Shown here one piece after another: positions 1-64,000 of a stretch of 64,000 nucleotides of DNA. Below the pieces are notes generated by a model. The model was not told where the DNA came from. It worked only from the letters and a program-made list of their open reading frames with translations, and ran no database searches. The first letter of the stretch is position 1; every line of letters begins with the position of its first letter. The stretch is from Candidatus Nitronereus thalassa (lineage in GTDB: Bacteria; Nitrospirota; Nitrospiria; Nitrospirales; UBA8639): positions 62,001-126,000 of the forward strand of contig NZ_JAQOUE010000002.1 in assembly GCF_032191465.1 (NCBI RefSeq), given 5' to 3'. Position numbers and translations under genes: made by a program.

Positions 1-673
1 GTTTAGTACTCAACGGCAGGAAGTAGTAAATGATGGCTAAGCCAGCAGGTGTAAGCCACAGCCCGACAATATAATGGATATACAAACCGTGCATGGCCGC
101 GCTGTTGACCCCGGTAATTTCGTCGCTATACGGCAGAACAACATTTCCCAAGATCAGGTTGAACAGCGTCCACACCAAAGCAGCAGTGGCATACCACAGC
201 GAGACATAAAAACGTGGTTCTTTTCGACGGAACACAGTTCCGAGAATTTGAATGCCGATACACGCAAAGATAAAGAATCGTAACAGATTCAACGGCCATT
301 CGAATTCTGCTGCTTCTAAACCAAGGTTATATCCCAATAAAAGGGAAGCGCTTCCAAAGACAAGAAAGGCATTCCACAACCAGAGAAGCCAAAACCCCCA
401 GGCTTCTTTGTAGAGTCTGACCCCGCAGAGTCTGGGAACCGCATAATACAGGAGGGCGATGAACGAAGTGGAAAACGAGCCAAAGATGACGCCATTGACA
501 TGAACCGGTCGTAGCCGTCCGAAGGTAAACCATGAGGTCTCACTCAAAAAATTCGGATTATGAAATTTGATGGAAACGAGGATCCCGACAATGGGAAACA
601 CCGTCAGCCAAATGAGAGCCCACCACCCCCATAGTCTGACTAACGGCTTACTCACAAGGGCTGAAGTGCTCAT
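1..673 (-). CDS. ccoN: cbb3-type cytochrome c oxidase subunit I-like protein, N-terminal part (cut by window edge)
   Basis: The frame is open from an ATG at 673 to the left edge, giving 224 residues; the C-terminal part lies outside the window. The protein is strongly hydrophobic with several membrane segments. It carries the subunit I pattern RLRPVHVNG (His58, expected low-spin haem ligand) and MHGLYIHYIVGLWLTP (His195/His200, the region of the Cu-B ligand). These patterns are typical of CcoN and related haem-copper oxidases, inner-membrane enzymes that reduce oxygen with electrons from cytochrome c. The start lies two bases after the stop of the upstream zinc-motif membrane protein, so the two are probably co-transcribed. 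It could instead be a divergent haem-copper or NO-reductase-like paralogue; the missing C-terminal half would decide. Confidence 0.82.
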   Translation of the reverse strand, partial: MSTSALVSKPLVRLWGWWALIWLTVFPIVGILVSIKFHNPNFLSETSWFTFGRLRPVHVNGVIFGSFSTSFIALLYYAVPRLCGVRLYKEAWGFWLLWLWNAFLVFGSASLLLGYNLGLEAAEFEWPLNLLRFFIFACIGIQILGTVFRRKEPRFYVSLWYATAALVWTLFNLILGNVVLPYSDEITGVNSAAMHGLYIHYIVGLWLTPAGLAIIYYFLPLSTK

Positions 674-675
674 GG

Positions 676-1230
676 TTATGGCGCTTTCTGATATTTCTGC
701 TTAATGTCTGCGATGACATTCGTTCCGCATTCAGAACAATACCCATGCGAAAATCTTGCTTGCGACCGCTGAGAAATATACGACTCTAACTGTTGCCAAT
801 TCCCACCTTCATCTCGAATTTTTTTGCAAGACATACAAATGGGGAGTACACCTTCCAGCATTTGAATTCTTTTGAAAGCTTCTTCTCGCTGGTCTCGGAA
901 CTTGTTTTGATAATAAGCCAACGTGGCGGTTACCCAAATGGCAAACAATGCCAGACCGCGGTTAGCCAAACCTTTCCAATACACGGGATCAGATTGAGGT
1001 GAATAGACGAAACCGCCTATTGTCAGGAACGAACACATTAAACCTATCGCAAATACAGAAGATCGTACTGGAAGAAAGGCAGCAAGCAGAACCGGAAGAA
1101 CATAAGGAACGCCACCCGCCACCCCTATCGGCATCCATAAATCAGCAAAAAAGGTTGCAATCATCAAGACTATACACAGAGGCAGCAACCACCAGAAACC
1201 CTTTGACGAATGGTTGTGGGACAAGTGCAT
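676..1230 (-). CDS. membrane protein with C-terminal CxxC...CxxC motif
   Basis: This 184-residue protein has about four N-terminal membrane segments (roughly residues 12-110), a short charged helix, and a C-terminal block with CMSCKKIRDEGGNW, LESYI and SHGYCSECG. The block matches the short motif often found at the C terminus of response-regulator and sensor proteins, and its four cysteines could bind a metal. No kinase or cyclase domain follows, so the protein resembles the membrane and tail parts of a sensor without an output. The ccoN-like gene follows after two bases, which suggests a role linked to the oxidase, perhaps redox or metal sensing. The function is inferred only from context. 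Confidence 0.8.
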   Translation of the reverse strand: MHLSHNHSSKGFWWLLPLCIVLMIATFFADLWMPIGVAGGVPYVLPVLLAAFLPVRSSVFAIGLMCSFLTIGGFVYSPQSDPVYWKGLANRGLALFAIWVTATLAYYQNKFRDQREEAFKRIQMLEGVLPICMSCKKIRDEGGNWQQLESYISQRSQARFSHGYCSECGTNVIADIKQKYQKAP

Positions 1231-1368
1231 ATAAATCCCAAGTATACGGTATTATCCAATATTATTCGACTTGACATTCCAGGCAACCAAAGCCCTATCT
1301 TTTTAAAACAATGAACCCGCGTACCTTATTACGTCAGACCACGGAACAACGAACGGTTGCATACTTTA

Positions 1369-1656
1369 CTAACCTGCGGAGGTTGCCATAACAGATTTGA
1401 TTCGGGCACGTCCCTTTTTGACTGCAGGAAATTTAGATTGGCGGTTATGAAGGATCGCGGGATCGATGACTTCCCCACATTGAAAGCACCGCAATCCCCA
1501 GAAACCATTTTCCCCAGTCCCATCCAAAAGATCGAAGCAATACTCATGAGTAAGTAGCCCCTCACATCGAGGACATGGTTGCCCTCGCGATACGTCACGA
1601 GATCGCAACGGAGAGGTGGACTCATGCACAGTCATTGGAATTTTGAATTGAGCCAT
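1369..1656 (-). CDS. small zinc-ribbon protein
   Basis: A 95-residue cytoplasmic protein with two CxxC pairs, CPRCEG (near residue 28) and CFQCGEV (near residue 57), which should form one zinc ribbon. A basic C-terminal tail follows (NRQSKFPAVKKGRARIKS). The start is supported by AAAGGAG six bases before the ATG. Similar short zinc-ribbon proteins are common and mostly uncharacterised. A promoter with the CAAGGG box lies upstream at 1741-1785, placing the gene in the proposed stress regulon. Confidence 0.8.
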   Translation of the reverse strand: MAQFKIPMTVHESTSPLRSRDVSRGQPCPRCEGLLTHEYCFDLLDGTGENGFWGLRCFQCGEVIDPAILHNRQSKFPAVKKGRARIKSVMATSAG

Positions 1657-1973
1657 GGTGTTCTCCTTTGTTGTGGTGAACAGTGTGTTTCACGCACCGT
1701 TGAACTCTTGGTAGATCTCGGATCTATCACTCAGGTCGTCACAATAGCATGCTAAGACAAAGCTGAAAGCTATAAAAAACCCTTGGCCAGGAATGATGAG
1801 GGCCTTTACGGAATTCAAATGGACTGCTGGATGAAGAAGGGGATCGTTGAAAAACCAAAGCCACACACATGCATGCAAATCCATGAATCGCATCACAATT
1901 TGCGCGCGGAAGAATATTGGAAAAAATTATTAACGAGATTATTCTTGCTGTTGCCGATTCTTACTGCATCCAC
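1657..1973. other. intergenic region with one promoter
   Basis: This 317-base stretch carries no convincing gene. Its only recognisable element is the CAAGGG-box promoter reading leftwards into the zinc-ribbon gene. Short open frames here lack ribosome sites and recognisable composition. Confidence 0.5.
1741..1785 (-). promoter_or_regulatory. CAAGGG-box promoter of the zinc-ribbon gene
   Basis: On the minus strand CAAGGGTTTTTTATAG (1785-1770) is followed by TATTGT (1746-1741), which starts 39 bases after the start of the box. Five other sites in the window have the same box and a -10 element 38 or 39 bases downstream. The expected transcript start is about 80 bases before the ATG at 1656. 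Confidence 0.6.
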
Positions 1974-3725
1974 TCAGATCAACTCACGCACTTTATCGGA
2001 TAAGACGGTTAATGCAATCTTGTCCCTATTGGGTTCTCCCTTGGCCAACGAATGGGCGAATTTTGCGGCTTGGTCCAATGTGACTTTCGGAGGCATGGGA
2101 GGCTCAAAAGGATCGACAAGGGCTTCAATAATAACTGGGCCTGGAGTTTCAAACGCTTCCTGAAGAGTCGCCGCACAGTGCTGAGGATCGTCAATCGTGA
2201 GTCCTTTTGCTCCACAGGCTTCAGCAAAAAGAGCAAAGTTAATCGGATGGAGTTCACATCCGTATTCTGGATTTCCAAGAAAAACCATTTGTTCCCATTT
2301 AATCATGCCCAACGTATTATTTTTAATAATGATGACTTTCACCGGCAATTGATATTTCACGCAGGTCGCTAGTTCGGCCATCAGCATGGAAAATCCACCG
2401 TCTCCGACAAATGCCACACATTGGCGATCAGGATAGGCGAGTTGAGCCGCCATGGCATAAGGAAGGCCATTCGCCATCGAGGCTAAATTGCCGGAGACCG
2501 AATGCAGTTGGTCGGCTTTGGCAGGAACCTGTCTCGCCCACCACGTGGCGATCGTGCCGGAATCAGAGGACACAATCGCTGAGTTGCGAAGTTGCTTGCC
2601 TAATTCCCATGCTACGACCTGCGGTTTCATGGGCGTACTCTGATTAGTCCCGCGAGCTTCCATCAACGCCCACCAAACCTTCATTCCCTTTTGCGTTTTC
2701 TCTAGGAAGGATCGGTCTTCTTTCTGTTGAACCATTGGCAATAATGCATTCAGCGTTTTTCGGCATTGTCCTACCAGTCCAACTTCGATGGGATAACGCA
2801 ACCCAATACGCATGGGATCCATATCAATCTGGACACCACGAGCCTGGCCAGGTTTCGGAAGGAACTCGATGTATGGAAAGGACGATCCTGCGATAAGTAA
2901 GGTATCGCATTCTTCCAAGACTTCTTGTGAAGGTTTGGTTCCAAGAAGGCCGATGGTCCCGGTTGTATAGGGACTATCGTCCGGTACCGACCCTTTTCCC
3001 AATAGGGCTTTGACAATGGGAGCTCCTAATCGCTCTGCGAGCAGCTCGAGTTCTTCGGAAGCTCCCAGAGCACCCCTACCCGCAAGAATCACAACTTTTT
3101 CGCCACCATTGAGAACCGCCGCCGCTAAATCCAAGTCTCGATTGCTGGGAAATCCCGCTTCAATGGCGAATACATCTGATGTATGGTTTGGCACATTGCG
3201 TTTGGTCGTAGGTTTAGACACTTCGCTATCCTGCAGATCGACAGGAAACGTGATGTGGGCGACCCCACGGTAACTGAGGGCTGTTCGACATGCTAAATGT
3301 GCGATGTTTTCGATGTGCGCTGCACCCATTACTCGTTCGTTATAAACCGCCACATCCATAAACACTTTATCGAGCTCGACATCTTGTTGTGTTTTCGTGC
3401 CTATAAGATCGTGAAACGGCATACCAGTGATGGCTAATACGGGCTGCCCATCGAGTTTCGCATCGTACAGCCCGTTGAGAAGATGAAGCCCGCCTGGCCC
3501 AGATGTGGCTAAACAGACACCAAGTTGTCCTGTATATTTGGCGTGGGCACAGGCCATGAATGCGGCGGCTTCCTCATGTCGGACTTGAATGAATTGGATC
3601 CGATCCTGTCGGAATCTGAGGGCTTCCATAATCCCGTTGATCCCATCACCAGGCATACCGAATATCCTATCGACGCCCCAATCGTGAAGCGTATCGATGA
3701 GTACTTCCGCCGCAGTCACACTCAT
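1974..3725 (-). CDS. thiamine-diphosphate enzyme, pyruvate oxidase / pyruvate dehydrogenase (quinone) type
   Basis: This is a 583-residue member of the pyruvate oxidase / acetolactate synthase family. It has the three family domains: an N-terminal pyrimidine-binding domain (GVDRIFGMPGDG, with catalytic Glu in VRHEEAAAF near residue 51), a central nucleotide-binding-type domain, and a C-terminal diphosphate-binding domain (GDGGFSMLMAEL...KNNTLG). The reaction is probably decarboxylation of pyruvate to acetate or acetyl-phosphate with FAD, as in PoxB, but acetolactate synthase-like activity cannot be excluded from sequence alone. The start is ATG 3725, with AAGGAG seven bases upstream; a longer reading frame from 3743 lacks such a site. 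It appears monocistronic in the stress region. Confidence 0.85.
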   Translation of the reverse strand: MSVTAAEVLIDTLHDWGVDRIFGMPGDGINGIMEALRFRQDRIQFIQVRHEEAAAFMACAHAKYTGQLGVCLATSGPGGLHLLNGLYDAKLDGQPVLAITGMPFHDLIGTKTQQDVELDKVFMDVAVYNERVMGAAHIENIAHLACRTALSYRGVAHITFPVDLQDSEVSKPTTKRNVPNHTSDVFAIEAGFPSNRDLDLAAAVLNGGEKVVILAGRGALGASEELELLAERLGAPIVKALLGKGSVPDDSPYTTGTIGLLGTKPSQEVLEECDTLLIAGSSFPYIEFLPKPGQARGVQIDMDPMRIGLRYPIEVGLVGQCRKTLNALLPMVQQKEDRSFLEKTQKGMKVWWALMEARGTNQSTPMKPQVVAWELGKQLRNSAIVSSDSGTIATWWARQVPAKADQLHSVSGNLASMANGLPYAMAAQLAYPDRQCVAFVGDGGFSMLMAELATCVKYQLPVKVIIIKNNTLGMIKWEQMVFLGNPEYGCELHPINFALFAEACGAKGLTIDDPQHCAATLQEAFETPGPVIIEALVDPFEPPMPPKVTLDQAAKFAHSLAKGEPNRDKIALTVLSDKVRELI

Positions 3726-3806
3726 AGCTAGACTCCTTGTCACTCTACTGTTTCATTTCGCAGAAGAAAGTCTTTGGGATTCTCAGGTGTGCGAGACAAG
3801 CACTCT

Positions 3807-4547
3807 TTAAAAAAGCTTGACTCCGACTTTACTGATGAGATGATCAGGTGCAAGATGATCAGGGCTGTATTCAATTTCGTTTTGGGTCATGTCTAGCGAA
3901 ATACATTTTCTTGACCAGTCTATCGTGACCTTCTCGCATCGTCGTGTTGCAAAATACACGATTTTACCTTCCAACCAATGATGCGTTTCTACGGCAATAT
4001 AGGGAATCGCCCAATCCGTATCCTCAATCACAAAATCCACAACAGAACCGACAATTCCTTCCTCAGCTTCAATAGAATACCCGAGGAGTTCATGACAACT
4101 TCGCAAATGCGGATTGTTCTGTTCTTTGGTTAAGGCTTCCCAATCGGCCAGCGAAACTTGGGTAGTCCCGTAATCCATAACAGGTTCCATCTTTCGCGAC
4201 GCGGGAAACAATGGATCAGTCCCTCCCCAATACCTCGGCCATCGGTAATACCATGAACGTGTATTTTCCTTTTGGAGAAATACTGGTTTCTCCATGGTCA
4301 CAGCCGGACAATTATTAATCTGATTCATAGTCAATCCGACAGGCAACACCCTCGCCTTCCAGTGAGGGGCCTTGAAGTAATCCATTTCAACCGTGACCTG
4401 GCAACTTTCGAGCCATTTTCCGGTTTCAACAACGACTTGGTGAATACGCCAGGTCCGATCATCAAAATGTAGGTCTTCGACTACCCCAACCCTTTGATCG
4501 AGCGCTTTGACGGTAAAGCCTTTTAAATCTTGGGTGGTTGCACGCAT
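3807..4547 (-). CDS. two-domain PRC-barrel protein
   Basis: This 246-residue protein has two PRC-barrel units. The first is near residues 5-75 (LKGFTVKALDQRVGVVEDLHFDD...VVVETGKWL); the second is near residues 145-225 (LLGYSIEAEEGIVGSVVDFVIED...YIAVETHHWL). PRC barrels are small beta-barrels found in the H subunit of photosynthetic reaction centres, in RimM and in many stress-induced bacterial proteins of unknown role. The start is fixed by GAGGAGG three to five bases before the ATG. A decayed relative lies at 11152-11513. Confidence 0.88.
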   Translation of the reverse strand: MRATTQDLKGFTVKALDQRVGVVEDLHFDDRTWRIHQVVVETGKWLESCQVTVEMDYFKAPHWKARVLPVGLTMNQINNCPAVTMEKPVFLQKENTRSWYYRWPRYWGGTDPLFPASRKMEPVMDYGTTQVSLADWEALTKEQNNPHLRSCHELLGYSIEAEEGIVGSVVDFVIEDTDWAIPYIAVETHHWLEGKIVYFATRRCEKVTIDWSRKCISLDMTQNEIEYSPDHLAPDHLISKVGVKLF

Positions 4548-4673
4548 ATTGTCCTCCTCTTGGCTCTATCCATTCCCTTACTAAGCTTGTACTGGCTGGC
4601 TAAGTAGGAGCATTCGATTTCTTTACATGAATAATGAGAATTGGATTTTTTTCAATTCGCCCTCCTCTCAAAA

Positions 4674-5090
4674 CTAGTTAGGATGTTCCCCAACGACCTC
4701 CACAGACAAAATCTGCCTCTCCGCTTCCAACCAGTCTTCTAAATCATGACCATGCCCCCCGCCTTTGGCCTCGTAAAGCTCATAAGCTCTCTTCGCAATT
4801 CGAGCGCCTAAAGCTTTGAAATAAATATTCTTTGTATCTTCTTTACCTTGGGGAACAAGGCGTGGATTTTCTGGAATACCTGCTTCTGGATGGGAATATT
4901 TCATTGCGTTAATCACTTTTTCTTTCTTTTTGGCCTTTTGAGCCGCGACCGCGACTCTCGCAGATATTTTGGTTTTTGCATCTTGTTGACCTTTCAGCTT
5001 TTTAGCACTGGCGCGAGATATGGTTTGGGCCTTCTGTCTTGTTTTCTCTTTTGGAGTAAGAGGAGAGGTTGCTGTACGCTTCTCGGTCAT
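4674..5090 (-). CDS. DUF2934-type protein with Lys/Ala-rich N terminus
   Basis: This 138-residue protein has an N-terminal half rich in Lys, Ala and Thr and a C-terminal DUF2934-like block (IAKRAYELYEAKGGGHGHDLEDWLEAERQI). DUF2934 proteins are short and common in Nitrospira and Proteobacteria; their function is unknown. The start at 5090 is chosen because AAGGAG lies seven bases upstream; the frame can be extended to 5150 but without a ribosome site. The FKBP gene ends 68 bases upstream on the same strand. Confidence 0.85.
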   Translation of the reverse strand: MTEKRTATSPLTPKEKTRQKAQTISRASAKKLKGQQDAKTKISARVAVAAQKAKKKEKVINAMKYSHPEAGIPENPRLVPQGKEDTKNIYFKALGARIAKRAYELYEAKGGGHGHDLEDWLEAERQILSVEVVGEHPN

Positions 5091-5158
5091 ATCAATGCTC
5101 CTTCGAAATAGATCGCAACAAAACAATCGTCCCCGGGAACAAAATCTCAATACACGCG

Positions 5159-5593
5159 TTACAACACCTTGGAGACAAGTTGCAGATCATACTGTAATGT
5201 CTGGCCGGCCAAAGGATGGTTAGCATCCAATCGAACCTTGGTATCATCCACCTCCGTGATCCTCGCCACCATGGATTCTCCCGCTGGTGGATTGATATCC
5301 AAGGTAAGTCCAATTTTTGGCTGAATCCCACGATCTCGAAATTCTTTTTGGTCGATCTCGGTCACTAATTCATGCCTGTACTGACCATATGCCAGGTCAG
5401 GTGTGAGCGTCACTCTGGCTGATTCACCGAATTCCATTCTCAAAAGCCTCTGTTCAATTTCACGGAGAATTTCTCCCTGACCTAACTTCAATTCCAGAGG
5501 TCCGGCACGATGCGTCGAATCGCAAACCGAACCATCATTGAGTGTGCATGTGTAGTGAATTTTCACCTTGTCTCCTGGTTGCGGGTGATCCAT
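5159..5593 (-). CDS. FKBP-type peptidyl-prolyl cis-trans isomerase (SlyD-like)
   Basis: A 144-residue cytoplasmic FKBP/SlyD-like isomerase. It shows the family opening VKIHYTCTLNDGSVCDST, the PLELKLGQGEI stretch, and TLTPDLAYGQY before the insert-in-flap segment. The His-rich metal-binding tail of E. coli SlyD is absent. Such enzymes speed proline isomerisation and act as folding helpers. The start is set by AAGGAGGTG just before the ATG at 5593; the longer frame to 5713 lacks support. Confidence 0.9.
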   Translation of the reverse strand: MDHPQPGDKVKIHYTCTLNDGSVCDSTHRAGPLELKLGQGEILREIEQRLLRMEFGESARVTLTPDLAYGQYRHELVTEIDQKEFRDRGIQPKIGLTLDINPPAGESMVARITEVDDTKVRLDANHPLAGQTLQYDLQLVSKVL

Positions 5594-5736
5594 TGATGCA
5601 CCTCCTTTTTCTGAATACCAGCATTCAGAATTCGACTTTTTCAAAGTCATTCCAATTTTTGTTTGCAAATCGTTTGACGTCCTTGCAACTTCCTTTGATG
5701 GTAATATATCCACAACATCTAAATGTAAATGTTACT

Positions 5737-6207
5737 CTAATTAGGAAGAGGGGCTTTCCATTGAAGACCTCCATTCGGACCATACATTGTCAACGTAGGT
5801 GTCCCATCTGCAAGAAGCTGAATGCGAGCTCGCGGTACATCCTGGTGATCACGAAGCACAAATTCTGGTCCACCCAGTGTTTGCGTTTCCAAAACCGCTC
5901 GACGTTTACAATTTTCTCCAAAGAGGGTGAGTGCTGCCTGTTCCCGGTCCCGTACGGTTAAGGCCAAGCGGCGATCGCAGGTTTTATCTCCGAGTATGAG
6001 CGCAGGATGCTCACCGTCCCAAAGGAACAAGCTCGCTCGGGGTTCCCCTTTATCATTGACTATTTGGAGACCCTTTGTCGTAATAAACTGGCGCGGTTCT
6101 AGCTGGCCAATGGCTTGGTCAGCCTGGCTTAACCAACTCAGCATGATGCCGCTCAGAAAGGCGATGAGCACATACACAAATAATGAAGACTTGATTGGTC
6201 TATTCAT
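5737..6207 (-). CDS. membrane-anchored protein of unknown function
   Basis: This 156-residue protein begins with one hydrophobic segment (about residues 7-28) that should anchor it in the inner membrane. The rest is periplasmic and built of repeated short strands of the form RASLFLWDGEHPALILGD, ALTLFGENCKRRAVLE and LTMYGPNGGLQW. This repeat pattern suggests an all-beta fold. No family is recognised. GGGAGGA before ATG 6207 favours this start over ATG 6225. A CAAGGG-box promoter lies at 6247-6291, very close upstream. Confidence 0.72.
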   Translation of the reverse strand: MNRPIKSSLFVYVLIAFLSGIMLSWLSQADQAIGQLEPRQFITTKGLQIVNDKGEPRASLFLWDGEHPALILGDKTCDRRLALTVRDREQAALTLFGENCKRRAVLETQTLGGPEFVLRDHQDVPRARIQLLADGTPTLTMYGPNGGLQWKAPLPN

Positions 6208-6246
6208 AGCTATGAATCCTCCCATACGTAAAAGCGTTATAATGCC

Positions 6247-6291
6247 ACTTTACAGGAAATGATGTATTGAGAAAGCTGCAAAGAACCCTTG
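6247..6291 (-). promoter_or_regulatory. CAAGGG-box promoter of the membrane-anchored protein gene
   Basis: CAAGGGTTCTTTGCAG (6291-6276, minus strand) is followed by TAAAGT (6252-6247), again 39 bases after the start of the box. The predicted transcript starts about 33 bases before ATG 6207. Confidence 0.58.
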
Positions 6292-6421
6292 GTTCCTACT
6301 ACGCGAAGAGGCAAGGTACTATTCAAACACTTACAACAGTAAAACTTGTGTAAACGCTATAAATCCGTGAAATACGCATGGAGGTAATTTAAGACAAAAA
6401 TGGATGGGAGTTTGTGACGAA

Positions 6422-7552
6422 CTAATTCAAAACCGTTATGCCTAGAAATCGACCTGTTCCGTAAGTGATAGTCGCAGCCGCGAGTCCAAGAAGGAGCTGC
6501 CTAAATCCGGAATAGAAGATGCTTCGCCCTGTGATCAAGGCCACTGCCGCACCAAAGACAAAAAGCATAAGGGCACTGAACAGAATTCCGCTAAATATCG
6601 CAAGCTGCTTATCGAAAATCGCAAACGGAATCAGCGGAATGGAAGCTCCAAAAACAAAAAGCAAAAACGAGCTAATCGCGGCTTCCCAGGCCGTTCCGCC
6701 GAGTTTTTCGGGATCAATCCCTAATTCCTCACGAGTCAACGTATCGAGAGCTCTATGTTTATCCGACATAAGTTCCTTGGCCAAATTTTGTGCATCCTCC
6801 TTCTTCAGTCCCTTGGCCTCAAAAATTAGCACCATCTCTTCTTGCTCTTCTTCTGGCATTTCATCAATTTCATCTGACTCAATGTCGATTTGCCGCTGCG
6901 ATAATTCTCGTGAACTTTGCACTGAAATCCATTCTCCCATGGCCATAGAACCGGCCCCTGCTAAAAGGCCGGCCAATCCAGTGATGATAATGGTTTGTTC
7001 AGAGAAATTTGCGCCAACGACACCCATGATTAGGCTTACATTCGAAACCAATCCATCGTTGGCTCCTAATACGCTGGCTCGCAACACATTCCCGCCAATG
7101 GCGTGATGACGCCCTTCCATCCGAGCTAGTTCGCTTCCCTCGATGCCTTCTTCCGCTCCTTTACCTATTGCCCGTAACACTCTGGCATGTGAATGTTCTT
7201 GAACAAACAACTCGCCATCACGAGCTTCAGGATCCTGCTGATAGCGTCTCGAGCCGTTATATTCCATTTCAGTCAAAGCAGGGAGAATGAAAGCCGGCCC
7301 GAATCGTTTAGCCAACCAAATAATCAAACGCCAGCGAAATTCGAGAGGTTTATGGGGGATGGCCCAACCCAATGTTTCTAATTTGTGTTTCCAAATGTCC
7401 GCATGTCGCTGTTCCTGTTGAGCGATGCGTTGGAACACCTCAGCAATCTTTGCATTAGACTCCATTTTGGCCAACGCCTGATACAGGGCGACACTCCCTG
7501 TTTCATCTTTAAAGTTTCTCTCATACCGTTTAATCTTTGTGCGAGAATTCAT
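6422..7552 (-). CDS. ferritin-like / VIT1-type membrane iron transporter (MbfA-like)
   Basis: This 376-residue protein fuses an N-terminal rubrerythrin/ferritin-like domain to a C-terminal VIT1/CCC1 domain. The N-terminal part has iron-ligand motifs ETGSVALY and EQRHADIW (about residues 17-52) and a second pair TEMEYNGSR and QEHSHARV (about 94-125). The C-terminal part starts at LRASVLGANDGLVSNVSLIMGV (about 158) and has about five membrane segments. The same architecture occurs in MbfA of Rhizobiales, an iron exporter that protects against iron and peroxide stress. AAAGGT four bases before ATG 7552 supports the start. By analogy it probably senses or oxidises ferrous iron and exports it. Confidence 0.9.
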   Translation of the reverse strand: MNSRTKIKRYERNFKDETGSVALYQALAKMESNAKIAEVFQRIAQQEQRHADIWKHKLETLGWAIPHKPLEFRWRLIIWLAKRFGPAFILPALTEMEYNGSRRYQQDPEARDGELFVQEHSHARVLRAIGKGAEEGIEGSELARMEGRHHAIGGNVLRASVLGANDGLVSNVSLIMGVVGANFSEQTIIITGLAGLLAGAGSMAMGEWISVQSSRELSQRQIDIESDEIDEMPEEEQEEMVLIFEAKGLKKEDAQNLAKELMSDKHRALDTLTREELGIDPEKLGGTAWEAAISSFLLFVFGASIPLIPFAIFDKQLAIFSGILFSALMLFVFGAAVALITGRSIFYSGFRQLLLGLAAATITYGTGRFLGITVLN

Positions 7553-7664
7553 ATATACCTTTATACTTTTCTCTCAAACTCTCCTAAAGACGTGCCTCTT
7601 CATGAAGGAATCGACCTCGCTGGATTTGCAAGAGTGATCGACGAGGCAACTTCTTTCGATATCC

Positions 7665-8153
7665 CTATCCAAGATTTCGTGTCGATGCGGTACCCAGGCG
7701 AGCCTCAACGTGATGAAGTCCCCTCAGCACAACCCAGACCAAACCGGTCACTCCGATTGCTAAAATATATTGACCAAGAGCCACACACACACCAATGCCC
7801 GCAACGATTAAAATCGATGCTGCTGTGGTAAGACCATGAACACGATCTGCCGATTGTTGACGAATAATGGTACCGGCACCGAGAAAACTGACTCCTGTGA
7901 TGACTGCTTCTATGAGGCGAATAGGGTCAGAGCGAAGCACATCGACATTGATGTTCGAATGGAAACCCTCTACCAAGACTTGCCCCATTGATACGAACAA
8001 CGCGGCGGCTCCAGCGACAAGACTGTGGGTTCGGATACCCGCCGGACGATTGGCAAGTTCGCGGTCCAACCCAACTATTCCACCTAAGACCATGGCCGCA
8101 ACGACATGGCCAAGAATTTGGATTTGAAGAAGTTCGATTAGGAGCACATCCAT
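7665..8153 (-). CDS. MgtC/SapB-family membrane protein
   Basis: A 162-residue membrane protein with the MgtC/SapB core: an N-terminal helix, then LGGIVGLDRELANRPAGIRTH, followed by SFLGAGTIIR and TTAASILIVAGIGV. MgtC proteins are linked to low-magnesium survival and, in Salmonella, to control of the F-type ATP synthase. The length fits the short SapB-type form without the C-terminal ACT-like domain. A purine-rich site is poorly placed, so the start is moderately sure. A degenerate CAAGGG-like box lies upstream at 8201-8245. Confidence 0.9.
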   Translation of the reverse strand: MDVLLIELLQIQILGHVVAAMVLGGIVGLDRELANRPAGIRTHSLVAGAAALFVSMGQVLVEGFHSNINVDVLRSDPIRLIEAVITGVSFLGAGTIIRQQSADRVHGLTTAASILIVAGIGVCVALGQYILAIGVTGLVWVVLRGLHHVEARLGTASTRNLG

Positions 8154-8200
8154 GATTTAAGTTCGCTTCCTGTGCCATAAGAAAATTTTTCAACCTAAAG

Positions 8201-8245
8201 CTGTAACAAAAATGTCTTGATGGCGTGAACTGGTAGAAACCCTGG
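8201..8245 (-). promoter_or_regulatory. weak CAAGGG-like box upstream of the MgtC-family gene
   Basis: CCAGGGTTTCTACCAG (8245-8230, minus strand) differs from the box at a few positions. The hexamer at the expected -10 spacing is TTACAG, which is a poor -10. The position upstream of an MgtC gene in the same gene group keeps it plausible. Confidence 0.3.
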
Positions 8246-8359
8246 AACCAGAAAACCTTATGAATTTTTCAGAGAGGAGTACTGTGGGAGGGAAGGTCGC
8301 TCGCCGATCTTTTTGTCTATAAAATTGTTTGAAAAGTAACTGATAGAAAACCTACTCGA

Positions 8360-8725
8360 CTAAGCGAGCTGATCTTGAGAGATCATACCCAATGGCTTTC
8401 CGTTTGAATCAAGTACGACAAGATATTGGGTATTCATTTGGTCCATTTTCTTTTCAATCTCCTCGAGATCTTGATCTTCAGCACATCGAATTTCTCCACA
8501 GGTCATGACATCCCTTACAGTCGTTTTTTGGGGATCAAGTCCTTGAGCGGTACTATTTTCGATAATATTCTTGTCCGTGAGAATGCCGGATACTTGCATG
8601 TGATCCATCACCACCATGCTGGTGACTCCAAGGCGCTTCATGGTTTGTGCCGCATTAGATACCAAGTCACCACCCCTCAACGTTTCAAAAATTGGTGTCA
8701 TTACCTGGTTGACCTTTTTTGTCAT
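8360..8725 (-). CDS. CBS-domain-pair protein
   Basis: This 121-residue protein consists of a single CBS pair. The first CBS unit spans about residues 5-58 (VNQVMTPIFETLRGGDLVSNAAQTM...VSGILTDKNII); the second spans about 66-121 (TVRDVMTCGEIRCAEDQDLEEIEKKM...PLGMISQDQLA). Stand-alone CBS pairs bind adenine nucleotides and report energy state; the partner here is unknown. The nearest purine-rich site lies slightly far from the ATG. A clear CAAGGG-box promoter precedes it. Confidence 0.9.
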   Translation of the reverse strand: MTKKVNQVMTPIFETLRGGDLVSNAAQTMKRLGVTSMVVMDHMQVSGILTDKNIIENSTAQGLDPQKTTVRDVMTCGEIRCAEDQDLEEIEKKMDQMNTQYLVVLDSNGKPLGMISQDQLA

Positions 8726-8786
8726 CCCTTATGATCTCTCCCCTCTAATGAAACGAAATTTTCTCGAGTTTACCGGGTTATTAATC

Positions 8787-8830
8787 ATTTTACCTGCATA
8801 TTCCTCAGATCGAACTGGGAAAAACCCTTG
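8787..8830 (-). promoter_or_regulatory. CAAGGG-box promoter of the CBS-domain gene
   Basis: CAAGGGTTTTTCCCAG (8830-8815, minus strand) is followed by TAAAAT (8792-8787), one base closer than in the other copies. TAAAAT is a good sigma70 -10. The transcript should start about 55 bases before ATG 8725. Confidence 0.58.
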
Positions 8831-8967
8831 GCCAAGCAACGCTGGTTTCATAGCCAGTGGTTTTTGAGCAGCTTCCAGTAAAGGAGACATTACATAAATT
8901 CGGAAGCACAAAGTTCTTCAACTCCCCGTTCCTGAAGAAAATTTCACTGAGTCCCTGTAACCTTCTG

Positions 8968-9456
8968 TTAGGAATCGGATTGTCGAATGTCACACTTTTT
9001 GATGAACCATGCACCATGATGTTTTTCCAAGAAAAAAATATAGGTTCCTTGGACTGACACCTCAACGAGACCCATGCCAGGCTCTATACCAGCTAAAGAA
9101 TAATGCCCTTCTACCGTGGCTCTATTCTCTCCCTGAAACCGTATTTTCCGAATGTCTTTTTTTAGACTGGACTCTTGGAATAATTCCTCACGGTCTTGGG
9201 TCAGCAATTTTCGAATGGCTGATCGGGATTCAGCCTCAGCCTCCCTTGGAGTATCCAATTCGCCATCCTTCACAAATAGTTCCACTAGGGCATTTGCATC
9301 ATCGTGATTCCACGCACGTACAAACTCCCTAACAATGCCTTGAATCGCTTCCTTGTCTTGCTTTTTAGATGAACCCAAAGAATGTTTCGTCTGCAAGGAA
9401 AGAGTCGCAATCACAACACAAAGAATCAGAACGCCAGTTTGTGTATATGGATTCAT
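8968..9456 (-). CDS. exported SnoaL/NTF2-like protein
   Basis: This 162-residue protein has an N-terminal hydrophobic segment (residues 5-22) and then an NTF2/SnoaL-like cone fold of the SgcJ/EcaC type: IVREFVRAWNHDDANALVELF, a conserved Asp-rich turn (KDGELDTP), and the strand VEGHYSLAG...GTYIFFLEKHHGAWFIKKC. Members of this fold may be enzymes or binding proteins, and no catalytic residue set is clear here. The protein is probably periplasmic. No strong ribosome site is seen before the ATG. Confidence 0.75.
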   Translation of the reverse strand: MNPYTQTGVLILCVVIATLSLQTKHSLGSSKKQDKEAIQGIVREFVRAWNHDDANALVELFVKDGELDTPREAEAESRSAIRKLLTQDREELFQESSLKKDIRKIRFQGENRATVEGHYSLAGIEPGMGLVEVSVQGTYIFFLEKHHGAWFIKKCDIRQSDS

Positions 9457-9564
9457 TGTTTTTAATGCTATTTCTTATGATGTGGAAATTGTAATTTGAT
9501 TGTCGAGTGCCTGGCCGCAATACCACAAGACCACTCTAATTAACGCATTTTGTTTGGACACCTA

Positions 9565-10998
9565 TTATTCTTCCCTCTCGAACCAATCTAGATCGAATCC
9601 TAGCCTGACCCCGAGAACCAAGGCATCTGCTATTGATGGATTAGTGCTAGGATTGATGACATATTGGATGTTTGGTTGAATCAGGACCTCATGTGTAAAA
9701 TTGATGGCATAGGTGAACTCGACAGTCACTTCGACATCATTCACACGAATCCCTACTTGCCGTTGCGCTCGTTCGAAGTGGCTTCCATTTAACGCGGCAG
9801 CAATGCCGAATCCCATTTCATCAGTTGGACGCCCGCGAAGTAAACCTCGATAGACCAATCCCCCACCGTAATACTGTGAGAAACGATTGACACGAGGATC
9901 AGCAACCCCGGCTCTGGCAAAGAGTATCAGTCCCTGCGTTGCGTCTTCGTGTTCATGAAACACCATCTGCTCGGCCAATCCATAGAGACCATAGGTCCCA
10001 TCACGGCGAATGGGATTGCCGGAATTATTCACCTCACTTAAATCATTCAACTCCGTCGTATACCCCCAGATACCGACAGCATATTTCCCCTGGTATTCCA
10101 TGGGCGCAGCCCTGCCTACACGGGAAAAACCGAGACGAAACTGACGTTTGGATAATATCCCTTCTCCGTCTTCTTTTATCCCTTCCTCCGGAAAGGTGTA
10201 ATAGGAAAACTCGGTGCCAAAAAAAATCCCATCGTCGCTTCTCAAATGGATTTCCGTACCATTTGGATCATTAGGATCACCCGGCACCCCATCCGCAATC
10301 ACCGCGCGAATGGCTATGGCATCATTGAGAATAGCTTGTCCTCTCACGGCTAAGGATGTGGCGGGAAAGGTAGAGGGACCAATTCGCCCACTCGCCGCAA
10401 ATTCCGCCCCGGTTCCGAAAGAACCATTGAGAAACAATTCTGCTGACGAACGAATGACATCAAATTCCGATGTGACATCATACAAGCCCGCCAATATCGA
10501 CAATCGTTCGTTGAAGAAATTTTGTTGATACCAGACTTCAAACAGTTTCCATGTAGTCGGCGCCGCCAGACTGCTGACCGCCTGAACATCCCCAACGTTG
10601 TTGCTAGGATTCTCCCCGTAGATTCCTAATCCATACATAAAGAACGTGCTATCCTTCAACCCAAAGAACTTTTCACCATTGATGGTGAGCAACAGATCGA
10701 GAACGCCTGCTGTCGCGGTTTTTCGATGAAGCCCTCCTGATATGGGAGTTAAGACATCAATCGTGTTAATAATTTCAAAATTGACTCCTTTGGTTGAAAA
10801 TTGATCTTGCAGCGAATGCCAAGTGTGAACAAAGTCTTCAACTACCGGCATCCCGACCAGGGTCTCAGCTCCGACCCAGACCGGCATTAACCAGATAAGA
10901 CAAAGAAAAGGACCGATGACCTTATGAGGTAAAAAATACCGTCGGCTTTGCGGATCAAGCGACAAAGGACAGGACAGTTTGGAATCGCCTTTAATCAC
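9565..10998 (-). CDS. OprB-family outer-membrane porin
   Basis: This 477-residue protein has a signal peptide ending near VWVGA-ET (about residue 45) and a body of alternating short strands rich in aromatic and Gly residues. It resembles carbohydrate-selective OprB porins, for example FFMYGLGIYGENPSNNVGDVQ, LFEVWYQQNFFNERLSILAGLYDVTSEFD and YYGGGLVYRGLLRGR. OprB proteins form 16-strand barrels that pass sugars and other small solutes. The frame opens with GTG at 10998 with no good ribosome site, so the exact N terminus is uncertain. It stands alone. Confidence 0.85.
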   Translation of the reverse strand: MIKGDSKLSCPLSLDPQSRRYFLPHKVIGPFLCLIWLMPVWVGAETLVGMPVVEDFVHTWHSLQDQFSTKGVNFEIINTIDVLTPISGGLHRKTATAGVLDLLLTINGEKFFGLKDSTFFMYGLGIYGENPSNNVGDVQAVSSLAAPTTWKLFEVWYQQNFFNERLSILAGLYDVTSEFDVIRSSAELFLNGSFGTGAEFAASGRIGPSTFPATSLAVRGQAILNDAIAIRAVIADGVPGDPNDPNGTEIHLRSDDGIFFGTEFSYYTFPEEGIKEDGEGILSKRQFRLGFSRVGRAAPMEYQGKYAVGIWGYTTELNDLSEVNNSGNPIRRDGTYGLYGLAEQMVFHEHEDATQGLILFARAGVADPRVNRFSQYYGGGLVYRGLLRGRPTDEMGFGIAAALNGSHFERAQRQVGIRVNDVEVTVEFTYAINFTHEVLIQPNIQYVINPSTNPSIADALVLGVRLGFDLDWFEREE

Positions 10999-11151
10999 CA
11001 GCGCAACTCAGAAACGTTCAAAGTTCATTGGCAAGTGTCTTTTTGCCATACTAGAAATTTCTTGAGTGCGCATAATTAAAGGCCCCCATTATTACGTGAG
11101 TGCTCTTTACCAAATTTCTTCTGTTTTTCACAATAGGAAAGGAGCATAACT

Positions 11152-11513
11152 ATGTGGCGAAGTTTCGATTTTTTCAAGGGTTTTATGTTCCGAGCTCAGG
11201 CTGGCAATTTCGACACAGTCCAATACATGCACTATGATGATCAAGAATAGGAATCCGGATTTCTCGACTAAGACACCGCGGAGTGGCTCACCTATAGACA
11301 GCCGAAGACCCTGGGGCCACCGGATTGGGCAAGGGTAAATTTTCCTATTGAGTTAGCGAAAGAACGACTCGAGCAGTGCGCGTGAAGTGTTCGGCTATAC
11401 TGTCCAAGCCAGCAATGGGGAAGTCGGCCATGTCAAAACTTTATGGTCGTCGATGAACATAGACGGAGTACTACATGATAGTCAATTCTGGAACCTGGAA
11501 GGAAGGAATCTAG
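11152..11513 (+). pseudogene. decayed PRC-barrel protein gene
   Basis: A good ribosome site (AAAGGAG, seven bases before ATG 11152) opens a frame that resembles a PRC-barrel start (MWRSFDFFKGFMF...YDDQE) but hits TAG after 33 codons. The same frame continues with a block typical of the family (EWLTYRQPKTLGPPDWARVN, then FPIELAKERLEQ). The second PRC barrel follows in another frame (REVFGYTVQASNGEVGHVK) and then another (IVNSGTWKEG). Stops, frameshifts and a missing middle segment show a dead copy. The intact relative is at 3807-4547. Confidence 0.75.
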
Positions 11514-11931
11514 GCTTGTGATGTTTGGAACTCAAACAAAACTTTTTGCGATCGATCATATAGGATCGACCTAGGAAGGAAGTCCTTAACTCCTCCCTCA
11601 AATGATCCCTCTATCAATTCAGAATGGAGTTCTTGCGACATCGCACATACCGTCACATCTGGAAAGTACGTGCGGGTATAAATTAAAAATTCCATCCTAT
11701 TCTCTTCCGTATCGTCCAAACTCAGCAACACTGCACTAGTGGGTTGAATATTCAATACCTGAATTCCTTCACGACTATTACTCACAATTGAAACTACCCT
11801 TTGCCTTGGAAATAATTTTTCAACCAAAAGGTATTTTCATTGTCTCCCTCGACGATTAAAATGTGTTGCGATACGGAATTTTCTATTTTTAAATCAACAT
11901 AGTCGCTTAATGAATGCTCATGGGGCATCAT
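11510..11931 (-). pseudogene. frameshifted response-regulator receiver domain
   Basis: From ATG 11931/11928, after GGAGGGAGG, the first frame reads QHILIVEGDNENTFWLKNYF, the classical start of a receiver domain with acidic residues. It stops shortly afterwards. The neighbouring frame continues with the rest of the fold (VVSIVSNSREGIQVLNI, then SAVLLSLDD, then VKDFLPRSI). Joining the two frames near 11790-11815 rebuilds one receiver of about 138 residues. The open part alone can start only from TTG at 11827, so a frameshift is more likely than a separate gene. A sequencing error in the AAAAA or GGG runs is also possible. Confidence 0.6.
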
Positions 11932-11975
11932 TCCTCCCTCCAAAATTGAGCCGACGATCAACAACTATTTACTTC

Positions 11976-12254
11976 CTACGATTTCATGGTTGGATCATGA
12001 TCCCGCGGTACTTGTTCAGCGCTAGAATCCGATTCGCTATTATGGATCTCTTGATCCTTTTGCTCTGAGGGTCGAGGCTGATCAGAAGATGACACTTCAA
12101 TTTCAGATGGATCAGCTTCATGAATCGACTTCTTAAATCCCTTGATTGCCTTACCCATACCTTCCCCAAGCTGGGGAAGTTTTCCTGCCCCAAAAATGAT
12201 CAGGACAATAAAAAGGACCAGCAGTAATTCCATCCAACCAAACGACCCGAACAT
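11976..12254 (-). CDS. tatA: TatA/TatE-family twin-arginine translocase protein
   Basis: A 92-residue protein with the TatA layout: a short N-terminal membrane helix (MELLLVLFIVLIIFGAGKLPQL), the conserved FGAGKLPQLG hinge, an amphipathic helix (GMGKAIKGFKKSI), and a polar acidic tail. TatA forms the pore-like oligomer that moves folded proteins across the inner membrane together with TatC. No tatC is nearby, so this is probably one of several TatA paralogues. GAGGTGATGT precedes ATG 12254. Confidence 0.92.
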   Translation of the reverse strand: MFGSFGWMELLLVLFIVLIIFGAGKLPQLGEGMGKAIKGFKKSIHEADPSEIEVSSSDQPRPSEQKDQEIHNSESDSSAEQVPRDHDPTMKS

Positions 12255-12298
12255 ACATCACCTCAGCTGTTACAAAAATGTCAGATCAATGGCTCTAC

Positions 12299-12745
12299 TT
12301 AATTTGAATATTGCTTAAGAGCCCGATCATAGCCTTCTTCCAATTCTTTAATAGCATCTTCGACACCAGAACCCATTTCCTCCCAGGCTTTCCCAGTTGA
12401 TGTTCCAAGGTTGTTCAACTTAGTTTTGACAGCTTCTTTTTCGGAGTTTAGTTCAGCCAAAGTGTTATTCATATCCTCCTTGACGTCTTTTCCAGCCTCT
12501 TTCATACGAGACTTCAATTCTTCATGCTTTTCATTGAGGGCTTGTAACTTCGCTTCAAGAGACTTTTGATATTCTGCCATTTTGCCTTCGGTAAATTGAC
12601 CGGCGGTTTCGACGGCTTCATGAAATTCCTCTTTGACGTCATCCGCATTTGTTTTGGGTTGAACTTCCTGAGCCGACTCCTGATTTCCACAACCACTCAT
12701 GATCAAAAATGAAAAGAAAAGGCAGACGAATCGCAACTGTACCAT
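12299..12745 (-). CDS. coiled-coil lipoprotein
   Basis: From ATG 12745 (GGAGGTG just upstream) the 148-residue product has a lipoprotein signal ending in LIMSGC (Cys19). A long charged helix follows (about residues 35-140) with heptad-like Glu/Lys patterning (EAKLQALNEKHEELKSRMKE). It should be anchored to a membrane and extend as a coiled coil. No family is recognised. The C-terminal part (WEEMGSGVEDAIKELEEGYD) resembles the C-terminal part of the next gene upstream (WEDMVRGVNKGWDEV), so the two may be related and work together. Confidence 0.82.
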   Translation of the reverse strand: MVQLRFVCLFFSFLIMSGCGNQESAQEVQPKTNADDVKEEFHEAVETAGQFTEGKMAEYQKSLEAKLQALNEKHEELKSRMKEAGKDVKEDMNNTLAELNSEKEAVKTKLNNLGTSTGKAWEEMGSGVEDAIKELEEGYDRALKQYSN

Positions 12746-12806
12746 AGGCACCTCCATTGAGACGGAATTTGTCATTATTTAAGCAAAAATTTGAAAAACC
12801 CTCTTT

Positions 12807-13187
12807 TCATTTCTTTGAAATACCATCCCGAATTTTCGAAGATGCCAATTCAAAGGAGCTCCTAACCTCATCCCATCCCTTGTTAACGCCACGAACCATG
12901 TCTTCCCAGGCATTTTGGCTTCCGGTTTTTACCTCATCCCAGGCTTCTTCACCGGCATCCTTAATTGTTGCCAAACGGTGCTCGCCCTCGCCCATTTTGC
13001 TTTTCACGTCCTCGATCTTCACTTCCAATTCCTTAATCTGCTCCAGATATTGAAGTTTGGCTTCTGCTTCGAGCTTTTCCGCTCTCAGTTTGAGCTCATG
13101 CAATTTTTGAGAATGTGAATCGATTTGAGACTTCCATTTCTCTAATTGCTCTTCAATCTCCATCTGAAATGTTTCTTTATCACTCAT
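12807..13187 (-). CDS. cytoplasmic coiled-coil protein
   Basis: This 126-residue protein has no signal peptide and is helical throughout. Residues 8-75 form a clear coiled coil (IEEQLEKWKSQIDSHSQKLH). The C-terminal part contains Trp-spaced repeats AWDEV, AWEDMVRGV and GWDEVRSSF. The family is not recognised; similar Trp-repeat coiled-coil proteins occur in stress clusters. AGGAGG before ATG 13187 fixes the start. The lipoprotein gene follows 61 bases after its stop. A CAAGGG-box promoter lies at 13336-13380. Confidence 0.82.
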   Translation of the reverse strand: MSDKETFQMEIEEQLEKWKSQIDSHSQKLHELKLRAEKLEAEAKLQYLEQIKELEVKIEDVKSKMGEGEHRLATIKDAGEEAWDEVKTGSQNAWEDMVRGVNKGWDEVRSSFELASSKIRDGISKK

Positions 13188-13335
13188 TAAGTCCTCCTGT
13201 TAAAAATTTGAAACGAATGGAGCCATGCCCCTATAGGATCTACTCCCTTTCCAATTTTTCATTCATAGGGTGCTACTCTAGTCCCCAATTTTAGCATATT
13301 TGGCATACCTTCCTGTTTTTCTTAATATAATGAGT

Positions 13336-13380
13336 AGGTTACCATTCGCGGTGGAATTTGGTAACTGAACAAAACCCTTG
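13336..13380 (-). promoter_or_regulatory. CAAGGG-box promoter of the coiled-coil gene pair
   Basis: CAAGGGTTTTGTTCAG (13380-13365, minus strand) is followed by TAACCT (13341-13336), 39 bases after the start of the box. The leader to ATG 13187 would be about 140 bases. Confidence 0.55.
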
Positions 13381-13477
13381 ACTGCGCCTACATTGGCATA
13401 TTTCCCAAAGTTCCTTTAATGCGATGTAGTAACAATTTCACTTTGGGAAAGAAGAAGGGGAAGCCGGGTTTGGCAAC

Positions 13478-14257
13478 ATGATTTTTATCATTACACCATT
13501 GCTAATCATTACCGCTTCCCTACTCGTCACGCGCGTTGCCTCCATTGCCCTGACTCATACTGGGCTATCGTGAGAATCAGTAAAGTTCCGGGCAAAATTT
13601 GCCTTGATCGGAGCTGGGGTTACCACTTTAAAGTCTGAAAGAGTGGTGTCACACGCTGTCCGAGGACGATTCGTGATGCTCTTGATGCTGCTGGGAAATG
13701 CCGGCATAGTCAGGGCCATGACTATGCTCATTCTGACCTTTGTTCAAGATAACCAGGCTATTGCCTAAGGGCCGAATATTTTGTTTTTACTGGCTGGAGT
13801 CTTTGTTCACTTGATGTTATCAAGCAGTCAATCGGTCGATCGAAGATTGTTTCCCCTGATCGAATAGGCACTAGGGCCCTACACACCGCTTGACAAAAAA
13901 AACTACGCTAGCCTTTTGCCCCTTGGTGGAGAGTACCGGTTAGTGGAATCCCACGTACAGGAAAATGACTGGCTCGCCCACAAGACATTGGCCGAAGCTC
14001 GTCTCTGAGATGAATGGATTGTCGTTTTCGTCATTCAACCTAAAGACGGTACTTATCTCGAAACACCCAAAGGTCACCGCCGACTCCTTCCTCACAATAT
14101 GTTGCTCCTGTATGGGCGCGTCACCACATTGAAAAATCTCGACAACCGCAAACAAGACCTAAAAGGGGATGCTGAGGACCAAAAGGCAGTTGACACCCAC
14201 AAAAAAGTCATTGAGGAAGAGACCCTCCTGAGCAAAGACCAGAAATACAACTTCTAA
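13478..14257 (+). pseudogene. decayed TrkA-C-type membrane protein with four in-frame stops
   Basis: One uninterrupted reading register of 260 codons runs from ATG 13478 to TAA 14255 but contains TGA (13571), TAA (13766), TAG (13865) and TGA (14006). Read through, it gives three membrane segments (RVASIALTHTGLS, FVMLLMLLGNAGIV, ILFLLAGVFVHLML). A soluble TrkA_C-like region follows (WLAHKTLAEARL, then EWIVVFVIQPKDGTYLETPK, then LPHNMLLLYGRV). No insertion or deletion is needed. Each stop can arise from a CGA, CAA or CAG codon by a single C-to-T change. The family (membrane proteins with a TrkA C-terminal domain) is uncharacterised. Confidence 0.75.
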
Positions 14258-14310
14258 CATCCCACAATAGCTTGGTTACTGTAGGCTTTGAAAAAATTCC
14301 TAAAACACTT

Positions 14311-14355
14311 CAAGGGTTTTTACCAGTGTGACTTTTAGTGTGAAGTCCCTATGCT
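14311..14355 (+). promoter_or_regulatory. CAAGGG-box promoter of the entericidin-like gene
   Basis: CAAGGGTTTTTACCAG (14311-14326) is followed by TATGCT (14350-14355), 39 bases after the start of the box. The transcript should start about 55 bases before ATG 14416. Confidence 0.62.
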
Positions 14356-14415
14356 CTCTTCACACTTCTTGATTTAATGTTTAATGGTAATTACCAACAC
14401 AGGAGGATGGACATT

Positions 14416-14556
14416 ATGAACCAAGTGCGCCTGATAGCGGCTCTAGTTACGATTCTCATTGGATCCCTTACGGCATGCAACACACTAGAAGGTGCCGGCG
14501 AAGATATTCAAGACGCCGGAGAAGCCATTGAAGATAGAGCGGAAAAACATGATTAA
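14416..14556 (+). CDS. entericidin A/B-type small lipoprotein
   Basis: A 46-residue lipoprotein with signal IGSLTAC (lipobox Cys near residue 21), followed by NTLEGAGEDIQDAGEAIEDR. This is the pattern of the entericidin EcnA/EcnB family: small, stress-induced, membrane-anchored lipoproteins linked to lysis or envelope stress. AGGAGG precedes the ATG by about nine bases. The gene has its own CAAGGG-box promoter, and DUF1328 genes follow. Confidence 0.9.
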   Translation: MNQVRLIAALVTILIGSLTACNTLEGAGEDIQDAGEAIEDRAEKHD

Positions 14557-14650
14557 AACAAATTCTCTCCGAGTTCAGCATAAACTGAACTGATTCAGAT
14601 GGTTACTTCCATTTGCCATAAAGAATGGTTCATGGATACGGAGGTGCACA

Positions 14651-14836
14651 ATGCTAAACTGGGCTGTAACCTTCCTCATTATTGCACTCATTGCAGGGGC
14701 CGTGGGCTTAACGGGGGTTGCTGGGACCGCCTCGAATATTGCATGGGTCCTATTTGTGGTATTCTTGATCGTTTCTCTTGTAGGCTTGGTGATGGGCCGA
14801 CGCCCGCCTACGCGAAAGACTGGGTTCCCAAAATAG
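14651..14836 (+). CDS. DUF1328-family small membrane protein (copy 1)
   Basis: A 61-residue protein made of two membrane helices. It has the DUF1328 signature: [20 protein letters not shown], then [21 protein letters not shown], then a basic tail. DUF1328 (YtjA-like) proteins are found in many Gram-negative bacteria, often with entericidin-like genes, and are stress-induced; their role is unknown. GGAGGTG precedes the ATG. Confidence 0.92.
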
Positions 14837-15081
14837 GAAATTTAACCTTTCGACATAAAATATAACTTTCTCTTGGTGGCCAATGAGAGGATCTGCTCAG
14901 ACATAGTTTTGTTCCATAATATCTCATTTGGCCTAATCGACCAGTTGGAATCGACAAAATAACCGAAATGGGAAGAAAGGCGCTGACCTAAGCCGTGCGG
15001 GGAACGTGTTCTCGCGAAGTACTTTGGACAACTGCGCTTGGCTTGGGGATAAGTTCAACATTTAACAAGTGAGGCAACACC

Positions 15082-15273
15082 ATGATTTTCATAAAATGGG
15101 CTGCTATTTTCTTTTTGATTGCGCTGGTGGCAGCTGTTTTTGGATTCTCGGGAATCGCTGCAGGAGCGGTCGACATTGCCCAGATTCTCTTTTTCATCTT
15201 TCTCGCGATCTTTGCTGTGTTGTTGGTGATCGGACTTCTTGTGGCGAAAAAATCAACTTCATGGTCACCCTAG
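15082..15273 (+). CDS. DUF1328-family small membrane protein (copy 2)
   Basis: A 63-residue paralogue of the preceding small gene with the same two-helix layout: KWAAIFFLIALVAAVFGFSG, then VDIAQILFFIFLAIFAVLLVI, then a short basic tail. The two copies are clearly related but diverged, so the duplication is not recent. A weak purine-rich site (AAGTGAGG) precedes the ATG. It lies between copy 1 and nhaA on the same strand. Confidence 0.92.
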   Translation: MIFIKWAAIFFLIALVAAVFGFSGIAAGAVDIAQILFFIFLAIFAVLLVIGLLVAKKSTSWSP

Positions 15274-15365
15274 TTGACGGCCATTTCCTGGGAACGTATT
15301 TTTTCTCAATGGGACGAGCCTCTTACCTCTCCATGTTCTAGAGAGAAATACCACACATACACCTT

Positions 15366-16724
15366 ATGAGCATTCCACCACGCAGTTTAGGCGAGGCCAA
15401 GGTTCGGGCAACACGGTCATTTGTGTCCCGCGAAGTCTTGCTTCCAGCACAATTGTACATCCACAACGAAGTGATCGGGGGGGCACTGCTTTGTTTGGCG
15501 TCTGTTGCGGCCTTGGTCTGGGCCAATTCCCTGTGGTCCGAAACCTACGTGGCATTCTTCCATGAAACCATCTCCATCCGATTCTGGGATTGGTCCATCT
15601 CTCACACGCTCAAGCACTGGATTAATGATGGAGCCATGGTACTGTTTTTCTTTGTCATTGGTCTGGAAGTGAAGCGAGAATTCGTCCATGGAGAACTTTC
15701 GTCTCCAAGACAAGCACTCTTTCCAGGTATGGCCGCTTTGGGAGGAATGGTTGTACCTGCCCTTATTTTTGTGGGATTGACCTTTCATACATCAGGGAAC
15801 GAGATAAGAGGATGGGGAATCCCAATGGCGACTGATATCGCCTTTGCCTTAAGTATTCTGGCGTTATTGGGAAATCGAATTCCCGGGGAAGCAAGAATCT
15901 TCTTGTTGGCTTTAGCCACAATGGATGATATCGGTGCCATTCTCGTAATCGCGCTGTTTTATACGGAACAGATATCCTGGGTCATGTTGGCAATCGCTGG
16001 CGGGCTATTCGGCCTTTTGGCATTCTTTCGTCGATTGGGCATTCGCAACATCATGCTATTCATCATTGTGGGAATTCTTTTTTGGTTTGCAGTCCTCAAG
16101 TCCGGCATCCATGCGACCATTGCTGGGGTAGTCTTGGGACTGTTGACTCCCGCGTACCCATGGTTCAACACAGCTAATTTTGACTCTGCCGCGACAAAGC
16201 TTCTGAATAATTATCGTGAAGCGATCAAACAAGGAGACTCCGACAGGGCCCGTGCCTTACTGGGACAATTCGAAGAATTAAGTATGGGCACTGAATCTCT
16301 TGTCGAACGATTGGAACGTTTGGTTCACCCTTGGGTTATTTTCCTCGTTCTGCCGCTGTTTGCATTAGCCAATGCCGGAGTTGTTTTATCAATACACACT
16401 CTTGAATCTGCCATGACCAGTCCCGTCGCCCTTGGGATCGGAGCTGGATTAGTGATCGGCAAAGTGACCGGCATCCTCAGTTTCTCCTGGATTTCCACAC
16501 GGTTGGGATTGGTCACCATGCCCCCTTCTCTCAATTGGCCCTTAATCTGCGGCATCGGGTTTTTAAGCGGGATTGGGTTTACGGTTTCCTTGTTTATCAC
16601 TGGATTGGCCTACACGGAAGGAGAACTTGCCGAGTATGCTAAGATTGGCATCTTGTTTGCCTCAATACTTTCTGGTGCAGCTGGGTTAATTTTTCTCCGT
16701 GCTCAATCATCGAATAACAGCTAA
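15366..16724 (+). CDS. nhaA: Na+/H+ antiporter NhaA
   Basis: A 452-residue NhaA antiporter with about 12 membrane segments. Family landmarks are FFFVIGLEVKREFVHGEL, GWGIPMATDIAFALSILALLG (the paired Asp region near residues 150-180, with LATMDDIGAILVIALFY) and GIGFTVSLFITGLAY near the C terminus. NhaA exchanges sodium for protons to control pH and salt stress. A long loop (about residues 270-320, ATKLLNNYREAIKQGDSDRA) is charged and typical of longer NhaA forms. The start lacks a clear ribosome site. zwf follows 23 bases downstream. Confidence 0.95.
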   Translation: MSIPPRSLGEAKVRATRSFVSREVLLPAQLYIHNEVIGGALLCLASVAALVWANSLWSETYVAFFHETISIRFWDWSISHTLKHWINDGAMVLFFFVIGLEVKREFVHGELSSPRQALFPGMAALGGMVVPALIFVGLTFHTSGNEIRGWGIPMATDIAFALSILALLGNRIPGEARIFLLALATMDDIGAILVIALFYTEQISWVMLAIAGGLFGLLAFFRRLGIRNIMLFIIVGILFWFAVLKSGIHATIAGVVLGLLTPAYPWFNTANFDSAATKLLNNYREAIKQGDSDRARALLGQFEELSMGTESLVERLERLVHPWVIFLVLPLFALANAGVVLSIHTLESAMTSPVALGIGAGLVIGKVTGILSFSWISTRLGLVTMPPSLNWPLICGIGFLSGIGFTVSLFITGLAYTEGELAEYAKIGILFASILSGAAGLIFLRAQSSNNS

Positions 16725-16747
16725 CCATTCATACGCCTAAGATACAC

Positions 16748-18160
16748 ATGCCTAATTCGTCAGATTCCGCACAAAGTTTTATGGTTGATCGATTAGTGAT
16801 ATTCGGTGCAACAGGAGATGTCGTTTCTCGGCTTTTCCTTCCGGCACTTGTTGGATTGGTACAAGAAAGTACATTCCCTCGCAATCTTTCCATTACCGCC
16901 ATCGCAAGAAAATCATGGTCGACCGAGCAATATCACCAACATGTGCGGGAAACATTTCGCAAACAGGGAACAGATGTTGAGAGCGATCAGCTTGAATACC
17001 TATTTTCGTGCATCCAGTACGCACAAGTTGAAGATTTGTCTCATATTCAACGAGTACAAGAAGCACTAGGGTCCTCACCCTTTGTGGCATACTTGGCACT
17101 TCCTCCGTCAACGTTTTCCATGGTGTTGAATACTATCAAACAGATAGGCATTCCCCAGGGCAGCAGAATCATTTTTGAAAAGCCATTTGGGGAAAATTTT
17201 GGTTCGGCGAGAACGTTGAATTATCAGGCCCACCAAATATTTCCAGAAGAACAGGTTTTTCGTATCGACCATTTCTTAGGAAAACAAACCGTTCGCAATA
17301 TTTTAGGGTTGCGATTCGGCAATCGAATCTTCGAACCCATATGGAACCAACACCATATTGAGAATGTGGAGATTATCTGGGATGAGACCTTGGCCCTGGA
17401 AGGGCGAGTTGGCTATTACGATAAGGCTGGGGCTCTCAAAGACATGATACAAAACCACTTACTACAACTGATGTGTTTAATCGGGATGGAACCTCCGATC
17501 TCTTTCAACGACCGAGACTTTCGTGATCGAAAAGTCGACCTTTTACGAGCCGTTCGAAGCCTCACTCCAGATGAAGTGAAGCAGCAGACTGTTCGTGCAC
17601 AATATGACGCAGGCACAATCAATGGTAAGGCTATCCCTGCATATAAAGACGAAGACGGAGTCGACGCTGATCGAGGAACCGAAACCTATGCTGAAATTAA
17701 GCTCTGGATTGATAGTTGGCGTTGGGCTGGAGTTCCTTTCGTGTTACGGAGTGGTAAAGCATTAGGCAAGGATAGAAAAGAAGTCCTTATCCATTTTAAA
17801 GATGTTCCATATCTAGCTTTTGGAGAAAGCAAGGAAATTCAAAGGAACATCCTCAGACTGCAGTTCAGCCCTGACAGCTTAAATCTATCCTTGAATTTAA
17901 ATGGAGCTGGGGACCCCTTTCAACTAAATCCCGCTGAGCTCAAAAGCCAATTGGCCCCTCAAGACACTCTTCCCTATGGCGATCTTTTCCTCAATGTTTT
18001 GGCGAACGATCCAATACTGTTTATACGAGCAGACGAAGTTGAAGAACTTTGGCGAATAATCGAGCCCATTCAATCTGGATGGGAACAAGACCAGGTTCCC
18101 TTGTTTAGCTACCCAGCAGGCTCTCTTAAGCCAAAAGATTCTTTTAAAGAATCGCATTGA
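16748..18160 (+). CDS. zwf: glucose-6-phosphate 1-dehydrogenase
   Basis: A 470-residue enzyme of the oxidative pentose-phosphate pathway, which oxidises glucose-6-phosphate to 6-phosphogluconolactone with NADP. It has the Rossmann motif VIFGATGDVVSRLFLPAL near residue 17 and the substrate site RIDHFLGKQTVRN near residue 172. The substrate-binding block PIWNQHHIENVEIIWDE and the C-terminal RWAGVPFVLRSGKAL also fit. The length is usual. NADPH made here would serve stress defence, which fits the region. It lies close behind nhaA and may share its transcript. No strong ribosome site is seen, so a slightly later start at MVDRLV is possible. Confidence 0.95.
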   Translation: MPNSSDSAQSFMVDRLVIFGATGDVVSRLFLPALVGLVQESTFPRNLSITAIARKSWSTEQYHQHVRETFRKQGTDVESDQLEYLFSCIQYAQVEDLSHIQRVQEALGSSPFVAYLALPPSTFSMVLNTIKQIGIPQGSRIIFEKPFGENFGSARTLNYQAHQIFPEEQVFRIDHFLGKQTVRNILGLRFGNRIFEPIWNQHHIENVEIIWDETLALEGRVGYYDKAGALKDMIQNHLLQLMCLIGMEPPISFNDRDFRDRKVDLLRAVRSLTPDEVKQQTVRAQYDAGTINGKAIPAYKDEDGVDADRGTETYAEIKLWIDSWRWAGVPFVLRSGKALGKDRKEVLIHFKDVPYLAFGESKEIQRNILRLQFSPDSLNLSLNLNGAGDPFQLNPAELKSQLAPQDTLPYGDLFLNVLANDPILFIRADEVEELWRIIEPIQSGWEQDQVPLFSYPAGSLKPKDSFKESH

Positions 18161-18449
18161 ATGCGGTGCCTGCATTTACCTTCCTGAATTTCACCAAGCC
18201 ATTCATTTAACCGACAGCCCATTTCTCTTTTACTCGAACAAGAATCCTCACCCTAATATTGCCACGTTTTTTTTCGCACTATCTGGTATAGTTTCTTTTG
18301 CTTGTGTTCCTCTTTTTAGGGAAAATTTTCTACTCGTCTTAATCATTCACAAAATTGTTTTCACCAATATTTCCTTTTGCATTTTCTTTCCTAAAAGGTT
18401 ATAAGCTTTTACCTTCTTTAAAAAATGTACAGTGGCGAAAGGGAATTTC

Positions 18450-18806
18450 ATGGCACTTTCAACAAAAATTAAAAAAACAGCAAAAACCGTTTCTCGGAAA
18501 GCCTCAAGTAAGGCGAGCCAAGCAAAAAAGAGCCTTAAATCTTCAGCTGAAAAAGCGAAGAAATCTGCCAAAGCGAAAACGAAAAAGCTCACGGCTGCAG
18601 GAAAGGCCGCTAAAAAATCTATAAAGAAAACCGCCTCTCGAGCAGAAAACGTTACAAAGAAAAAAACGAGCCAAGCAAAATCCACAGCTAAGGCCAAAAC
18701 AAAAATCGCAAAAACCAAAGCTTCCAAGGCGGCAAAAAAGACCAAGCGAACTGTGAGCTCCGCATTAGGAAAAGCCAAACGGGCAATCAAAAAAAGATTA
18801 GCCTAA
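18450..18806 (+). CDS. histone H1-like Lys/Ala-rich protein
   Basis: This 118-residue, very basic protein is almost entirely Lys, Ala, Ser and Thr in short repeats of the form SKASQAKKS, KAKTKKL and TAKAKTKIAKTK. It has no hydrophobic core. Such proteins resemble eukaryotic histone H1 tails and bacterial histone-like DNA-binding proteins (HctB, AlgP types), so nucleic-acid binding is inferred. AAGGGA five bases before ATG 18450 favours this start over GTG 18432. A likely terminator follows. Confidence 0.85.
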   Translation: MALSTKIKKTAKTVSRKASSKASQAKKSLKSSAEKAKKSAKAKTKKLTAAGKAAKKSIKKTASRAENVTKKKTSQAKSTAKAKTKIAKTKASKAAKKTKRTVSSALGKAKRAIKKRLA

Positions 18807-18854
18807 ATCCTTGAAAATATTTGAATCTTTTGCACCTTCTTCATTGTCTCCAAA

Positions 18855-18897
18855 TGCCAGGCTTGCTCCTTCTTTGGGTAGAGAGCCTGGCACTTTT
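18855..18897 (+). terminator. possible terminator of the histone-like gene
   Basis: TGCCAGGCT and AGCCTGGCA form a nine-base-pair stem with a loop of 20 bases, followed by CTTTT. The long loop and short T-run make it weaker than a textbook terminator. Confidence 0.5.
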
Positions 18898-19041
18898 CAA
18901 CATCATTCGTTATTTAAAAAGACGGTTCGCTTCCTTGATGAATACTGGCCTTATAGGGACCCCTCAAATGAAACGCCCAATCATTTCTCATATTTAACAT
19001 CTGCCTAAAATACGAGCAATTTATTTTCGAGTCTTGAATGG

Positions 19042-19170
19042 TTAGTTAGGATTATTTTCCTTTGTGCATACCCTGTTAATGCGACACTTGCCTTCAAACA
19101 AACGTTGAAATCCTTGCAAGGTAATCGCATGATCATCGTCCAGCGGGATTCGTGATCTGTGAATCACCAT
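19042..19170 (-). CDS. possible small open frame, unknown
   Basis: An ATG at 19170 opens 42 codons (product includes LDDDHAITLQGFQRLFEG) ending at TAA. The ribosome site is poor, and no family is recognised. The residue composition is protein-like, so it could be a small gene or the remnant of one. Confidence 0.28.
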   Translation of the reverse strand: MVIHRSRIPLDDDHAITLQGFQRLFEGKCRINRVCTKENNPN

Positions 19171-19309
19171 ATAATTTATATGCCTGGTGGGTCATAATAC
19201 AGTAATAGGTCCTGGCCAATGATTAGGAATAAGATAGACTCTTCTGGAATTGTACTCACAATAACTTTCGAAATCGCTCGCCTCAGTTTTCGAAAAAGCT
19301 TTCTTATTT

Positions 19310-19354
19310 CAAGGGTTTTTTCTAGTTAACGCCAGTACACAACCTCGCTATACT
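19310..19354 (+). promoter_or_regulatory. CAAGGG-box promoter of the YtxH-like gene
   Basis: CAAGGGTTTTTTCTAG (19310-19325) is followed by TATACT (19349-19354), the best -10 match of the set, 39 bases after the start of the box. The region between box and -10 contains TTAACG at the -35 position. Confidence 0.62.
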
Positions 19355-19498
19355 CTCTGAAGAAATTTGATGTCAGTGACAAATTATGCTTTGACTTTTA
19401 GGCAATTGTATTCCGAATTCCATTCCTTGGGAAATGGAGAACGGTAATCGTGAATTTAGGTGGGGTAATTTTAAATTTTCAATCTTCTAAGGAGCTTT

Positions 19499-19741
19499 AT
19501 GGATACTGAATCGCGGACAATTTTCCTTGCTGGCATTTCTTTCTTAACTGGACTGATTTTGGGATTGGGCACGGGAATTCTTCTCGCCCCCCAAGCGGGG
19601 ACAAACACACGCAAACGCATTGGGGAGGCCATGGAAGACTCGTCACAACAGTTGGGCAAATGGATGGTAGACGCCAAAGAACGTGTTCAAGATCTCACCG
19701 AAGAAGGGAAAAAGCTCGCGTCTCGAGTTACTTCAAAATAA
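19499..19741 (+). CDS. YtxH-like small membrane-anchored protein
   Basis: An 80-residue protein with one N-terminal membrane helix (IFLAGISFLTGLILGLGTGI), the YtxH signature LLAPQAGTNTRKRI, and a charged C-terminal helix (KERVQDLTEEGKKLASRV). YtxH proteins are short general-stress proteins of unknown action. AAGGAG four bases before the ATG supports the start. It is the only gene on its transcript. Confidence 0.9.
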   Translation: MDTESRTIFLAGISFLTGLILGLGTGILLAPQAGTNTRKRIGEAMEDSSQQLGKWMVDAKERVQDLTEEGKKLASRVTSK

Positions 19742-19933
19742 AATAGTCGCCAAGAAGCGAACAGATGGTATCCGAAAGTTAATAGGAATGCTTCCAGCAC
19801 ATCTTCCAGGATCAAGAGTATCTTGACTCTTTACCTGAAATTCCAATGTGGACGCAAAGAAAAGCCCTGGCATGTGAGGATCCACTGACCAGGACTATCT
19901 CGACATAGAGGGTAGAAGCTCGCAGTTTTTTGT

Positions 19934-20605
19934 TCATTGTCGGGTATATAAAAGTTCACATGCTTCGCAATACCCATCCTCACGGCCACGATCATAGGCT
20001 TCGACCAATTGCTTGCGGACCCAATCACTACCCTGTTTTCCACCCGGTCCATCTACCCCTTGCGATAACATCATGGCAAGACCCACATCAATCAATCGCT
20101 CTTTACGTTCCTCCATCTCTTCAGTGACCAACGAAGGTATCATGGCTTTGGCAAAGTGCTTCACGATATCTTCGCGAAATTTGTCATACCCTAGGACAGC
20201 GACTGTACCTTCTCGAATTTTCACCAACGCAGCTTTGACGCGAGGAATGTCCTTCATCAAGACTCGAAAGATTTCGAGTCGCCCCTCGTCCCAGAGCTTT
20301 TTTTCCATCCCTTCCAGGATTTCGCCAGGATCTAACGCTTCGTCTGGGCCTTCATCGTGATGATCACTTTTCGCGCCAAATCCCCCAAACCGCATTCGCT
20401 CATACGATTTCCGAGTTTCAGGGTCACCTAAAATTTCATACGCAGCATTTAATTCACGGATTTTTTCTTCAGCCTCCTTATCGCCCTGATTCCGATCAGG
20501 ATGATATTTCAAGGCCAATTTTCGATAGGACTTCTTGATTTCTTCGTCGGTCGCCTCTGGCGTCACCTCCAGAGTGACATAATAATCAAGATGAATTCTC
20601 GGCAT
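19934..20605 (-). CDS. J-domain protein
   Basis: This 223-residue protein opens with a complete J domain (about residues 5-70: [20 protein letters not shown], the HPD motif in [10 protein letters not shown], then [21 protein letters not shown]). It lacks the Gly/Phe-rich, zinc-finger and substrate domains of DnaJ. The remaining 150 residues are helical and of unknown fold. J domains stimulate Hsp70 (DnaK), so it is probably a specialised co-chaperone. The gene starts five bases after the stop of the HTH gene upstream, so the two form an operon. Confidence 0.9.
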
Positions 20606-20610
20606 AAGTC

Positions 20611-21609
20611 CTACCTTCGACCTCTGGCAGCGGAATTATTAATTGACCTGGAATTCTTCTTGGTCTGCCATCGGGTAATTTGACGACGAAAAGTCACTTC
20701 ACCACGAAATGGCGACACAAACCGAGTCATTTCAAATAACGGGAGAGGATTAAGATGATGAAGATGTTCAGCCTTCCAGGTGAGGTGCAATTGGTCGATA
20801 TGTGTAAAGGATTGCCCGCCCTTCGGTAATCCCAAGGGCACTTGTTGATATCCCCGAGAAAACAATAATAGCTCCTCGTCAAACAAGGCCGTATTGATTT
20901 CGTCGACTCCCCCGTAAGTGCTGAAGGCATGGACTAAACGTTGAAAAGTCACAGAGTTCTCTAATTCCTCACGCAAGGCGTAGAAGACCCTCACCCCTGC
21001 CTGCTTTTGATCCTGCAAGACCTGCACACTGTCCGCAATGGATTTCGCTTCCTTGAGGTCTCGCTTCGTGAGGATGAGAAGACGACGGATCACCACATCC
21101 CGTTGCACTGCACCCTGATTCACAAGCAAGTAATTGGGGTAAAACGGTTCGCCTTTCCTCCATAAATGCCAGCGTTCCATCACGGAATCAACGGAATGTT
21201 GCGTCGTTTCCATCAAACGGACAGCCTCGGCATGGGCTAATGCCCCGTCAAAACATAACTCTTGATTCGCCAATTGACGAAGCTCCAATCCAATGGCTTC
21301 GATCTTTTTCGGCAGATAGCGAGGACGCTTGGGCACCTGGGACATCACGTCCACAGCTGTTAACGCCATGGTCCAATATGGCTTCACGGGTTTGGGGGCT
21401 TTATCTTTTTGTGCTAGCAACAACAATGCCACAGGGTTCATCCCCAGCAGCTTGGCAATTCTGACACACAAATCTGGATTCGGAATCTTTCGACCACGAC
21501 GAATCAGGTTCGCTTCGGGCTGGGTAATCCCTAGACATTTCGCCAATGCATAATCACTACGTAACCCGCAGCGATCTTTCACTTGCTCTACATATTTCGC
21601 ACATTCCAT
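20611..21609 (-). CDS. helix-turn-helix protein with long unknown C terminus
   Basis: From ATG 21609 the product is 332 residues. Residues 5-65 form a Cro/CI-like helix-turn-helix ([21 protein letters not shown], then [22 protein letters not shown]). The remaining 260 residues match no family I recognise. They include [20 protein letters not shown] and [24 protein letters not shown], which look like an ordered globular domain resembling a DUF-type effector region. The pair with the J-domain gene suggests a stress-linked regulator and its co-chaperone. A TTG start at 21630 is less likely. Confidence 0.75.
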
Positions 21610-21841
21610 AGGGCTTCCCAAAGAACTCAATCATATCGATGGGATGCCCCACAGGGCAAGGCATTGCCACGTCTATCATTACTTAGATTTAGGCTATATG
21701 AATTTTGCAAAAGAGATTAAATAACCAAGAGGGGCGTGACAAGAAAGACTCGGAGACAACGAAACAGGGAGGAAGATTTTCGCCTATCAAAGAAATACTG
21801 TTCACACAGCTTATTAGGCCCATAACAAAAAACCAACCGCA

Positions 21842-22186
21842 CTAACGGCGCAGAGGGTTAGGAAACCTTAATGTATACCCTTTCTTTTCCATACAGTGCC
21901 CAGCTTCCATTCCAGACACCACCGTAGGACTCAACCATTCACCATAGATTTCAAGAGCTCTTTCACAATTCGCATAGTCGACAATCATATCAATTTCTGA
22001 TTTTCCCACAAGTGTCCATTCTCCCTGCTGGCAATCCCAATATGGGTGACACATCCGCTCGGCACGGTTGGGCCCATAATCATATTCTGCGTACTGGTTA
22101 AGGAAGTCTGAGACACATCCTGACAATGCAACACCAAACCAAATGAGGAAAAAGATATTGAGTTTCCCTGAAGCAACGAGCCTCAT
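21842..22186 (-). CDS. small lipoprotein, unknown
   Basis: A 114-residue protein with a lipoprotein signal ending in VALSGC (Cys near residue 24). A Cys-containing periplasmic part follows (MCHPYWDCQQGEWTLVGKSE, ANCERALEIYGEW, EAGHCMEKKGYTLRF) with four further cysteines that could form disulfides. The C-terminal EAGHCMEKKGYTL pattern resembles the C-terminal EQCLADKGWYL of the lipoprotein at 56469-56762, so both may belong to one small family. No function is known. Confidence 0.75.
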   Translation of the reverse strand: MRLVASGKLNIFFLIWFGVALSGCVSDFLNQYAEYDYGPNRAERMCHPYWDCQQGEWTLVGKSEIDMIVDYANCERALEIYGEWLSPTVVSGMEAGHCMEKKGYTLRFPNPLRR

Positions 22187-22561
22187 GCCACCACCTCTTG
22201 TTACGCCGATGCCTAGACCGAACTCCTCACTAGACCTACACGAAAAAATCTACTACATTGTCTTGTCGGCAGAATGACGATCCGACAACAGGGGAGGCAT
22301 AATTTTTAGGCGCTTACACAGGCCCTGTATTTCAGGTGAAAGGACAAATGAAGATCGAAATATCAAATTCTTAAAGACAGCTCCCCCGGCCTTTATGAAC
22401 ATTCAATTCATATGCTCAATCGGGCACAGCCACCCTCATCGAACACTCTTCATAAATGTGCCTGGGTTGTTGAGAAAGAAGGGGGATACACTAAGCCGCA
22501 AAAAACCATTCGGAGTGAACCGAATCCAAAAATGCTCCTCAAGGAAGGTTAACCCTGCTCG
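22187..22561. other. intergenic region, no feature
   Basis: About 375 bases between two minus-strand genes. No open frame with a ribosome site, no promoter pair and no clear hairpin were seen. Confidence 0.4.
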
Positions 22562-22759
22562 CTATCGAGAGCGACGAGTTAACGGAGGGCGTCCCGGCCC
22601 TCCAGGATGCCAAGGCCGGCTTCCTTTTCGGGCCCTCATCATTGTCCGTCGTTTCTGGAGATGGATGGCACAAAACCATTGACTCACGGCTTTGCGTGGA
22701 CAATAAATGCACAAGCCCGCTTCCTTGTGACGCCGCTGATATCGTTGCTGTCTCGTCAT
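22562..22759 (-). CDS. small Cys/His zinc-finger protein
   Basis: A 65-residue basic protein (start MTRQQRYQRRH) with CIYCPRKAVSQWFCAIH, a CxxC...CxxH arrangement that fits one zinc site. A Pro/Arg-rich C-terminal tail follows. Similar short basic zinc proteins occur in phages and mobile regions. The start at 22759 is chosen because the upstream residues look non-coding; no strong ribosome site is present. Overlapping plus-strand frames lack recognisable features. Confidence 0.6.
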   Translation of the reverse strand: MTRQQRYQRRHKEAGLCIYCPRKAVSQWFCAIHLQKRRTMMRARKGSRPWHPGGPGRPPLTRRSR

Positions 22760-22920
22760 ATCATAAAAATGATAACAGTTTATTATCAAATAATACAATT
22801 TATTCATCATTGAGCAAATCCGCTTGGATTGCGGAACTCACCTTAAATTACAAAACCTGAGACCAGGTGGTCACATGGCAATCCCTCTGAAGCTATTCAC
22901 GCATTTTAATTAGGTTAGAT

Positions 22921-23472
22921 ATGAACCGCCACCTTTTCCTTTCCTTCATCATGCTAGGCTTCATCGAACAAAAGCCAATTTTTGACTCGAGCATTTCGCA
23001 CGCCAATCCCCTCGAAAACCGACAATTCTTAGCGGCACAAGAGGTTCAACCTGACCTCTTGCCTACGACTCCAGAACCCACTTTGGATCAGGGCAATCTG
23101 GTCTCTATCTCTGAGGTTTTGTGGCACCCGAGAGATTACCACCAAATGATCATTCGTCTACGAGGAATTGTCACACGACTCGAGCTACATCTTGACGACA
23201 CACGTCACTTCATTGACTTTGTCTTTTTTTTAGCTGAGGGGGAACAGCGCCTCCTGGTATTTGGACGCCACGATAGGACGAAAGGAGATATTCAATTAAC
23301 AAGTGACCGAATGGTCGAAGTACAGGGACTGTTTTGGCAAGAACGATTCGCGAACGGGCATCGTTTCGAAAATAATCTGGAAGCGCAGGACATCCGATTT
23401 TATCCACCACTCCTCCCCGACCAAGCCAGAGCCCCCAACACACATCTCCGTTTAGCAATTATTTACAAATAG
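22921..23472 (+). CDS. exported protein with possible OB-like fold, unknown
   Basis: This 183-residue protein has a short N-terminal hydrophobic stretch (LFLSFIMLGF). Its core is made of beta strands: VSISEVLWHPRDYHQMIIRL, then RGIVTRLELH, then VFFLAEGEQRLLVFGRHDR, then MVEVQGLFWQERF. The strand order resembles nucleic-acid- or haem-delivery OB folds, but no family is recognised. Its end overlaps the end of the convergent glycosyltransferase-like gene by 10 bases. Confidence 0.65.
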   Translation: MNRHLFLSFIMLGFIEQKPIFDSSISHANPLENRQFLAAQEVQPDLLPTTPEPTLDQGNLVSISEVLWHPRDYHQMIIRLRGIVTRLELHLDDTRHFIDFVFFLAEGEQRLLVFGRHDRTKGDIQLTSDRMVEVQGLFWQERFANGHRFENNLEAQDIRFYPPLLPDQARAPNTHLRLAIIYK

Positions 23473-24545
23473 GGGTCTAACACATCGGCAGCAGCAGATA
23501 CTCCAGACTCTGGCGGTGCCTCACGAGGCAAAGGTAAGGCTTGAATCTCGGTCAATGCCTTCTGCCACGATCCCGCATAAAACTCATCCTTGGAAAGTTC
23601 CACAGCTCTCCCGTACCGATGAGCATATTCTACGAGTACATCCTCATCCGCAAAGTTATACCGTCGGACATAAATAATGGGCGTACCGGCAGCCACCGCT
23701 TCAATCACCGTTCCATACCCCGGTTTAGACAAGATGATATCGGCACCACCAAATAATTCCATGAAACTCATATCGAACTGGCTTGAAGACCGTAGCCGCG
23801 AAAATTTAGAGGGAAGAGGCATATCAAGAATAAGTTGAAAGGGAGCAAGCTGATCAATCTCATGAAAAGGTAAGGAATCCATGGGCACGCCACCCAATGC
23901 TACTAACACTATCGGTCCATCAGAAGAGTTTCGAAGGATTTTGGCCTTAGACGGCTGCCCCTCCCGAGGCAGTGAATACCCAATGGGACCGACATCTTTA
24001 TGGTGAGAAAAGGCGTCCATGGATAACGCCGGTGAAAGCCGAATGGCGAATTCAGCACGTTTATAGACATCTCGAATATGGCCCACGATGTGCGCGTGTT
24101 CGGGATTATGTGAGTCTAACAACTCTTGAAGAATATGGTCCCAAGCAAGCGAACCATACGCAATGGCCGGCACCCCAGTGCGCGATCCTGCTTCCAAAGC
24201 AAGATACGAAATATTGGAAAGCACAAGATCGGGAGCATCTCGTTTCAGGACGTCACATTCGTCAGCAACCCGTTGTTCCCAGGTCTCATGAAAATGATGG
24301 TAGGCACGCCAAGTTGCCGGGATATCAATCGTCAACGGACCCAGCTGTACACATCCGACATCCTGCGCCTGCACACTGAGTTCCCAAGGCACAGTCAATC
24401 GACTGGCAAAAAATGTTCCTGGCACAGTTGTGCGTAAGATCACGGTAAGTTCCGGATGGCGTCGTCCCAATTCATTCAAAACCGGCACCACTTGGGCCGC
24501 ATGCCCATACCCATGACCGGAAATCGCACACCAAATACGTGGCAT
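23463..24545 (-). CDS. GT-B-type glycosyltransferase-like protein
   Basis: A 360-residue protein with the two-domain GT-B layout. The N-terminal nucleotide-binding-like part starts IWCAISGHGYGHAAQVVPVLNELG, a glycine-rich loop shared with MurG-like and L-arabinokinase N-terminal domains. The C-terminal part has FGGADIILSKPGYGTVIEAVAAGTPIIYV, the donor-binding signature. The acceptor and sugar are unknown. It is probably cytoplasmic and acts on a nucleotide-sugar donor, perhaps for cell-surface glycans. Confidence 0.8.
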   Translation of the reverse strand: MPRIWCAISGHGYGHAAQVVPVLNELGRRHPELTVILRTTVPGTFFASRLTVPWELSVQAQDVGCVQLGPLTIDIPATWRAYHHFHETWEQRVADECDVLKRDAPDLVLSNISYLALEAGSRTGVPAIAYGSLAWDHILQELLDSHNPEHAHIVGHIRDVYKRAEFAIRLSPALSMDAFSHHKDVGPIGYSLPREGQPSKAKILRNSSDGPIVLVALGGVPMDSLPFHEIDQLAPFQLILDMPLPSKFSRLRSSSQFDMSFMELFGGADIILSKPGYGTVIEAVAAGTPIIYVRRYNFADEDVLVEYAHRYGRAVELSKDEFYAGSWQKALTEIQALPLPREAPPESGVSAAADVLDPYL

Positions 24546-24664
24546 TTGTCACCTCACACTCGGTAAAATAAAATACCCCTCTTGCCTAAGGCTTGACGAT
24601 CGGCCAGAAAAGCGTTATTTCACAAGTCCATCATTAATCAGTGACTTCACAAAATCATCCATCG

Positions 24665-25141
24665 ATGAACCATTCCACGAGACTTTCAACAATCGCCATC
24701 GGCATCATCCTTACTGGATTTCTTTTTGTACTCGTGAGTTGCCGAAGCTCTCCCTCAAAAACTGATCCACCACAATCACATAGACCGTCCCCAGCGGTCA
24801 CCATGGAACAAAAGGAAGACGTGGAACAACAACTGTTGCACACGTTAGCTGAGGCTCGAAAATTGGGCCCCGCCAATCCTCTCTTGCTAAGTACGATGTA
24901 CAGTTTGGCGTCGTTTTACCGTGAACATCACGCGTTTGAAAAAGCCGAACGTCTTTATCAAGAAGCTTTATTGATAAAGGAACAACTCCATGGACCGCAT
25001 CATCCAGATCTCGCCATCATTCTCCACCAATACGCCGCGCTCCTTCGTGACGCCCAACGGGTGCAAGAAGCCACCGAATTAGAACAACGGGCACGCCAAA
25101 TCCAGAACTCTTCCCCCATTCCATCTTCTTACCGACAATAG
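24665..25141 (+). CDS. TPR lipoprotein
   Basis: From ATG 24665 the 158-residue product has a lipoprotein signal ending in LVSC (Cys near residue 24). A helical C-terminal part follows with one clear TPR and part of another (LLSTMYSLASFYREHHAFEK, then PDLAIILHQYAALLRDAQRV). TPR lipoproteins usually serve as assembly or scaffold factors in the periplasm. The GTG 24641 start would add eight residues but lacks support. Confidence 0.75.
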   Translation: MNHSTRLSTIAIGIILTGFLFVLVSCRSSPSKTDPPQSHRPSPAVTMEQKEDVEQQLLHTLAEARKLGPANPLLLSTMYSLASFYREHHAFEKAERLYQEALLIKEQLHGPHHPDLAIILHQYAALLRDAQRVQEATELEQRARQIQNSSPIPSSYRQ

Positions 25142-25346
25142 GACCCGCCAACCAACATACTCGGCATAGCCTGTTCAATGGAGCCAGAACTGCCTGACAG
25201 GTAGGAATCTTTTTCCGAGTCTGACCGCGAAACAAGAAAGATCGTAAAAAAACCCACACAAACATCACCTAATGAACATCATCTAAATTTGGCATATGAC
25301 TTGTATACTAATGGTGTCAGGACCACTCTGCATACAGGAGATCCCT

Positions 25347-25637
25347 ATGAAGACCAAAGCCAAATCAGTGCCTAAACCAGCACGTCGAACAAAAAAAGCC
25401 GTCCGGGAATCCGCTCCTGCCTCCACTCCTCAAGCACGGACAGTGCCACGCTGCACTCGATGTGGATCACGAACTGTTCGACTGGAGCAGTTTAATCAAG
25501 AACTCTTAGCCGTACTGGCCATCCACTGCCTTATTTGCGGACATCATGCCTTTGTCGGAAAACCAATGGTTCGCCTTATTCGAAAACCCGAAATCCCTCA
25601 AAGTGCCGACATTCAGAAAGAAGCCCTCAAAATCTGA
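25347..25637 (+). CDS. small zinc-ribbon protein
   Basis: A 96-residue protein with a basic, low-complexity N terminus (KTKAKSVPKPARRTKKA) and one zinc ribbon from two CxxC pairs, CTRCGS and CLICGHH. AGGAGAT just before ATG 25347 supports the start. The function is unknown; it may bind nucleic acid through its basic tail. Confidence 0.75.
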   Translation: MKTKAKSVPKPARRTKKAVRESAPASTPQARTVPRCTRCGSRTVRLEQFNQELLAVLAIHCLICGHHAFVGKPMVRLIRKPEIPQSADIQKEALKI

Positions 25638-25687
25638 ATCCCGCACAGGATCAACCGACATTCTCACAACCTGCTGAAGAGGTGTAT

Positions 25688-26596
25688 TTACCACACTTCG
25701 GCGCGAAAGCTTCGAGAATGAATTCCCAACTGATGCAAACCCCGCATCAGTTGGTCGCGGGCACTGACATTTCCACACAACCGAATATGGTATTGATCAA
25801 GATTTGGAATCAATGCGAGTAACGGATCCAAGTTAACCGGCAAATCTGAGCCCTCGCCTTCCTTCTCATGCATAATCCGCCCCCTTGTTCCCTCCCAGTC
25901 CTCTGACCACTCTCTCGTCAGCACTGGATGATATTGAAAATGGTCCGGCGCGATGCGAGCCAAATCCAATAGTTCTTCATGATCCATTAATTGACGTGTA
26001 TTCCGCACGCTCGACACTAGAATAAACTCGACACCGGGACAGGTATCTGATTTGCCAAACCCTTTTGCTTGCATATACCGAAGATACGCGAGAAACGGAG
26101 TAATCCCGGTGGAAAAAGCCAGAGCAAGTATTCGCATAGTGGGCCATTCGTGATCGGACTCTAGGATTAAATTATTCGGTTGAATTTTTTGGCTGTTTTC
26201 ATAAACCACCAGTTCTCCAGCCTGCTGATTAATATCCACCCGAACATCTATGGTGCCGCCAGTGGTCACCATTTCCTCTATGACCTCAGTTTGCCACCAA
26301 GGAGAAGTATCAGCCTTTTCGCGATGAGTATCATTCACAATAGTTTCCAAAATACGAGGAGCCACGATCGCACAATTTGATCGAGTATACATTCGGCGAC
26401 GATACTTTCCCGACCGCTGCCCAAAGGGACGGGCCAAAAAGGCACTTCCGGGATGCATTCCATCACGAACCGAAAATACACGACCTTCAACCTCATAGGT
26501 ATCCGGTAGCGTCAACACAATTTTCCGAATTTCTCCTGGATCAAAGGTGTGAATTTGAGTAATCGTCGCTGGAACAAATAGCTCGCGGGGCAGCAT
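25688..26596 (-). CDS. ferredoxin-NADP reductase-type oxidoreductase
   Basis: This 302-residue protein belongs to the ferredoxin-NADP reductase fold. Its FAD-binding barrel opens the chain and includes YRRRMYTRSNCAIV. The NAD(P) domain starts LALAFSTGITPFLAYLRYMQ and ends LCGNVSARDQLMRGL with a short C terminus FRAEVW. Such enzymes move electrons between NAD(P)H and a ferredoxin, flavodoxin or haem partner. No iron-sulfur domain is present, so it needs a separate partner, which is not visible nearby. Confidence 0.85.
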   Translation of the reverse strand: MLPRELFVPATITQIHTFDPGEIRKIVLTLPDTYEVEGRVFSVRDGMHPGSAFLARPFGQRSGKYRRRMYTRSNCAIVAPRILETIVNDTHREKADTSPWWQTEVIEEMVTTGGTIDVRVDINQQAGELVVYENSQKIQPNNLILESDHEWPTMRILALAFSTGITPFLAYLRYMQAKGFGKSDTCPGVEFILVSSVRNTRQLMDHEELLDLARIAPDHFQYHPVLTREWSEDWEGTRGRIMHEKEGEGSDLPVNLDPLLALIPNLDQYHIRLCGNVSARDQLMRGLHQLGIHSRSFRAEVW

Positions 26597-26786
26597 GGAT
26601 GATGGAACTCCTACAAAAATCTCAGGATCGTTGGGTCTCCGAGGTGATGCCTCATCATAGCAGAGGAAGCTTGCGACCTAGAAGAAGCACTCTGCCACCC
26701 GACTTCCTTGTACCCTGCAGTAGAAGAGAGTAAAATTCCGATTTGAAAAAAGAAGATGTATCACCCTGTGGAACATAGGTTATATC

Positions 26787-27131
26787 GTGGCAGGACCCGA
26801 AAGGCTGGAAGGGCTACCTCAACAGCCAAACAACATTCAGAATTCGGAAAAGCCTCCCACATCCTCCAAAACTACCAACAACACCCCCGGGAATCAGCCA
26901 TTTACAGATTCCGTAAACATCTCTTCTGAAAATGTCGAATATCAACAATTATTAAAAGAGATCGATGAGGTGCCTGATATCCGTCCCGATCGCCTAAAAA
27001 AGATCCAGCAGGCTCTTAAAAACGGCACCTACCATATTGATTCCGATCTTGTCGCCAATCGAATCATCCAGGACATTCTAAATGAAGAAAAGTCATCTCC
27101 CCGGCATTCCCAACGGCCGCTCTCGACATAA
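26787..27131 (+). CDS. FlgM-like anti-sigma factor
   Basis: A 114-residue protein with a disordered, Pro/Asn-rich N terminus. Its C-terminal block LLKEIDEVPDIRPDRLKKIQ...GTYHIDSDLVANRIIQDIL matches the sigma28-binding helices of FlgM. FlgM binds the flagellar sigma factor FliA until it is exported through the hook. No flagellar structural gene lies nearby. The frame starts with GTG 26787. The PilZ gene follows 120 bases downstream. Confidence 0.82.
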   Translation: MAGPERLEGLPQQPNNIQNSEKPPTSSKTTNNTPGNQPFTDSVNISSENVEYQQLLKEIDEVPDIRPDRLKKIQQALKNGTYHIDSDLVANRIIQDILNEEKSSPRHSQRPLST

Positions 27132-27252
27132 TACCTTCGAATAATGTTGTTTTCGACCAAAGGATTCAGTCTATCTTCGTATCCATTTCGAATTCTTTTG
27201 AATCAATAATTTCCGTCTTCCCTAGTTCCTGCATTTTTCTTCGCCCGCTAAA

Positions 27253-28008
27253 TTGCTATCACCATCGATATTACCCTACTTTCAACGGCTCTCTCCAAAA
27301 ACTGACATTGAAGCGTTGAAAAAAAAGACCGACAACATGGAGGAGATGTATCACACGACAGAGACCACCACAAATAGCACCACCAATACGGTTTGGCTTC
27401 GCATCGAAGATGAGAACTCTCCTGCCATGCTGCGGGGACATCTCATCGGACTCGGACAAAACCAGGCCTTGCTCTGCGGCATTCCCTCCCATCCCTCATG
27501 GCAACAATTAAAACCTGGCATGACCTGCCGAGGCCACACAGTGATTGAGGGCGAAACTTATCAATTTGAAACAACGATTAAAGAAGTGCTTCGAGATCAA
27601 CCTGCAATACTTTTAAATAGTCCCAGGAAAATAACGCGTCGACCGCCTCGGGTCCATCCACGGATTCCAGTAGACATTCCCGGGACCATTCGTCCAATGA
27701 ATTATGATGGGACTGTGCTCGCCGTTCTCCCAGCCACCTTAAGTGACTTATGCACGATGGGCTGCCAGCTCCGAACATCCGAAACTACATGGCCGAGCCT
27801 GGCCACCTTAACGGTGATCCTCACTTGCCGGTTACCAAATCTTGACCATACATCCAAGTTTCATGGACGCATCGAATGGATCGAACCCATTCCGGAATTA
27901 CTGATGGGTATTCAATTTCAATTTACTTCGTTTTCTGATGTCGCATGCAAGGACCTGGAACGCTGGTTCGGTTCTCAGCAAGCGAAGCTGATCAATACGA
28001 TTGCATAG
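27253..28008 (+). CDS. PilZ-domain protein (YcgR-like)
   Basis: The C-terminal domain (about residues 130-245) is a PilZ domain with RRPPRVHPRIPVDIP (the RxxxR c-di-GMP site) and the strand block TLSDLCTMGCQLRT, a variant of the D/NxSxxG motif. The N-terminal part (MLRGHLIGLGQNQALLCGIP) resembles the YcgR flagellar-brake domain. The protein probably binds c-di-GMP and affects motility or surface traits. The start is uncertain: TTG 27253, or ATG 27337 within the same frame. The neighbouring FlgM-like gene fits a motility link. Confidence 0.82.
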   Translation: MLSPSILPYFQRLSPKTDIEALKKKTDNMEEMYHTTETTTNSTTNTVWLRIEDENSPAMLRGHLIGLGQNQALLCGIPSHPSWQQLKPGMTCRGHTVIEGETYQFETTIKEVLRDQPAILLNSPRKITRRPPRVHPRIPVDIPGTIRPMNYDGTVLAVLPATLSDLCTMGCQLRTSETTWPSLATLTVILTCRLPNLDHTSKFHGRIEWIEPIPELLMGIQFQFTSFSDVACKDLERWFGSQQAKLINTIA

Positions 28009-28278
28009 ATGTTCCCCTTCAAACTCCCAAATTTCTTGCCAATCTGGCCACTACCCACGGACCGTGACCCAGAAATCCCAGAACATCATACCATTTCATG
28101 AAAAAGGGCAATCCCCCTGGCTCTTGCAGGCCCATGGGCAGATTCCTTAGAATACCGAATCCTGAATTTATCGTGCGGCTTTCTCACCTTTCACTACAAG
28201 GTAGAAGAAATAGGTGCCCCCGATATGTGATCGAGAATTTGGTCCATCATTCAAACATTCCCCAAGAAGGTCATCACC

Positions 28279-29355
28279 ATGAAAGAACTTATTGATAATC
28301 GCCATGTCGTAGATATTAAAGAATTAGTCACCCCACGACAGGTCAAAGAGCGTCTGCCCACCACCGAAATGGCCGAAAGTGTCGTAATTGAAACCCGTCG
28401 GGCCCTTCAAGACGTCTTATATGGCCGGGACCAACACCGCCTTTTAGTTGTGGTAGGCCCCTGCTCCATCCATGACCCTGGCCAGGCCTATGCCTATGCG
28501 GAATCGTTGAAAAGAATCGCCGAAGCCACCAAAGATCATTTGCTCGTCATTATGCGAACCTATTTTGAAAAGCCCCGCACCACCGTAGGCTGGAAAGGAC
28601 TGATCAACGACCCACACTTGGATGGGTCCTGTGATATTGCTTCAGGCTTTGAATTGGCCAGAACGATCTTACTGAACATCAATAATATGGGCCTGCCCTG
28701 CGGAACGGAATTGCTGGATCCCGTCACCCCTCAATATATTTCTGACCTACTCAGTTGGTCAGCCATTGGCGCCCGCACGACGGAAAGTCAGACCCACAGG
28801 GAAATGGCGAGCGGACTTTCTATGCCGATTGGCTTTAAAAATGGAACCGATGGAAGCCTTCAAGTCGCACTTAATGCCATGGCCACAGCCAGCCAACCTC
28901 ACAGTTTTGTGGGCATCAACGTTGATGGCGTCACCTCAATCATTAGGACCAATGGGAACCCAGATCGGCATATTGTTTTACGTGGCGGTGGGGGTAAAAC
29001 GAACTACGGCCGTGAACATATCATGCAAGCACTTGAGGGGTTAACGAATGAAGTCATTACCCGTCCCATCATGGTGGATTGTTCGCACGGCAATTCGGAC
29101 AAAGACCATACCCGACAAATTCCTGTTGCCCATTCCGTACTCAAACAGCATTGTGAAGGACAAAAAGGGATTCTTGGATTATTGCTGGAAAGTAACTTAA
29201 AACCCGGAAAGCAATCGTGGGACCAAGGAAAAACCTTCGAATATGGCGTCTCGATTACCGATGCCTGTATCGGTTGGGAGGATACCGAAACGTTGCTGTA
29301 TGAATTAGCCGAAGGACTTGCCAAAGAAACACAGGATAATGCTGTGGCACATTAG
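28279..29355 (+). CDS. aroG: 3-deoxy-7-phosphoheptulonate synthase (class I)
   Basis: A 358-residue DAHP synthase, the first enzyme of the shikimate pathway, joining phosphoenolpyruvate and erythrose-4-phosphate. Class I motifs are present: VVGPCSIHDPGQAYAYAE, RTTVGWKGLINDPHLDGSCD, WSAIGARTTESQ and PIGFKNGTDGSLQVALNA. The metal ligands Cys, His, Glu and Asp sit in these segments, and the length is usual. AAGAAGGT precedes ATG 28279. The pathway's second enzyme (aroB) is at 62819-63949, so the two genes are dispersed. Confidence 0.96.
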   Translation: MKELIDNRHVVDIKELVTPRQVKERLPTTEMAESVVIETRRALQDVLYGRDQHRLLVVVGPCSIHDPGQAYAYAESLKRIAEATKDHLLVIMRTYFEKPRTTVGWKGLINDPHLDGSCDIASGFELARTILLNINNMGLPCGTELLDPVTPQYISDLLSWSAIGARTTESQTHREMASGLSMPIGFKNGTDGSLQVALNAMATASQPHSFVGINVDGVTSIIRTNGNPDRHIVLRGGGGKTNYGREHIMQALEGLTNEVITRPIMVDCSHGNSDKDHTRQIPVAHSVLKQHCEGQKGILGLLLESNLKPGKQSWDQGKTFEYGVSITDACIGWEDTETLLYELAEGLAKETQDNAVAH

Positions 29356-29382
29356 TAAAAAAGGGAAAGGCTCAAAACCGCA

Positions 29383-29544
29383 CTAACGATGTGGATCGCG
29401 CAAGCGACGCCAAACAGGAAAAATCAATGTGAGGATTAGACCAAGAAGATAGAGCGACAGGATTCCAACCACCAGCACAGCAAGAATCGGAAGTCCCTGA
29501 CCGTTGCGAAACAGTTCAACAATAAACGTCATCCACTCTGGCAT
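29383..29544 (-). CDS. small single-helix membrane protein
   Basis: A 53-codon frame from ATG 29544 with one strong membrane helix (ILAVLVVGILSLYLLGLILT) and a basic C terminus (WRRLRDPHR). The product is too short for homology. An AAGGAG lies too far upstream to be the ribosome site. It may be a real short membrane protein, and lies 38 bases upstream of the merC-like gene end, on the same strand. Confidence 0.5.
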   Translation of the reverse strand: MPEWMTFIVELFRNGQGLPILAVLVVGILSLYLLGLILTLIFPVWRRLRDPHR

Positions 29545-29598
29545 ACCTAAAACACCCTATACTCCTTGTAGAAAAAAGAATCCGGAAAACAAGCCCAA

Positions 29599-30081
29599 TC
29601 ACTGAATAGGTGAAGCCGGAGCAGGACGGACTTCACCACCCTCGTGAAATACTGATTGTTCATCATCTTCATGACAACCATGACAATGACATAATGATCG
29701 ATTGAGAAATCCTCCCCAGGCGATCATTGACGCGCCAAGCAAATCCCCTGAAATTTCCAACGAACTCCCAGGCTCAATTAATATCCGAACCGACAGTAGA
29801 GTGAGAAAACCTATAATGGTTAACATGGCAGGTCGTCGATCTCCATGGACAGGATAGGTGGCCAACACCCCAAATCCCGCAACAACCACAATCACGCCCA
29901 AAAAGACCCATTCAAAGGAATGCGAAAACACGGTTCCAAATACTCCCTCAAAGACTCCGCCATATTGAGCCGCCAATAAAGGAAGCGCCAACAACGCTAA
30001 AGGCGTCAACGCGCAATGCACAGCACATACCAATGAAATCATCGATCCGGCCTTGGATAATCTGACACCTATTGTGGACAT
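29599..30081 (-). CDS. merC: MerC-type membrane transporter
   Basis: A 160-residue protein with four membrane helices and the MerC cysteine pair CAVHC in the first helix (about residues 19-23). The C terminus is rich in His and Cys (LCHCHGCHEDDEQ). MerC proteins import mercury and possibly other thiophilic metals. The gene starts 22 bases after the stop of the Fur-family regulator gene, so this is probably a metal-controlled pair. The zinc-like C terminus suggests zinc as a possible substrate, which is inference. Confidence 0.82.
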   Translation of the reverse strand: MSTIGVRLSKAGSMISLVCAVHCALTPLALLALPLLAAQYGGVFEGVFGTVFSHSFEWVFLGVIVVVAGFGVLATYPVHGDRRPAMLTIIGFLTLLSVRILIEPGSSLEISGDLLGASMIAWGGFLNRSLCHCHGCHEDDEQSVFHEGGEVRPAPASPIQ

Positions 30082-30103
30082 GCGGCTCCTTTTCCTTCAC
30101 ACA

Positions 30104-30523
30104 TTATTGGCATTTGGGACACCATCCACTAAATTCCAGCGAATGATCTCCAACAATAAACCGAGTTTCTTGTTCAATGAGAGCAGTCAGCTTTTTCAAA
30201 GGACACAAAAGCAAGTCGACAATACGCCCGCAATTTTTACATCGAATATGATGATGATGCTCCCGACCTTCTTTGATTTCATAACGAAACTGCCCTTCTT
30301 GATGCAGCTCCAACTGCGTGACTAGGCCCAGTTCCTTTAATGCGGTTAAATTGCGATAAACCGTCACAAGATCAATGGCCACATTATCCTTTTGCAACAT
30401 GGCATATAGTTCAGTAGGACTAAGCGGATACTTCGATGTCTCGAGAATGTTGAGCACCGCTCGCCTGGTTCGCGTCATGCGTTTCCCAGCTGCCTTCAAT
30501 TCATCCTTCAAATTTGAATTCAT
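30104..30523 (-). CDS. Fur-family metal regulator
   Basis: A 139-residue Fur-family repressor: winged helix (TRTRRAVLNILETSKYPLSPTELYAMLQ, then DLVTVYRNLTALKELGLV), the HHHH metal site (EHHHHIRCKNCGRIVD), and the zinc-binding CxxC pairs CKNCG and CPKC. The dimerisation domain is present. It could be Fur, Zur or PerR; the structural-zinc cysteines fit Zur best but do not decide. It is the first gene of a pair with merC. Confidence 0.9.
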   Translation of the reverse strand: MNSNLKDELKAAGKRMTRTRRAVLNILETSKYPLSPTELYAMLQKDNVAIDLVTVYRNLTALKELGLVTQLELHQEGQFRYEIKEGREHHHHIRCKNCGRIVDLLLCPLKKLTALIEQETRFIVGDHSLEFSGWCPKCQ

Positions 30524-30676
30524 GATCTCCCACTCATTACAAAAGTCCCCACCAACAGGGAGGACTCAACATCGGTTAATGCAAGTACATTGCAAATATC
30601 ACAAGGAATGACGAGAAGTCAATGGAACAAAGAATTCAAGAAAATATTAAGTATTTTTTTCTAGTTTTATCTACGG

Positions 30677-32197
30677 TTAATTAATATTCAAGTAAGAAAA
30701 AATTGGCTGTAAATTCACATGCTGCTCCAGATGTGAGGCCCAACGGTCGATGGCGGTAAGCATTCGTCGAGAAACAGTCTCGGATACCGCTACATCAAGA
30801 GGTTTGAGCCCTTTCCTCTTGCGAAGGCGATTCAGCCACGCACGCCGAAACTCAGGTTCATCAAACACTCCATGAATATAGGTGCCCCACAACAACCCAT
30901 CGCTCGAGACCATCCCTTCCAGCAATATTTCCCCATCGCACTCGCCCTGTCTTCCCATAATTTCAAAACACGGTAAGCCGGATGAACGATGAGACATTCC
31001 CATGTGGATTTCGTACCCTTTCACAACACATCCCTGGCCTTCAGATAGGAATAAGGGCTGAGCCGTCACTTGAGATGTATGCTTTATCGGCAGCAACTCA
31101 GACGTCATATCCAACAATCCCAAACCAGGAACCTCCCCACCCTCTTCAACTCCTCTCGGGTCGGCCACCATTTTTCCCAACATTTGAAATCCACCGCAAA
31201 GACCGACTAGCTCCCCAGTTCCCTTTTGCCCATAGTCTTGTATAAATTCGCAAAACCCTTGGGCATACAAATACTGGAGATCGCCCAAAGTATTTTTCGT
31301 GCCAGGGAGAATGACGACATCAGCTCCCTTCAATTGGTCCGGGCGTTTAATGTAATGAAACGCCACATCCTCCTCGGCGGCAATCGCATTAAAATCGGTG
31401 AAGTTACTCATATGAGGAAGCAACACCACAGCCACATTGATCCTCTGCGGGGAAAAAGGCTTTCCAGCCTGAGAATCAATTGTCACGCTATCTTCTTGAT
31501 CCAATTCAAGTTGCCGCAGGAACGGCACCACACCTAAGACGGACACCCCAGTCCGTTCCTCTAGGATCTGGACTCCATCATCGAACAACCGACGATCCCC
31601 ACGAAATTTATTCACAATCACCCCAATCACCCGTTGCCGCTCATGAGGCTCTAGCAAATCCAGGGTCCCAATAATTTGTGCAAAGACCCCACCCCGGTCA
31701 ATATCTGCCACCAAAATCACAGACGCATCTGCCATCTCCACGACAGGCCAATTGACCAAATCACGGTTTCGCAAATTCACCTCGGCAGCACTGCCAGCGC
31801 CTTCGATGATTAAGATTTCATGTCGTGCCGCTATTCGCTCATAACTCTCTCGCACAAAACGAAACAGTTCGGGTCGGCAACCGAAATATTCTTGGGCATC
31901 ATGACGTCCCCAAACCTTTCCTTGCACTACCACTTGGGACCGATGATCCGCCTCAGGCTTGAGTAGGATGGGATTCATATCGACATGCGGGACGACCCCA
32001 CAGGCCTGCGCCTGCAAGACCTGAGCGCGCCCCATCTCCCCGCCTTCCACCGTCACATAGGAATTCAATGACATATTCTGTGATTTAAATGGGGCAACAT
32101 CACAGCCCTTCCGATGTAAGAGTCGTCCAAGTCCAGCGCACACCAGACTTTTTCCCACATCCGAGGCAGTTCCCAGAATGGCTAAGGCTTTTGACAT
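30677..32197 (-). CDS. cobQ: cobyric acid synthase
   Basis: A 506-residue enzyme that amidates four carboxylates of adenosyl-cobyrinic acid a,c-diamide in B12 synthesis. The N-terminal ATP-binding part has ILGTASDVGKSLVCAGLGRL (P-loop) and EGAGSAAEVNLRNRDLVN. The C-terminal glutamine amidotransferase has the catalytic Cys in VGLCGGFQMLGKM and the His in YIHGVFDEPEF. The length is usual. No cobalamin riboswitch is recognisable upstream. The gene is alone in the window among B12 genes. Confidence 0.95.
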   Translation of the reverse strand: MSKALAILGTASDVGKSLVCAGLGRLLHRKGCDVAPFKSQNMSLNSYVTVEGGEMGRAQVLQAQACGVVPHVDMNPILLKPEADHRSQVVVQGKVWGRHDAQEYFGCRPELFRFVRESYERIAARHEILIIEGAGSAAEVNLRNRDLVNWPVVEMADASVILVADIDRGGVFAQIIGTLDLLEPHERQRVIGVIVNKFRGDRRLFDDGVQILEERTGVSVLGVVPFLRQLELDQEDSVTIDSQAGKPFSPQRINVAVVLLPHMSNFTDFNAIAAEEDVAFHYIKRPDQLKGADVVILPGTKNTLGDLQYLYAQGFCEFIQDYGQKGTGELVGLCGGFQMLGKMVADPRGVEEGGEVPGLGLLDMTSELLPIKHTSQVTAQPLFLSEGQGCVVKGYEIHMGMSHRSSGLPCFEIMGRQGECDGEILLEGMVSSDGLLWGTYIHGVFDEPEFRRAWLNRLRKRKGLKPLDVAVSETVSRRMLTAIDRWASHLEQHVNLQPIFSYLNIN

Positions 32198-32284
32198 AAG
32201 TAACGAAATCTTTCAGTGAAATTCGCTACACCATATCGAATGGACGGATTCGACTCAAACACAATCCTCCCTATGCCACCAGGC

Positions 32285-32323
32285 AAAAAAAGAGCCCCAT
32301 GCCGACTACAAGCATGAGGCTCT
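32285..32323 (-). terminator. intrinsic terminator of the PEP-CTERM gene
   Basis: On the minus strand AGAGCCTCATGC pairs with GCATGGGGCTCT and is followed directly by seven T residues. It lies 30 bases after the stop of the PEP-CTERM gene. Confidence 0.85.
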
Positions 32324-32352
32324 GGCGCATTGCCAAAAGGATTCGACTCGCC

Positions 32353-33015
32353 CTACATGCTCTTCTTCCTCATCTGCCACCCTGAGAAGCCAACCAAACC
32401 TGAACCTAATAACAGCAATGTCCCCGGCTCAGGAACAGGATGGGGAGTAATAGTTAAGGGCGTCCACTCCCCTGTTCCTCTCAATATAAATTCGCCAAAA
32501 ATATTTCCCCCACCCTGCAACGACTGAGGACCTGGAGATAATGATAACACCGGAACTTGAATAACCTGAGCTACGAGCTCCCACTCATTTCCATTCAGAA
32601 TCGCGGCTGACAACGATTGAAGAAACCCTCCCTCAACGCCGAAATACGTCCAAAGACATTCGGTGCACCCGTGAATATTCGGAGGCACCACTTCACCATT
32701 GGCAATGACCAAGGCAGATTCGTCAAATGTGAAGGAATTTGTTGAGGGCAATGCCGGACCAATTTGAAAGTTCGGTCCAGAAACCGTCAGGGCCGATCTA
32801 ATAACATTTCCCCAGGAAAAATGAGTCGCTGTGGGGACGGTGGGACCGAAGTCTAACTCCAACCATGCCGTTACCGAATGTACTTCTTGGGTACTCGTAT
32901 CGATACCCGCCCCTTCATAGGTCCAAATAGAATTGGCCTGGGCATCCAGGACCCACCCCCCTGCGAGCAACCACATCCCTATGAACATGTGGAATAAAAT
33001 TCTTCGATATTTCAT
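32353..33015 (-). CDS. PEP-CTERM sorted exported protein
   Basis: From ATG 33015 (GGGAGG four to eight bases upstream) the 220-residue product has an N-terminal signal peptide (WLLAGGWVLDAQA). Its C-terminal sorting tag has VPEPGTLLLLGSGLVGFSGW and a short basic end RKKSM, the PEP-CTERM pattern recognised by exosortase EpsH. Two Cys in CTECLW could pair. PEP-CTERM proteins are usually linked to extracellular polysaccharide. A sigma54-like promoter motif lies upstream. Confidence 0.9.
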   Translation of the reverse strand: MKYRRILFHMFIGMWLLAGGWVLDAQANSIWTYEGAGIDTSTQEVHSVTAWLELDFGPTVPTATHFSWGNVIRSALTVSGPNFQIGPALPSTNSFTFDESALVIANGEVVPPNIHGCTECLWTYFGVEGGFLQSLSAAILNGNEWELVAQVIQVPVLSLSPGPQSLQGGGNIFGEFILRGTGEWTPLTITPHPVPEPGTLLLLGSGLVGFSGWQMRKKSM

Positions 33016-33848
33016 AAAACCTACCTCCCTAGATACCAAGGAGAAACCAAAGCAAGGTACTTTTTCCTTAACTCGCCGACAATAAATATTTGGAAAAGAG
33101 CAATTTCAAAACATTTTTGTGAAAACACTGTAAACCACAAGACCCTAACGACGACTAAACCAAATTTCATGCCAGCACTTGCCCAAAGGCATATTTCAGA
33201 CCTTAATAGTCACTAAGGTATTGATTGTGAGCATGATTCACATTTTTCAACTCCCGCATTGATTGGCCATATTGAGTGAAATTCCTGTTACTTTTGTAAA
33301 ATTCCCTGACGTTTTTTCCAACTGTGCTAATTCATAGACCAGAAGACTACCTACGTAATGAACGTATATTCTTTACGTCTCGCAGTAAAAACCCATCGGC
33401 TATGGGCCAAGGAAGGAATGTTTGGACCTTGAGTACACACTCCTTCATCCAAAAAAATAATCCTTCAAAAATCCTTCTATGCATTTGAATTTAAAGACAG
33501 AATTGATCCCCCTGGAACAATCCCAAACTAATATCGTTCAGAGTGAAACACATCTCTACGTTCCATCATTCAAAACTTCCCATGTTTGGTATGGCAGAGA
33601 AGGAAGACCTTCAAGTTCGGCAAAAGCTAATTTGTAAAATTATCTGACTGTAAATCATTCAAAAGTTCACAAAAACACCAAAACTCATCAAAATTGAACG
33701 GAAAATACGCCAAGAGAAATGAGGAAAATTTCCTGACACAAATAAAACAAAGCGACAAAAATGGAATGAGGACGAAAAAATTCAGGCACTACCAAGCAAA
33801 CAAGAAAAATAGATTGCGGAGAGAGATGAAATTAAGAAAGGATGATCC
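33016..33848. other. long AT-rich intergenic region
   Basis: About 830 bases with no supported gene. The only notable element is a sigma54-like promoter reading leftwards at 33159-33174. The rest is AT-rich with scattered short A runs. It may hold further regulatory sites or decayed sequence, but none is recognisable. Confidence 0.4.
33159..33174 (-). promoter_or_regulatory. sigma54-like promoter upstream of the PEP-CTERM gene
   Basis: The minus strand reads TGGCATGAAATTTGGT. It matches the TGGCACG-N4-TTGC layout with the correct spacing; the -12 element is TTGG instead of TTGC. Some EPS and PEP-CTERM systems use sigma54 with PrsR-type activators. It lies about 145 bases upstream of the start codon. 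Confidence 0.4.
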
Positions 33849-35174
33849 CTACTGAGGGACATCCAAGGTCAATTTAGCCGAGAACAATACGGAAGGATCT
33901 TGACGCCGACGAGCCTCGCGCAACAAGGTCTCTAACTGAGGAATGATACGGCCGTGAAAACTGACGATACCATTAGTCACTACAGTGATGGGATGAGAAA
34001 AGTCGATTAATACATCGTTCAGAAACAATGTATATCGACGAACACGAGCAGTTGTGAGATCAATTCGATTTTCCTTAATATTCATTACAGTCAACCGAGC
34101 ATAAATTCGGTTTTTCATCAACTCATCCTGACGATCAATCAATTGCTCGGAAAACATGGCAATCCGATCCGTGCCATCAATCCGCACCCACCCAAATTCA
34201 CTTAGGTGACTGGCATCCCGCACCACAGTCACTTTCATAGGATAAGGATCACGACGCTGTTGGCCAAACCATTTCACAAGACTTGGTAATTCCTGACGTG
34301 GAAAGAAATGTCCTCCCGCATGTGGATGGGTCCACTCATGCTCACGATATATGTAGGCAATTCCAAGCTGTGACAATTCATGAGTGATATTCCGGCTCAA
34401 CCATACCGGCATAATTTGATCCTTGGCCCCATGGATCACATACAAAGGCGTTTGACTTAAATTTTTCAAAAAGGGAAACAGCACCTCGTCAATACCACCG
34501 GCCATGGGTGCTACCGCCGCAAACCTTGGCGCATGATGCATCCCAATGATCCAGGCCCCAATTCCACCGTTGGACATACCCGTCAGGAAAATCCTGTCAG
34601 GATCAATGTGATAACGACTTTGAACGGCGCGGATCGTAGCTAGCACCAGTTCCTCGCCCTGCCGCGACCACCACGCCCCCATGGAAATAGTTGGGCAGAC
34701 CAAGATATATGAATCCCCCAGCCGCTCGGCCCACCGCTCTAAATAGGAATCACCCGTAAACCCAGCACCATGAAGACACACGACCAAGGGAGACGCCTGG
34801 CTCGGATCATAGCTTGAAGGCACAAACAACCCATAGGACATGTCACGTCCACGAACCAACACGGACAGGCTAGGTTGCTGACCAACCGGAGCATTCCCAA
34901 ATGTTCGCGCATGAGTAATGAGATCAACCACACGGTCGATACTTGCATCGGGCCGTAAAAGAATTTCATGGAGAACGGACTCCGCCAACGCATCCTCACC
35001 ATTCGACAAATACTTGCGAACCACCCCCAACAAAGAGGGTTCAGTCTTTGCGTCAATTTGAGCATCCATCTTCAGAGGTTGCGCCATGGCAACACAGGAG
35101 AAATTCCACGCAATAAAATAGATACTGAAAAGAAGAAAGAAACGGGCGGTGTTAACCAAGAAGGGCATAGACAT
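33849..35174 (-). CDS. exported alpha/beta-hydrolase (esterase/depolymerase type)
   Basis: The protein has a hydrophobic N terminus (residues 5-30) that looks like a signal peptide. The alpha/beta-hydrolase core has LVVCLHGAGFTG (oxyanion region), TGMSNGGIGAWIIG (nucleophile Ser in GMSNG) and LYVIHGAKDQIMP (Asp). A His-rich region (TYIYREHEW type, HPHAGGHFF) supplies the catalytic His. The family resembles PHB depolymerases and feruloyl esterases. The C-terminal 150 residues are beta-rich and may bind substrate. ATG 35174 is chosen over TTG 35216. elbB precedes it with no gap. Confidence 0.78.
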   Translation of the reverse strand: MSMPFLVNTARFFLLFSIYFIAWNFSCVAMAQPLKMDAQIDAKTEPSLLGVVRKYLSNGEDALAESVLHEILLRPDASIDRVVDLITHARTFGNAPVGQQPSLSVLVRGRDMSYGLFVPSSYDPSQASPLVVCLHGAGFTGDSYLERWAERLGDSYILVCPTISMGAWWSRQGEELVLATIRAVQSRYHIDPDRIFLTGMSNGGIGAWIIGMHHAPRFAAVAPMAGGIDEVLFPFLKNLSQTPLYVIHGAKDQIMPVWLSRNITHELSQLGIAYIYREHEWTHPHAGGHFFPRQELPSLVKWFGQQRRDPYPMKVTVVRDASHLSEFGWVRIDGTDRIAMFSEQLIDRQDELMKNRIYARLTVMNIKENRIDLTTARVRRYTLFLNDVLIDFSHPITVVTNGIVSFHGRIIPQLETLLREARRRQDPSVLFSAKLTLDVPQ

Positions 35175-35216
35175 CCCTATGAATGGAAATTCCGGGTAAA
35201 AACCACATACCAACAA

Positions 35217-35870
35217 TCACGCCATTTTCATCAATTCGGCTATCGCGCCGCTGACCCCTTCGAAGATTTGGTGGGGTTTGGCGGTGCCGTACATGTAGGC
35301 TGGGGTGGTGATAATTTTATTGGCGGAATCCACCACGAACTTTTCCACGGCACAGTTCGAATGTTTCGCGCCAGTTTTTTCGACTTCGGATGCGGTTCCT
35401 TGATCATCTCCAATCGTCACATTTACCCCTTTCCCTCCAAAGGCAAGAGCCATTATGGCCGGGGCAATACAAATGGCGGCGATGGGTTTTCGATTTTCAT
35501 GAAATTCTTTCACGATTCGCTTGACTTGGGGATCAATGGCTCCGCCACTACCTTTTTGCGCAAAGTCACACAAATGGAGTGCAGCTCCAAAACCACCAGG
35601 AAAGGCCAGGGCATCAAATTCCTGAGCCTTTAATTCTTCCAAAGGTTGAATTTCGCCCCGCCCAATACGGGCAGCTTCTTGCAGAACATTCCTATTCTGG
35701 CCTGTGGGTTGTTGGGTCAAATGATTGGTTTCAGGCACATCTTTATTCGGGGCAAAACATTTGTACTCCCCACCGTGCTGCCCAATCGCCACTAATGTAC
35801 TAATCGCTTCGGTAATTTCGGCTCCATCCAAGAAACCACATCCTGATAAAATGACAGCGACCTTTTTCAT
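35217..35870 (-). CDS. elbB: ElbB, DJ-1/PfpI-family protein
   Basis: A 217-residue protein with the class I amidotransferase-like DJ-1 fold: VAVILSGCGFLDGAEITE, FPGGFGAALHLCDFA, and the conserved Cys in AAICIAPAIMALA. ElbB was first named in isoprenoid synthesis and may act as a glyoxalase. The length is usual. The esterase gene starts right after its stop and may be co-transcribed. Confidence 0.92.
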   Translation of the reverse strand: MKKVAVILSGCGFLDGAEITEAISTLVAIGQHGGEYKCFAPNKDVPETNHLTQQPTGQNRNVLQEAARIGRGEIQPLEELKAQEFDALAFPGGFGAALHLCDFAQKGSGGAIDPQVKRIVKEFHENRKPIAAICIAPAIMALAFGGKGVNVTIGDDQGTASEVEKTGAKHSNCAVEKFVVDSANKIITTPAYMYGTAKPHQIFEGVSGAIAELMKMA

Positions 35871-35917
35871 GATTCCCTCCCGAATGGCTATGAATATTTC
35901 TCTGCCATATTTTGCCC

Positions 35918-37054
35918 TTACTGTATCTTCGAATTCAAATCTCCAGAGATCAAGACATCATCCCCTAGGGGTTGCATGCGAATATTTGAGACCGCGATTT
36001 TTTGGACCAAGTGCTTGGGCGAAAGACCGCCAACCAGGCCTTTGGAATTTTGGCCGCCTAATAAAGTTGGGGCCATATACAGGAACACTCGATTCACCAA
36101 CCCTTCACGTAAGAAACTGGCGTTTAACTCACTACCACCTTCTACCATCAAGCTAGTGATTCCCATATTTCCCAGTTCTTGAAGACAACGACGAATGGAA
36201 ACCCGCTTGGCCTTTTGGGGAACAACTAACACCTCAACCCACTTCGAACGCAATTGTTCCATTTTCTTGTGACTTGCCTGGGAAGTCGTCGCAATGGCAG
36301 TTGGGCTGGTCTCAATATTTTTTAAGACCCGTGCGTCGAGAGGGATTCGAAGAGTACTATCGAAAATTAACCGAACCGGCTGTCGAGTACTGGATGTTTT
36401 CTCTTTTTGGCCAGAAAGCCGTGCTGTCAGTTGAGGATCATCTTGAAATACCGTGTTCACGCCGACAGCAATCGCATCGACTTGGCTGCGGAGTTGATGC
36501 ACATGCGCACGAGCTTGCATTCCCGTGATCCACTTTGACTCTCCTGTTGCTGTTGCAATCTGTCCATCTAAGGTCATCGCTGCCTTGAGAATGACAAACG
36601 GCTGACCTGTTTTCACCCAATGAATATACACCTCGTTGAGTTCGGCGGCTTCCCGCTTCAAGCAGCCAACGTCTACTCTAATGCCTGCCCTTTTCAATTG
36701 CTGGAGGCCGCGACCCGCCACCTGTGGATTGGGGTCCCGCATAGCCACCACTACACGCCGAACCCCGGACTGAATTATGAGTGGCACACAAGGCGGAGTC
36801 CGTTTTTCGGTATGGCAACAGGGTTCTAAGGTGAGGTAGAGTGTGGCGTGACGAGATTTGGATTTGGCTTGTTCTAGAGCAAAGACTTCGGCGTGAGGGC
36901 CACCGGCTTGCTTATGATACCCAGAACCGACCCTTTTCCCCTTGGCCACCACGACTGCGCCGACCATAGGATTTGGACTGGTAGTGCCCCTGCCTCTTGC
37001 CGCAAGAGTTAGGGCCTGTTTCATGAAAAGGACGTCTTGATCGACGTCAGTCAC
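35918..37054 (-). CDS. ribD: riboflavin biosynthesis bifunctional deaminase/reductase
   Basis: A 378-residue RibD enzyme for the second and third steps of riboflavin synthesis. The N-terminal deaminase has the zinc site HAEVFALEQ...PCCHTEKRTPPC. The C-terminal reductase part begins near PFVILKAAMTLDGQIATATG and includes TSLMVEGGSELNASFL. The length is usual. The GTG start overlaps the ppdK stop by four bases (GTGA), so the two are translationally coupled. Confidence 0.95.
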   Translation of the reverse strand: MTDVDQDVLFMKQALTLAARGRGTTSPNPMVGAVVVAKGKRVGSGYHKQAGGPHAEVFALEQAKSKSRHATLYLTLEPCCHTEKRTPPCVPLIIQSGVRRVVVAMRDPNPQVAGRGLQQLKRAGIRVDVGCLKREAAELNEVYIHWVKTGQPFVILKAAMTLDGQIATATGESKWITGMQARAHVHQLRSQVDAIAVGVNTVFQDDPQLTARLSGQKEKTSSTRQPVRLIFDSTLRIPLDARVLKNIETSPTAIATTSQASHKKMEQLRSKWVEVLVVPQKAKRVSIRRCLQELGNMGITSLMVEGGSELNASFLREGLVNRVFLYMAPTLLGGQNSKGLVGGLSPKHLVQKIAVSNIRMQPLGDDVLISGDLNSKIQ

Positions 37055-39900
37055 CGGCGAGCTTTGGTTTTTCGTGGACGAGCTTTGGTTTTGGCTTTTG
37101 GTTTTTTGGTAGTAGCCGTCACACGGCGGGCATGAGCCTTAGTTTTTGTGGAAGCCTTTCCCACTTTTTTCTTGGACTTGGTCGCAGGCTTTTGGCCTTC
37201 GGCATTGAGCACCGCCTGGGCTGCAGCCAATCGAGCAATTGCCACGCGATAGGGCGAACAACTGACATAGTGCAATCCCAGAGAATGACAAAATTCTACA
37301 GAGCTTGGCTCTCCGCCATGTTCCCCGCAAATCCCAAGTTTAATATTCGGTCGAGTGACACGACCTTCGTTCATAGCCAAGCGCATGACAGCCCCCACGC
37401 CTTCCTGGTCCAGAACAGCAAAGGGGTCAAAATCCAGCAAATGATGTTCACGATAAAATCCCGTAAAACGGAACGCATCATCCCTGGACAATCCATAGGT
37501 GGTTTGCGTCAAGTCATTGGTGCCAAAGGAAAAGAATTCAGCGTCTTCGGCAATCTGTCGGGCCGTCACTGCCGCACGCGGCAATTCAATCATCGTTCCG
37601 ACCAAATAGGAGAGCTTGACTCCGCATTGTTTCATGGTTGCGTTAGCCACTTCTTTAATGATCGCCTTTTGTGCCTTCATTTCCGTGGCCATACCGACCA
37701 GGGGAATCATTATTTCAGGAATGATCTTTTTACCTTCCTTGGCAACTTCGCAGGCAGCCTCCATGATAGCACGTACTTGCATACGAGTGATTTCGGGCAT
37801 GGTGATTCCAAGCCGACATCCTCGTAGCCCAAGCATGGGATTATATTCATGGAGATCATCAACACGTTCCAAAATAAATTTCTTCTCTTCAATCTCCGAC
37901 GCGCTTCCATTCGTTAACTCAAGACGAGCAATGTCGACCATCAACTGTTCACGCTTCGGCAAAAACTCATGGAGCGGTGGATCCAGCAACCTAATGGTCA
38001 CGGGAAACCCCTTCATTTGACGATACAAACCGATGAAGTCTTCCCGTTGCAGAGGAAGAAGCTGCGCCAAATATTTCTCCCGTTTTTCCGGAGTCGAGGC
38101 AAGAATCATGGCCTCCATAATCGGGGCACGGTCCTCAGCGAAAAACATATGTTCCGTTCGGCAAAGACCAATACCTTCGGCACCGAAGCCACGGGCGATT
38201 TGTGCTTGATCTGGCGCATCGGCATTGGCCCGAACCTTTAGATGTCGAATCTGATCAGCCCAACTGAGTAGCGTGGCAAACAGGCGATATTTCTCAGACT
38301 CCTTAGCAGTCATGTTGCCTTGAATGACCTGCACCACTTCAGACGGGACCACCGAAAGCATCCCCCCATACACAAATCCCGTAAATCCGTTTAGGGAAAT
38401 GCTATCCCCTTCCTGGAAAACAGACGGCCCAATTCTCACTTTGCCTTGGCCCTCTAAGACCTCGACATCTTCACAACCGGCGACACAGACTTTTCCCATT
38501 TGGCGCGCCACTACCGCGGCATGAGAGGTCATACCACCCGTCGCCGTTAAAAATCCTTCTGAGGCATACATGCCGTGAATATCATCGGGACTCGTTTCTT
38601 TTCGAACCAGAATGGTCTTTTCTCCACGAGCTTTCATGGTTACGGCTTGTTCTGGTGTTAAGGCAATCTTGCCAGAGGCGGCACCAGGTCCAGCCGGCAA
38701 TCCTCGTCCAATCGGTTGAAATTTCTTTTCCTCGGAAGGTTCGAAAATCGGGTAGAGGTATTGTGCGATTTGATCGGGATCAACGCGACGGACGGCTTCC
38801 TTTTTGGTGATGAGGCCTTCCTTCACCATTTCCACTGCAATCCGCACTGAGGCAATCCCCGTGCGTTTTCCCACACGAGTTTGCAACATATAGAGTTTGC
38901 CTTCTTGAATGGTAAACTCCATGTCTTGCATATCCCGATAATGTTTTTCCAATGTCTTTTGGGTAGTCATGAGCGTTTTATACGCCGAAGGAAGCTTATC
39001 TTTTAAGGCATTCACTGGAAGAGGCGTTCGGATACCGGCCACAACGTCCTCACCTTGAGCATTCAACAAAAATTCGCCAAAAAATTTGCGAACACCGCTG
39101 GACGGATCTCGGGTAAACGCCACGCCTGTTCCGCTAGTATCACCCATGTTGCCAAAGACCATGGATTGGACATTTACGGCAGTCCCCCAAGTATCGGGAA
39201 TATCGTAGATTTTTCTATAAGTGACCGCGCGATCTCCAAACCAGGAGGTAAACACCGCATTGATCCCCATCTTTAATTGCTCAAACGGATCGTCAGGAAA
39301 TTTCCTTCTGGTTTCTCGAAGAACCACATCTTTAAATTGAGTCACAAGACTGGCCAGTCCCTCGACGGGGATATCCGTATCACTCTTCACACCAAACGTT
39401 TTTTTGGTTTGATGGAGGACGGATTCAAATTTGTCTCGATGGATGTCCATCACCACGGAACCGAACATCGTAATAAAGCGTCGATAGGCATCCATGGCAA
39501 ATCGAGGATTATTAGTTTTTTGCGCGAGCGCTTTTACGGTCACATCATTCAACCCAAGGTTGAGCACGGTATCCATCATACCGGGCATGGAGGCCCGCGC
39601 ACCCGACCGCACCGAGACGAGTAAAGGATTTTTCGAATCGCCAAACCCGGCCTTCATGGATTTCTCCACGCGCTTTAACCCTTGTAGCGTCTGCTCCCAC
39701 ATACCGGGAGGATATTTTTTCTTGGATTTAAAATATTCGAGGCAGGCTTCGGTCGTGATGGTGAATCCAGAGGGGACAGTAATTTTCAGGTTGGTCATTT
39801 CGGCAAGCCCGGCGCCTTTTCCGCCAAGGAGCTCCCTCATTGAGCCTTTTCCTTCGGCTTTCCCGTCACCAAAGTAATAGACGTACTTCTTCTTTCCCAT
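37051..39900 (-). CDS. ppdK: pyruvate, phosphate dikinase with basic C-terminal tail
   Basis: From ATG 39900 (AAGGGGGAG seven bases upstream) the product is 949 residues. The ATP-grasp domain is N-terminal (LLGGKGAGLAEMTNLKI). The phospho-histidine swivel segment is GGMTSHAAVVARQMGKVC. The PEP-binding domain (GICGEHGGEPSSVEF, SCSPYRVAIARLAAAQA) is C-terminal. The enzyme interconverts pyruvate and PEP. After the usual end the chain runs on for about 46 very basic residues (KSKKKVGKASTKTKAHARR, ATTKKPKAKTKARPRKTKARR type), a histone-like tail not normal for this enzyme. Gene order is glyQ-glyS-membrane protein-ppdK-ribD. Confidence 0.95.
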   Translation of the reverse strand: MGKKKYVYYFGDGKAEGKGSMRELLGGKGAGLAEMTNLKITVPSGFTITTEACLEYFKSKKKYPPGMWEQTLQGLKRVEKSMKAGFGDSKNPLLVSVRSGARASMPGMMDTVLNLGLNDVTVKALAQKTNNPRFAMDAYRRFITMFGSVVMDIHRDKFESVLHQTKKTFGVKSDTDIPVEGLASLVTQFKDVVLRETRRKFPDDPFEQLKMGINAVFTSWFGDRAVTYRKIYDIPDTWGTAVNVQSMVFGNMGDTSGTGVAFTRDPSSGVRKFFGEFLLNAQGEDVVAGIRTPLPVNALKDKLPSAYKTLMTTQKTLEKHYRDMQDMEFTIQEGKLYMLQTRVGKRTGIASVRIAVEMVKEGLITKKEAVRRVDPDQIAQYLYPIFEPSEEKKFQPIGRGLPAGPGAASGKIALTPEQAVTMKARGEKTILVRKETSPDDIHGMYASEGFLTATGGMTSHAAVVARQMGKVCVAGCEDVEVLEGQGKVRIGPSVFQEGDSISLNGFTGFVYGGMLSVVPSEVVQVIQGNMTAKESEKYRLFATLLSWADQIRHLKVRANADAPDQAQIARGFGAEGIGLCRTEHMFFAEDRAPIMEAMILASTPEKREKYLAQLLPLQREDFIGLYRQMKGFPVTIRLLDPPLHEFLPKREQLMVDIARLELTNGSASEIEEKKFILERVDDLHEYNPMLGLRGCRLGITMPEITRMQVRAIMEAACEVAKEGKKIIPEIMIPLVGMATEMKAQKAIIKEVANATMKQCGVKLSYLVGTMIELPRAAVTARQIAEDAEFFSFGTNDLTQTTYGLSRDDAFRFTGFYREHHLLDFDPFAVLDQEGVGAVMRLAMNEGRVTRPNIKLGICGEHGGEPSSVEFCHSLGLHYVSCSPYRVAIARLAAAQAVLNAEGQKPATKSKKKVGKASTKTKAHARRVTATTKKPKAKTKARPRKTKARR

Positions 39901-40100
39901 GCGTTGGCTCCCCCTTTTTGGCTGCAAATGAACCAGCCCGCCGATTCACTTCATTCATTCAAACGAAGCGAAAATGTACCATACTTTCAAAATTTCTCAA
40001 AAATAAATCTTAAGTACCAACCCTCGACCTTGAGAAGATTCATGCCCTTGCCAGAGGTTATCCACAGATCCCCATGAACACCTTCAATTGAGAATGACGA

Positions 40101-40586
40101 CTAGCCATTGCCCGCCACAAGTCGCCGTTGATACCAAATGAGGAGATACCGCTTCACTCCTAGGCCCGAACCAATCACCACGACAACAAACGCGAGGAGC
40201 CCCAGAATATGGAAATCCTCGTTTCGAGCATTGGGGTAGTATAAATTCCCATCCTCTCCCATTGCTAACGGTTCATTGGTCCTTATTGTATGCACTTGTC
40301 CGGTGGGATCGTTGGTATCCAGCCATTCAGTGCATACCTGAATCGGGGTTTCCACTCCGGAGACTTTCATGACAGTAATTCCCACGCAATGACCGCTCGC
40401 TGGATCATAGAGTTCAGCATTCGTGAGTACAAAATCCAGATCTATGCCACTGGCCCAGAGCCCGCCTAATAACACGCCATTACACACGATAATTAATATC
40501 AGGGTAATTCCAATTCGAAACCAGCGAAACCGTGCTTCAGAAAAAATCATGGGATCTGGGCATCCCCTTCTCATAGAACAAGCCAC
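40101..40586 (-). CDS. membrane protein, unknown
   Basis: Up to 161 residues with an N-terminal membrane helix (IGITLILIIVCNGVLLGGLW), a periplasmic part with Cys-containing strands (ASGHCVGITVMKV...TPIQVCTEWL), and a C-terminal helix (ILGLLAFVVVVIGSGLG) before a basic end. Two cysteines could form a disulfide. The start is unclear among GTG 40586, ATG 40574 and ATG 40550. It lies between glyS and ppdK on the same strand; nothing in the sequence gives a function. Confidence 0.7.
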   Translation of the reverse strand: MACSMRRGCPDPMIFSEARFRWFRIGITLILIIVCNGVLLGGLWASGIDLDFVLTNAELYDPASGHCVGITVMKVSGVETPIQVCTEWLDTNDPTGQVHTIRTNEPLAMGEDGNLYYPNARNEDFHILGLLAFVVVVIGSGLGVKRYLLIWYQRRLVAGNG

Positions 40587-40606
40587 CGGACTCGTATGGT
40601 TGATGG

Positions 40607-42829
40607 CTATGAGCTCTGAACTTGAATCTGCGACAAGTCCCCTATGCCTAAAAATAACTTATCGATCTTTCGCAACAAGGACAAACGGTTGGCACGAATG
40701 TCAGGCTCCGGCGCGTTCACCAACACTCCATCAAAAAAAGCATCGATGGGGGATTTCAACTCAATGAGCGCTTGGAGGGCCTTTGAGTAATCAATGGCTT
40801 TGATGGAAGCGTCCACAGTGTCTTGGGCCATTTCAACAAACTGGAAAAGCGCCTGCTCGGACTGATGGACCAAAAGCGCCGCATTCACATCAATGGCGGT
40901 CCATTGTTCTTTTTCGACCAAACGATGCGCCCGCTTAAATCCCACCATTAATGGGTCAAAGTCTTTTTGGGTCGTGATCGCTTGAAGAGCATGCATGCGG
41001 GAAAACAGATCCGCCATGGAGAATCGGTCAACGGGGCGTCCTTTGAGGACAGCCGCCATGACATCTTCTCGAAAACTATGGAGGGTTCGTCCGTAAAATC
41101 GTAGCCGATCTTCCAGAAATTCCACCAAAATCTGAAGTGGCCCGGGCCTAGGGTTTTCACCTTCCTCTGGCGAAGGCGACTCCGATTTCACGCCCTGCTT
41201 CTCCAATAATTGTTCCGCTAACCTGAGGAGGTCGATCAGATTCACATTAATATTCGCTTCAACCAAAATTCGAACAAGCCCAAAAGCCTGTCGTCGAAGC
41301 GCAAAGGGATCTTCCGAGCCGGACGGAATCATGCCCACCTGAAAAAAGGCCGCCAAAGTATCTATCCTATCGGCGAGCGATAATAACCGACCAACCGCCG
41401 TCACAGGAATCGCATCTTCTGGGGTTCGAGGTTGATAGGATTCTCCCAAGGCCTGACACACCTCCGCGGGTTCCCCATCGTGAGTCGCATATTCCCGCCC
41501 CATCACCCCCTGTAACGTCGGAAACTCGCCAACCATTCCCGTGATCAGATCGGCCTTATTTAACAAGGCCGCTCGCTGACAAGACTCTTTATGGCCGGCT
41601 AAACCCGAAGCATCCGCCAGAGCTCCTATTAAAGAAATCGTCCGTTCAGTTTTTTGATACAACGTCCCAAGTTTTTTATGAAACACCACTCCATTCAAGT
41701 GACTCACCCGATCAGCTAATTTTCCCTTGCAGTCCTGTTCAAAAAAGTATTGAGCATCAGAAAGGCGGGCCGCCAACACCCGCTCGTTCCCTGCGGTGAT
41801 GACCTCCATTTTGGGAATCTTCATATTGGTTGGCGCAAGAAATCGTGGAAGCAGCGTTTGTTTGGAAGTCACTACCGAAAAAAAACCTTGATGTTCCTTC
41901 ATGGAGGTAATGAGAACCTCCGGCGGCAGGCCTAAATACTTTTTATCAAACTCCCCGCACACCATATTCGGACATTCAAGGGAAAAGACGGCTTGATCCA
42001 ACAACTCATCGTGATTAGCAGGATACGGCTGACCTTTCACCGTCTTGGCAAGGCTTTGGGTCAAGTTTTTTATTGCCGTACGCCTTCGAAGTGGATCGGC
42101 CACGACCCCCGCTCGTTCGAGAGTCGTTTCATAAACCTCCGGTCGCTTTACCTCTAAACCCTTGGTGGCCATTAACCTTGTGGTCTTTCCCGTCATGAAC
42201 CGATGGCCCCACGTCCGGTTCCCCGATTTCACGCCACCGACCTCAACCGAAATCGTACGAGATCCAAGTAGGGCGACGACCCATCGAATGGGCCGAGGAT
42301 ACCGCATCCCCGAAGCATTCCATCGCATGGTCTTTGGAAATGAAAGACCTTGAATGAGCTGCGGCACACTTTCTTTTAACACCATATCTGTGGGTCGGCC
42401 TTCTCGGTGCTTCACTGCACAAACATATTCACCTTTGGGGGTTTCACGAATTTGTAGAGCGGTGGCATGTATGCCTTGAGATTTCGCAAACCCTTCTGCC
42501 GCTTTGGTGGGTTTTCCTTGCGCGTCAAACGCTACCGCCTTTGACGGCCCCAATACTTCCTGATGAGATGAGGTTTGTTTTTTGGCCACACCCTCGGCTA
42601 GGACAGCCAAGCGTCGTGGCGTTCCAAACGACCGAATGGCCCCATGGTTTACATGTTGTTCAGTCAGCATCTCAGCGAGAGATTTCGCCAATTGCGTCAT
42701 GGCCGGTTGGATCATTTGCCAAGGTAATTCCTCGGAACCAATTTCAAGAAGGAACGACGTGGTGCCGGATTTGGAAGGTTGAGTTTTTGCTTTTGACGAG
42801 GGGGATTTTTTGGAAGAACGTTTTTTCAT
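40607..42829 (-). CDS. glyS: glycyl-tRNA synthetase beta subunit
   Basis: A 740-residue beta subunit of the alpha2beta2 glycyl-tRNA synthetase. Landmarks are LEIGSEELPWQMI at the N-terminal core, RPIRWVVALLG, and DPFALRRQAFGLVRIL near residue 580. The N terminus carries an extra Lys/Ser-rich stretch of about 25 residues (KKRSSKKSPSSKAKTQPSK) before the normal start of the fold. glyQ lies nine bases upstream, as expected for the subunit pair. Confidence 0.95.
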   Translation of the reverse strand: MKKRSSKKSPSSKAKTQPSKSGTTSFLLEIGSEELPWQMIQPAMTQLAKSLAEMLTEQHVNHGAIRSFGTPRRLAVLAEGVAKKQTSSHQEVLGPSKAVAFDAQGKPTKAAEGFAKSQGIHATALQIRETPKGEYVCAVKHREGRPTDMVLKESVPQLIQGLSFPKTMRWNASGMRYPRPIRWVVALLGSRTISVEVGGVKSGNRTWGHRFMTGKTTRLMATKGLEVKRPEVYETTLERAGVVADPLRRRTAIKNLTQSLAKTVKGQPYPANHDELLDQAVFSLECPNMVCGEFDKKYLGLPPEVLITSMKEHQGFFSVVTSKQTLLPRFLAPTNMKIPKMEVITAGNERVLAARLSDAQYFFEQDCKGKLADRVSHLNGVVFHKKLGTLYQKTERTISLIGALADASGLAGHKESCQRAALLNKADLITGMVGEFPTLQGVMGREYATHDGEPAEVCQALGESYQPRTPEDAIPVTAVGRLLSLADRIDTLAAFFQVGMIPSGSEDPFALRRQAFGLVRILVEANINVNLIDLLRLAEQLLEKQGVKSESPSPEEGENPRPGPLQILVEFLEDRLRFYGRTLHSFREDVMAAVLKGRPVDRFSMADLFSRMHALQAITTQKDFDPLMVGFKRAHRLVEKEQWTAIDVNAALLVHQSEQALFQFVEMAQDTVDASIKAIDYSKALQALIELKSPIDAFFDGVLVNAPEPDIRANRLSLLRKIDKLFLGIGDLSQIQVQSS

Positions 42830-42838
42830 GCAGGGGCC

Positions 42839-43807
42839 TTATTTCTTTTTTGAGACCATCGAGGCAGCCCCGGAATCCACCTTTCCCTGTTTTGTTGGCA
42901 AAATACGAGTAGACCGTCTCGATGACGTTGACACCACGGGGGCTTTTAACAGGGGAAAACCCATGGTCTCTCGACGCTCAACATAAGCCGCAGCACAGGC
43001 CCGGGCTAAACCTCGAACCCGTCCAATATATCCTGTCCGTTCCGCTACACTGATTGCGCCACGCGCATCCAACACATTGAACCAATGCGACGATTTCATA
43101 CAGTAGTCATAGGCGGGAAGCACCAGCCCTTGTGCTAATAGTTTCTGACATTCCGCTTCACAGGACGTAAACATCGCACTGACCATATTGACATCCGCCA
43201 ATTCGAAATTATACGTAGAAAACTGCACCTCGGCATCATGAAATAATTCCCCGTAGGTCATATCCTTCGTCCACTTGAGATCATAAACGTTATCCACATC
43301 TTGAATGTACATCGCGATACGTTCGGTCCCGTAGGTCAACTCGACGGTAATCGGATCGAGGGTTTGTCCGCCCGCTTCCTGAAAATATGTGAATTGAGTG
43401 ATCTCCATGCCATCCAATCGCACTTCCCAACCCAAACCCCATGCCCCAAGGGTCGGAGATTCCCAGTCATCCTGGATAAATTGAATATCATGCTTTCGAG
43501 GATCAATACCGAGAGCAGCCAGGCTCTCTAAATACAACGCTTGAACATTGTCAGGGCAAGGTTTCATCACCACCTGATATTGGTAGTAATGTTGCAGCCG
43601 GTTGGGATTTTCACCATAGCGTCCATCCGTGGGACGACGGCAGGGTTCCACATATGCCGCACGCCAAGGTTCAGGCCCCAATGCGCGCAAAAAGGTGGCT
43701 GGATTAAACGTGCCAGCCCCCTTTTCCACATCATAGGGTTGGCAAATAATACAGTGTTGGGAAGCCCAGAATTGATGAAGAGAGAGGATGAGGTCCTGGA
43801 CGGTCAC
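42839..43807 (-). CDS. glyQ: glycyl-tRNA synthetase alpha subunit
   Basis: A 322-residue alpha subunit, which holds the aminoacylation site. It has the family opening [39 protein letters not shown] and the class II core [21 protein letters not shown]. The last 35 residues ([17 protein letters not shown]...SKKK) are extra and basic; most homologues end near position 290. The start is GTG 43807. A promoter lies at 43900-43928. Confidence 0.95.
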
Positions 43808-43899
43808 AGGGGGTGTAGAAAGCCTATGTTAAAAGGCCCGATGGTCGATCTGAATGAGTGAGAAAACTTCCGAGATTTTGTGTCAATAAACAAGTTTGG

Positions 43900-43928
43900 A
43901 ACCTAGCAATAATGGTCAATAGTGTCAA
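43900..43928 (-). promoter_or_regulatory. sigma70 promoter of glyQ
   Basis: TTGACA (43928-43923), a 17-base spacer and TAGGTT (43905-43900) lie upstream of glyQ on the minus strand. The -35 is perfect; the -10 is moderate. Confidence 0.55.
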
Positions 43929-43957
43929 GATAACAGATTGAAAAATCAGGAAAACCC

Positions 43958-43986
43958 TTGCCTTTTTATGAAGGCTTGATTATATT
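43958..43986 (+). promoter_or_regulatory. sigma70 promoter of the 44019 lipoprotein gene
   Basis: TTGCCT (43958-43963), a 17-base spacer and TATATT (43981-43986) lie upstream of ATG 44019. The transcript should start about 25 bases before the start codon. Confidence 0.5.
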
Positions 43987-44018
43987 GCCTTCACATTAAG
44001 CACAATGAGGGGAATTTT

Positions 44019-44327
44019 ATGAAAACCACGTTTCGCCTGTTTCGTAGTTTCTTAGGTATTTCTGCTGCGGCCATTCTGATGTTTGGGTGCGCGGAATTGC
44101 AAACAAATGGAGGGGGCTCCGGTTCCAGTATGGGTGGGTCCAGTGCAGGCTCTTCCACTCCCGTCTCGAGCACCGATGTTGCCTCAGGTCACTACGGGGA
44201 TACCCTAGAAGCATGTCTTGGTCGCATCCCAAGCGGGTCCACGGATTCACAACGCATGTTGGCTGAGCTGACCTGCAAACGTGATGAGGCCGCGAGAAAA
44301 TCGATTAACGCAGTCCCTGGAAATTAA
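44019..44327 (+). CDS. small Ser/Gly-rich lipoprotein
   Basis: A 102-residue protein with a lipoprotein signal ending in LMFGC (Cys near residue 24). A flexible Ser/Gly linker follows (NGGGSGSSMGGSSAGSS), then a short helical C-terminal part with two Cys (LEACLGRIPSGS, LTCKRDEAA). The layout suggests a membrane-tethered peptide. The function is unknown. Its own promoter is at 43958-43986. Confidence 0.82.
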   Translation: MKTTFRLFRSFLGISAAAILMFGCAELQTNGGGSGSSMGGSSAGSSTPVSSTDVASGHYGDTLEACLGRIPSGSTDSQRMLAELTCKRDEAARKSINAVPGN

Positions 44328-44350
44328 TTCATTTCTACGTTGGGATCATG

Positions 44351-44821
44351 TCAGGATCGCCTGATTGGTATTCCTCCCCTTAATTTCCGGCAAGCTAGAC
44401 AGGTAGCGAATCTGCTTTGTTCAAAGGACGATTTGCTACCTGCTGTTTCCACAATCACCACCCCCTTCATTCCTCGATGCCCACGAATGGGACATTGAAA
44501 TTCGTAGACCCCAGAAGGCAAGGTCATAATCAATTCGACGCTTTTCCCTGGCGGGACAGCAATACCTTCCTTTGCGTTAATAGTGAGCAGATTGGGCTCA
44601 CCATTGATTTTGACTTCTGATGCCGATAATAATCGACTCTGAAAGCGATGGATTTCTCGCCCCTGGTTTCTCACGACCAATCTGATCGGTTGCCCCGGAA
44701 TGACTTGAACGCGAGTCGGAGTAAAGCGAAAATCTTCGATGGTAAGATGGACTTCCTGGTATTCATTCGAACATCCACTCCGAAGGAGAAGGATGAGGCC
44801 AATCGAAAACACCACCTTCAT
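44351..44821 (-). CDS. cupredoxin-like lipoprotein
   Basis: From ATG 44821 (AGGTGG four bases upstream) the 156-residue product has a lipoprotein signal ending in LLRSGC, then a cupredoxin domain. The copper ligands fit His in REIHRFQS, then Cys, His and Met in FQCPIRGHRGMKG (type 1 pattern C-x4-H-x2-M). The C-terminal 30 residues (KSSFEQSRFATCLACRKL) extend beyond the fold and hold a CLAC pair. It should be a periplasmic electron carrier; its partner is unknown. Confidence 0.8.
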   Translation of the reverse strand: MKVVFSIGLILLLRSGCSNEYQEVHLTIEDFRFTPTRVQVIPGQPIRLVVRNQGREIHRFQSRLLSASEVKINGEPNLLTINAKEGIAVPPGKSVELIMTLPSGVYEFQCPIRGHRGMKGVVIVETAGSKSSFEQSRFATCLACRKLRGGIPIRRS

Positions 44822-44923
44822 TTGACCACCTAAAATCTGCATGATAGAGTCCATTCACTTCCTATTTGACCCTCTAGGCTGAATGATTTTCAAGCGAATT
44901 TCGGTTCCTCCTTTTTACCCCTC

Positions 44924-45709
44924 ATGAAGCAAGTGCTTACCATTGCAGGTTCCGATTCTGGTGGCGGAGCTGGCATTCAGGCCGATCTCAAAGCCATGTC
45001 CGCCAATGGCACATTCGCCATGTCCGTGATTACGTCAATTACCGCGCAAAATACCAAGGGGGTCACCGCTATCCACGACCTTCCCGACACGATCATTGAA
45101 GCGCAAATCGATGCCATTTTCGACGACTTTGAGGTCGCCGCCGTAAAAACCGGAATGCTTTCCACGGCAACGACTACCGCACTCGTGGGAAGAAAGATGA
45201 AGCAATACGGCGTCACCAAATTAGTCGTCGATCCCGTCATGGTGTCGAAAAGCGGTCATGAGCTATTACAACCCAATGCGATTGATTGGCTGAAACAAGA
45301 CCTCATCCCTTTGGCCTACCTTCTGACACCAAATATTCCCGAAGCCGAACGTTTGACGGGCCTCACGATACGATCCCTTCCCGAAGCTCGCGAAGCGGCC
45401 AAAGCCCTGCACAAACTCGGGTGCCAACATGTCTTGATTAAGGGTGGGCACTTATTAGAACGGCCCGCCACAGACTTGCTATACGATGGCCGGTTTTTCC
45501 GAATGTATAAAGGCGAGTTTATCGATACCACCACCACACATGGCACGGGATGCACCTATGCCTCAGCCATTGCCGCCCAATTGGCACTCGGCAAACCCAT
45601 TGCCGATGCCATTGAAACAGCCAAAACGTACACGACGTCGGCCATTCGCCATGGATTGTCCATTGGCCATGGGCATGGCCCCACCAACCATTTCTTTTTT
45701 CTCCAGTAA
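44924..45709 (+). CDS. thiD: hydroxymethylpyrimidine/phosphomethylpyrimidine kinase
   Basis: A 261-residue kinase of thiamine synthesis that phosphorylates HMP and HMP-P. The ribokinase-like fold starts VLTIAGSDSGGGAGIQADLK and has the anion hole and catalytic Asp in DTTTTHGTGCTYASAIAAQL. The length is usual. No other thiamine genes lie nearby. The start ATG 44924 has only a weak ribosome site. Confidence 0.95.
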   Translation: MKQVLTIAGSDSGGGAGIQADLKAMSANGTFAMSVITSITAQNTKGVTAIHDLPDTIIEAQIDAIFDDFEVAAVKTGMLSTATTTALVGRKMKQYGVTKLVVDPVMVSKSGHELLQPNAIDWLKQDLIPLAYLLTPNIPEAERLTGLTIRSLPEAREAAKALHKLGCQHVLIKGGHLLERPATDLLYDGRFFRMYKGEFIDTTTTHGTGCTYASAIAAQLALGKPIADAIETAKTYTTSAIRHGLSIGHGHGPTNHFFFLQ

Positions 45710-45802
45710 CTCGCCTCACAACCCTTTCGCTTTACTGCCTAACGCGTTAATATTCCCATACACTTTTGGCAACAACCGCGCTCAGGCTCTCGGAAATTTT
45801 TC

Positions 45803-46603
45803 ATGAAAGCCAAGGAAACAACACTCCGACTTGAACATTCTGGAGGCCATACGTCCGCCATCTTAATGGAACCAGGCGATGATGCCACCAGTATAGTCAT
45901 CCTTGGCCATGGGTTTCTTTCGAATAAAGACAGTCGCACCAACCTTCGGCTTACAGAATTGCTCACCTCGAAGGGACTCAGCACGCTTCGCTTTGATTGG
46001 ATCGGCATGGGAGATTCGGGTGGACGGTTTGCCGAAATCACCCTCTCAGCATGCTGCACCCAATTGAACTATTTGATCAATGACATGAAAAATAGAGGCT
46101 ATCGAGACATTGGACTCATCGGGTCGAGTTTTGGAGGACTCGTCGCGATTTTGGTCGCTGCCGATCATCCTGAGCTGTTTGCCCTGGGGTTGAAATGTCC
46201 TGTCCCAGACTTTCCGGAAATGTTGGAATGTGAATTTGGACAACAGGGCATCGAGGAATGGAAACGCACCAACACCATTCCCAACGTGACCGGCGGGTCC
46301 GAGCCCATCGCCTTAGATTTTGCATTTCACGAGGATTGCTGCCAATACAATGCCTATGAACAAGCCGCGAAGATCAGCACTCCCTGTGTAATCGTTCATG
46401 GCGAACAAGACGAGCTGGTGCCCATTCATCAAATACACCGATTAGTAGAAAGCCTCCCTGGAGAAAAAAATCTTCGTTTGCTCCCGGAGGCGAACCATCA
46501 CTTTGGACGGCCTGAAGACTTTCGGGTTATGAGCTTGGCCTTGACCGAATGGATAGTCACCCATTCCCCATCTTCCCAATCTACCGCAAAGGTCCCTTCC
46601 TAA
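45803..46603 (+). CDS. alpha/beta-hydrolase
   Basis: A 266-residue cytoplasmic hydrolase with SIVILGHGFLSNKDSRTN, the nucleophile elbow in IGLIGSSFGGLVAIL, Asp in IVHGEQDELVPIHQ and the catalytic His in LLPEANHHFGRPEDF. It resembles acyl-CoA- or peptide-type hydrolases (the family also called dienelactone hydrolase-like). The substrate is unknown. Its stop overlaps the start of the next gene by one base (TAATG). Confidence 0.85.
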   Translation: MKAKETTLRLEHSGGHTSAILMEPGDDATSIVILGHGFLSNKDSRTNLRLTELLTSKGLSTLRFDWIGMGDSGGRFAEITLSACCTQLNYLINDMKNRGYRDIGLIGSSFGGLVAILVAADHPELFALGLKCPVPDFPEMLECEFGQQGIEEWKRTNTIPNVTGGSEPIALDFAFHEDCCQYNAYEQAAKISTPCVIVHGEQDELVPIHQIHRLVESLPGEKNLRLLPEANHHFGRPEDFRVMSLALTEWIVTHSPSSQSTAKVPS

Positions 46604-47070
46604 TGGAAACGTCCCACTTGCTCCGCGAAGAACAATTGGAAGTCGTGAGAATTTTATACCCCTGGTACAAAGAGGAAGTCTTTCGCCGACGGGAACAAAT
46701 GATTCGCTTGACCGCCTTTGGCAGCGCATTTCTTGTGCTACTACTCATTACCATTCTCGCCCTTGCGCCGCCGTATCCGGTAGATCCCATCGTTAAAATT
46801 TTTTCGATGACCGGGGTCGCATTATTTTCAGCGCTCTTTATCTACCTCATCCTCCAACAGCGCGACCGGCATCGTTTGGCCAAACAAACGTTGGTCGAAA
46901 TTGAAAAAGTGCTCGGCTTGTATGAAAAAGGATTGTACCTGGAAGAAAAAACTCTCTACCCGGAAGACTGGCAAATTGCCTGGACCACGGATCGAAGCGT
47001 CACCATCTACGTCGCAGTTGTCGCGGCACTTGCGGTTCTGGTGATTGCGGCTGTGCTGGCCAAAGGATAA
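46603..47070 (+). CDS. membrane protein with two hydrophobic regions, unknown
   Basis: A 155-residue protein starting at ATG 46603. It has a basic N-terminal helix (REEQLEVVRILYPWYKEEVF), two membrane segments (FGSAFLVLLLITILALAPP and MTGVALFSALFIYLILQQ), a charged helix, and a C-terminal membrane segment (YVAVVAALAVLVIAAVLA). The TAATG overlap with the hydrolase gene suggests translational coupling. The function is not known. Confidence 0.8.
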   Translation: METSHLLREEQLEVVRILYPWYKEEVFRRREQMIRLTAFGSAFLVLLLITILALAPPYPVDPIVKIFSMTGVALFSALFIYLILQQRDRHRLAKQTLVEIEKVLGLYEKGLYLEEKTLYPEDWQIAWTTDRSVTIYVAVVAALAVLVIAAVLAKG

Positions 47071-47144
47071 GGGATTGGTTGTGATCCACCACATAAAGGT
47101 TCCGTGTATACCGAGCCACGCCCCCATCGAAAGGGGATTTAGCC

Positions 47145-47654
47145 ATGATTAAACCCTTTCGTGGAATCCTGCCTACCATCACATCGAGCGCCTTTATCGA
47201 AGAGACTGCCGTCGTCATTGGGGATGTGGTCATCGAATCCGAATCGAGTGTGTGGTTTAACTCTGTGGTTCGTGGAGACGTGCATTACATTCGCATCGGC
47301 CATCGAACCAACATCCAGGACCTGAGTCTTCTTCATGTCACCCACGACACCCACCCGTTGATCATTGGAGACGATGTCACCGTCGGGCACCACGTGGTGC
47401 TCCATGGCTGCACGATTCACAATCGGGTTCTCATCGGGATGGGCAGCATTGTTATGGACGGTGCGGTCATCGAGGACGATTGCATAATTGGCGCAGGCTC
47501 GTTAGTCACAGAAGACATGGTCATACCCTCTGGCAGCCTCGCTCTAGGCTCGCCCGCTCGCGTCAAACGCCCGTTGAACGATCAAGAAGTCGCCTGGCTC
47601 AAGGAATCAGCAAGCAATTATGTACGTTATGCCCGCCAATACCTGACAGATTAG
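47145..47654 (+). CDS. gamma-class carbonic anhydrase-like protein
   Basis: A 169-residue left-handed beta-helix protein. It has VVIGDVVIESESSVWFNSVV, RGDVHYIRIGHRTNIQDLS, HVTHDTHPLIIGDD and VTVGHHVVLHGCTI, which supply the His ligands of the gamma-carbonic anhydrase family. Many members are assembly or acyl-type proteins without known activity. AAAGGGG lies upstream of ATG 47145. It is followed by an SDR-type gene. Confidence 0.9.
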   Translation: MIKPFRGILPTITSSAFIEETAVVIGDVVIESESSVWFNSVVRGDVHYIRIGHRTNIQDLSLLHVTHDTHPLIIGDDVTVGHHVVLHGCTIHNRVLIGMGSIVMDGAVIEDDCIIGAGSLVTEDMVIPSGSLALGSPARVKRPLNDQEVAWLKESASNYVRYARQYLTD

Positions 47655-47702
47655 CAGGTTGCAGGAGACATCACGATTTTCCCCGACCCTCCCCTTCCCC
47701 TC

Positions 47703-48482
47703 GTGATCTTAGGCGCTGGTTATACCGGAAGGGTTCTCTATCACCAAGCGTTGGAACAAGGATGGATAGTTTACGCTAGCAGTCGGACCCCTGAAGCTCA
47801 CTTACCTTATGTGGACCCTCTCGCTCGAATTCTTTTTGACTTAGAACAAACAAGCACCTGGCAAAACCTTCCCACTCCGTCCCACATTGTGTGGTGTTTT
47901 CCGACCTTACCAGGACCTATGGCCGCCGAGCTTGCCGAGAACCTAACTAATAAGGGATGTCGGCTTCTTCTCTTAGGAAGCACCTCAGCCTATCCACCAA
48001 AGGCTGAAGATTTGACCGATGAACGATGCGAAATTAACAAGACTCTTCCCCGAGTACAGAGCGAAGAACATTTGCGAGAGGCCTACGGCGCCATCGTCCT
48101 GAGACTCGCCGGCCTGTACGGCCCAGGCCGGCATGTCTTGAATTGGATTCGAAGGGGAAAAATTAGAAACACTCCCCGCTACGTCAATCTCATTCATATT
48201 GAAGATGTGGCTGCGTTAAGTCTTGCCGCCTTGCAACAAGCCTCGCCGGGATCAAGTTACATCGTCAGCGATGGGACGCCCCGGCTTTGGGCAGACATTT
48301 GTGAGTACGCTTCGACTCAATGGCACATCCCCATCCCCGAACCGACCACGCCAAAGGACGCAGGAAAACGCTTGTCGCCTCAAAAAATATTACATGAGTT
48401 GCAATATGAATTAAGGCATCCTGATCTGTTTAAAGAATTAGATGAGATTGAGAGGGAGGGGGAAGAGATTATTGAAACCTGA
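47703..48482 (+). CDS. SDR/epimerase-like oxidoreductase (YeeZ-type)
   Basis: A 259-residue protein with the NAD-binding start LVILGAGYTGRVLYHQALEQ and later GAIVLRLAGLYGPGRHVLNWI plus VNLIHIEDVAALSLAAL, typical of extended SDR proteins close to YeeZ. The substrate is unknown. The frame can be read from GTG 47703, but a better ribosome site (AGGAG) lies before an ACG or ATT codon about 30 bases upstream. The real start may therefore be earlier and non-standard. Confidence 0.8.
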   Translation: MILGAGYTGRVLYHQALEQGWIVYASSRTPEAHLPYVDPLARILFDLEQTSTWQNLPTPSHIVWCFPTLPGPMAAELAENLTNKGCRLLLLGSTSAYPPKAEDLTDERCEINKTLPRVQSEEHLREAYGAIVLRLAGLYGPGRHVLNWIRRGKIRNTPRYVNLIHIEDVAALSLAALQQASPGSSYIVSDGTPRLWADICEYASTQWHIPIPEPTTPKDAGKRLSPQKILHELQYELRHPDLFKELDEIEREGEEIIET

Positions 48483-48973
48483 AGGATTCTTTCTGAAGAA
48501 TTTATTATATGTGGGCTTTCGCGCCCACACGACGAGGTTCTTTTGTTTCGGCAAAAGGACCCAAAACCATTTTCGCCCGTGCGCGGCCCTACGGGTCCCT
48601 TCGGCTTCGCCCTGAATAAGATGGCTCAGGAACTCGCGCTGCTCAAATAGCCTTCGCCAAAGAAGCCGATTCAGGGCGAAGCCGGAGCCGCGCCCAACGC
48701 GGATTGAAAAAAGCTTGTGACATTGACTGCCACCCTAGACTCTCACGCAAAGATTTGACCCTTTATGAAATCAAAATGCTTGTACAACTTGGCATCCGCT
48801 ACCTTCTGGGTAGCTAGGATATAATGGCTCACTTAGTTTAGAATGTTCGACCTCAGGGTTGAATGTGGCCGCTAAAAACCGACAGCTTAGGAAATCCTCC
48901 GGCTGTTAGCGTCTTAACAACTATTGAAAATTAAAAAATTTTTAGAAAACATACAATGTTTGATTCAGAACGC
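48483..48973. other. intergenic region with one structured repeat copy
   Basis: About 490 bases. They hold repeat copy A (48510-48706) and a TATAAT at 48820-48825 without a good -35 partner. No other gene is supported. Confidence 0.5.
48510..48706 (-). repeat. structured interspersed repeat, copy A (inverted)
   Basis: On the minus strand it aligns with copies B and C but has diverged strongly inside. Landmarks are the CCGCGTTGGGCGCGG hairpin, TTTGGCGAAG, a pair of arms containing GGCTTCGCCCTGAAT and ATTCAGGGCGAAGCC, GGTTTTGGGTCCTTTTGCC, and the end hairpin TGTGGGC/GCCCACA. The arms keep pairing although their sequence differs from B and C. Confidence 0.85.
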
Positions 48974-49510
48974 ATGGGAATAAAAATCCTGAAATGTCTT
49001 TTTATTGTAGTTTTAATTGTGGCCTGTGATCCCTATACTTTTCAACTTCAACCGGATTTCACCCATCTTGACGTTCCTCAAGAGGGATATAATGTAAGAA
49101 TTTCAAAACAAGGAATCACCGTCGATCTCAAGGGGAATCAAACTCGATACTACGGTAGCACTTCAGGAAGGTTTTCAATGAAAATTATAAATGGCAGAAG
49201 TAACTCGATGACTTTGGACCAATCAAATTTTTCAATAAAAGTTGATGGTAGGCTTGTCCCAGAGGCTTCATTTCGACTACGCCCTGTGAAAGATTATTGG
49301 TCAAAGAATGACTTCACAAGTCTTCCCATTTTCGCTTTTAGTAGTCCAATTGAGCGCATCACAATAAATCCAAACCAATCTAATGTTGTACTAATTGAAT
49401 ATTCATTTAGTTTCAATACTCCAGGTGCAAGTATGAGCTTCGTCTTTGACTTAGAGGAAAATGTAAATATACAAGGTAAAATTTCTTTTGAAACCCGATT
49501 TGTGTTTTAA
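48974..49510 (+). CDS. lipoprotein, unknown
   Basis: From ATG 48974 the 178-residue product has a lipoprotein signal ending in LIVAC (Cys18). A beta-rich periplasmic part follows (YNVRISKQGITVDLKGNQTR, then FSMKIINGRSNSM, then NVVLIEYSFSFN). The base composition is more AT-rich than its neighbours. It is bracketed by repeats A and B, which suggests it arrived with this segment. An alternative start at 48956 gives six more residues. No family is recognised. Confidence 0.7.
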   Translation: MGIKILKCLFIVVLIVACDPYTFQLQPDFTHLDVPQEGYNVRISKQGITVDLKGNQTRYYGSTSGRFSMKIINGRSNSMTLDQSNFSIKVDGRLVPEASFRLRPVKDYWSKNDFTSLPIFAFSSPIERITINPNQSNVVLIEYSFSFNTPGASMSFVFDLEENVNIQGKISFETRFVF

Positions 49511-49606
49511 ATTTCTACAGTAAGATTTATGTGTCACTTTTGGGGTTGAAGGTTGGGAGCAAATCTTTGATTGAGAATTTTGCAAAATCAAAATTTTCCA
49601 ACACTC

Positions 49607-49836
49607 CCTTCACCCCGCGTTGGGTGCGGCTGGGCCACCGCTCCGAATCCTACTTCTCTGGCGAAGACTGTCTGAGCGTAGCGAGTTTCTGAGCCATAAT
49701 GATTCGGGGTGGTGGACCAGGAACCCCGGAGAGCCTGTTTCTGAACAGGATCGGAGGGGCCGCGCACAGGCAAGAATGGTTTTGGACACTTTTGCCGAAA
49801 CAAAAGTGTCTCGTCGCGTGGGGGCGACACCCCACA
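49607..49836 (+). repeat. structured interspersed repeat, copy B
   Basis: It carries CCGCGTTGGGTGCGG, CCGAATCCTAC...GATTCGGGG arms, TGGCGAAGACTGTCTGAGC, a GACACTTTTG...CAAAAGTGTC hairpin and the end hairpin GTGGGG...CCCCAC. Copy C matches it closely in the same orientation. Confidence 0.9.
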
Positions 49837-49840
49837 TAAA

Positions 49841-49900
49841 ATATTTCTTCAACGAAGCCTATCTTCGGCAAAAACAAAACCAACCTAGATTTCCGAAAGC
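49841..49900 (+). repeat. short repeat next to copy B (matches region upstream of cld)
   Basis: The stretch AATATTTCTTCAACGAAGCC, then TATCTTCGGCAAA and CAACC, is matched at 50985-51055 by AATATTTTTCCAACGAAACC, then TATCTTCCTCAAA and CAACC. The two flanks of the cld gene therefore share sequence beyond the main repeat. Confidence 0.6.
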
Positions 49901-50016
49901 TAAAGTCCGTTCCTATTGTTGAAATTTTGAGCGAATTAAGAATACAAAAAAACTTAGCCCAGCGGTATTCAACGCAAGATATCCTTGTAATAATTTTGCT
50001 CTCCAAAATTCTCAAG

Positions 50017-50113
50017 AAAGGATTTGACTACAAGGAACCTTTAGCCTCAGACCAGTTTTTCACCGGTGGTTCCTATCGACATGTAGTCGATTAGGAACCA
50101 CCATGAATCCTTT
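50017..50113. repeat. nested inverted repeat downstream of cld
   Basis: The outer arms AAAGGATT (50017-50024) and AATCCTTT (50106-50113) enclose inner arms GGTGGTTCCTA and TAGGAACCACC, with TCGAC/GTCGA inside them. The left side also holds GACTACAAGGAACC, which can pair with GGTTCCT and GTAGTC, so two exclusive folds are possible. There is no T-run, so it is not a standard terminator. Confidence 0.6.
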
Positions 50114-50138
50114 CTGGTTACAAATCGGTCCTCAAGAG

Positions 50139-50906
50139 TTATTTTGACAATAAGGCTCCTACCTCGTTCCAAGACTTTAAAGTTCCTAAGACGGTGGGAC
50201 TCCCAAGCCGGACGTTATATTGATCTTCCTTTACCATCCGTAGGGCCAGAACCAGGTTATTGAAATCCTCCAAATTATTGGTTTCGAAAATGGTAATAAA
50301 GTCCGCATCGGCGAGACCTGTGGCGTGGTAGAGCTTTCTTTTCACCGTTTTCAAATAGGGCAGAGTGGGTACGGTGTGTTCTCGAATCAAGGCTACACGT
50401 TCTTCCTTGGGCAGATTCCACCATTCCGCGCTTTTCCTGGTCGGAATCATAATCACGTAGGTCGATGGATCGCCTTCATACTTGGCGGCTTTGAGTTGGG
50501 CCAAGAGATCCGGGAATTCTGGGGCATAATTCAGGCCTTTGGTAATACCGCTGATAGTAAATTCCAGATCAAGATGTTGCCCTAATCCTGACCCTGCAAG
50601 TTTGGTAAGCAGTTCCTGATTGATCTTTGCCTCAGAGGATTGTAGCCGAATCAAGAAATGGGAATCGGTCGTTAGTCCATAGGTCCAATAGGAATCAAGA
50701 GTGATTTGATCTTTAAAGGACTCGACCACCGCCGTCGCCTCCTGAACTCCTTTGGCCTTCTCTTCAATAGAAAGCCTTGTCCACGTAGGGTTGACTTTGA
50801 AGAGGGCAAACGTGCCATGCACTTGGGAACCTGCCGCCAGGGTTAAGGCCGGATTACCTACCAAAAATACCAAGAAACTCATCAACATAACCCTGAAAAT
50901 ATGCAT
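50139..50906 (-). CDS. cld: chlorite dismutase
   Basis: A 255-residue exported haem enzyme that converts chlorite to chloride and oxygen. The signal peptide covers about residues 1-25 (VFLVGNPALTLAA). The C-terminal haem-binding half has REHTVPTLPYLKTVKRKLYH: His177 is the expected proximal haem ligand and Arg190 the distal catalytic residue, 13 positions apart as in characterised enzymes. Further landmarks are FITIFETNNLEDFNNLVLAL and PTVLGT. The length fits the long periplasmic form. AAGGAGG four bases before the ATG fixes the start. Its flanks carry copies of structured repeats, and cld is known to move between bacteria. Confidence 0.96.
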   Translation of the reverse strand: MHIFRVMLMSFLVFLVGNPALTLAAGSQVHGTFALFKVNPTWTRLSIEEKAKGVQEATAVVESFKDQITLDSYWTYGLTTDSHFLIRLQSSEAKINQELLTKLAGSGLGQHLDLEFTISGITKGLNYAPEFPDLLAQLKAAKYEGDPSTYVIMIPTRKSAEWWNLPKEERVALIREHTVPTLPYLKTVKRKLYHATGLADADFITIFETNNLEDFNNLVLALRMVKEDQYNVRLGSPTVLGTLKSWNEVGALLSK

Positions 50907-50984
50907 AAAACCTCCTTAAAAGGATAAAGAAATCTGGATTGCCGAGAATAGGGTCTATCGATGTAGTGTTTCGTTACAACCTTT

Positions 50985-51055
50985 AATATTTTTCCAACGA
51001 AACCTATCTTCCTCAAAGAACAGGCAACCAAAATTCTCGATTAAAAACGTCGGGA
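50985..51055 (+). repeat. short repeat upstream of cld
   Basis: It matches 49841-49900 in its first half. Its second half (TTCTCGATTAAAAACGTCGG) resembles the repeat at 51400-51430 (ATCCCCGAAAACAAACGTCG). Confidence 0.6.
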
Positions 51056-51112
51056 ATGAACACACCTGAAACCTTTTGCCGAGTTTTGGAGTCTTAAGAA
51101 TACCAAAGGTTC

Positions 51113-51314
51113 CGCTTCACCCGCGTTAGGCGCGGCTGGGCCGCCGCCCCGAATCCTACCTCTTTGGCGAAGACTGTCTGAGCCCAGCGAGTTTCTGAGC
51201 CATAATGATTCGGGGCGGTGGACCAGGCACCCGCTGGGCCGCGCACGGGCATGAATGGTTTTGGGCACTTTTGCCGAAAAAAAAGTGCCTCGTCGTGTGG
51301 GGGCGACTCCCCAC
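51113..51314 (+). repeat. structured interspersed repeat, copy C
   Basis: It has the same order of blocks as copy B: CCGCGTTAGGCGCGG, CGCCCCGAATC and GATTCGGGGCG arms, TTTGGCGAAGACTGTCTGAG, GGCACTTTT...AAAAGTGCC and GTGGGG...CCCCAC. Paired arms have changed together compared with copy B. Confidence 0.9.
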
Positions 51315-51349
51315 TAAGATAAAATGTATCGATGTAAATCTTAATAAGA

Positions 51350-51430
51350 GAGATCCTTCGCAATGCTCAGGACGACAGAAAAATGAAAAAGGAAAACCTG
51401 GATCCCCGAAAACAAACGTCGGGGATGACG
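51350..51430 (+). repeat. second dispersed repeat (CAGGACGACAG...ACGTCGGGGATGACGG)
   Basis: The stretch from about 51350 (GATCCTTCGCAATGCTCAGG, then ACGACAG) to GTCGGGGATGACGG at 51430 includes the arms CCCCG/CGGGG. Its second half recurs at about 51030-51052. It looks like a common bacterial intergenic repeat. Confidence 0.5.
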
Positions 51431-51504
51431 GAATAGAAGAAAAAGCCGAGAGATGTATTTCTGAGAATTGTGAATAGGAAGGTGAAGGATAAGAGACGGA
51501 GCCT

Positions 51505-52965
51505 TCATCCTGGTCGCACGAGCAGCAACACCGTTGCGCAGACCAGGGAATTATTCAATGCATGGGCTACCATGCCAGGCAAAATGCTTCCCGTCTTTTC
51601 ATAAGCCCAGGCCCACAACAACCCACTCCAAAAAATCGTGATCAACCCGAATGTTCCATACCCATGCGCTAACGAAAAAATCAGCGCACTTACAACCATC
51701 GCGATTGGTGCATTCCAATAACGACGCAAGGTGCTATAAAGCACGCCCCGGAAGACCAATTCCTCAAACAAGGGGGCCAAAATCGTATACGACAGCAGCG
51801 GAGGAAGGAGATCCCAGGCGGTGCCTTGAATCATGGTGGGATCGAACCAATCCGTCCAATGCAAAGAGGTCTCAAAATTCTGTGCAAAAAATCCAATCAC
51901 CCATCCCCCTCCGACGCCAAGCGTAAAGAGGGTTAACGCAAACCAGGTAACCCGGAGCCAGCCTCCTTCGACAATCTTTAACCCCACGGCTTGCCGAAGC
52001 GACAATCCGTTCGGTTGCCACAAATAGTAGTAGGCCAACCCAAGAATGGGTATATGAATGGAGATGGGAATAAGAAATTGGAGTACCGAGGGATCAAGAC
52101 CCGTGACCGAAAGACTAATAATCAATAAACTGGCGATACCACCGCCTCGAATCAACACCACCACTCCATTCCCGCCAGTCCACCGTGGAGGGAAGGACAC
52201 CTCTCCTACGCGAAGAGCTACAGCCCCGCCCCATTTCCATCGCCTCCAAAGCATAACCATGGCCATGAGGCCGCCCATGACGGCCATGATTTGGGCGCCA
52301 CCTAACAAACGATTGTTCGACACCAATCGCTGCGCATGACGTTGGCTGGCAGCTGCCAGGGATACCTGCAATCCCTCATCGTGACTTCGTTCGGCGATTT
52401 GTAACGCGATCCGCCGATAAAACCACCCACTCGGTAAATGCTCGGCAATTTGAGCTTGCAACGCGTGCGCCTGAATGGGGTCGACTTCTTCCGACAAGTA
52501 AGCGGCTTGGAGAACGGCACTATAAAAGGGAAAGGGTAAGGCCCAATCCTTCCACATGTGGACTTTCATTTGCACGGCATGAATCTGTCCCGCTTCCCCC
52601 TCTAATATCGCAAGGTAGAGGGCCGAAAGTGGATCAGTATTTATTTCCGTCAATTCCGAATACCATTCAATGCACTGCTGCAGTTCCTCCCCAGTAGGAT
52701 CGACCACGCTCATCATTTGCCGCTCCAAATCGGAAACCTGCTTCAATCCGTCTCGGAGCCCCATCACCTGATTCGTGATGATCTCTAACGCTCGCTCGGG
52801 TGAAGGAATTCGCTCCAATCGGGGCATGGACAGGTGGGCAAAAATCAGGAACCCCAGGCAGGCAAGGAATATCGTTCCGAAACACACTGTCACAAACAAG
52901 GAAAATTCGACAGGTGTCCTTTGGGTGTTAGCAGAAGCCGATTCTTGATAAGGCCAAGAAGTCAC
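51505..52965 (-). CDS. CPBP-family membrane protease
   Basis: A 486-residue membrane protein whose C-terminal 130 residues are a CPBP (Abi) intramembrane metalloprotease domain. Its three motifs are FEELVFRG (EExxxR), FSLAHGYGTFG (FxxxH) and HALNNS (HxxxN). The N-terminal part has one membrane segment followed by about 160 soluble, helical residues (with EWYSELTEINTDPLSALYLA) and more membrane segments. Such fusions are uncommon; the soluble part may bind substrate. The start is GTG 52965. It may process prenylated or other membrane proteins. Confidence 0.88.
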   Translation of the reverse strand: MTSWPYQESASANTQRTPVEFSLFVTVCFGTIFLACLGFLIFAHLSMPRLERIPSPERALEIITNQVMGLRDGLKQVSDLERQMMSVVDPTGEELQQCIEWYSELTEINTDPLSALYLAILEGEAGQIHAVQMKVHMWKDWALPFPFYSAVLQAAYLSEEVDPIQAHALQAQIAEHLPSGWFYRRIALQIAERSHDEGLQVSLAAASQRHAQRLVSNNRLLGGAQIMAVMGGLMAMVMLWRRWKWGGAVALRVGEVSFPPRWTGGNGVVVLIRGGGIASLLIISLSVTGLDPSVLQFLIPISIHIPILGLAYYYLWQPNGLSLRQAVGLKIVEGGWLRVTWFALTLFTLGVGGGWVIGFFAQNFETSLHWTDWFDPTMIQGTAWDLLPPLLSYTILAPLFEELVFRGVLYSTLRRYWNAPIAMVVSALIFSLAHGYGTFGLITIFWSGLLWAWAYEKTGSILPGMVAHALNNSLVCATVLLLVRPG

Positions 52966-53177
52966 AGTAATTCTTAATAACGGATGAATATTATCGAGGC
53001 AGTCTTTATATTGGGAACAATGATTACAGAATTAACAGAGGCTATTTCCTGGAATACCCTACCAGATGAGAGACCGTTTGAAATCCCAGACCATTGCCTC
53101 TTTCGGCCATTTTGCCCAAAGAGTGGAATCCTTGAGATGCCCCCGCTAGAATAGGCCCTCTAAAGGACGAACCATTG

Positions 53178-54380
53178 ATGCCTGGTTTTACCCAACAATA
53201 CAAGGATTTATCCCCTTCCCGTCGCCTCTTGTTAGGCCCAGGCCCTAGCCTGGTCCACCCTCGGGTTTTGCGAGCCATGAGCACCCCCCTCATTGGGCAC
53301 CTTGATCCTGAGTTTCTCGTGATTATGGATGAGATTCAGGAACTTCTCCGATGGCTTTTCCAAACAGACAATTCCTTTACCATTGCCGTTTCAGGAACGG
53401 GATCGGCTGCCATGGAAACAGCCATCGTCAATCTCATTGAACCCGGAGACCGCGTCATAGTGGGAATGAACGGCATCTTCGGCGCGCGGATTGCCCAAAT
53501 GGTCACACGATGCGGGGGAACTGTCGTCGAAATTCAAGCCGATTGGGGCACACCCATTCCTCTTGACCAAATCGCCCATCAGCTTCAGGCTGCCGGTCCC
53601 ATCAAGGCCGTAGCGATCGTCCATGCCGAAACTTCTACCGGCGTCTGGCAACCGCTAGACAATCTCGGCGCCCTCTGCCACGGCCACGAGGCCCTGTTGA
53701 TTGTAGATACAGTCACGTCACTCGGAGGCCTTCCAGTGAAGGTAGATGAATGGGACATTGATGCCTGTTACTCGGCCACACAAAAATGCTTGAGTTGTCC
53801 ACCAGGATTGGCCCCACTGACATTGAGTGATCGGGCATTGCACGTTATCCAAAACCGGAACACTCCCTGCCAAAGCTGGTATCTCGATTGCACCCTTGTC
53901 GCGGATTATTGGACCAAAGGGAAACGCACGTACCACCACACGGCACCCATTTCCATGGCCTACGCCCTGCGCGAAGCACTTCGGTTGATACATGAAGAAG
54001 GTCTCGACGCACGGTTTGCTCGTCATCAGCGAAATAGCCAAGCTCTTCGTGCAGGCTTAGAAGCCTTAGGATTTACCCTCGTTCCTGCCCCTGGCCACAG
54101 TCTTCTAACTTTAACTTGCGTCGCTCTTCCAGAGTGGCTGGATGACAAAACCATTCGCTCAAGGCTTCTTCACGAATTCCATATAGAAGTCGGCGGCGGG
54201 TTGGGGCCGCTCGCCGGCAAAGTATGGCGGATCGGCCTCATGGGTGAATCATCCACGTTTGACTCGGTCGTCACCCTCCTTGCGGCTTTGGAACATCTCT
54301 CGTCGCAAGCCAACCCGTCAGTGCAACCAGGCAAAGCCGTTAGTGCTGCGCTCCAAAAATATAATACGTGGCCTCGTTAA
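53178..54380 (+). CDS. class V aminotransferase, alanine/serine-glyoxylate type
   Basis: A 400-residue PLP enzyme of the alanine-glyoxylate / serine-pyruvate aminotransferase group. It opens RRLLLGPGPSLVHPRVLRAM and has FTIAVSGTGSAAMETAIVNL. The PLP lysine is in YSATQKCLSCPPGLAPLTLS. The length is usual. Related enzymes move the amino group of serine or alanine to glyoxylate, linking serine and C2 metabolism. ATG 53178 is preceded by AAAGGACG. No other gene shares its strand directly. Confidence 0.9.
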   Translation: MPGFTQQYKDLSPSRRLLLGPGPSLVHPRVLRAMSTPLIGHLDPEFLVIMDEIQELLRWLFQTDNSFTIAVSGTGSAAMETAIVNLIEPGDRVIVGMNGIFGARIAQMVTRCGGTVVEIQADWGTPIPLDQIAHQLQAAGPIKAVAIVHAETSTGVWQPLDNLGALCHGHEALLIVDTVTSLGGLPVKVDEWDIDACYSATQKCLSCPPGLAPLTLSDRALHVIQNRNTPCQSWYLDCTLVADYWTKGKRTYHHTAPISMAYALREALRLIHEEGLDARFARHQRNSQALRAGLEALGFTLVPAPGHSLLTLTCVALPEWLDDKTIRSRLLHEFHIEVGGGLGPLAGKVWRIGLMGESSTFDSVVTLLAALEHLSSQANPSVQPGKAVSAALQKYNTWPR

Positions 54381-54747
54381 CTCGGCACCAAAACAATCTC
54401 CAACTTCTTTCGCACTGCCACAAGAACCTCTTTGGTAAAAATTTTTGGTGAATTTTTCCACTGTTGGAACCTTCCATTACACTGTTCTTCGCCAACGTCT
54501 CACATTTTCAATGGTTGTCTTAGTATCCTGGCTGTTCCATTCACTTGTTACCCTTCGAGAATAGTTAAAGGACCCTCAAAGAAATCCCGATCAACTTAAT
54601 TAGTTTATGGAAGGAAAATTATGTCTGCCCGAGATTCGCCAAACTCCCGGCATTTCCGCCATTTCTATATCCCCGAAAAGAAAAATCGGTAGTTATGACA
54701 GCATTGAAAGTCAGTGAGCCCCCAGACAGGAATAGTGGAGAACAAGA
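54381..54747. other. intergenic region before the malic enzyme gene
   Basis: About 370 bases. A 23-codon frame with a good ribosome site (54621-54692) is the only candidate feature. No promoter pair or hairpin is clear. Confidence 0.45.
54621..54692 (+). CDS. possible short leader frame before the malic enzyme gene
   Basis: ATG 54621 is preceded by GGAAGGAAAATT and opens 23 codons (MSARDSPNSRHFRHF type, Arg/His/Phe-rich) ending TAG 54692, 55 bases before the malic enzyme start. It may be a leader peptide or chance. Confidence 0.3.
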   Translation: MSARDSPNSRHFRHFYIPEKKNR

Positions 54748-56226
54748 ATGATTTGGAATCTCTTTGGCAGAGGAAAGGGACCAAAACCGTCACAAAAGGA
54801 TTTTGGACCTTATTCAAACTACCGATTAGCGGTAAGACTAGAACTCACCCAAAAACCTGGAGTCTTTGCCGCAGTCGTCAACTTGTTAGCTGAAGAGGGA
54901 GCCAGCATTGGAGCTGCCGACATTGTCTCCGCGACCAAGTCCAAAGTGGTACGAGACATTACCTTTGACGCCAAGAACGAAGAGCATGGACAGAAAATTT
55001 TAGAACAATTAGACCGTGTCGAAGGCGTGAAAGTCATTTCCGCTTCTGATCGAATTTTCATGATGCACCTAGGCGGAAAAATTCAGGTCAGCAGCAAGTT
55101 CCAAATCAAGACTCGCAATACGCTCTCCATGGCTTACACACCCGGTGTTGGACGCGTCTGCCAAGCCATTGCCGGCGATCCGGCTCTCGCCTATCGATTT
55201 ACGAGCAAGAGCAATAGTGTGGCAGTCATCACGGATGGCTCTGCGGTATTGGGTTTGGGCAACCTTGGTCCACAAGCCGCGCTTCCGGTCATGGAAGGTA
55301 AGGTAATGTTGTTTCAGCAATTCGCAGGAATTGATGCCTGGCCTATTTGTTTAGACACCCGAGACCCTGAAGAAATCATCAGGATTGTCTCCGCCATTGC
55401 CCCAAGTTTCGGAGGAATTAACTTGGAGGATATTAGCGCCCCCCGCTGTTTTGAAATCGAACGACAACTACAAAACAAACTCGACATTCCAGTGATGCAT
55501 GATGACCAACACGGAACCGCCGTGGTGGTTTTGGCTGCGCTTCATAATGCTCTTAAAGTGGTTGGACGTCGATTGGAGGATATCACGGTTGTCGTCAATG
55601 GACTTGGGGCCGCCGGGACGGCCTGCTGCCAATTACTTCTGGCAGCCGGCCTTCAGAACCTTCGCGGCTGCGACAAACAGGGATATGTATTGAAAGGGGA
55701 AGGAGGGGCATTATTCAATCAACGAGACGTTCTTCCTTCACTCATTCACTATGACAAACCCATGGGAACCTTGCGTGACGCGCTCCAAGGGGCGGACGTA
55801 TTCATCGGGCTTTCCGCTGGGAATATTATACAGCCTGGAGATTTGGACCTCATGGCACCTGACCGAATTGTCTTTGCCCTGGCGAACCCGGAACCGGAAA
55901 TTTCTCCAGAAGCGGCACATGACCATTGCCGAGTGTATGCGAGCGGACGGTCTGACTATCCGAACCAAAGTAATAACCTCCTCGCCTTTCCGGGTATTTT
56001 TCGTGGGGCATTGGATGTCCAGGCCTCGACAATCAATGAACCCATGCAATTGGCAGCGGCAGGGGCATTAGCCGATGTCATCCCCCCTTCCACCCTGAGC
56101 GAAGAGTACATCATTCCCAGCGTGTTTAATAAACAGGTCGTTCCAGCCGTTGCCAAAGCCGTGGCCTTGGCCGCACAAAATACCGGTGTCGCTCGGAAAA
56201 CCCTTCAGCACCTGATAACGGAATAA
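54748..56226 (+). CDS. NAD(P)-dependent malic enzyme with N-terminal ACT domain
   Basis: This 492-residue protein has an N-terminal ACT domain (about residues 22-105: YRLAVRLELTQKPGVFAAVV...LDRVEGVKVI) and a C-terminal malic enzyme. The malic part has SMAYTPGVGRVCQAIAGD, FGGINLEDISAPRCFEIER, DDQHGTAVVVLAAL and the NAD-binding VVNGLGAAGTACCQLLLAAG. It oxidatively decarboxylates malate to pyruvate. The ACT domain suggests control by a small effector such as an amino acid. GGAG precedes the ATG. With ppdK elsewhere in the window, it could feed pyruvate into PEP synthesis. Confidence 0.92.
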   Translation: MIWNLFGRGKGPKPSQKDFGPYSNYRLAVRLELTQKPGVFAAVVNLLAEEGASIGAADIVSATKSKVVRDITFDAKNEEHGQKILEQLDRVEGVKVISASDRIFMMHLGGKIQVSSKFQIKTRNTLSMAYTPGVGRVCQAIAGDPALAYRFTSKSNSVAVITDGSAVLGLGNLGPQAALPVMEGKVMLFQQFAGIDAWPICLDTRDPEEIIRIVSAIAPSFGGINLEDISAPRCFEIERQLQNKLDIPVMHDDQHGTAVVVLAALHNALKVVGRRLEDITVVVNGLGAAGTACCQLLLAAGLQNLRGCDKQGYVLKGEGGALFNQRDVLPSLIHYDKPMGTLRDALQGADVFIGLSAGNIIQPGDLDLMAPDRIVFALANPEPEISPEAAHDHCRVYASGRSDYPNQSNNLLAFPGIFRGALDVQASTINEPMQLAAAGALADVIPPSTLSEEYIIPSVFNKQVVPAVAKAVALAAQNTGVARKTLQHLITE

Positions 56227-56468
56227 ACAAAATCAATCCTCCCCTTGCAAAACAACATCCCTTCTGATGTGTGCAACGAAGCATTCAGCATCTTGATATC
56301 TGGTTCATCGCCTTCTCTATGATCCCCGCCTCAATGAAACAGTTTTCTCTTTCGCTTTATCCCAGGAGAAAATCAATGCGGCTCATGCAAAAAGTTTGCA
56401 GGCCACAAAATCTTGCAACCCAGAACAATTCTCGGGCAAAATTGTATGCACCGAAAGATTTTCTCATC

Positions 56469-56762
56469 ATGGATACTCCCACATCTCGTTCTACCTCTTT
56501 TTTCTCCCTGCCCTACTTGGGGCTATTGGGATTGCTCTTGTTAGGATGTTCCGAACCGTTGTATTGGGCAAAACCTGGTGCGCAGGCTGAAGACTTTGAG
56601 TGGGATGTTCAGGAATGCCGTGCCAACCTTGGCTTACCAGCCATTCCCAGAGCAGGCACGGGTTTTTCGGTTCTCAACCCAACGATCGGCTCGGCTTCAG
56701 TGGCCATGGAACAATGTCTCGCGGACAAGGGATGGTATTTGGCGAAGAAACCCTCCCAGTAA
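56469..56762 (+). CDS. small lipoprotein, unknown
   Basis: From ATG 56469 the 97-residue product has a lipoprotein signal ending in LLLGC (Cys near residue 27). A short part follows (EDFEWDVQECRANLGL...SVAMEQCLADKGWYLAK). Its EQCLADKGWYL end resembles the lipoprotein at 21842-22186. The frame opens much earlier (56271), but the added residues look non-coding. No ribosome site is clear. Confidence 0.65.
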   Translation: MDTPTSRSTSFFSLPYLGLLGLLLLGCSEPLYWAKPGAQAEDFEWDVQECRANLGLPAIPRAGTGFSVLNPTIGSASVAMEQCLADKGWYLAKKPSQ

Positions 56763-56781
56763 ATGTTTGGTTCCTGGTTCG

Positions 56782-59490
56782 CTATTGAAGGAACGTATCG
56801 ACAGCCTGACGCAATGTTTCTCTGATCTTTTCGCGTGCCTCCTCATCATTGATCTTTTCCCCATCGGCTCCCGTGACATAGAAGACGTCTACGACTTGAT
56901 CAAGTTTGGTGGCGATTCTCGCACCGTGAATGGATAATCCTAATTCAAATACCGTCCGGGCAATGACCGACAGCAATCCCTGCCGATCATCGGCAAACAC
57001 GTCAATGATAGTAAATTGGTCAGACGTTTCATTATCAATTTGCACCTCAGCGGGTTTCGGGGACACAGGAAAGGGTCGATCGAAAGAGAGACGATGACTT
57101 CGCTGCATTAACTGTTCAAGCGTGTCTTCTCCGCACATGACCTTAATGATGGCCTGTTCCACCTTCTGTCGCTTCACGGCTGTAGGAGGTCCGTCAAAGT
57201 CCGGATCATGAACAAAAAACGAGTCGAACACGATGCCATCACTTCTCGTCATAATTTGCGCATCCAACACATGAAGACCAAATGCAGCCAAGACTCCTGT
57301 CACATTCATGACAATTCCTGGTTTCAGGTGGTCACGTGCAATCAAGGTATATTCACAGACTCGCAAGTCATCTATGTAGGCCGACTCAACCAGGGGACTC
57401 TTGGTTAAAATCTGATCTAAGGCTTGAAGGTGAGCCACCATGCGATGGCGTGGAGTTCCAGACAAATACCGTTGCGGGAATTTCCCTAACTGCTCTTCTA
57501 CCCAAGATTTCCTGGAATCAGGCAGGGATGTGGCTTCAATGGTCTGACAAGTGAGGTCCTGTGACTCCCAAAGTCCACAAACCTCCGTCGCAACCTTTTT
57601 GATGTCCTGCGTCGTGTCTAAGGATTCACTTCCCCCTGATACTTCAGGGAGGGTCCGCGTATACAACTCAAGCAGGAGGGATTCTTTCCATTTGGTCAAA
57701 GTTTCAGGCCCCACTGCCGCAATATCCGCAGCTGTCAACATGAGGAGCTTTCGCAAAAGGGCTGGTGTTCCCACGGCTCTGGAGAATTTCAGCAGTACCT
57801 TATCATCATAGGGATCACGGCGAAATGCGGTATTGGCCATGAGCAGATGCTGATGCACGAGAAACTCTAAGGTGCGAGCCTCCTGTTGATCGAATTGCAA
57901 TCGCACTGCCATGTCCCTCGCAATCCCTTTACCCACTTCACTATGATCTTCGGGAAGACCTTTGCCGATATCATGGAGCAAAGCGGCTAAATGTAAAATA
58001 TCTTTCCGATGAACTTTTTCGTAGACATCGTGAAAAATTCCATCTTGACGACCGAGTCGTTCTAAAAGACGTACGGTCAGTAGGCTGTGCTCATCCACGG
58101 TATACTTGTGGTATTGATTGAATTGCATGAGTCCGCGGACACGCCCGAACGCCGGAACCAATTTCTCTAGCACGCGAGCCTGATGCATCAGCGTTAAGGT
58201 TTCCCCCACCAACCTAGGTCCAGAGAGAATCTCCCGAAAGGCCTCACGGACGGACGGAGTTTGAAATACTTCATCCGACACGGTTTCCATTTGTCGATGA
58301 ATTTCTTCGAGGACAGAACCATCAATAGTCAAACCCTTCGCTTGAGACACTTTAAACAGATCGAGTAATCGTCCTGGATCATGTAGGACATCGAGCAATT
58401 TATCTTGGGGAACCGACAGCGCCGTTCCTGATACCGAAAAATACCCGTGGATTAATGGCTGCGGCCACCACCCCTTAACTCTGGCCCACAGAGGTTGTTC
58501 TTGAGCGCGATCCAGAAAACGGACACAACGATCGTAAATTCCGGTGGTATGGCGATAATACAACTGCATAAACTGCTCTACGGCCAACAGATGTGGTTGA
58601 TCGTGAAATCCAAAGGCCTTCGCCAATCGAACCTGCTCTTCAAATGAAAGGATTTCTTGCGCGCGGCCAGCTTCAACATGCAAGAGTGCCCGCACCTTCC
58701 ATAAGAACTCTCGGGCTTCCACCAGCGCCAAATAATCCGGGTGAGCCAGAATACCGCGGTTCGCCAAGTCCTGTAAGGTGGGGGCTTGATACTTGGCCAT
58801 CCCTACCCATTGCAACAAGTGTAGGTCGCGCAAGCCTCCCTTGGTTTTCTTGATGTTGGGTTCGAGTAAATAGATTGTCTCACCAAATTTGGCATATTCT
58901 CTTTTTCGTTCCTCTACCTTCTCTCGAATAAACTGATCAACTCGTCGACCCAACACCCGTCGCGCATAGCGTCGCTGAAATTCTTGATACACTGAAGCTC
59001 CACCAGCAAGAAACCGTGACTCCATGAGGGCCGTTTTCACAGCAAGATCTTCTTCTGCTAACACCAGGCAGTCTTGAATCGATCGTACACTATGTCCAAC
59101 TTGAAACCCCAAGTCCCACAAATGGTGCAAAACCTGCTCGGATAACGTTTTCACCACCGTCTCCCCACCAGAATGATAAAGCACCATGACGTCGATATCA
59201 GAATAGGGTGAAAGTTCCCGTCGTCCATACCCGCCAACCGCCACGAGGCAACATTGCTGCATCCCCACAGCCGAGTCATTGACATGTTGGCGAAGCACAT
59301 TTTGATATCTGGCAATCAGGACCGAATCGACCAAATCCGTGAAGCCCGCGACGACTTCAGATCCTGAAGCCCCATTCCGCAATCGTTCCGCCAACCCATC
59401 ACGACGCTCCTGGAGTACCGCTTGAGTTAAGGTTAAGTCTTCGTCATGAGAAACAGAATCAAATTGTCCAGATGGTGTGACAGATTCCAT
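56782..59490 (-). CDS. glnD: bifunctional [protein-PII] uridylyltransferase
   Basis: A 902-residue nitrogen sensor that adds or removes UMP on PII proteins according to glutamine. In order: the nucleotidyltransferase domain (GGYGRRELSPYSDIDVMVLY near residue 90), a linker, the HD phosphohydrolase domain (LLHDIGKGLPEDHSEVG) and two C-terminal ACT domains (GIVMNVTGVLAAFGLHVLDA and TIIDVFADDRQGLLSVIART). The length is usual. AAAGAG lies before ATG 59490. It follows nadE by 67 bases on the same strand and probably shares its transcript. Confidence 0.96.
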   Translation of the reverse strand: MESVTPSGQFDSVSHDEDLTLTQAVLQERRDGLAERLRNGASGSEVVAGFTDLVDSVLIARYQNVLRQHVNDSAVGMQQCCLVAVGGYGRRELSPYSDIDVMVLYHSGGETVVKTLSEQVLHHLWDLGFQVGHSVRSIQDCLVLAEEDLAVKTALMESRFLAGGASVYQEFQRRYARRVLGRRVDQFIREKVEERKREYAKFGETIYLLEPNIKKTKGGLRDLHLLQWVGMAKYQAPTLQDLANRGILAHPDYLALVEAREFLWKVRALLHVEAGRAQEILSFEEQVRLAKAFGFHDQPHLLAVEQFMQLYYRHTTGIYDRCVRFLDRAQEQPLWARVKGWWPQPLIHGYFSVSGTALSVPQDKLLDVLHDPGRLLDLFKVSQAKGLTIDGSVLEEIHRQMETVSDEVFQTPSVREAFREILSGPRLVGETLTLMHQARVLEKLVPAFGRVRGLMQFNQYHKYTVDEHSLLTVRLLERLGRQDGIFHDVYEKVHRKDILHLAALLHDIGKGLPEDHSEVGKGIARDMAVRLQFDQQEARTLEFLVHQHLLMANTAFRRDPYDDKVLLKFSRAVGTPALLRKLLMLTAADIAAVGPETLTKWKESLLLELYTRTLPEVSGGSESLDTTQDIKKVATEVCGLWESQDLTCQTIEATSLPDSRKSWVEEQLGKFPQRYLSGTPRHRMVAHLQALDQILTKSPLVESAYIDDLRVCEYTLIARDHLKPGIVMNVTGVLAAFGLHVLDAQIMTRSDGIVFDSFFVHDPDFDGPPTAVKRQKVEQAIIKVMCGEDTLEQLMQRSHRLSFDRPFPVSPKPAEVQIDNETSDQFTIIDVFADDRQGLLSVIARTVFELGLSIHGARIATKLDQVVDVFYVTGADGEKINDEEAREKIRETLRQAVDTFLQ

Positions 59491-59557
59491 GTTGTTTTCT
59501 CTTTGTCTCTCGAACAATACGCAAAAAAATCAGTTCTTAGTTGATCATTTCCACAGT

Positions 59558-61351
59558 TTAATGTTTGAGATATCGATTGGTCAGAGGCATACGCCGATCC
59601 TTGCCGAGGGCGCGCGGTGTAATCTTAATGCCAATAGGCGCCTGCCGCCGTTTATATTCACTTCGATCCACCATGGCCATCACCTGGCGAACAATCTTAG
59701 GTTTCATGCCTAACTTCACGATTTCTTCTAATGACCGATCTTCTTCGACATAGGCTTCTAATATTCGATCAAGAACGTCATAGGATGGCAAGGTATCTTG
59801 ATCGGTTTGGTCAGCTTTCAACTCCGCCGACGGAGCTCGTTCGATAATCCGAAGAGGTATCAACTCCCTTCCAAGGTGATCCACCGCCCGACGATTCCGA
59901 TACCGGGTCAGCTCATACACTAGCATTTTCGGAACGTCCTTAATCACAGCAAACCCACCAGCCATATCACCGTACAACGTCGCATACCCGACACTCATCT
60001 CACTCTTATTTCCCGTCGTGAGCACCAAATGACCAAATTTATTCGACAGGGCCATTAACAACGTGCCTCGAATTCTGGCCTGTAAATTTTCCTCGGTTGC
60101 ATCATGCGGCCTTCGCCCAAAAGCCGGTGTCAACAGCTTCAAATAGGATTCCCACGTGGCTCCGATGGGGATGGTCAAAAAGGAACATTTCAAGGCTTTC
60201 ATAAGCTTGGTAGAATCTTCACGACTCTCCCTCGACGTAAATTTCGAGGGCATAAACACTCCAGTGACGTTCTCCGCTCCAATAGCATCCGTAGCAATAA
60301 CCGCCGTGAGAGCCGAATCAATGCCACCGCTGATTCCGATTACCACGGTCGAAAACCCATTCTTCCGTACATAATCCCGCACACCCGTCACCAGAGCCAG
60401 ATACACTTCTTCTACTGAATTCAATTTAGGAAGAGGTTGGCGCATTATCGGTTTCTTTACCGCAGGACCCAAGTGTCCCTTGGCCACCACATTCTTTATA
60501 GTAAAATTGACCGGCACCCGTTTCTTGGTAGTCGTACTCGCAGCCAGATATTTTGGAACCGTACCAGGGAACTGAAGATCTGCCACAAGAAGATCTTCTT
60601 CAAACGCTTTAGCTCGGGCAATAACTTGCCCCTGAGGATTCACGAGAATACTATTCCCATCAAACACGATTTCATCCTGACCACCCACCATGTTGGTGTA
60701 ACTCAGCATGACCCCATTTTCTCGAGCCCGACGCGATAGCATTCGTTCACGCGTCGCACTCTTCCCTTTGTGAAAAGGAGAAGCATTGATGTTGATGATC
60801 AGTTCCGCAGATCCATGGTTCACTTGATCACGGGTAGGTCCATCCGCATACCAAATATCTTCACAAATGTTCACGCCCACACCGATTCCGCCAATCCTAC
60901 ACACCAAGGCCTCACGGCCAGATTCAAAGTACCGGCTTTCATCAAAGACACCGTAATCAGGCAACAAGGTTTTTTGACATCTGGCAATCACCCGACGATC
61001 TTGAATCACGGCTGCGGCATTAAAAATGTGCCGGGGGCCTGATGGAACCACCATGGAGGTTCGGTATTTTTGACTCCTGGTTTTCCGTTCCTCCACAAAC
61101 CCAACCACCGTCGTGATCTGACGACAGTGCTGAACGAATTGATGAAGGGCCTGTTGAGTATCCCGAAGAAAACTCTGCCGAAGCACCAAATCCTCTGGTG
61201 GATAGCCGGTAACCACCAATTCCGGAAACACCACAATATCGGCTTGCGCCTGGCGCGCGGCCTTCAGCCATCCTGTCATGGCTTGAACATTTCCATTCAA
61301 ATCCCCAACAATGGGATTCATTTGGACCATCGCTATTCGACAAGTTCTCAT
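59558..61351 (-). CDS. nadE: glutamine-dependent NAD+ synthetase
   Basis: From ATG 61351 the product is 597 residues. The N-terminal nitrilase-type glutaminase (RIAMVQMNPIVGDLNGN, FPELVVTGYPPEDLVLR, and the ICEDIWYADGP region) precedes the C-terminal synthetase (VVIGISGGIDSALTAVIATD, PSKFTSRESREDS, TTGNKSEMSVGYATLYGDM). It makes NAD from nicotinate adenine dinucleotide with glutamine as nitrogen source. The terminator-like hairpin ends three bases before the ATG, so expression depends on read-through; a purine-rich site sits inside the hairpin. A start at 61372 is possible but has no useful spacing. Confidence 0.94.
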   Translation of the reverse strand: MRTCRIAMVQMNPIVGDLNGNVQAMTGWLKAARQAQADIVVFPELVVTGYPPEDLVLRQSFLRDTQQALHQFVQHCRQITTVVGFVEERKTRSQKYRTSMVVPSGPRHIFNAAAVIQDRRVIARCQKTLLPDYGVFDESRYFESGREALVCRIGGIGVGVNICEDIWYADGPTRDQVNHGSAELIININASPFHKGKSATRERMLSRRARENGVMLSYTNMVGGQDEIVFDGNSILVNPQGQVIARAKAFEEDLLVADLQFPGTVPKYLAASTTTKKRVPVNFTIKNVVAKGHLGPAVKKPIMRQPLPKLNSVEEVYLALVTGVRDYVRKNGFSTVVIGISGGIDSALTAVIATDAIGAENVTGVFMPSKFTSRESREDSTKLMKALKCSFLTIPIGATWESYLKLLTPAFGRRPHDATEENLQARIRGTLLMALSNKFGHLVLTTGNKSEMSVGYATLYGDMAGGFAVIKDVPKMLVYELTRYRNRRAVDHLGRELIPLRIIERAPSAELKADQTDQDTLPSYDVLDRILEAYVEEDRSLEEIVKLGMKPKIVRQVMAMVDRSEYKRRQAPIGIKITPRALGKDRRMPLTNRYLKH

Positions 61352-61354
61352 CGT

Positions 61355-61393
61355 AAAAAAAAACGCCCTCATCCCTTCAGGGAATTGAGGACG
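61355..61393 (-). terminator. intrinsic terminator directly before nadE
   Basis: The minus strand can fold CGTCCTCAATTCCC with GGGATGAGGGCG around TGAA (about 11 base pairs with two bulges, one more from the preceding G), followed by nine T residues. The T-run ends three bases before ATG 61351. No promoter can lie between the hairpin and the gene, so nadE must be transcribed through it. Confidence 0.85.
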
Positions 61394-61439
61394 CCTTTGT
61401 CCACAAACGCCATCACATTTCGGGACAGTTCATTGCCCC
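61389..61439 (-). ncRNA. dual hexaloop hairpin leader (ANTAR-type candidate) of nadE
   Basis: Two hairpins lie before the terminator. P1: GGGGCA and TGTCCC (61439-61422) pair around the six-base loop ATGAAC. P2: GGAC and GTCC (61402-61389) pair around the six-base loop AAAGGC, with A at position 1 and G at position 4 as in known ANTAR targets. P2 shares GTCC with the 5' arm of the terminator, so the two cannot form together. P1 has A at loop position 4 instead of G, which is a deviation. Confidence 0.55.
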
Positions 61440-61454
61440 AAGTAATATACACGC

Positions 61455-61483
61455 ATCTAACAAGGTCGTCGGCATCCTGTCAA
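61455..61483 (-). promoter_or_regulatory. possible promoter of the nadE leader
   Basis: TTGACA (61483-61478), a 17-base spacer and TTAGAT (61460-61455) lie between the ANTAR gene stop and the leader hairpins. The -35 is perfect and the -10 is weak. The transcript would begin just before hairpin P1. Confidence 0.45.
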
Positions 61484-61502
61484 GGTGGACGCTCGTACAA
61501 GA

Positions 61503-62768
61503 TTACCGATCGGATCGTCCTTCTAACTCTCCTGCCAAAATTATAGCTTCGGCAATCTCTCGCATTGATTTGCGCAAATTCATACTTTGCCGCTGAATCA
61601 AACGAAAGGCTTCGCTTTCCGTCATTTTTCGTGAGTGCATCAGGTGGCCCTTGGCTCGTTCTACTAATTTACGAACCGTCAGGGCTTCTTGCATTTCAAA
61701 CGATTTTTCCATTAACCGCGTATGCTCGATCGCCACGGCCGATTGGTTGGCAATTGCTTGAATGATCTTCACCTCCTCGGTCTGAAACACATGCACTTTC
61801 GAGGTGTAGACGTTGAGTACGCCAATGACCTTATCTTTTATCATCATGGGCACAGACAACAAAGAACACAGCCCTTCTCGTCTAGCCAAATCTCGATAAT
61901 AAAATTCATCTTCTTTCGTCACGTCCGGCACATAAATAGGCCGTTGTTCCTTGACCACGGCACCACTAATGCTTTGTCCAATTTTCAGTGAGCGCTTTCG
62001 CCGGTAAGCTTCACTAAGGCTTTGAGTGGCGGCAATACGAAGCTCCCCGCTTGGTTCATCCACCAACATGAGTGAACAAATTTTTGAATCCATCATTTCC
62101 GCGGTCATGGTGACGATTAATTCCAGGACATCATCAATCAGTCGATTGGATGCCACGGTTTCAGAAACTTGCGACAGCGTGTCCAACTGTAACGCCTGCC
62201 GTCGCATTTCTTCATACAACCGAGCATTCTCAATCGCTCCTCCCACTTGATTGGCAATCGTGGAGAGCAAGGCCAATTCTGCCTCTTGATACCGTTTGGT
62301 ACGTTTATGCTGGACATTGATGACCCCGACGACAATCCCTTTCGTGACGATAGGAAGCGAAACAAAGGCCTGATAACGATCTTCTGGCAAATTATGGAAA
62401 AACCGAAACCTGGGGTCGTCACTGGCATTGCGTGGAATGACCACTCGAACTTTTTCTTGCGCTACCCAACCCGTGATGCCCTCTCCAAGTCCGAGAGACG
62501 TTCGTCCAATCAGTTTCGGATGTGGATTTTTCGACGCCCGAAGCACCAGTTCATCACGATTTGCAGACACCAAGTACAATAAACATGAATCCGCTTTGGT
62601 GACCTGGACCACCACTTCCACAATATGCTTGAGCACCGACTCCAAGTCTAGCGTACTGCTAATGGATTCGCTGATGCGGTGCAGGACTTCAACCTCGCGG
62701 GTTCGTTCGCGCAAGGCCGCATTGACATCTTTTTTGGGGCGTGTGGTGGTCACTTTGGTTGGACTCAT
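61503..62768 (-). CDS. GAF-GAF-ANTAR regulator
   Basis: A 421-residue protein with an N-terminal coiled-coil start (RERTREVEVLHRISES). Two GAF domains follow: about 40-190 (ADSCLLYLVSANRDELVL...SLPIVTKGIVVGVINVQH) and 205-355 (SKICSLMLVDEPSGELRIAA...SVPMMIKDKVIGVLNVYT). An ANTAR RNA-binding domain ends the chain (ALTVRKLVERAKGHLMHSRK, then MTESEAFRLIQRQSMNLRKS, then MREIAEAIIL). ANTAR proteins bind RNA hairpins and stop termination. The gene lies directly upstream of the nadE leader, which has hairpins of the right type. The GAF ligand is unknown. Confidence 0.93.
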   Translation of the reverse strand: MSPTKVTTTRPKKDVNAALRERTREVEVLHRISESISSTLDLESVLKHIVEVVVQVTKADSCLLYLVSANRDELVLRASKNPHPKLIGRTSLGLGEGITGWVAQEKVRVVIPRNASDDPRFRFFHNLPEDRYQAFVSLPIVTKGIVVGVINVQHKRTKRYQEAELALLSTIANQVGGAIENARLYEEMRRQALQLDTLSQVSETVASNRLIDDVLELIVTMTAEMMDSKICSLMLVDEPSGELRIAATQSLSEAYRRKRSLKIGQSISGAVVKEQRPIYVPDVTKEDEFYYRDLARREGLCSLLSVPMMIKDKVIGVLNVYTSKVHVFQTEEVKIIQAIANQSAVAIEHTRLMEKSFEMQEALTVRKLVERAKGHLMHSRKMTESEAFRLIQRQSMNLRKSMREIAEAIILAGELEGRSDR

Positions 62769-62818
62769 GAGGAATCGCGTATCTCGACGTCGACCAATTG
62801 TGAAAAAGGATTAAAAAA

Positions 62819-63949
62819 TTATGCCTGATGCTTTTCGACTTGGCGGAACCAGGTTTTCACAGCCTTTTGATCCAAAGGATCCACAGTCACTTTTCCGACA
62901 GCCTTAGGAAGCACACAATGAATGCGTCCACGAGCAACTTTTTTGTCATGAAGCATGGCACCCCATAAATCTCCGAAATTCAATGGCGGTAAATTCGTGG
63001 GCAGCCCTGCGCGACGAACAAGATCTCGTTGCCGAGCGACGACTTTTTCTGCGCATAAACCGAGAGAATTCGCAAGGTCCGCCTCCTGAACCATTCCGAT
63101 TCCCACGGCTTCGCCATGGATATACTGTTTATACTGGCCGAGAGATTCCAGAGCATGGCCTATGGTATGACCATAATTCAATATTCGCCTGAGACCGGAT
63201 TCTCTCTCATCTTTCGCCACGACTGAGGCCTTAATTTCACAACACCGCTTCACCATATGATGTAATGATGTGTCGTCCATATTAATAATATCTTCGATCC
63301 GACTTTCTAAAAATCCAAAAAACTTTGGGTCAGCAATCATTCCATATTTCACGACCTCCGCAAGCCCCGCAGTCCACTCTCGCTTAGGCAGGGTGCGTAA
63401 GGTCTGCGTATCGAGAAGAACCAGCGCAGGTTGGTAAAAGGCGCCAATCATATTCTTTCCCAGAGGATGATTTACGCCGGTTTTTCCTCCAACACTGGAA
63501 TCAACCTGAGCCACCAAGGTTGTCGCCACCTGCACAAACGGAATGCCTCGTTGATAGATAGAAGCCGCAAACCCGGTCATGTCTCCAATCACCCCGCCAC
63601 CCAATGCCACCAACACTGATTGCCGCTCAAAACGCTGCGCCAGTAATTCATCAAGTATGTGAGAAATCCAACGGAGGTTTTTGGCTTGTTCGCCGTCAGG
63701 GACACTAATGGTATGCCGTTGAAACCCGGCTTTCTTCAATGAACGTTCAACCCTTCGGCCATAGAGTCCTTGCAAGATGGGATTGGTAACTATGCCCACT
63801 TTTCCGGAAAAGCCTAAATCTAGAAGATACTCCCCCAGTCGGTCGAGGCCGCCTGGGTTAAGGATAATGTCATAACTTCGCTTGCCGAGTCCCACTCGGA
63901 CGCGTTCAGGCTTTTGAACAACTGATCGGGACAAGGAAGTTTTCGCCAT
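62819..63949 (-). CDS. aroB: 3-dehydroquinate synthase
   Basis: A 376-residue enzyme of the shikimate pathway that makes 3-dehydroquinate from DAHP. Landmarks are the NAD site LVALGGGVIGDMTGFAASIY, the VDSSVGGKTGVNHPLGKNMIG loop, and zinc-ligand segments RILNYGHTIGHALESL and YIHGEAVGIGM. The length is usual. It is the first gene in the run aroB - GAF-GAF-ANTAR - nadE - glnD. Its promoter lies outside or at the window edge. Confidence 0.96.
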   Translation of the reverse strand: MAKTSLSRSVVQKPERVRVGLGKRSYDIILNPGGLDRLGEYLLDLGFSGKVGIVTNPILQGLYGRRVERSLKKAGFQRHTISVPDGEQAKNLRWISHILDELLAQRFERQSVLVALGGGVIGDMTGFAASIYQRGIPFVQVATTLVAQVDSSVGGKTGVNHPLGKNMIGAFYQPALVLLDTQTLRTLPKREWTAGLAEVVKYGMIADPKFFGFLESRIEDIINMDDTSLHHMVKRCCEIKASVVAKDERESGLRRILNYGHTIGHALESLGQYKQYIHGEAVGIGMVQEADLANSLGLCAEKVVARQRDLVRRAGLPTNLPPLNFGDLWGAMLHDKKVARGRIHCVLPKAVGKVTVDPLDQKAVKTWFRQVEKHQA

Positions 63950-64000
63950 CGTTATTGTTCACACAAGGATGCGTGCCAAGATACAAACATTAGGCAGGTC

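Follow-up and report, generated by a model that had tools for sequence, protein, structure and literature searches.

Three copies of a structured repeat bracket a lipoprotein-like gene and the chlorite dismutase gene cld in Candidatus Nitronereus thalassa, and the question they raise is what such repeats are and what they have to do with the genes lying between them. The stretch of DNA analysed, called here the window, comprises 64,000 nucleotides (G000:C2:62001-126000) of a genome of 4.01 Mb in two contigs (G000). The open reading frames are mechanical calls, and the whole-genome counts given for G000 rest on searches of the genome. The features of the locus are the following:

47703..48482, + strand: NAD-epimerase-like gene, left flank, with its 3' end facing copy A
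48511..48701, - strand: repeat copy A, full length (model 1-213), inverted, 204 bits
48956..49510, + strand: lipoprotein-like ORF of 184 aa, cargo between A and B, AT-rich (GC 0.36)
49616..49835, + strand: repeat copy B, full length, 207 bits, inward-facing partner of A
49784..49811, + strand: P4 hairpin of B, GGACACTTTTG CCGAAA CAAAAGTGTCT, the helix conserved best, three of its pairs covarying freely
49818..49835, + strand: P5 terminal hairpin of B, GTGGGGGCGACACCCCAC, the outer end, followed by the AT-rich tail
50139..50906, - strand: chlorite dismutase gene cld (PF06778, 1.4e-27), between the direct copies B and C
51122..51314, + strand: repeat copy C, full length, oriented as B, 209 bits
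51505..52965, - strand: CPBP-type membrane protease (by sequence inspection), right flank, with its 3' end facing copy C

The first-pass annotation had described three copies between 48510 and 51314, with the AT-rich lipoprotein gene between A and B and cld between B and C; the copies were recovered at nearly these coordinates and the placement of both genes was correct. The paired changes that it quoted were all found as well: the arms GACACTTTTG/CAAAAGTGTC of B are replaced by GGCACTTTT/AAAAGTGCC in C, the central arms of A read GGCTTCGCCCTGAAT/ATTCAGGGCGAAGCC, and the end hairpin changes from GTGGGG/CCCCAC to TGTGGGC/GCCCACA. Copy B carries an extra optional hairpin (about 49723-49751) and copy C has lost one loop-closing pair (CCGAAAAAAAAG). 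The fold z-scores with respect to dinucleotide shuffles are -3.2 for A, -3.2 for B and -3.0 for C. Copy A turns its 3' (outer) end towards the 3' end of the epimerase-like gene, and an ortholog of this copy is placed at the same gene (G001:C49:33782-33973) in a genus-mate belonging to another species (G001). Small separate repeats (AGATCCTTCRCTCNGCTCAGGATGACA and ATTCCC..GGGAAT) could be seen at 51353-51375 of the window and in the flanks of L018, L019, L024, L027 and L030, often 10-50 bp from the outer end of the large repeat; ATTCCC..GGGAAT resembles dRS3/CGTC REPs.

The three copies had been guessed to belong to a dispersed genomic family, and this proved to be so. BLAST with copy B gave 44 matches in G000, and a covariance model built from 30 copies of this genome, A, B and C among them, gave 65, of which 53 reach at least 80 bits and are referred to here as strong copies; the bit scores listed above for A, B and C were obtained with this model. 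The repeat is about 190-245 nt long and contains five or more helices, in the + strand order P1 (GCGCGGC/GCCGCGC), a long P2 whose loop holds P3 and an optional hairpin, another optional hairpin, P4 (core CTTTTG-CCGAAA-CAAAAG, with three covarying pairs), P5 and the AT-rich tail. The 3' end is precise, and the 5' extension varies among subfamilies. A subset of the copies (L010/L043:4180-4290, L002, L019, L028) has a common 5' extension, the signal peptide-like SILPKNTPELRSFQLVLSVVLFFTASPALGA, which continues into the repeat; a second subset, to which A, B and C belong, has a different common extension of 40-50 bp.

Selection for a fold is strongly supported by covariation. In the 30 copies of G000, 90.9% of the cells are paired and 25 of the 58 pairs show double changes, with 125 double-changed cells with respect to 45±6 after shuffling (0/500 shuffles). 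The 129 copies from other genomes, whose alignment leans towards the model because they were aligned to it, hold 1130 double-changed cells with respect to 367±15 (0/500 shuffles), and this number falls to 164-252 when the partners are slid by one to three columns. Many of these copies keep the architecture despite great sequence divergence (P1 of L032, for example, is GACGCC...GGCGTC). Collecting all genomic copies under a covariance model, the check proposed in the first-pass annotation, thus yielded compensatory changes in excess and bore out its claim of selection for folding, for which three copies alone were insufficient. The fold may be selected through the processing of single-stranded DNA, or through RNA produced by read-through.

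With the covariance model the family was found in 29 of 60 relatives, in six of the ten genera of the window's own Nitrospirales family, and no copy was found with it in 23 genomes from three other families of the same order. The nearest relatives are about 80% identical to G000. The exact core pattern also occurs on a small number of MAG contigs with the labels Gammaproteobacteria and Nitrospinota, for which binning errors are possible; the copies on these contigs score up to 83 and 100 bits. The phages, plasmids and viral contigs searched contained no match to the repeat, and spread on plasmids or phages was rejected on this ground. Membership of a known Rfam RNA family was likewise rejected, as nothing in Rfam matched at the gathering score (best chance match, E=2.1).

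The copies are distributed in a regular manner. Another copy lies within 3 kb of 39 of the 53 strong copies in G000, and 21 neighbour pairs within this distance were seen where 2.1 are expected. Neighbours in opposite orientation have their 5' ends facing inward in all 15 cases in G000 (P=3e-5) and in 21 of 22 cases in other genomes, where copies were fetched by pattern (P=1e-5). The outer end faces the 3' end of a gene in G000 (25 of 31 cases, P=0.0009) and elsewhere (101/148, P=1e-5), and on the inner side no preference for gene-end direction was observed. This rule is reversed in the genus g9 (9:16), where long same-orientation arrays occur. The first-pass annotation had the copies of the window and their orientations right, but it did not see this main pattern, a fixed inward-facing pairing around AT-rich genes. 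Long same-orientation arrays with an integron-like look are present in G010:C3 (L031-L033) and G020:C1 (L034), with VapBC, HicBA, DUF5615/PIN and other small genes between the copies.

The DNA between inward-facing partners is AT-rich and foreign-looking, with a median GC of 0.4175 (n=36), with respect to 0.486 between same-orientation neighbours (n=66, P=1e-10) and to an average of 0.487±0.035 for the genes of G000. A mere effect of the convergent context was rejected, as single genes placed between convergent genes without repeats have an average GC of 0.486 (n=75). The cargo consists mostly of orphan genes, some of them defence-like, and the outer flanking genes are largely housekeeping. 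Cargo and neighbouring array genes encode a TIR protein (L043), HEPN and MNT-HEPN proteins (L036, L037), AbiU2 (L046) and an AbiJ domain protein (L048), and elsewhere SEFIR, CAP12-TIR and caspase proteins together with many orphans. PADLOC gave no clear enrichment over a control of flanking genes, which matched more models (112 vs 32) because a few helicases match many of them; the defence character of the cargo is therefore a qualitative remark. In the window, the lipoprotein-like ORF (48956-49510) has no match in Pfam or PADLOC; a homologue (63% identity) lies in G001 at an unrelated place with no repeat beside it. G001 has no cld, only a distant paralogue (31%); in two other genera, three genomes carry cld at 86-87% identity, with no repeat adjoining it.

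A comparison of G000 with G001, one species pair, and of the L041 locus in five more genomes showed that repeats persist at common loci while the cargo is replaced. Six loci have a repeat-bordered flank common to both genomes (L035, L036, L037, L041, L043 and L046). The L041 copies, placed at the same core gene, are 0.93 and 0.91 identical between G000 and G001, with respect to a background of 0.78. Once the repeats are masked, the contents of the common loci show no homology apart from short edge matches at L036 and L037; the one matching segment at L046 is part of the common flank. At L043, G001 has an unrelated AT-rich gene in place of the TIR cargo and lacks the second repeat; beyond G001, the genes flanking this locus are not adjacent in other genomes. 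The first-pass annotation had held that copies always lying at fixed syntenic sites would speak against its reading: in the nearest relative several copies are indeed at fixed sites, but they enclose other genes there. In the repeat-free G024 the convergent genes of L041 are 18 bp apart, an empty site, and in the repeat-free G018 a 530-aa gene occupies the same site. Such sites are thus slots in general, with repeats at their borders in the repeat-bearing lineages. The two genes flanking the L035 pair of G000 are found on different contigs of G001 (L181/L182), where each has kept a repeat; this looks like a chromosomal rearrangement by recombination between copies.

Same-orientation neighbours resemble each other more closely than random copies do, with identities of 0.862 vs 0.791 in G000 (none of 5000 samples was as high), 0.814 in G001 (P about 0.02) and up to 0.99 elsewhere. 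At L037 the duplication extends 156 bp beyond the repeat into the end of the flanking gene. In the window, the closest relative of B in the compared set is C, and vice versa (0.90 identity; alignments of 81% over 152 nt and 91% over 79 nt), and this closeness, together with the lack of cld in G001, fits an acquisition of cld beside a resident repeat that became duplicated. Tandem duplication followed by insertion may also have produced this arrangement. About 120 bp located 3' of B (49840-49960) resemble the stretch just before C (50985-51112), so that the similarity on the two sides of cld is not limited to the repeats.

These observations suggest a new kind of border for slots where genomes swap accessory genes. 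The reading preferred here, to which we give an even chance, is that the repeats form a large BIME/REP-like structured family bordering accessory-gene slots, with the cargo exchanged by recombination at them. The repeats would mark the slot borders by adjoining gene 3' ends, often as inverted partners with facing 5' ends, and the cargo would enter and leave by recombination for which the repeats, sometimes together with the adjoining gene end, serve as homology or as fragile sites. Homologous integration beside a resident repeat would leave a duplicated direct repeat, the arrangement of B-cld-C and of the MNT-HEPN locus, and an inverted pair could extrude hairpins and break. We infer that recombination at the repeats moves the cargo. 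Against exchange at the repeats counts the mean identity between copies (about 0.79), which is low for efficient homologous recombination; the gene of G018 indicates that slots can fill without repeats, and the homologues of the lipoprotein-like gene and of cld that lack adjoining repeats, together with the reversed rule in g9, count against the slot-border reading.

The strongest rival, possible although clearly less probable, holds that the repeats are BIME-like and act on RNA at the ends of genes, either by stopping antisense read-through that starts in the AT-rich genes or by protecting the ends of transcripts; the cargo would be merely tolerated at the convergent intergenic positions where the repeats lie, and they would not contribute to its movement. 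The abutment of outer ends on gene 3' ends in G000 (25:6) agrees with such a role, as do the filled site of G018 and the position of known REPs downstream of genes and between convergent genes (PMC3733652). The wobble pairs count partly for it and partly against it. On the + strand they exceed C-A mismatches (428 to 150), which hints that this strand acts single-stranded, whether as RNA or as DNA; however, the bias is confined to P3 (151:21) and P4 (157:8), with P1, P2 and P5 balanced, and 120 of the P4 wobbles belong to one nearly fixed G-U column. The aligned copies have no U-run after the hairpins, by which an intrinsic terminator was ruled out, and the DNA upstream of the copies showed no conserved promoter. 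The reversed gene-end rule of g9 and the ordinary GC of the genes between repeat-free convergent genes also argue against an RNA-level role.

A more specific version of exchange at the repeats, which we consider improbable, takes them as the cis sites of a new gene-cassette system, integron-like but without IntI or attC. It would involve, with the same low probability, some recombinase specific for the folded single strand, by which single AT-rich accessory genes are captured or exchanged at the inner ends of the repeats.

Movement of the cargo with two structured inverted ends as a unit by a trans-acting enzyme, as in a composite transposon or mobile insertion cassette, is very unlikely. The inverted layout around single genes, the many copies and the patchy cargo would suit it, but the identity of inverted partners does not exceed that of random copies (0.787 vs 0.791 in G000; 0.749 vs 0.783 in G001), and the partners thus do not behave as the two ends of one transposon; a MITE or mobile insertion cassette, with its related terminal inverted repeats, was rejected on the same background identity. 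Orthologous copies in the second species enclose different cargo, empty inverted pairs 57-131 bp apart occur in G001, and there is no recurrent recombinase among the most frequent cargo families.

Slightly less credible still is a REP-type repeat moved by a single-strand transposase of the RAYT (Y1) or IS91-like (Y2) kind, in spite of the hairpins, the strand-biased wobbles and the precise 3' end with its variable 5' extension. A RAYT/TnpA-REP tyrosine enzyme was the mobiliser suggested in the first-pass annotation; however, no Y1_Tnp was found in G000, nor in the repeat-rich G005, G012, G017, G021, G041 and G043, and the domain is present in the repeat-free G003, G006, G007 and G008, its presence being uncorrelated with repeat content. 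A RAYT-mobilised REPIN was rejected accordingly, no Y1 tyrosine transposase flanked by repeats being found, and an IS91/Y2 element was rejected since G000 has no Y2_Tnp. Neither RAYT nor IntI nor IS91-type enzymes track the repeats across the family.

An integron attC site consists of an R-box pair, RYYYAAC ... GTTRRRY, around a fold. Identity of the repeats with attC or a relative is the least probable reading and was rejected: the g9 arrays, the cassette-like cargo and the GTTGGGC at the 5' end of own-genus copies (which fits GTTRRRY) recall it, but in the fold this motif sits at the wrong end and g9 copies lack it, no complementary R-box pair was found in five loci tested, and full IntI scored above the cut-off only in G001 and in G007, which has no repeats. 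In G001, two integron integrases reach the full score and a third contains a stop (G001:C99 (L188), G001:C39 and G001:C78); directly downstream of the integrase on G001:C99 lies a structured repeat, where an empty inward-facing pair begins.

With this family, a lineage of nitrite oxidisers gains a strongly covarying structured element that is found neither in Rfam nor in the plasmid, phage and viral collections searched, and extragenic repeats, which are mostly regarded as clutter, are linked to a physical arrangement in which accessory genes turn over. If exchange is guided by the repeats, they mark dozens of slots in each genome for finding new single-gene defence or stress systems, and the old question of the function of BIME-like repeats becomes testable. 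The family also offers a possible route for chlorite dismutase into the G000 nitrite-oxidiser genome.

The repeats have parallels in four known systems. As in integron cassettes, folded repeats alternate with accessory genes in arrays; unlike them, the present repeats lack attC boxes, form inverted pairs and occur in a genome (G000) without an integrase. Paired inverted hairpin repeats are also typical of RAYT-associated REPINs, from which the family differs in the lack of a RAYT, in being ten times the size and in the persistence of orthologous copies between species. REP/BIME sequences (GTAG and CGTC superfamilies) are extragenic, present in many copies and often arranged as inverted dimers downstream of genes or between convergent genes; DNA is known to insert between dimer partners, and CGTC families have no known dedicated transposase (PMC3733652). 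The present repeats share the extragenic location, the high copy number and the inverted dimers at convergent or downstream positions, but they measure 190-245 nt with several helices instead of one hairpin of 20-40 nt, have a single polarity in G000 and enclose AT-rich genes between partners. TCGTC precedes P5, as a CGTC tag would, but the stem starts with G-C and the tail is ATAAAATA, whereas CGTC REPs have stems beginning with AT pairs and a CCA tail, both missing here. In Neisseria, minimal mobile elements (Saunders and Snyder 2002, cited in PMC4269198) place differing accessory genes, often restriction or defence genes and of lower GC, between conserved genes that different genomes have in common. 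The alternative cassettes between conserved genes found here, in one species pair and at L041 in five more genomes, are similar, although the borders of the Neisseria elements, in that account, are the conserved flanking genes themselves and here a structured repeat is located at each border. Judged by size and tag, therefore, the repeats are not tagged REPs; they are BIME-like in position and pairing, and minimal-mobile-element-like in the turnover of their cargo.
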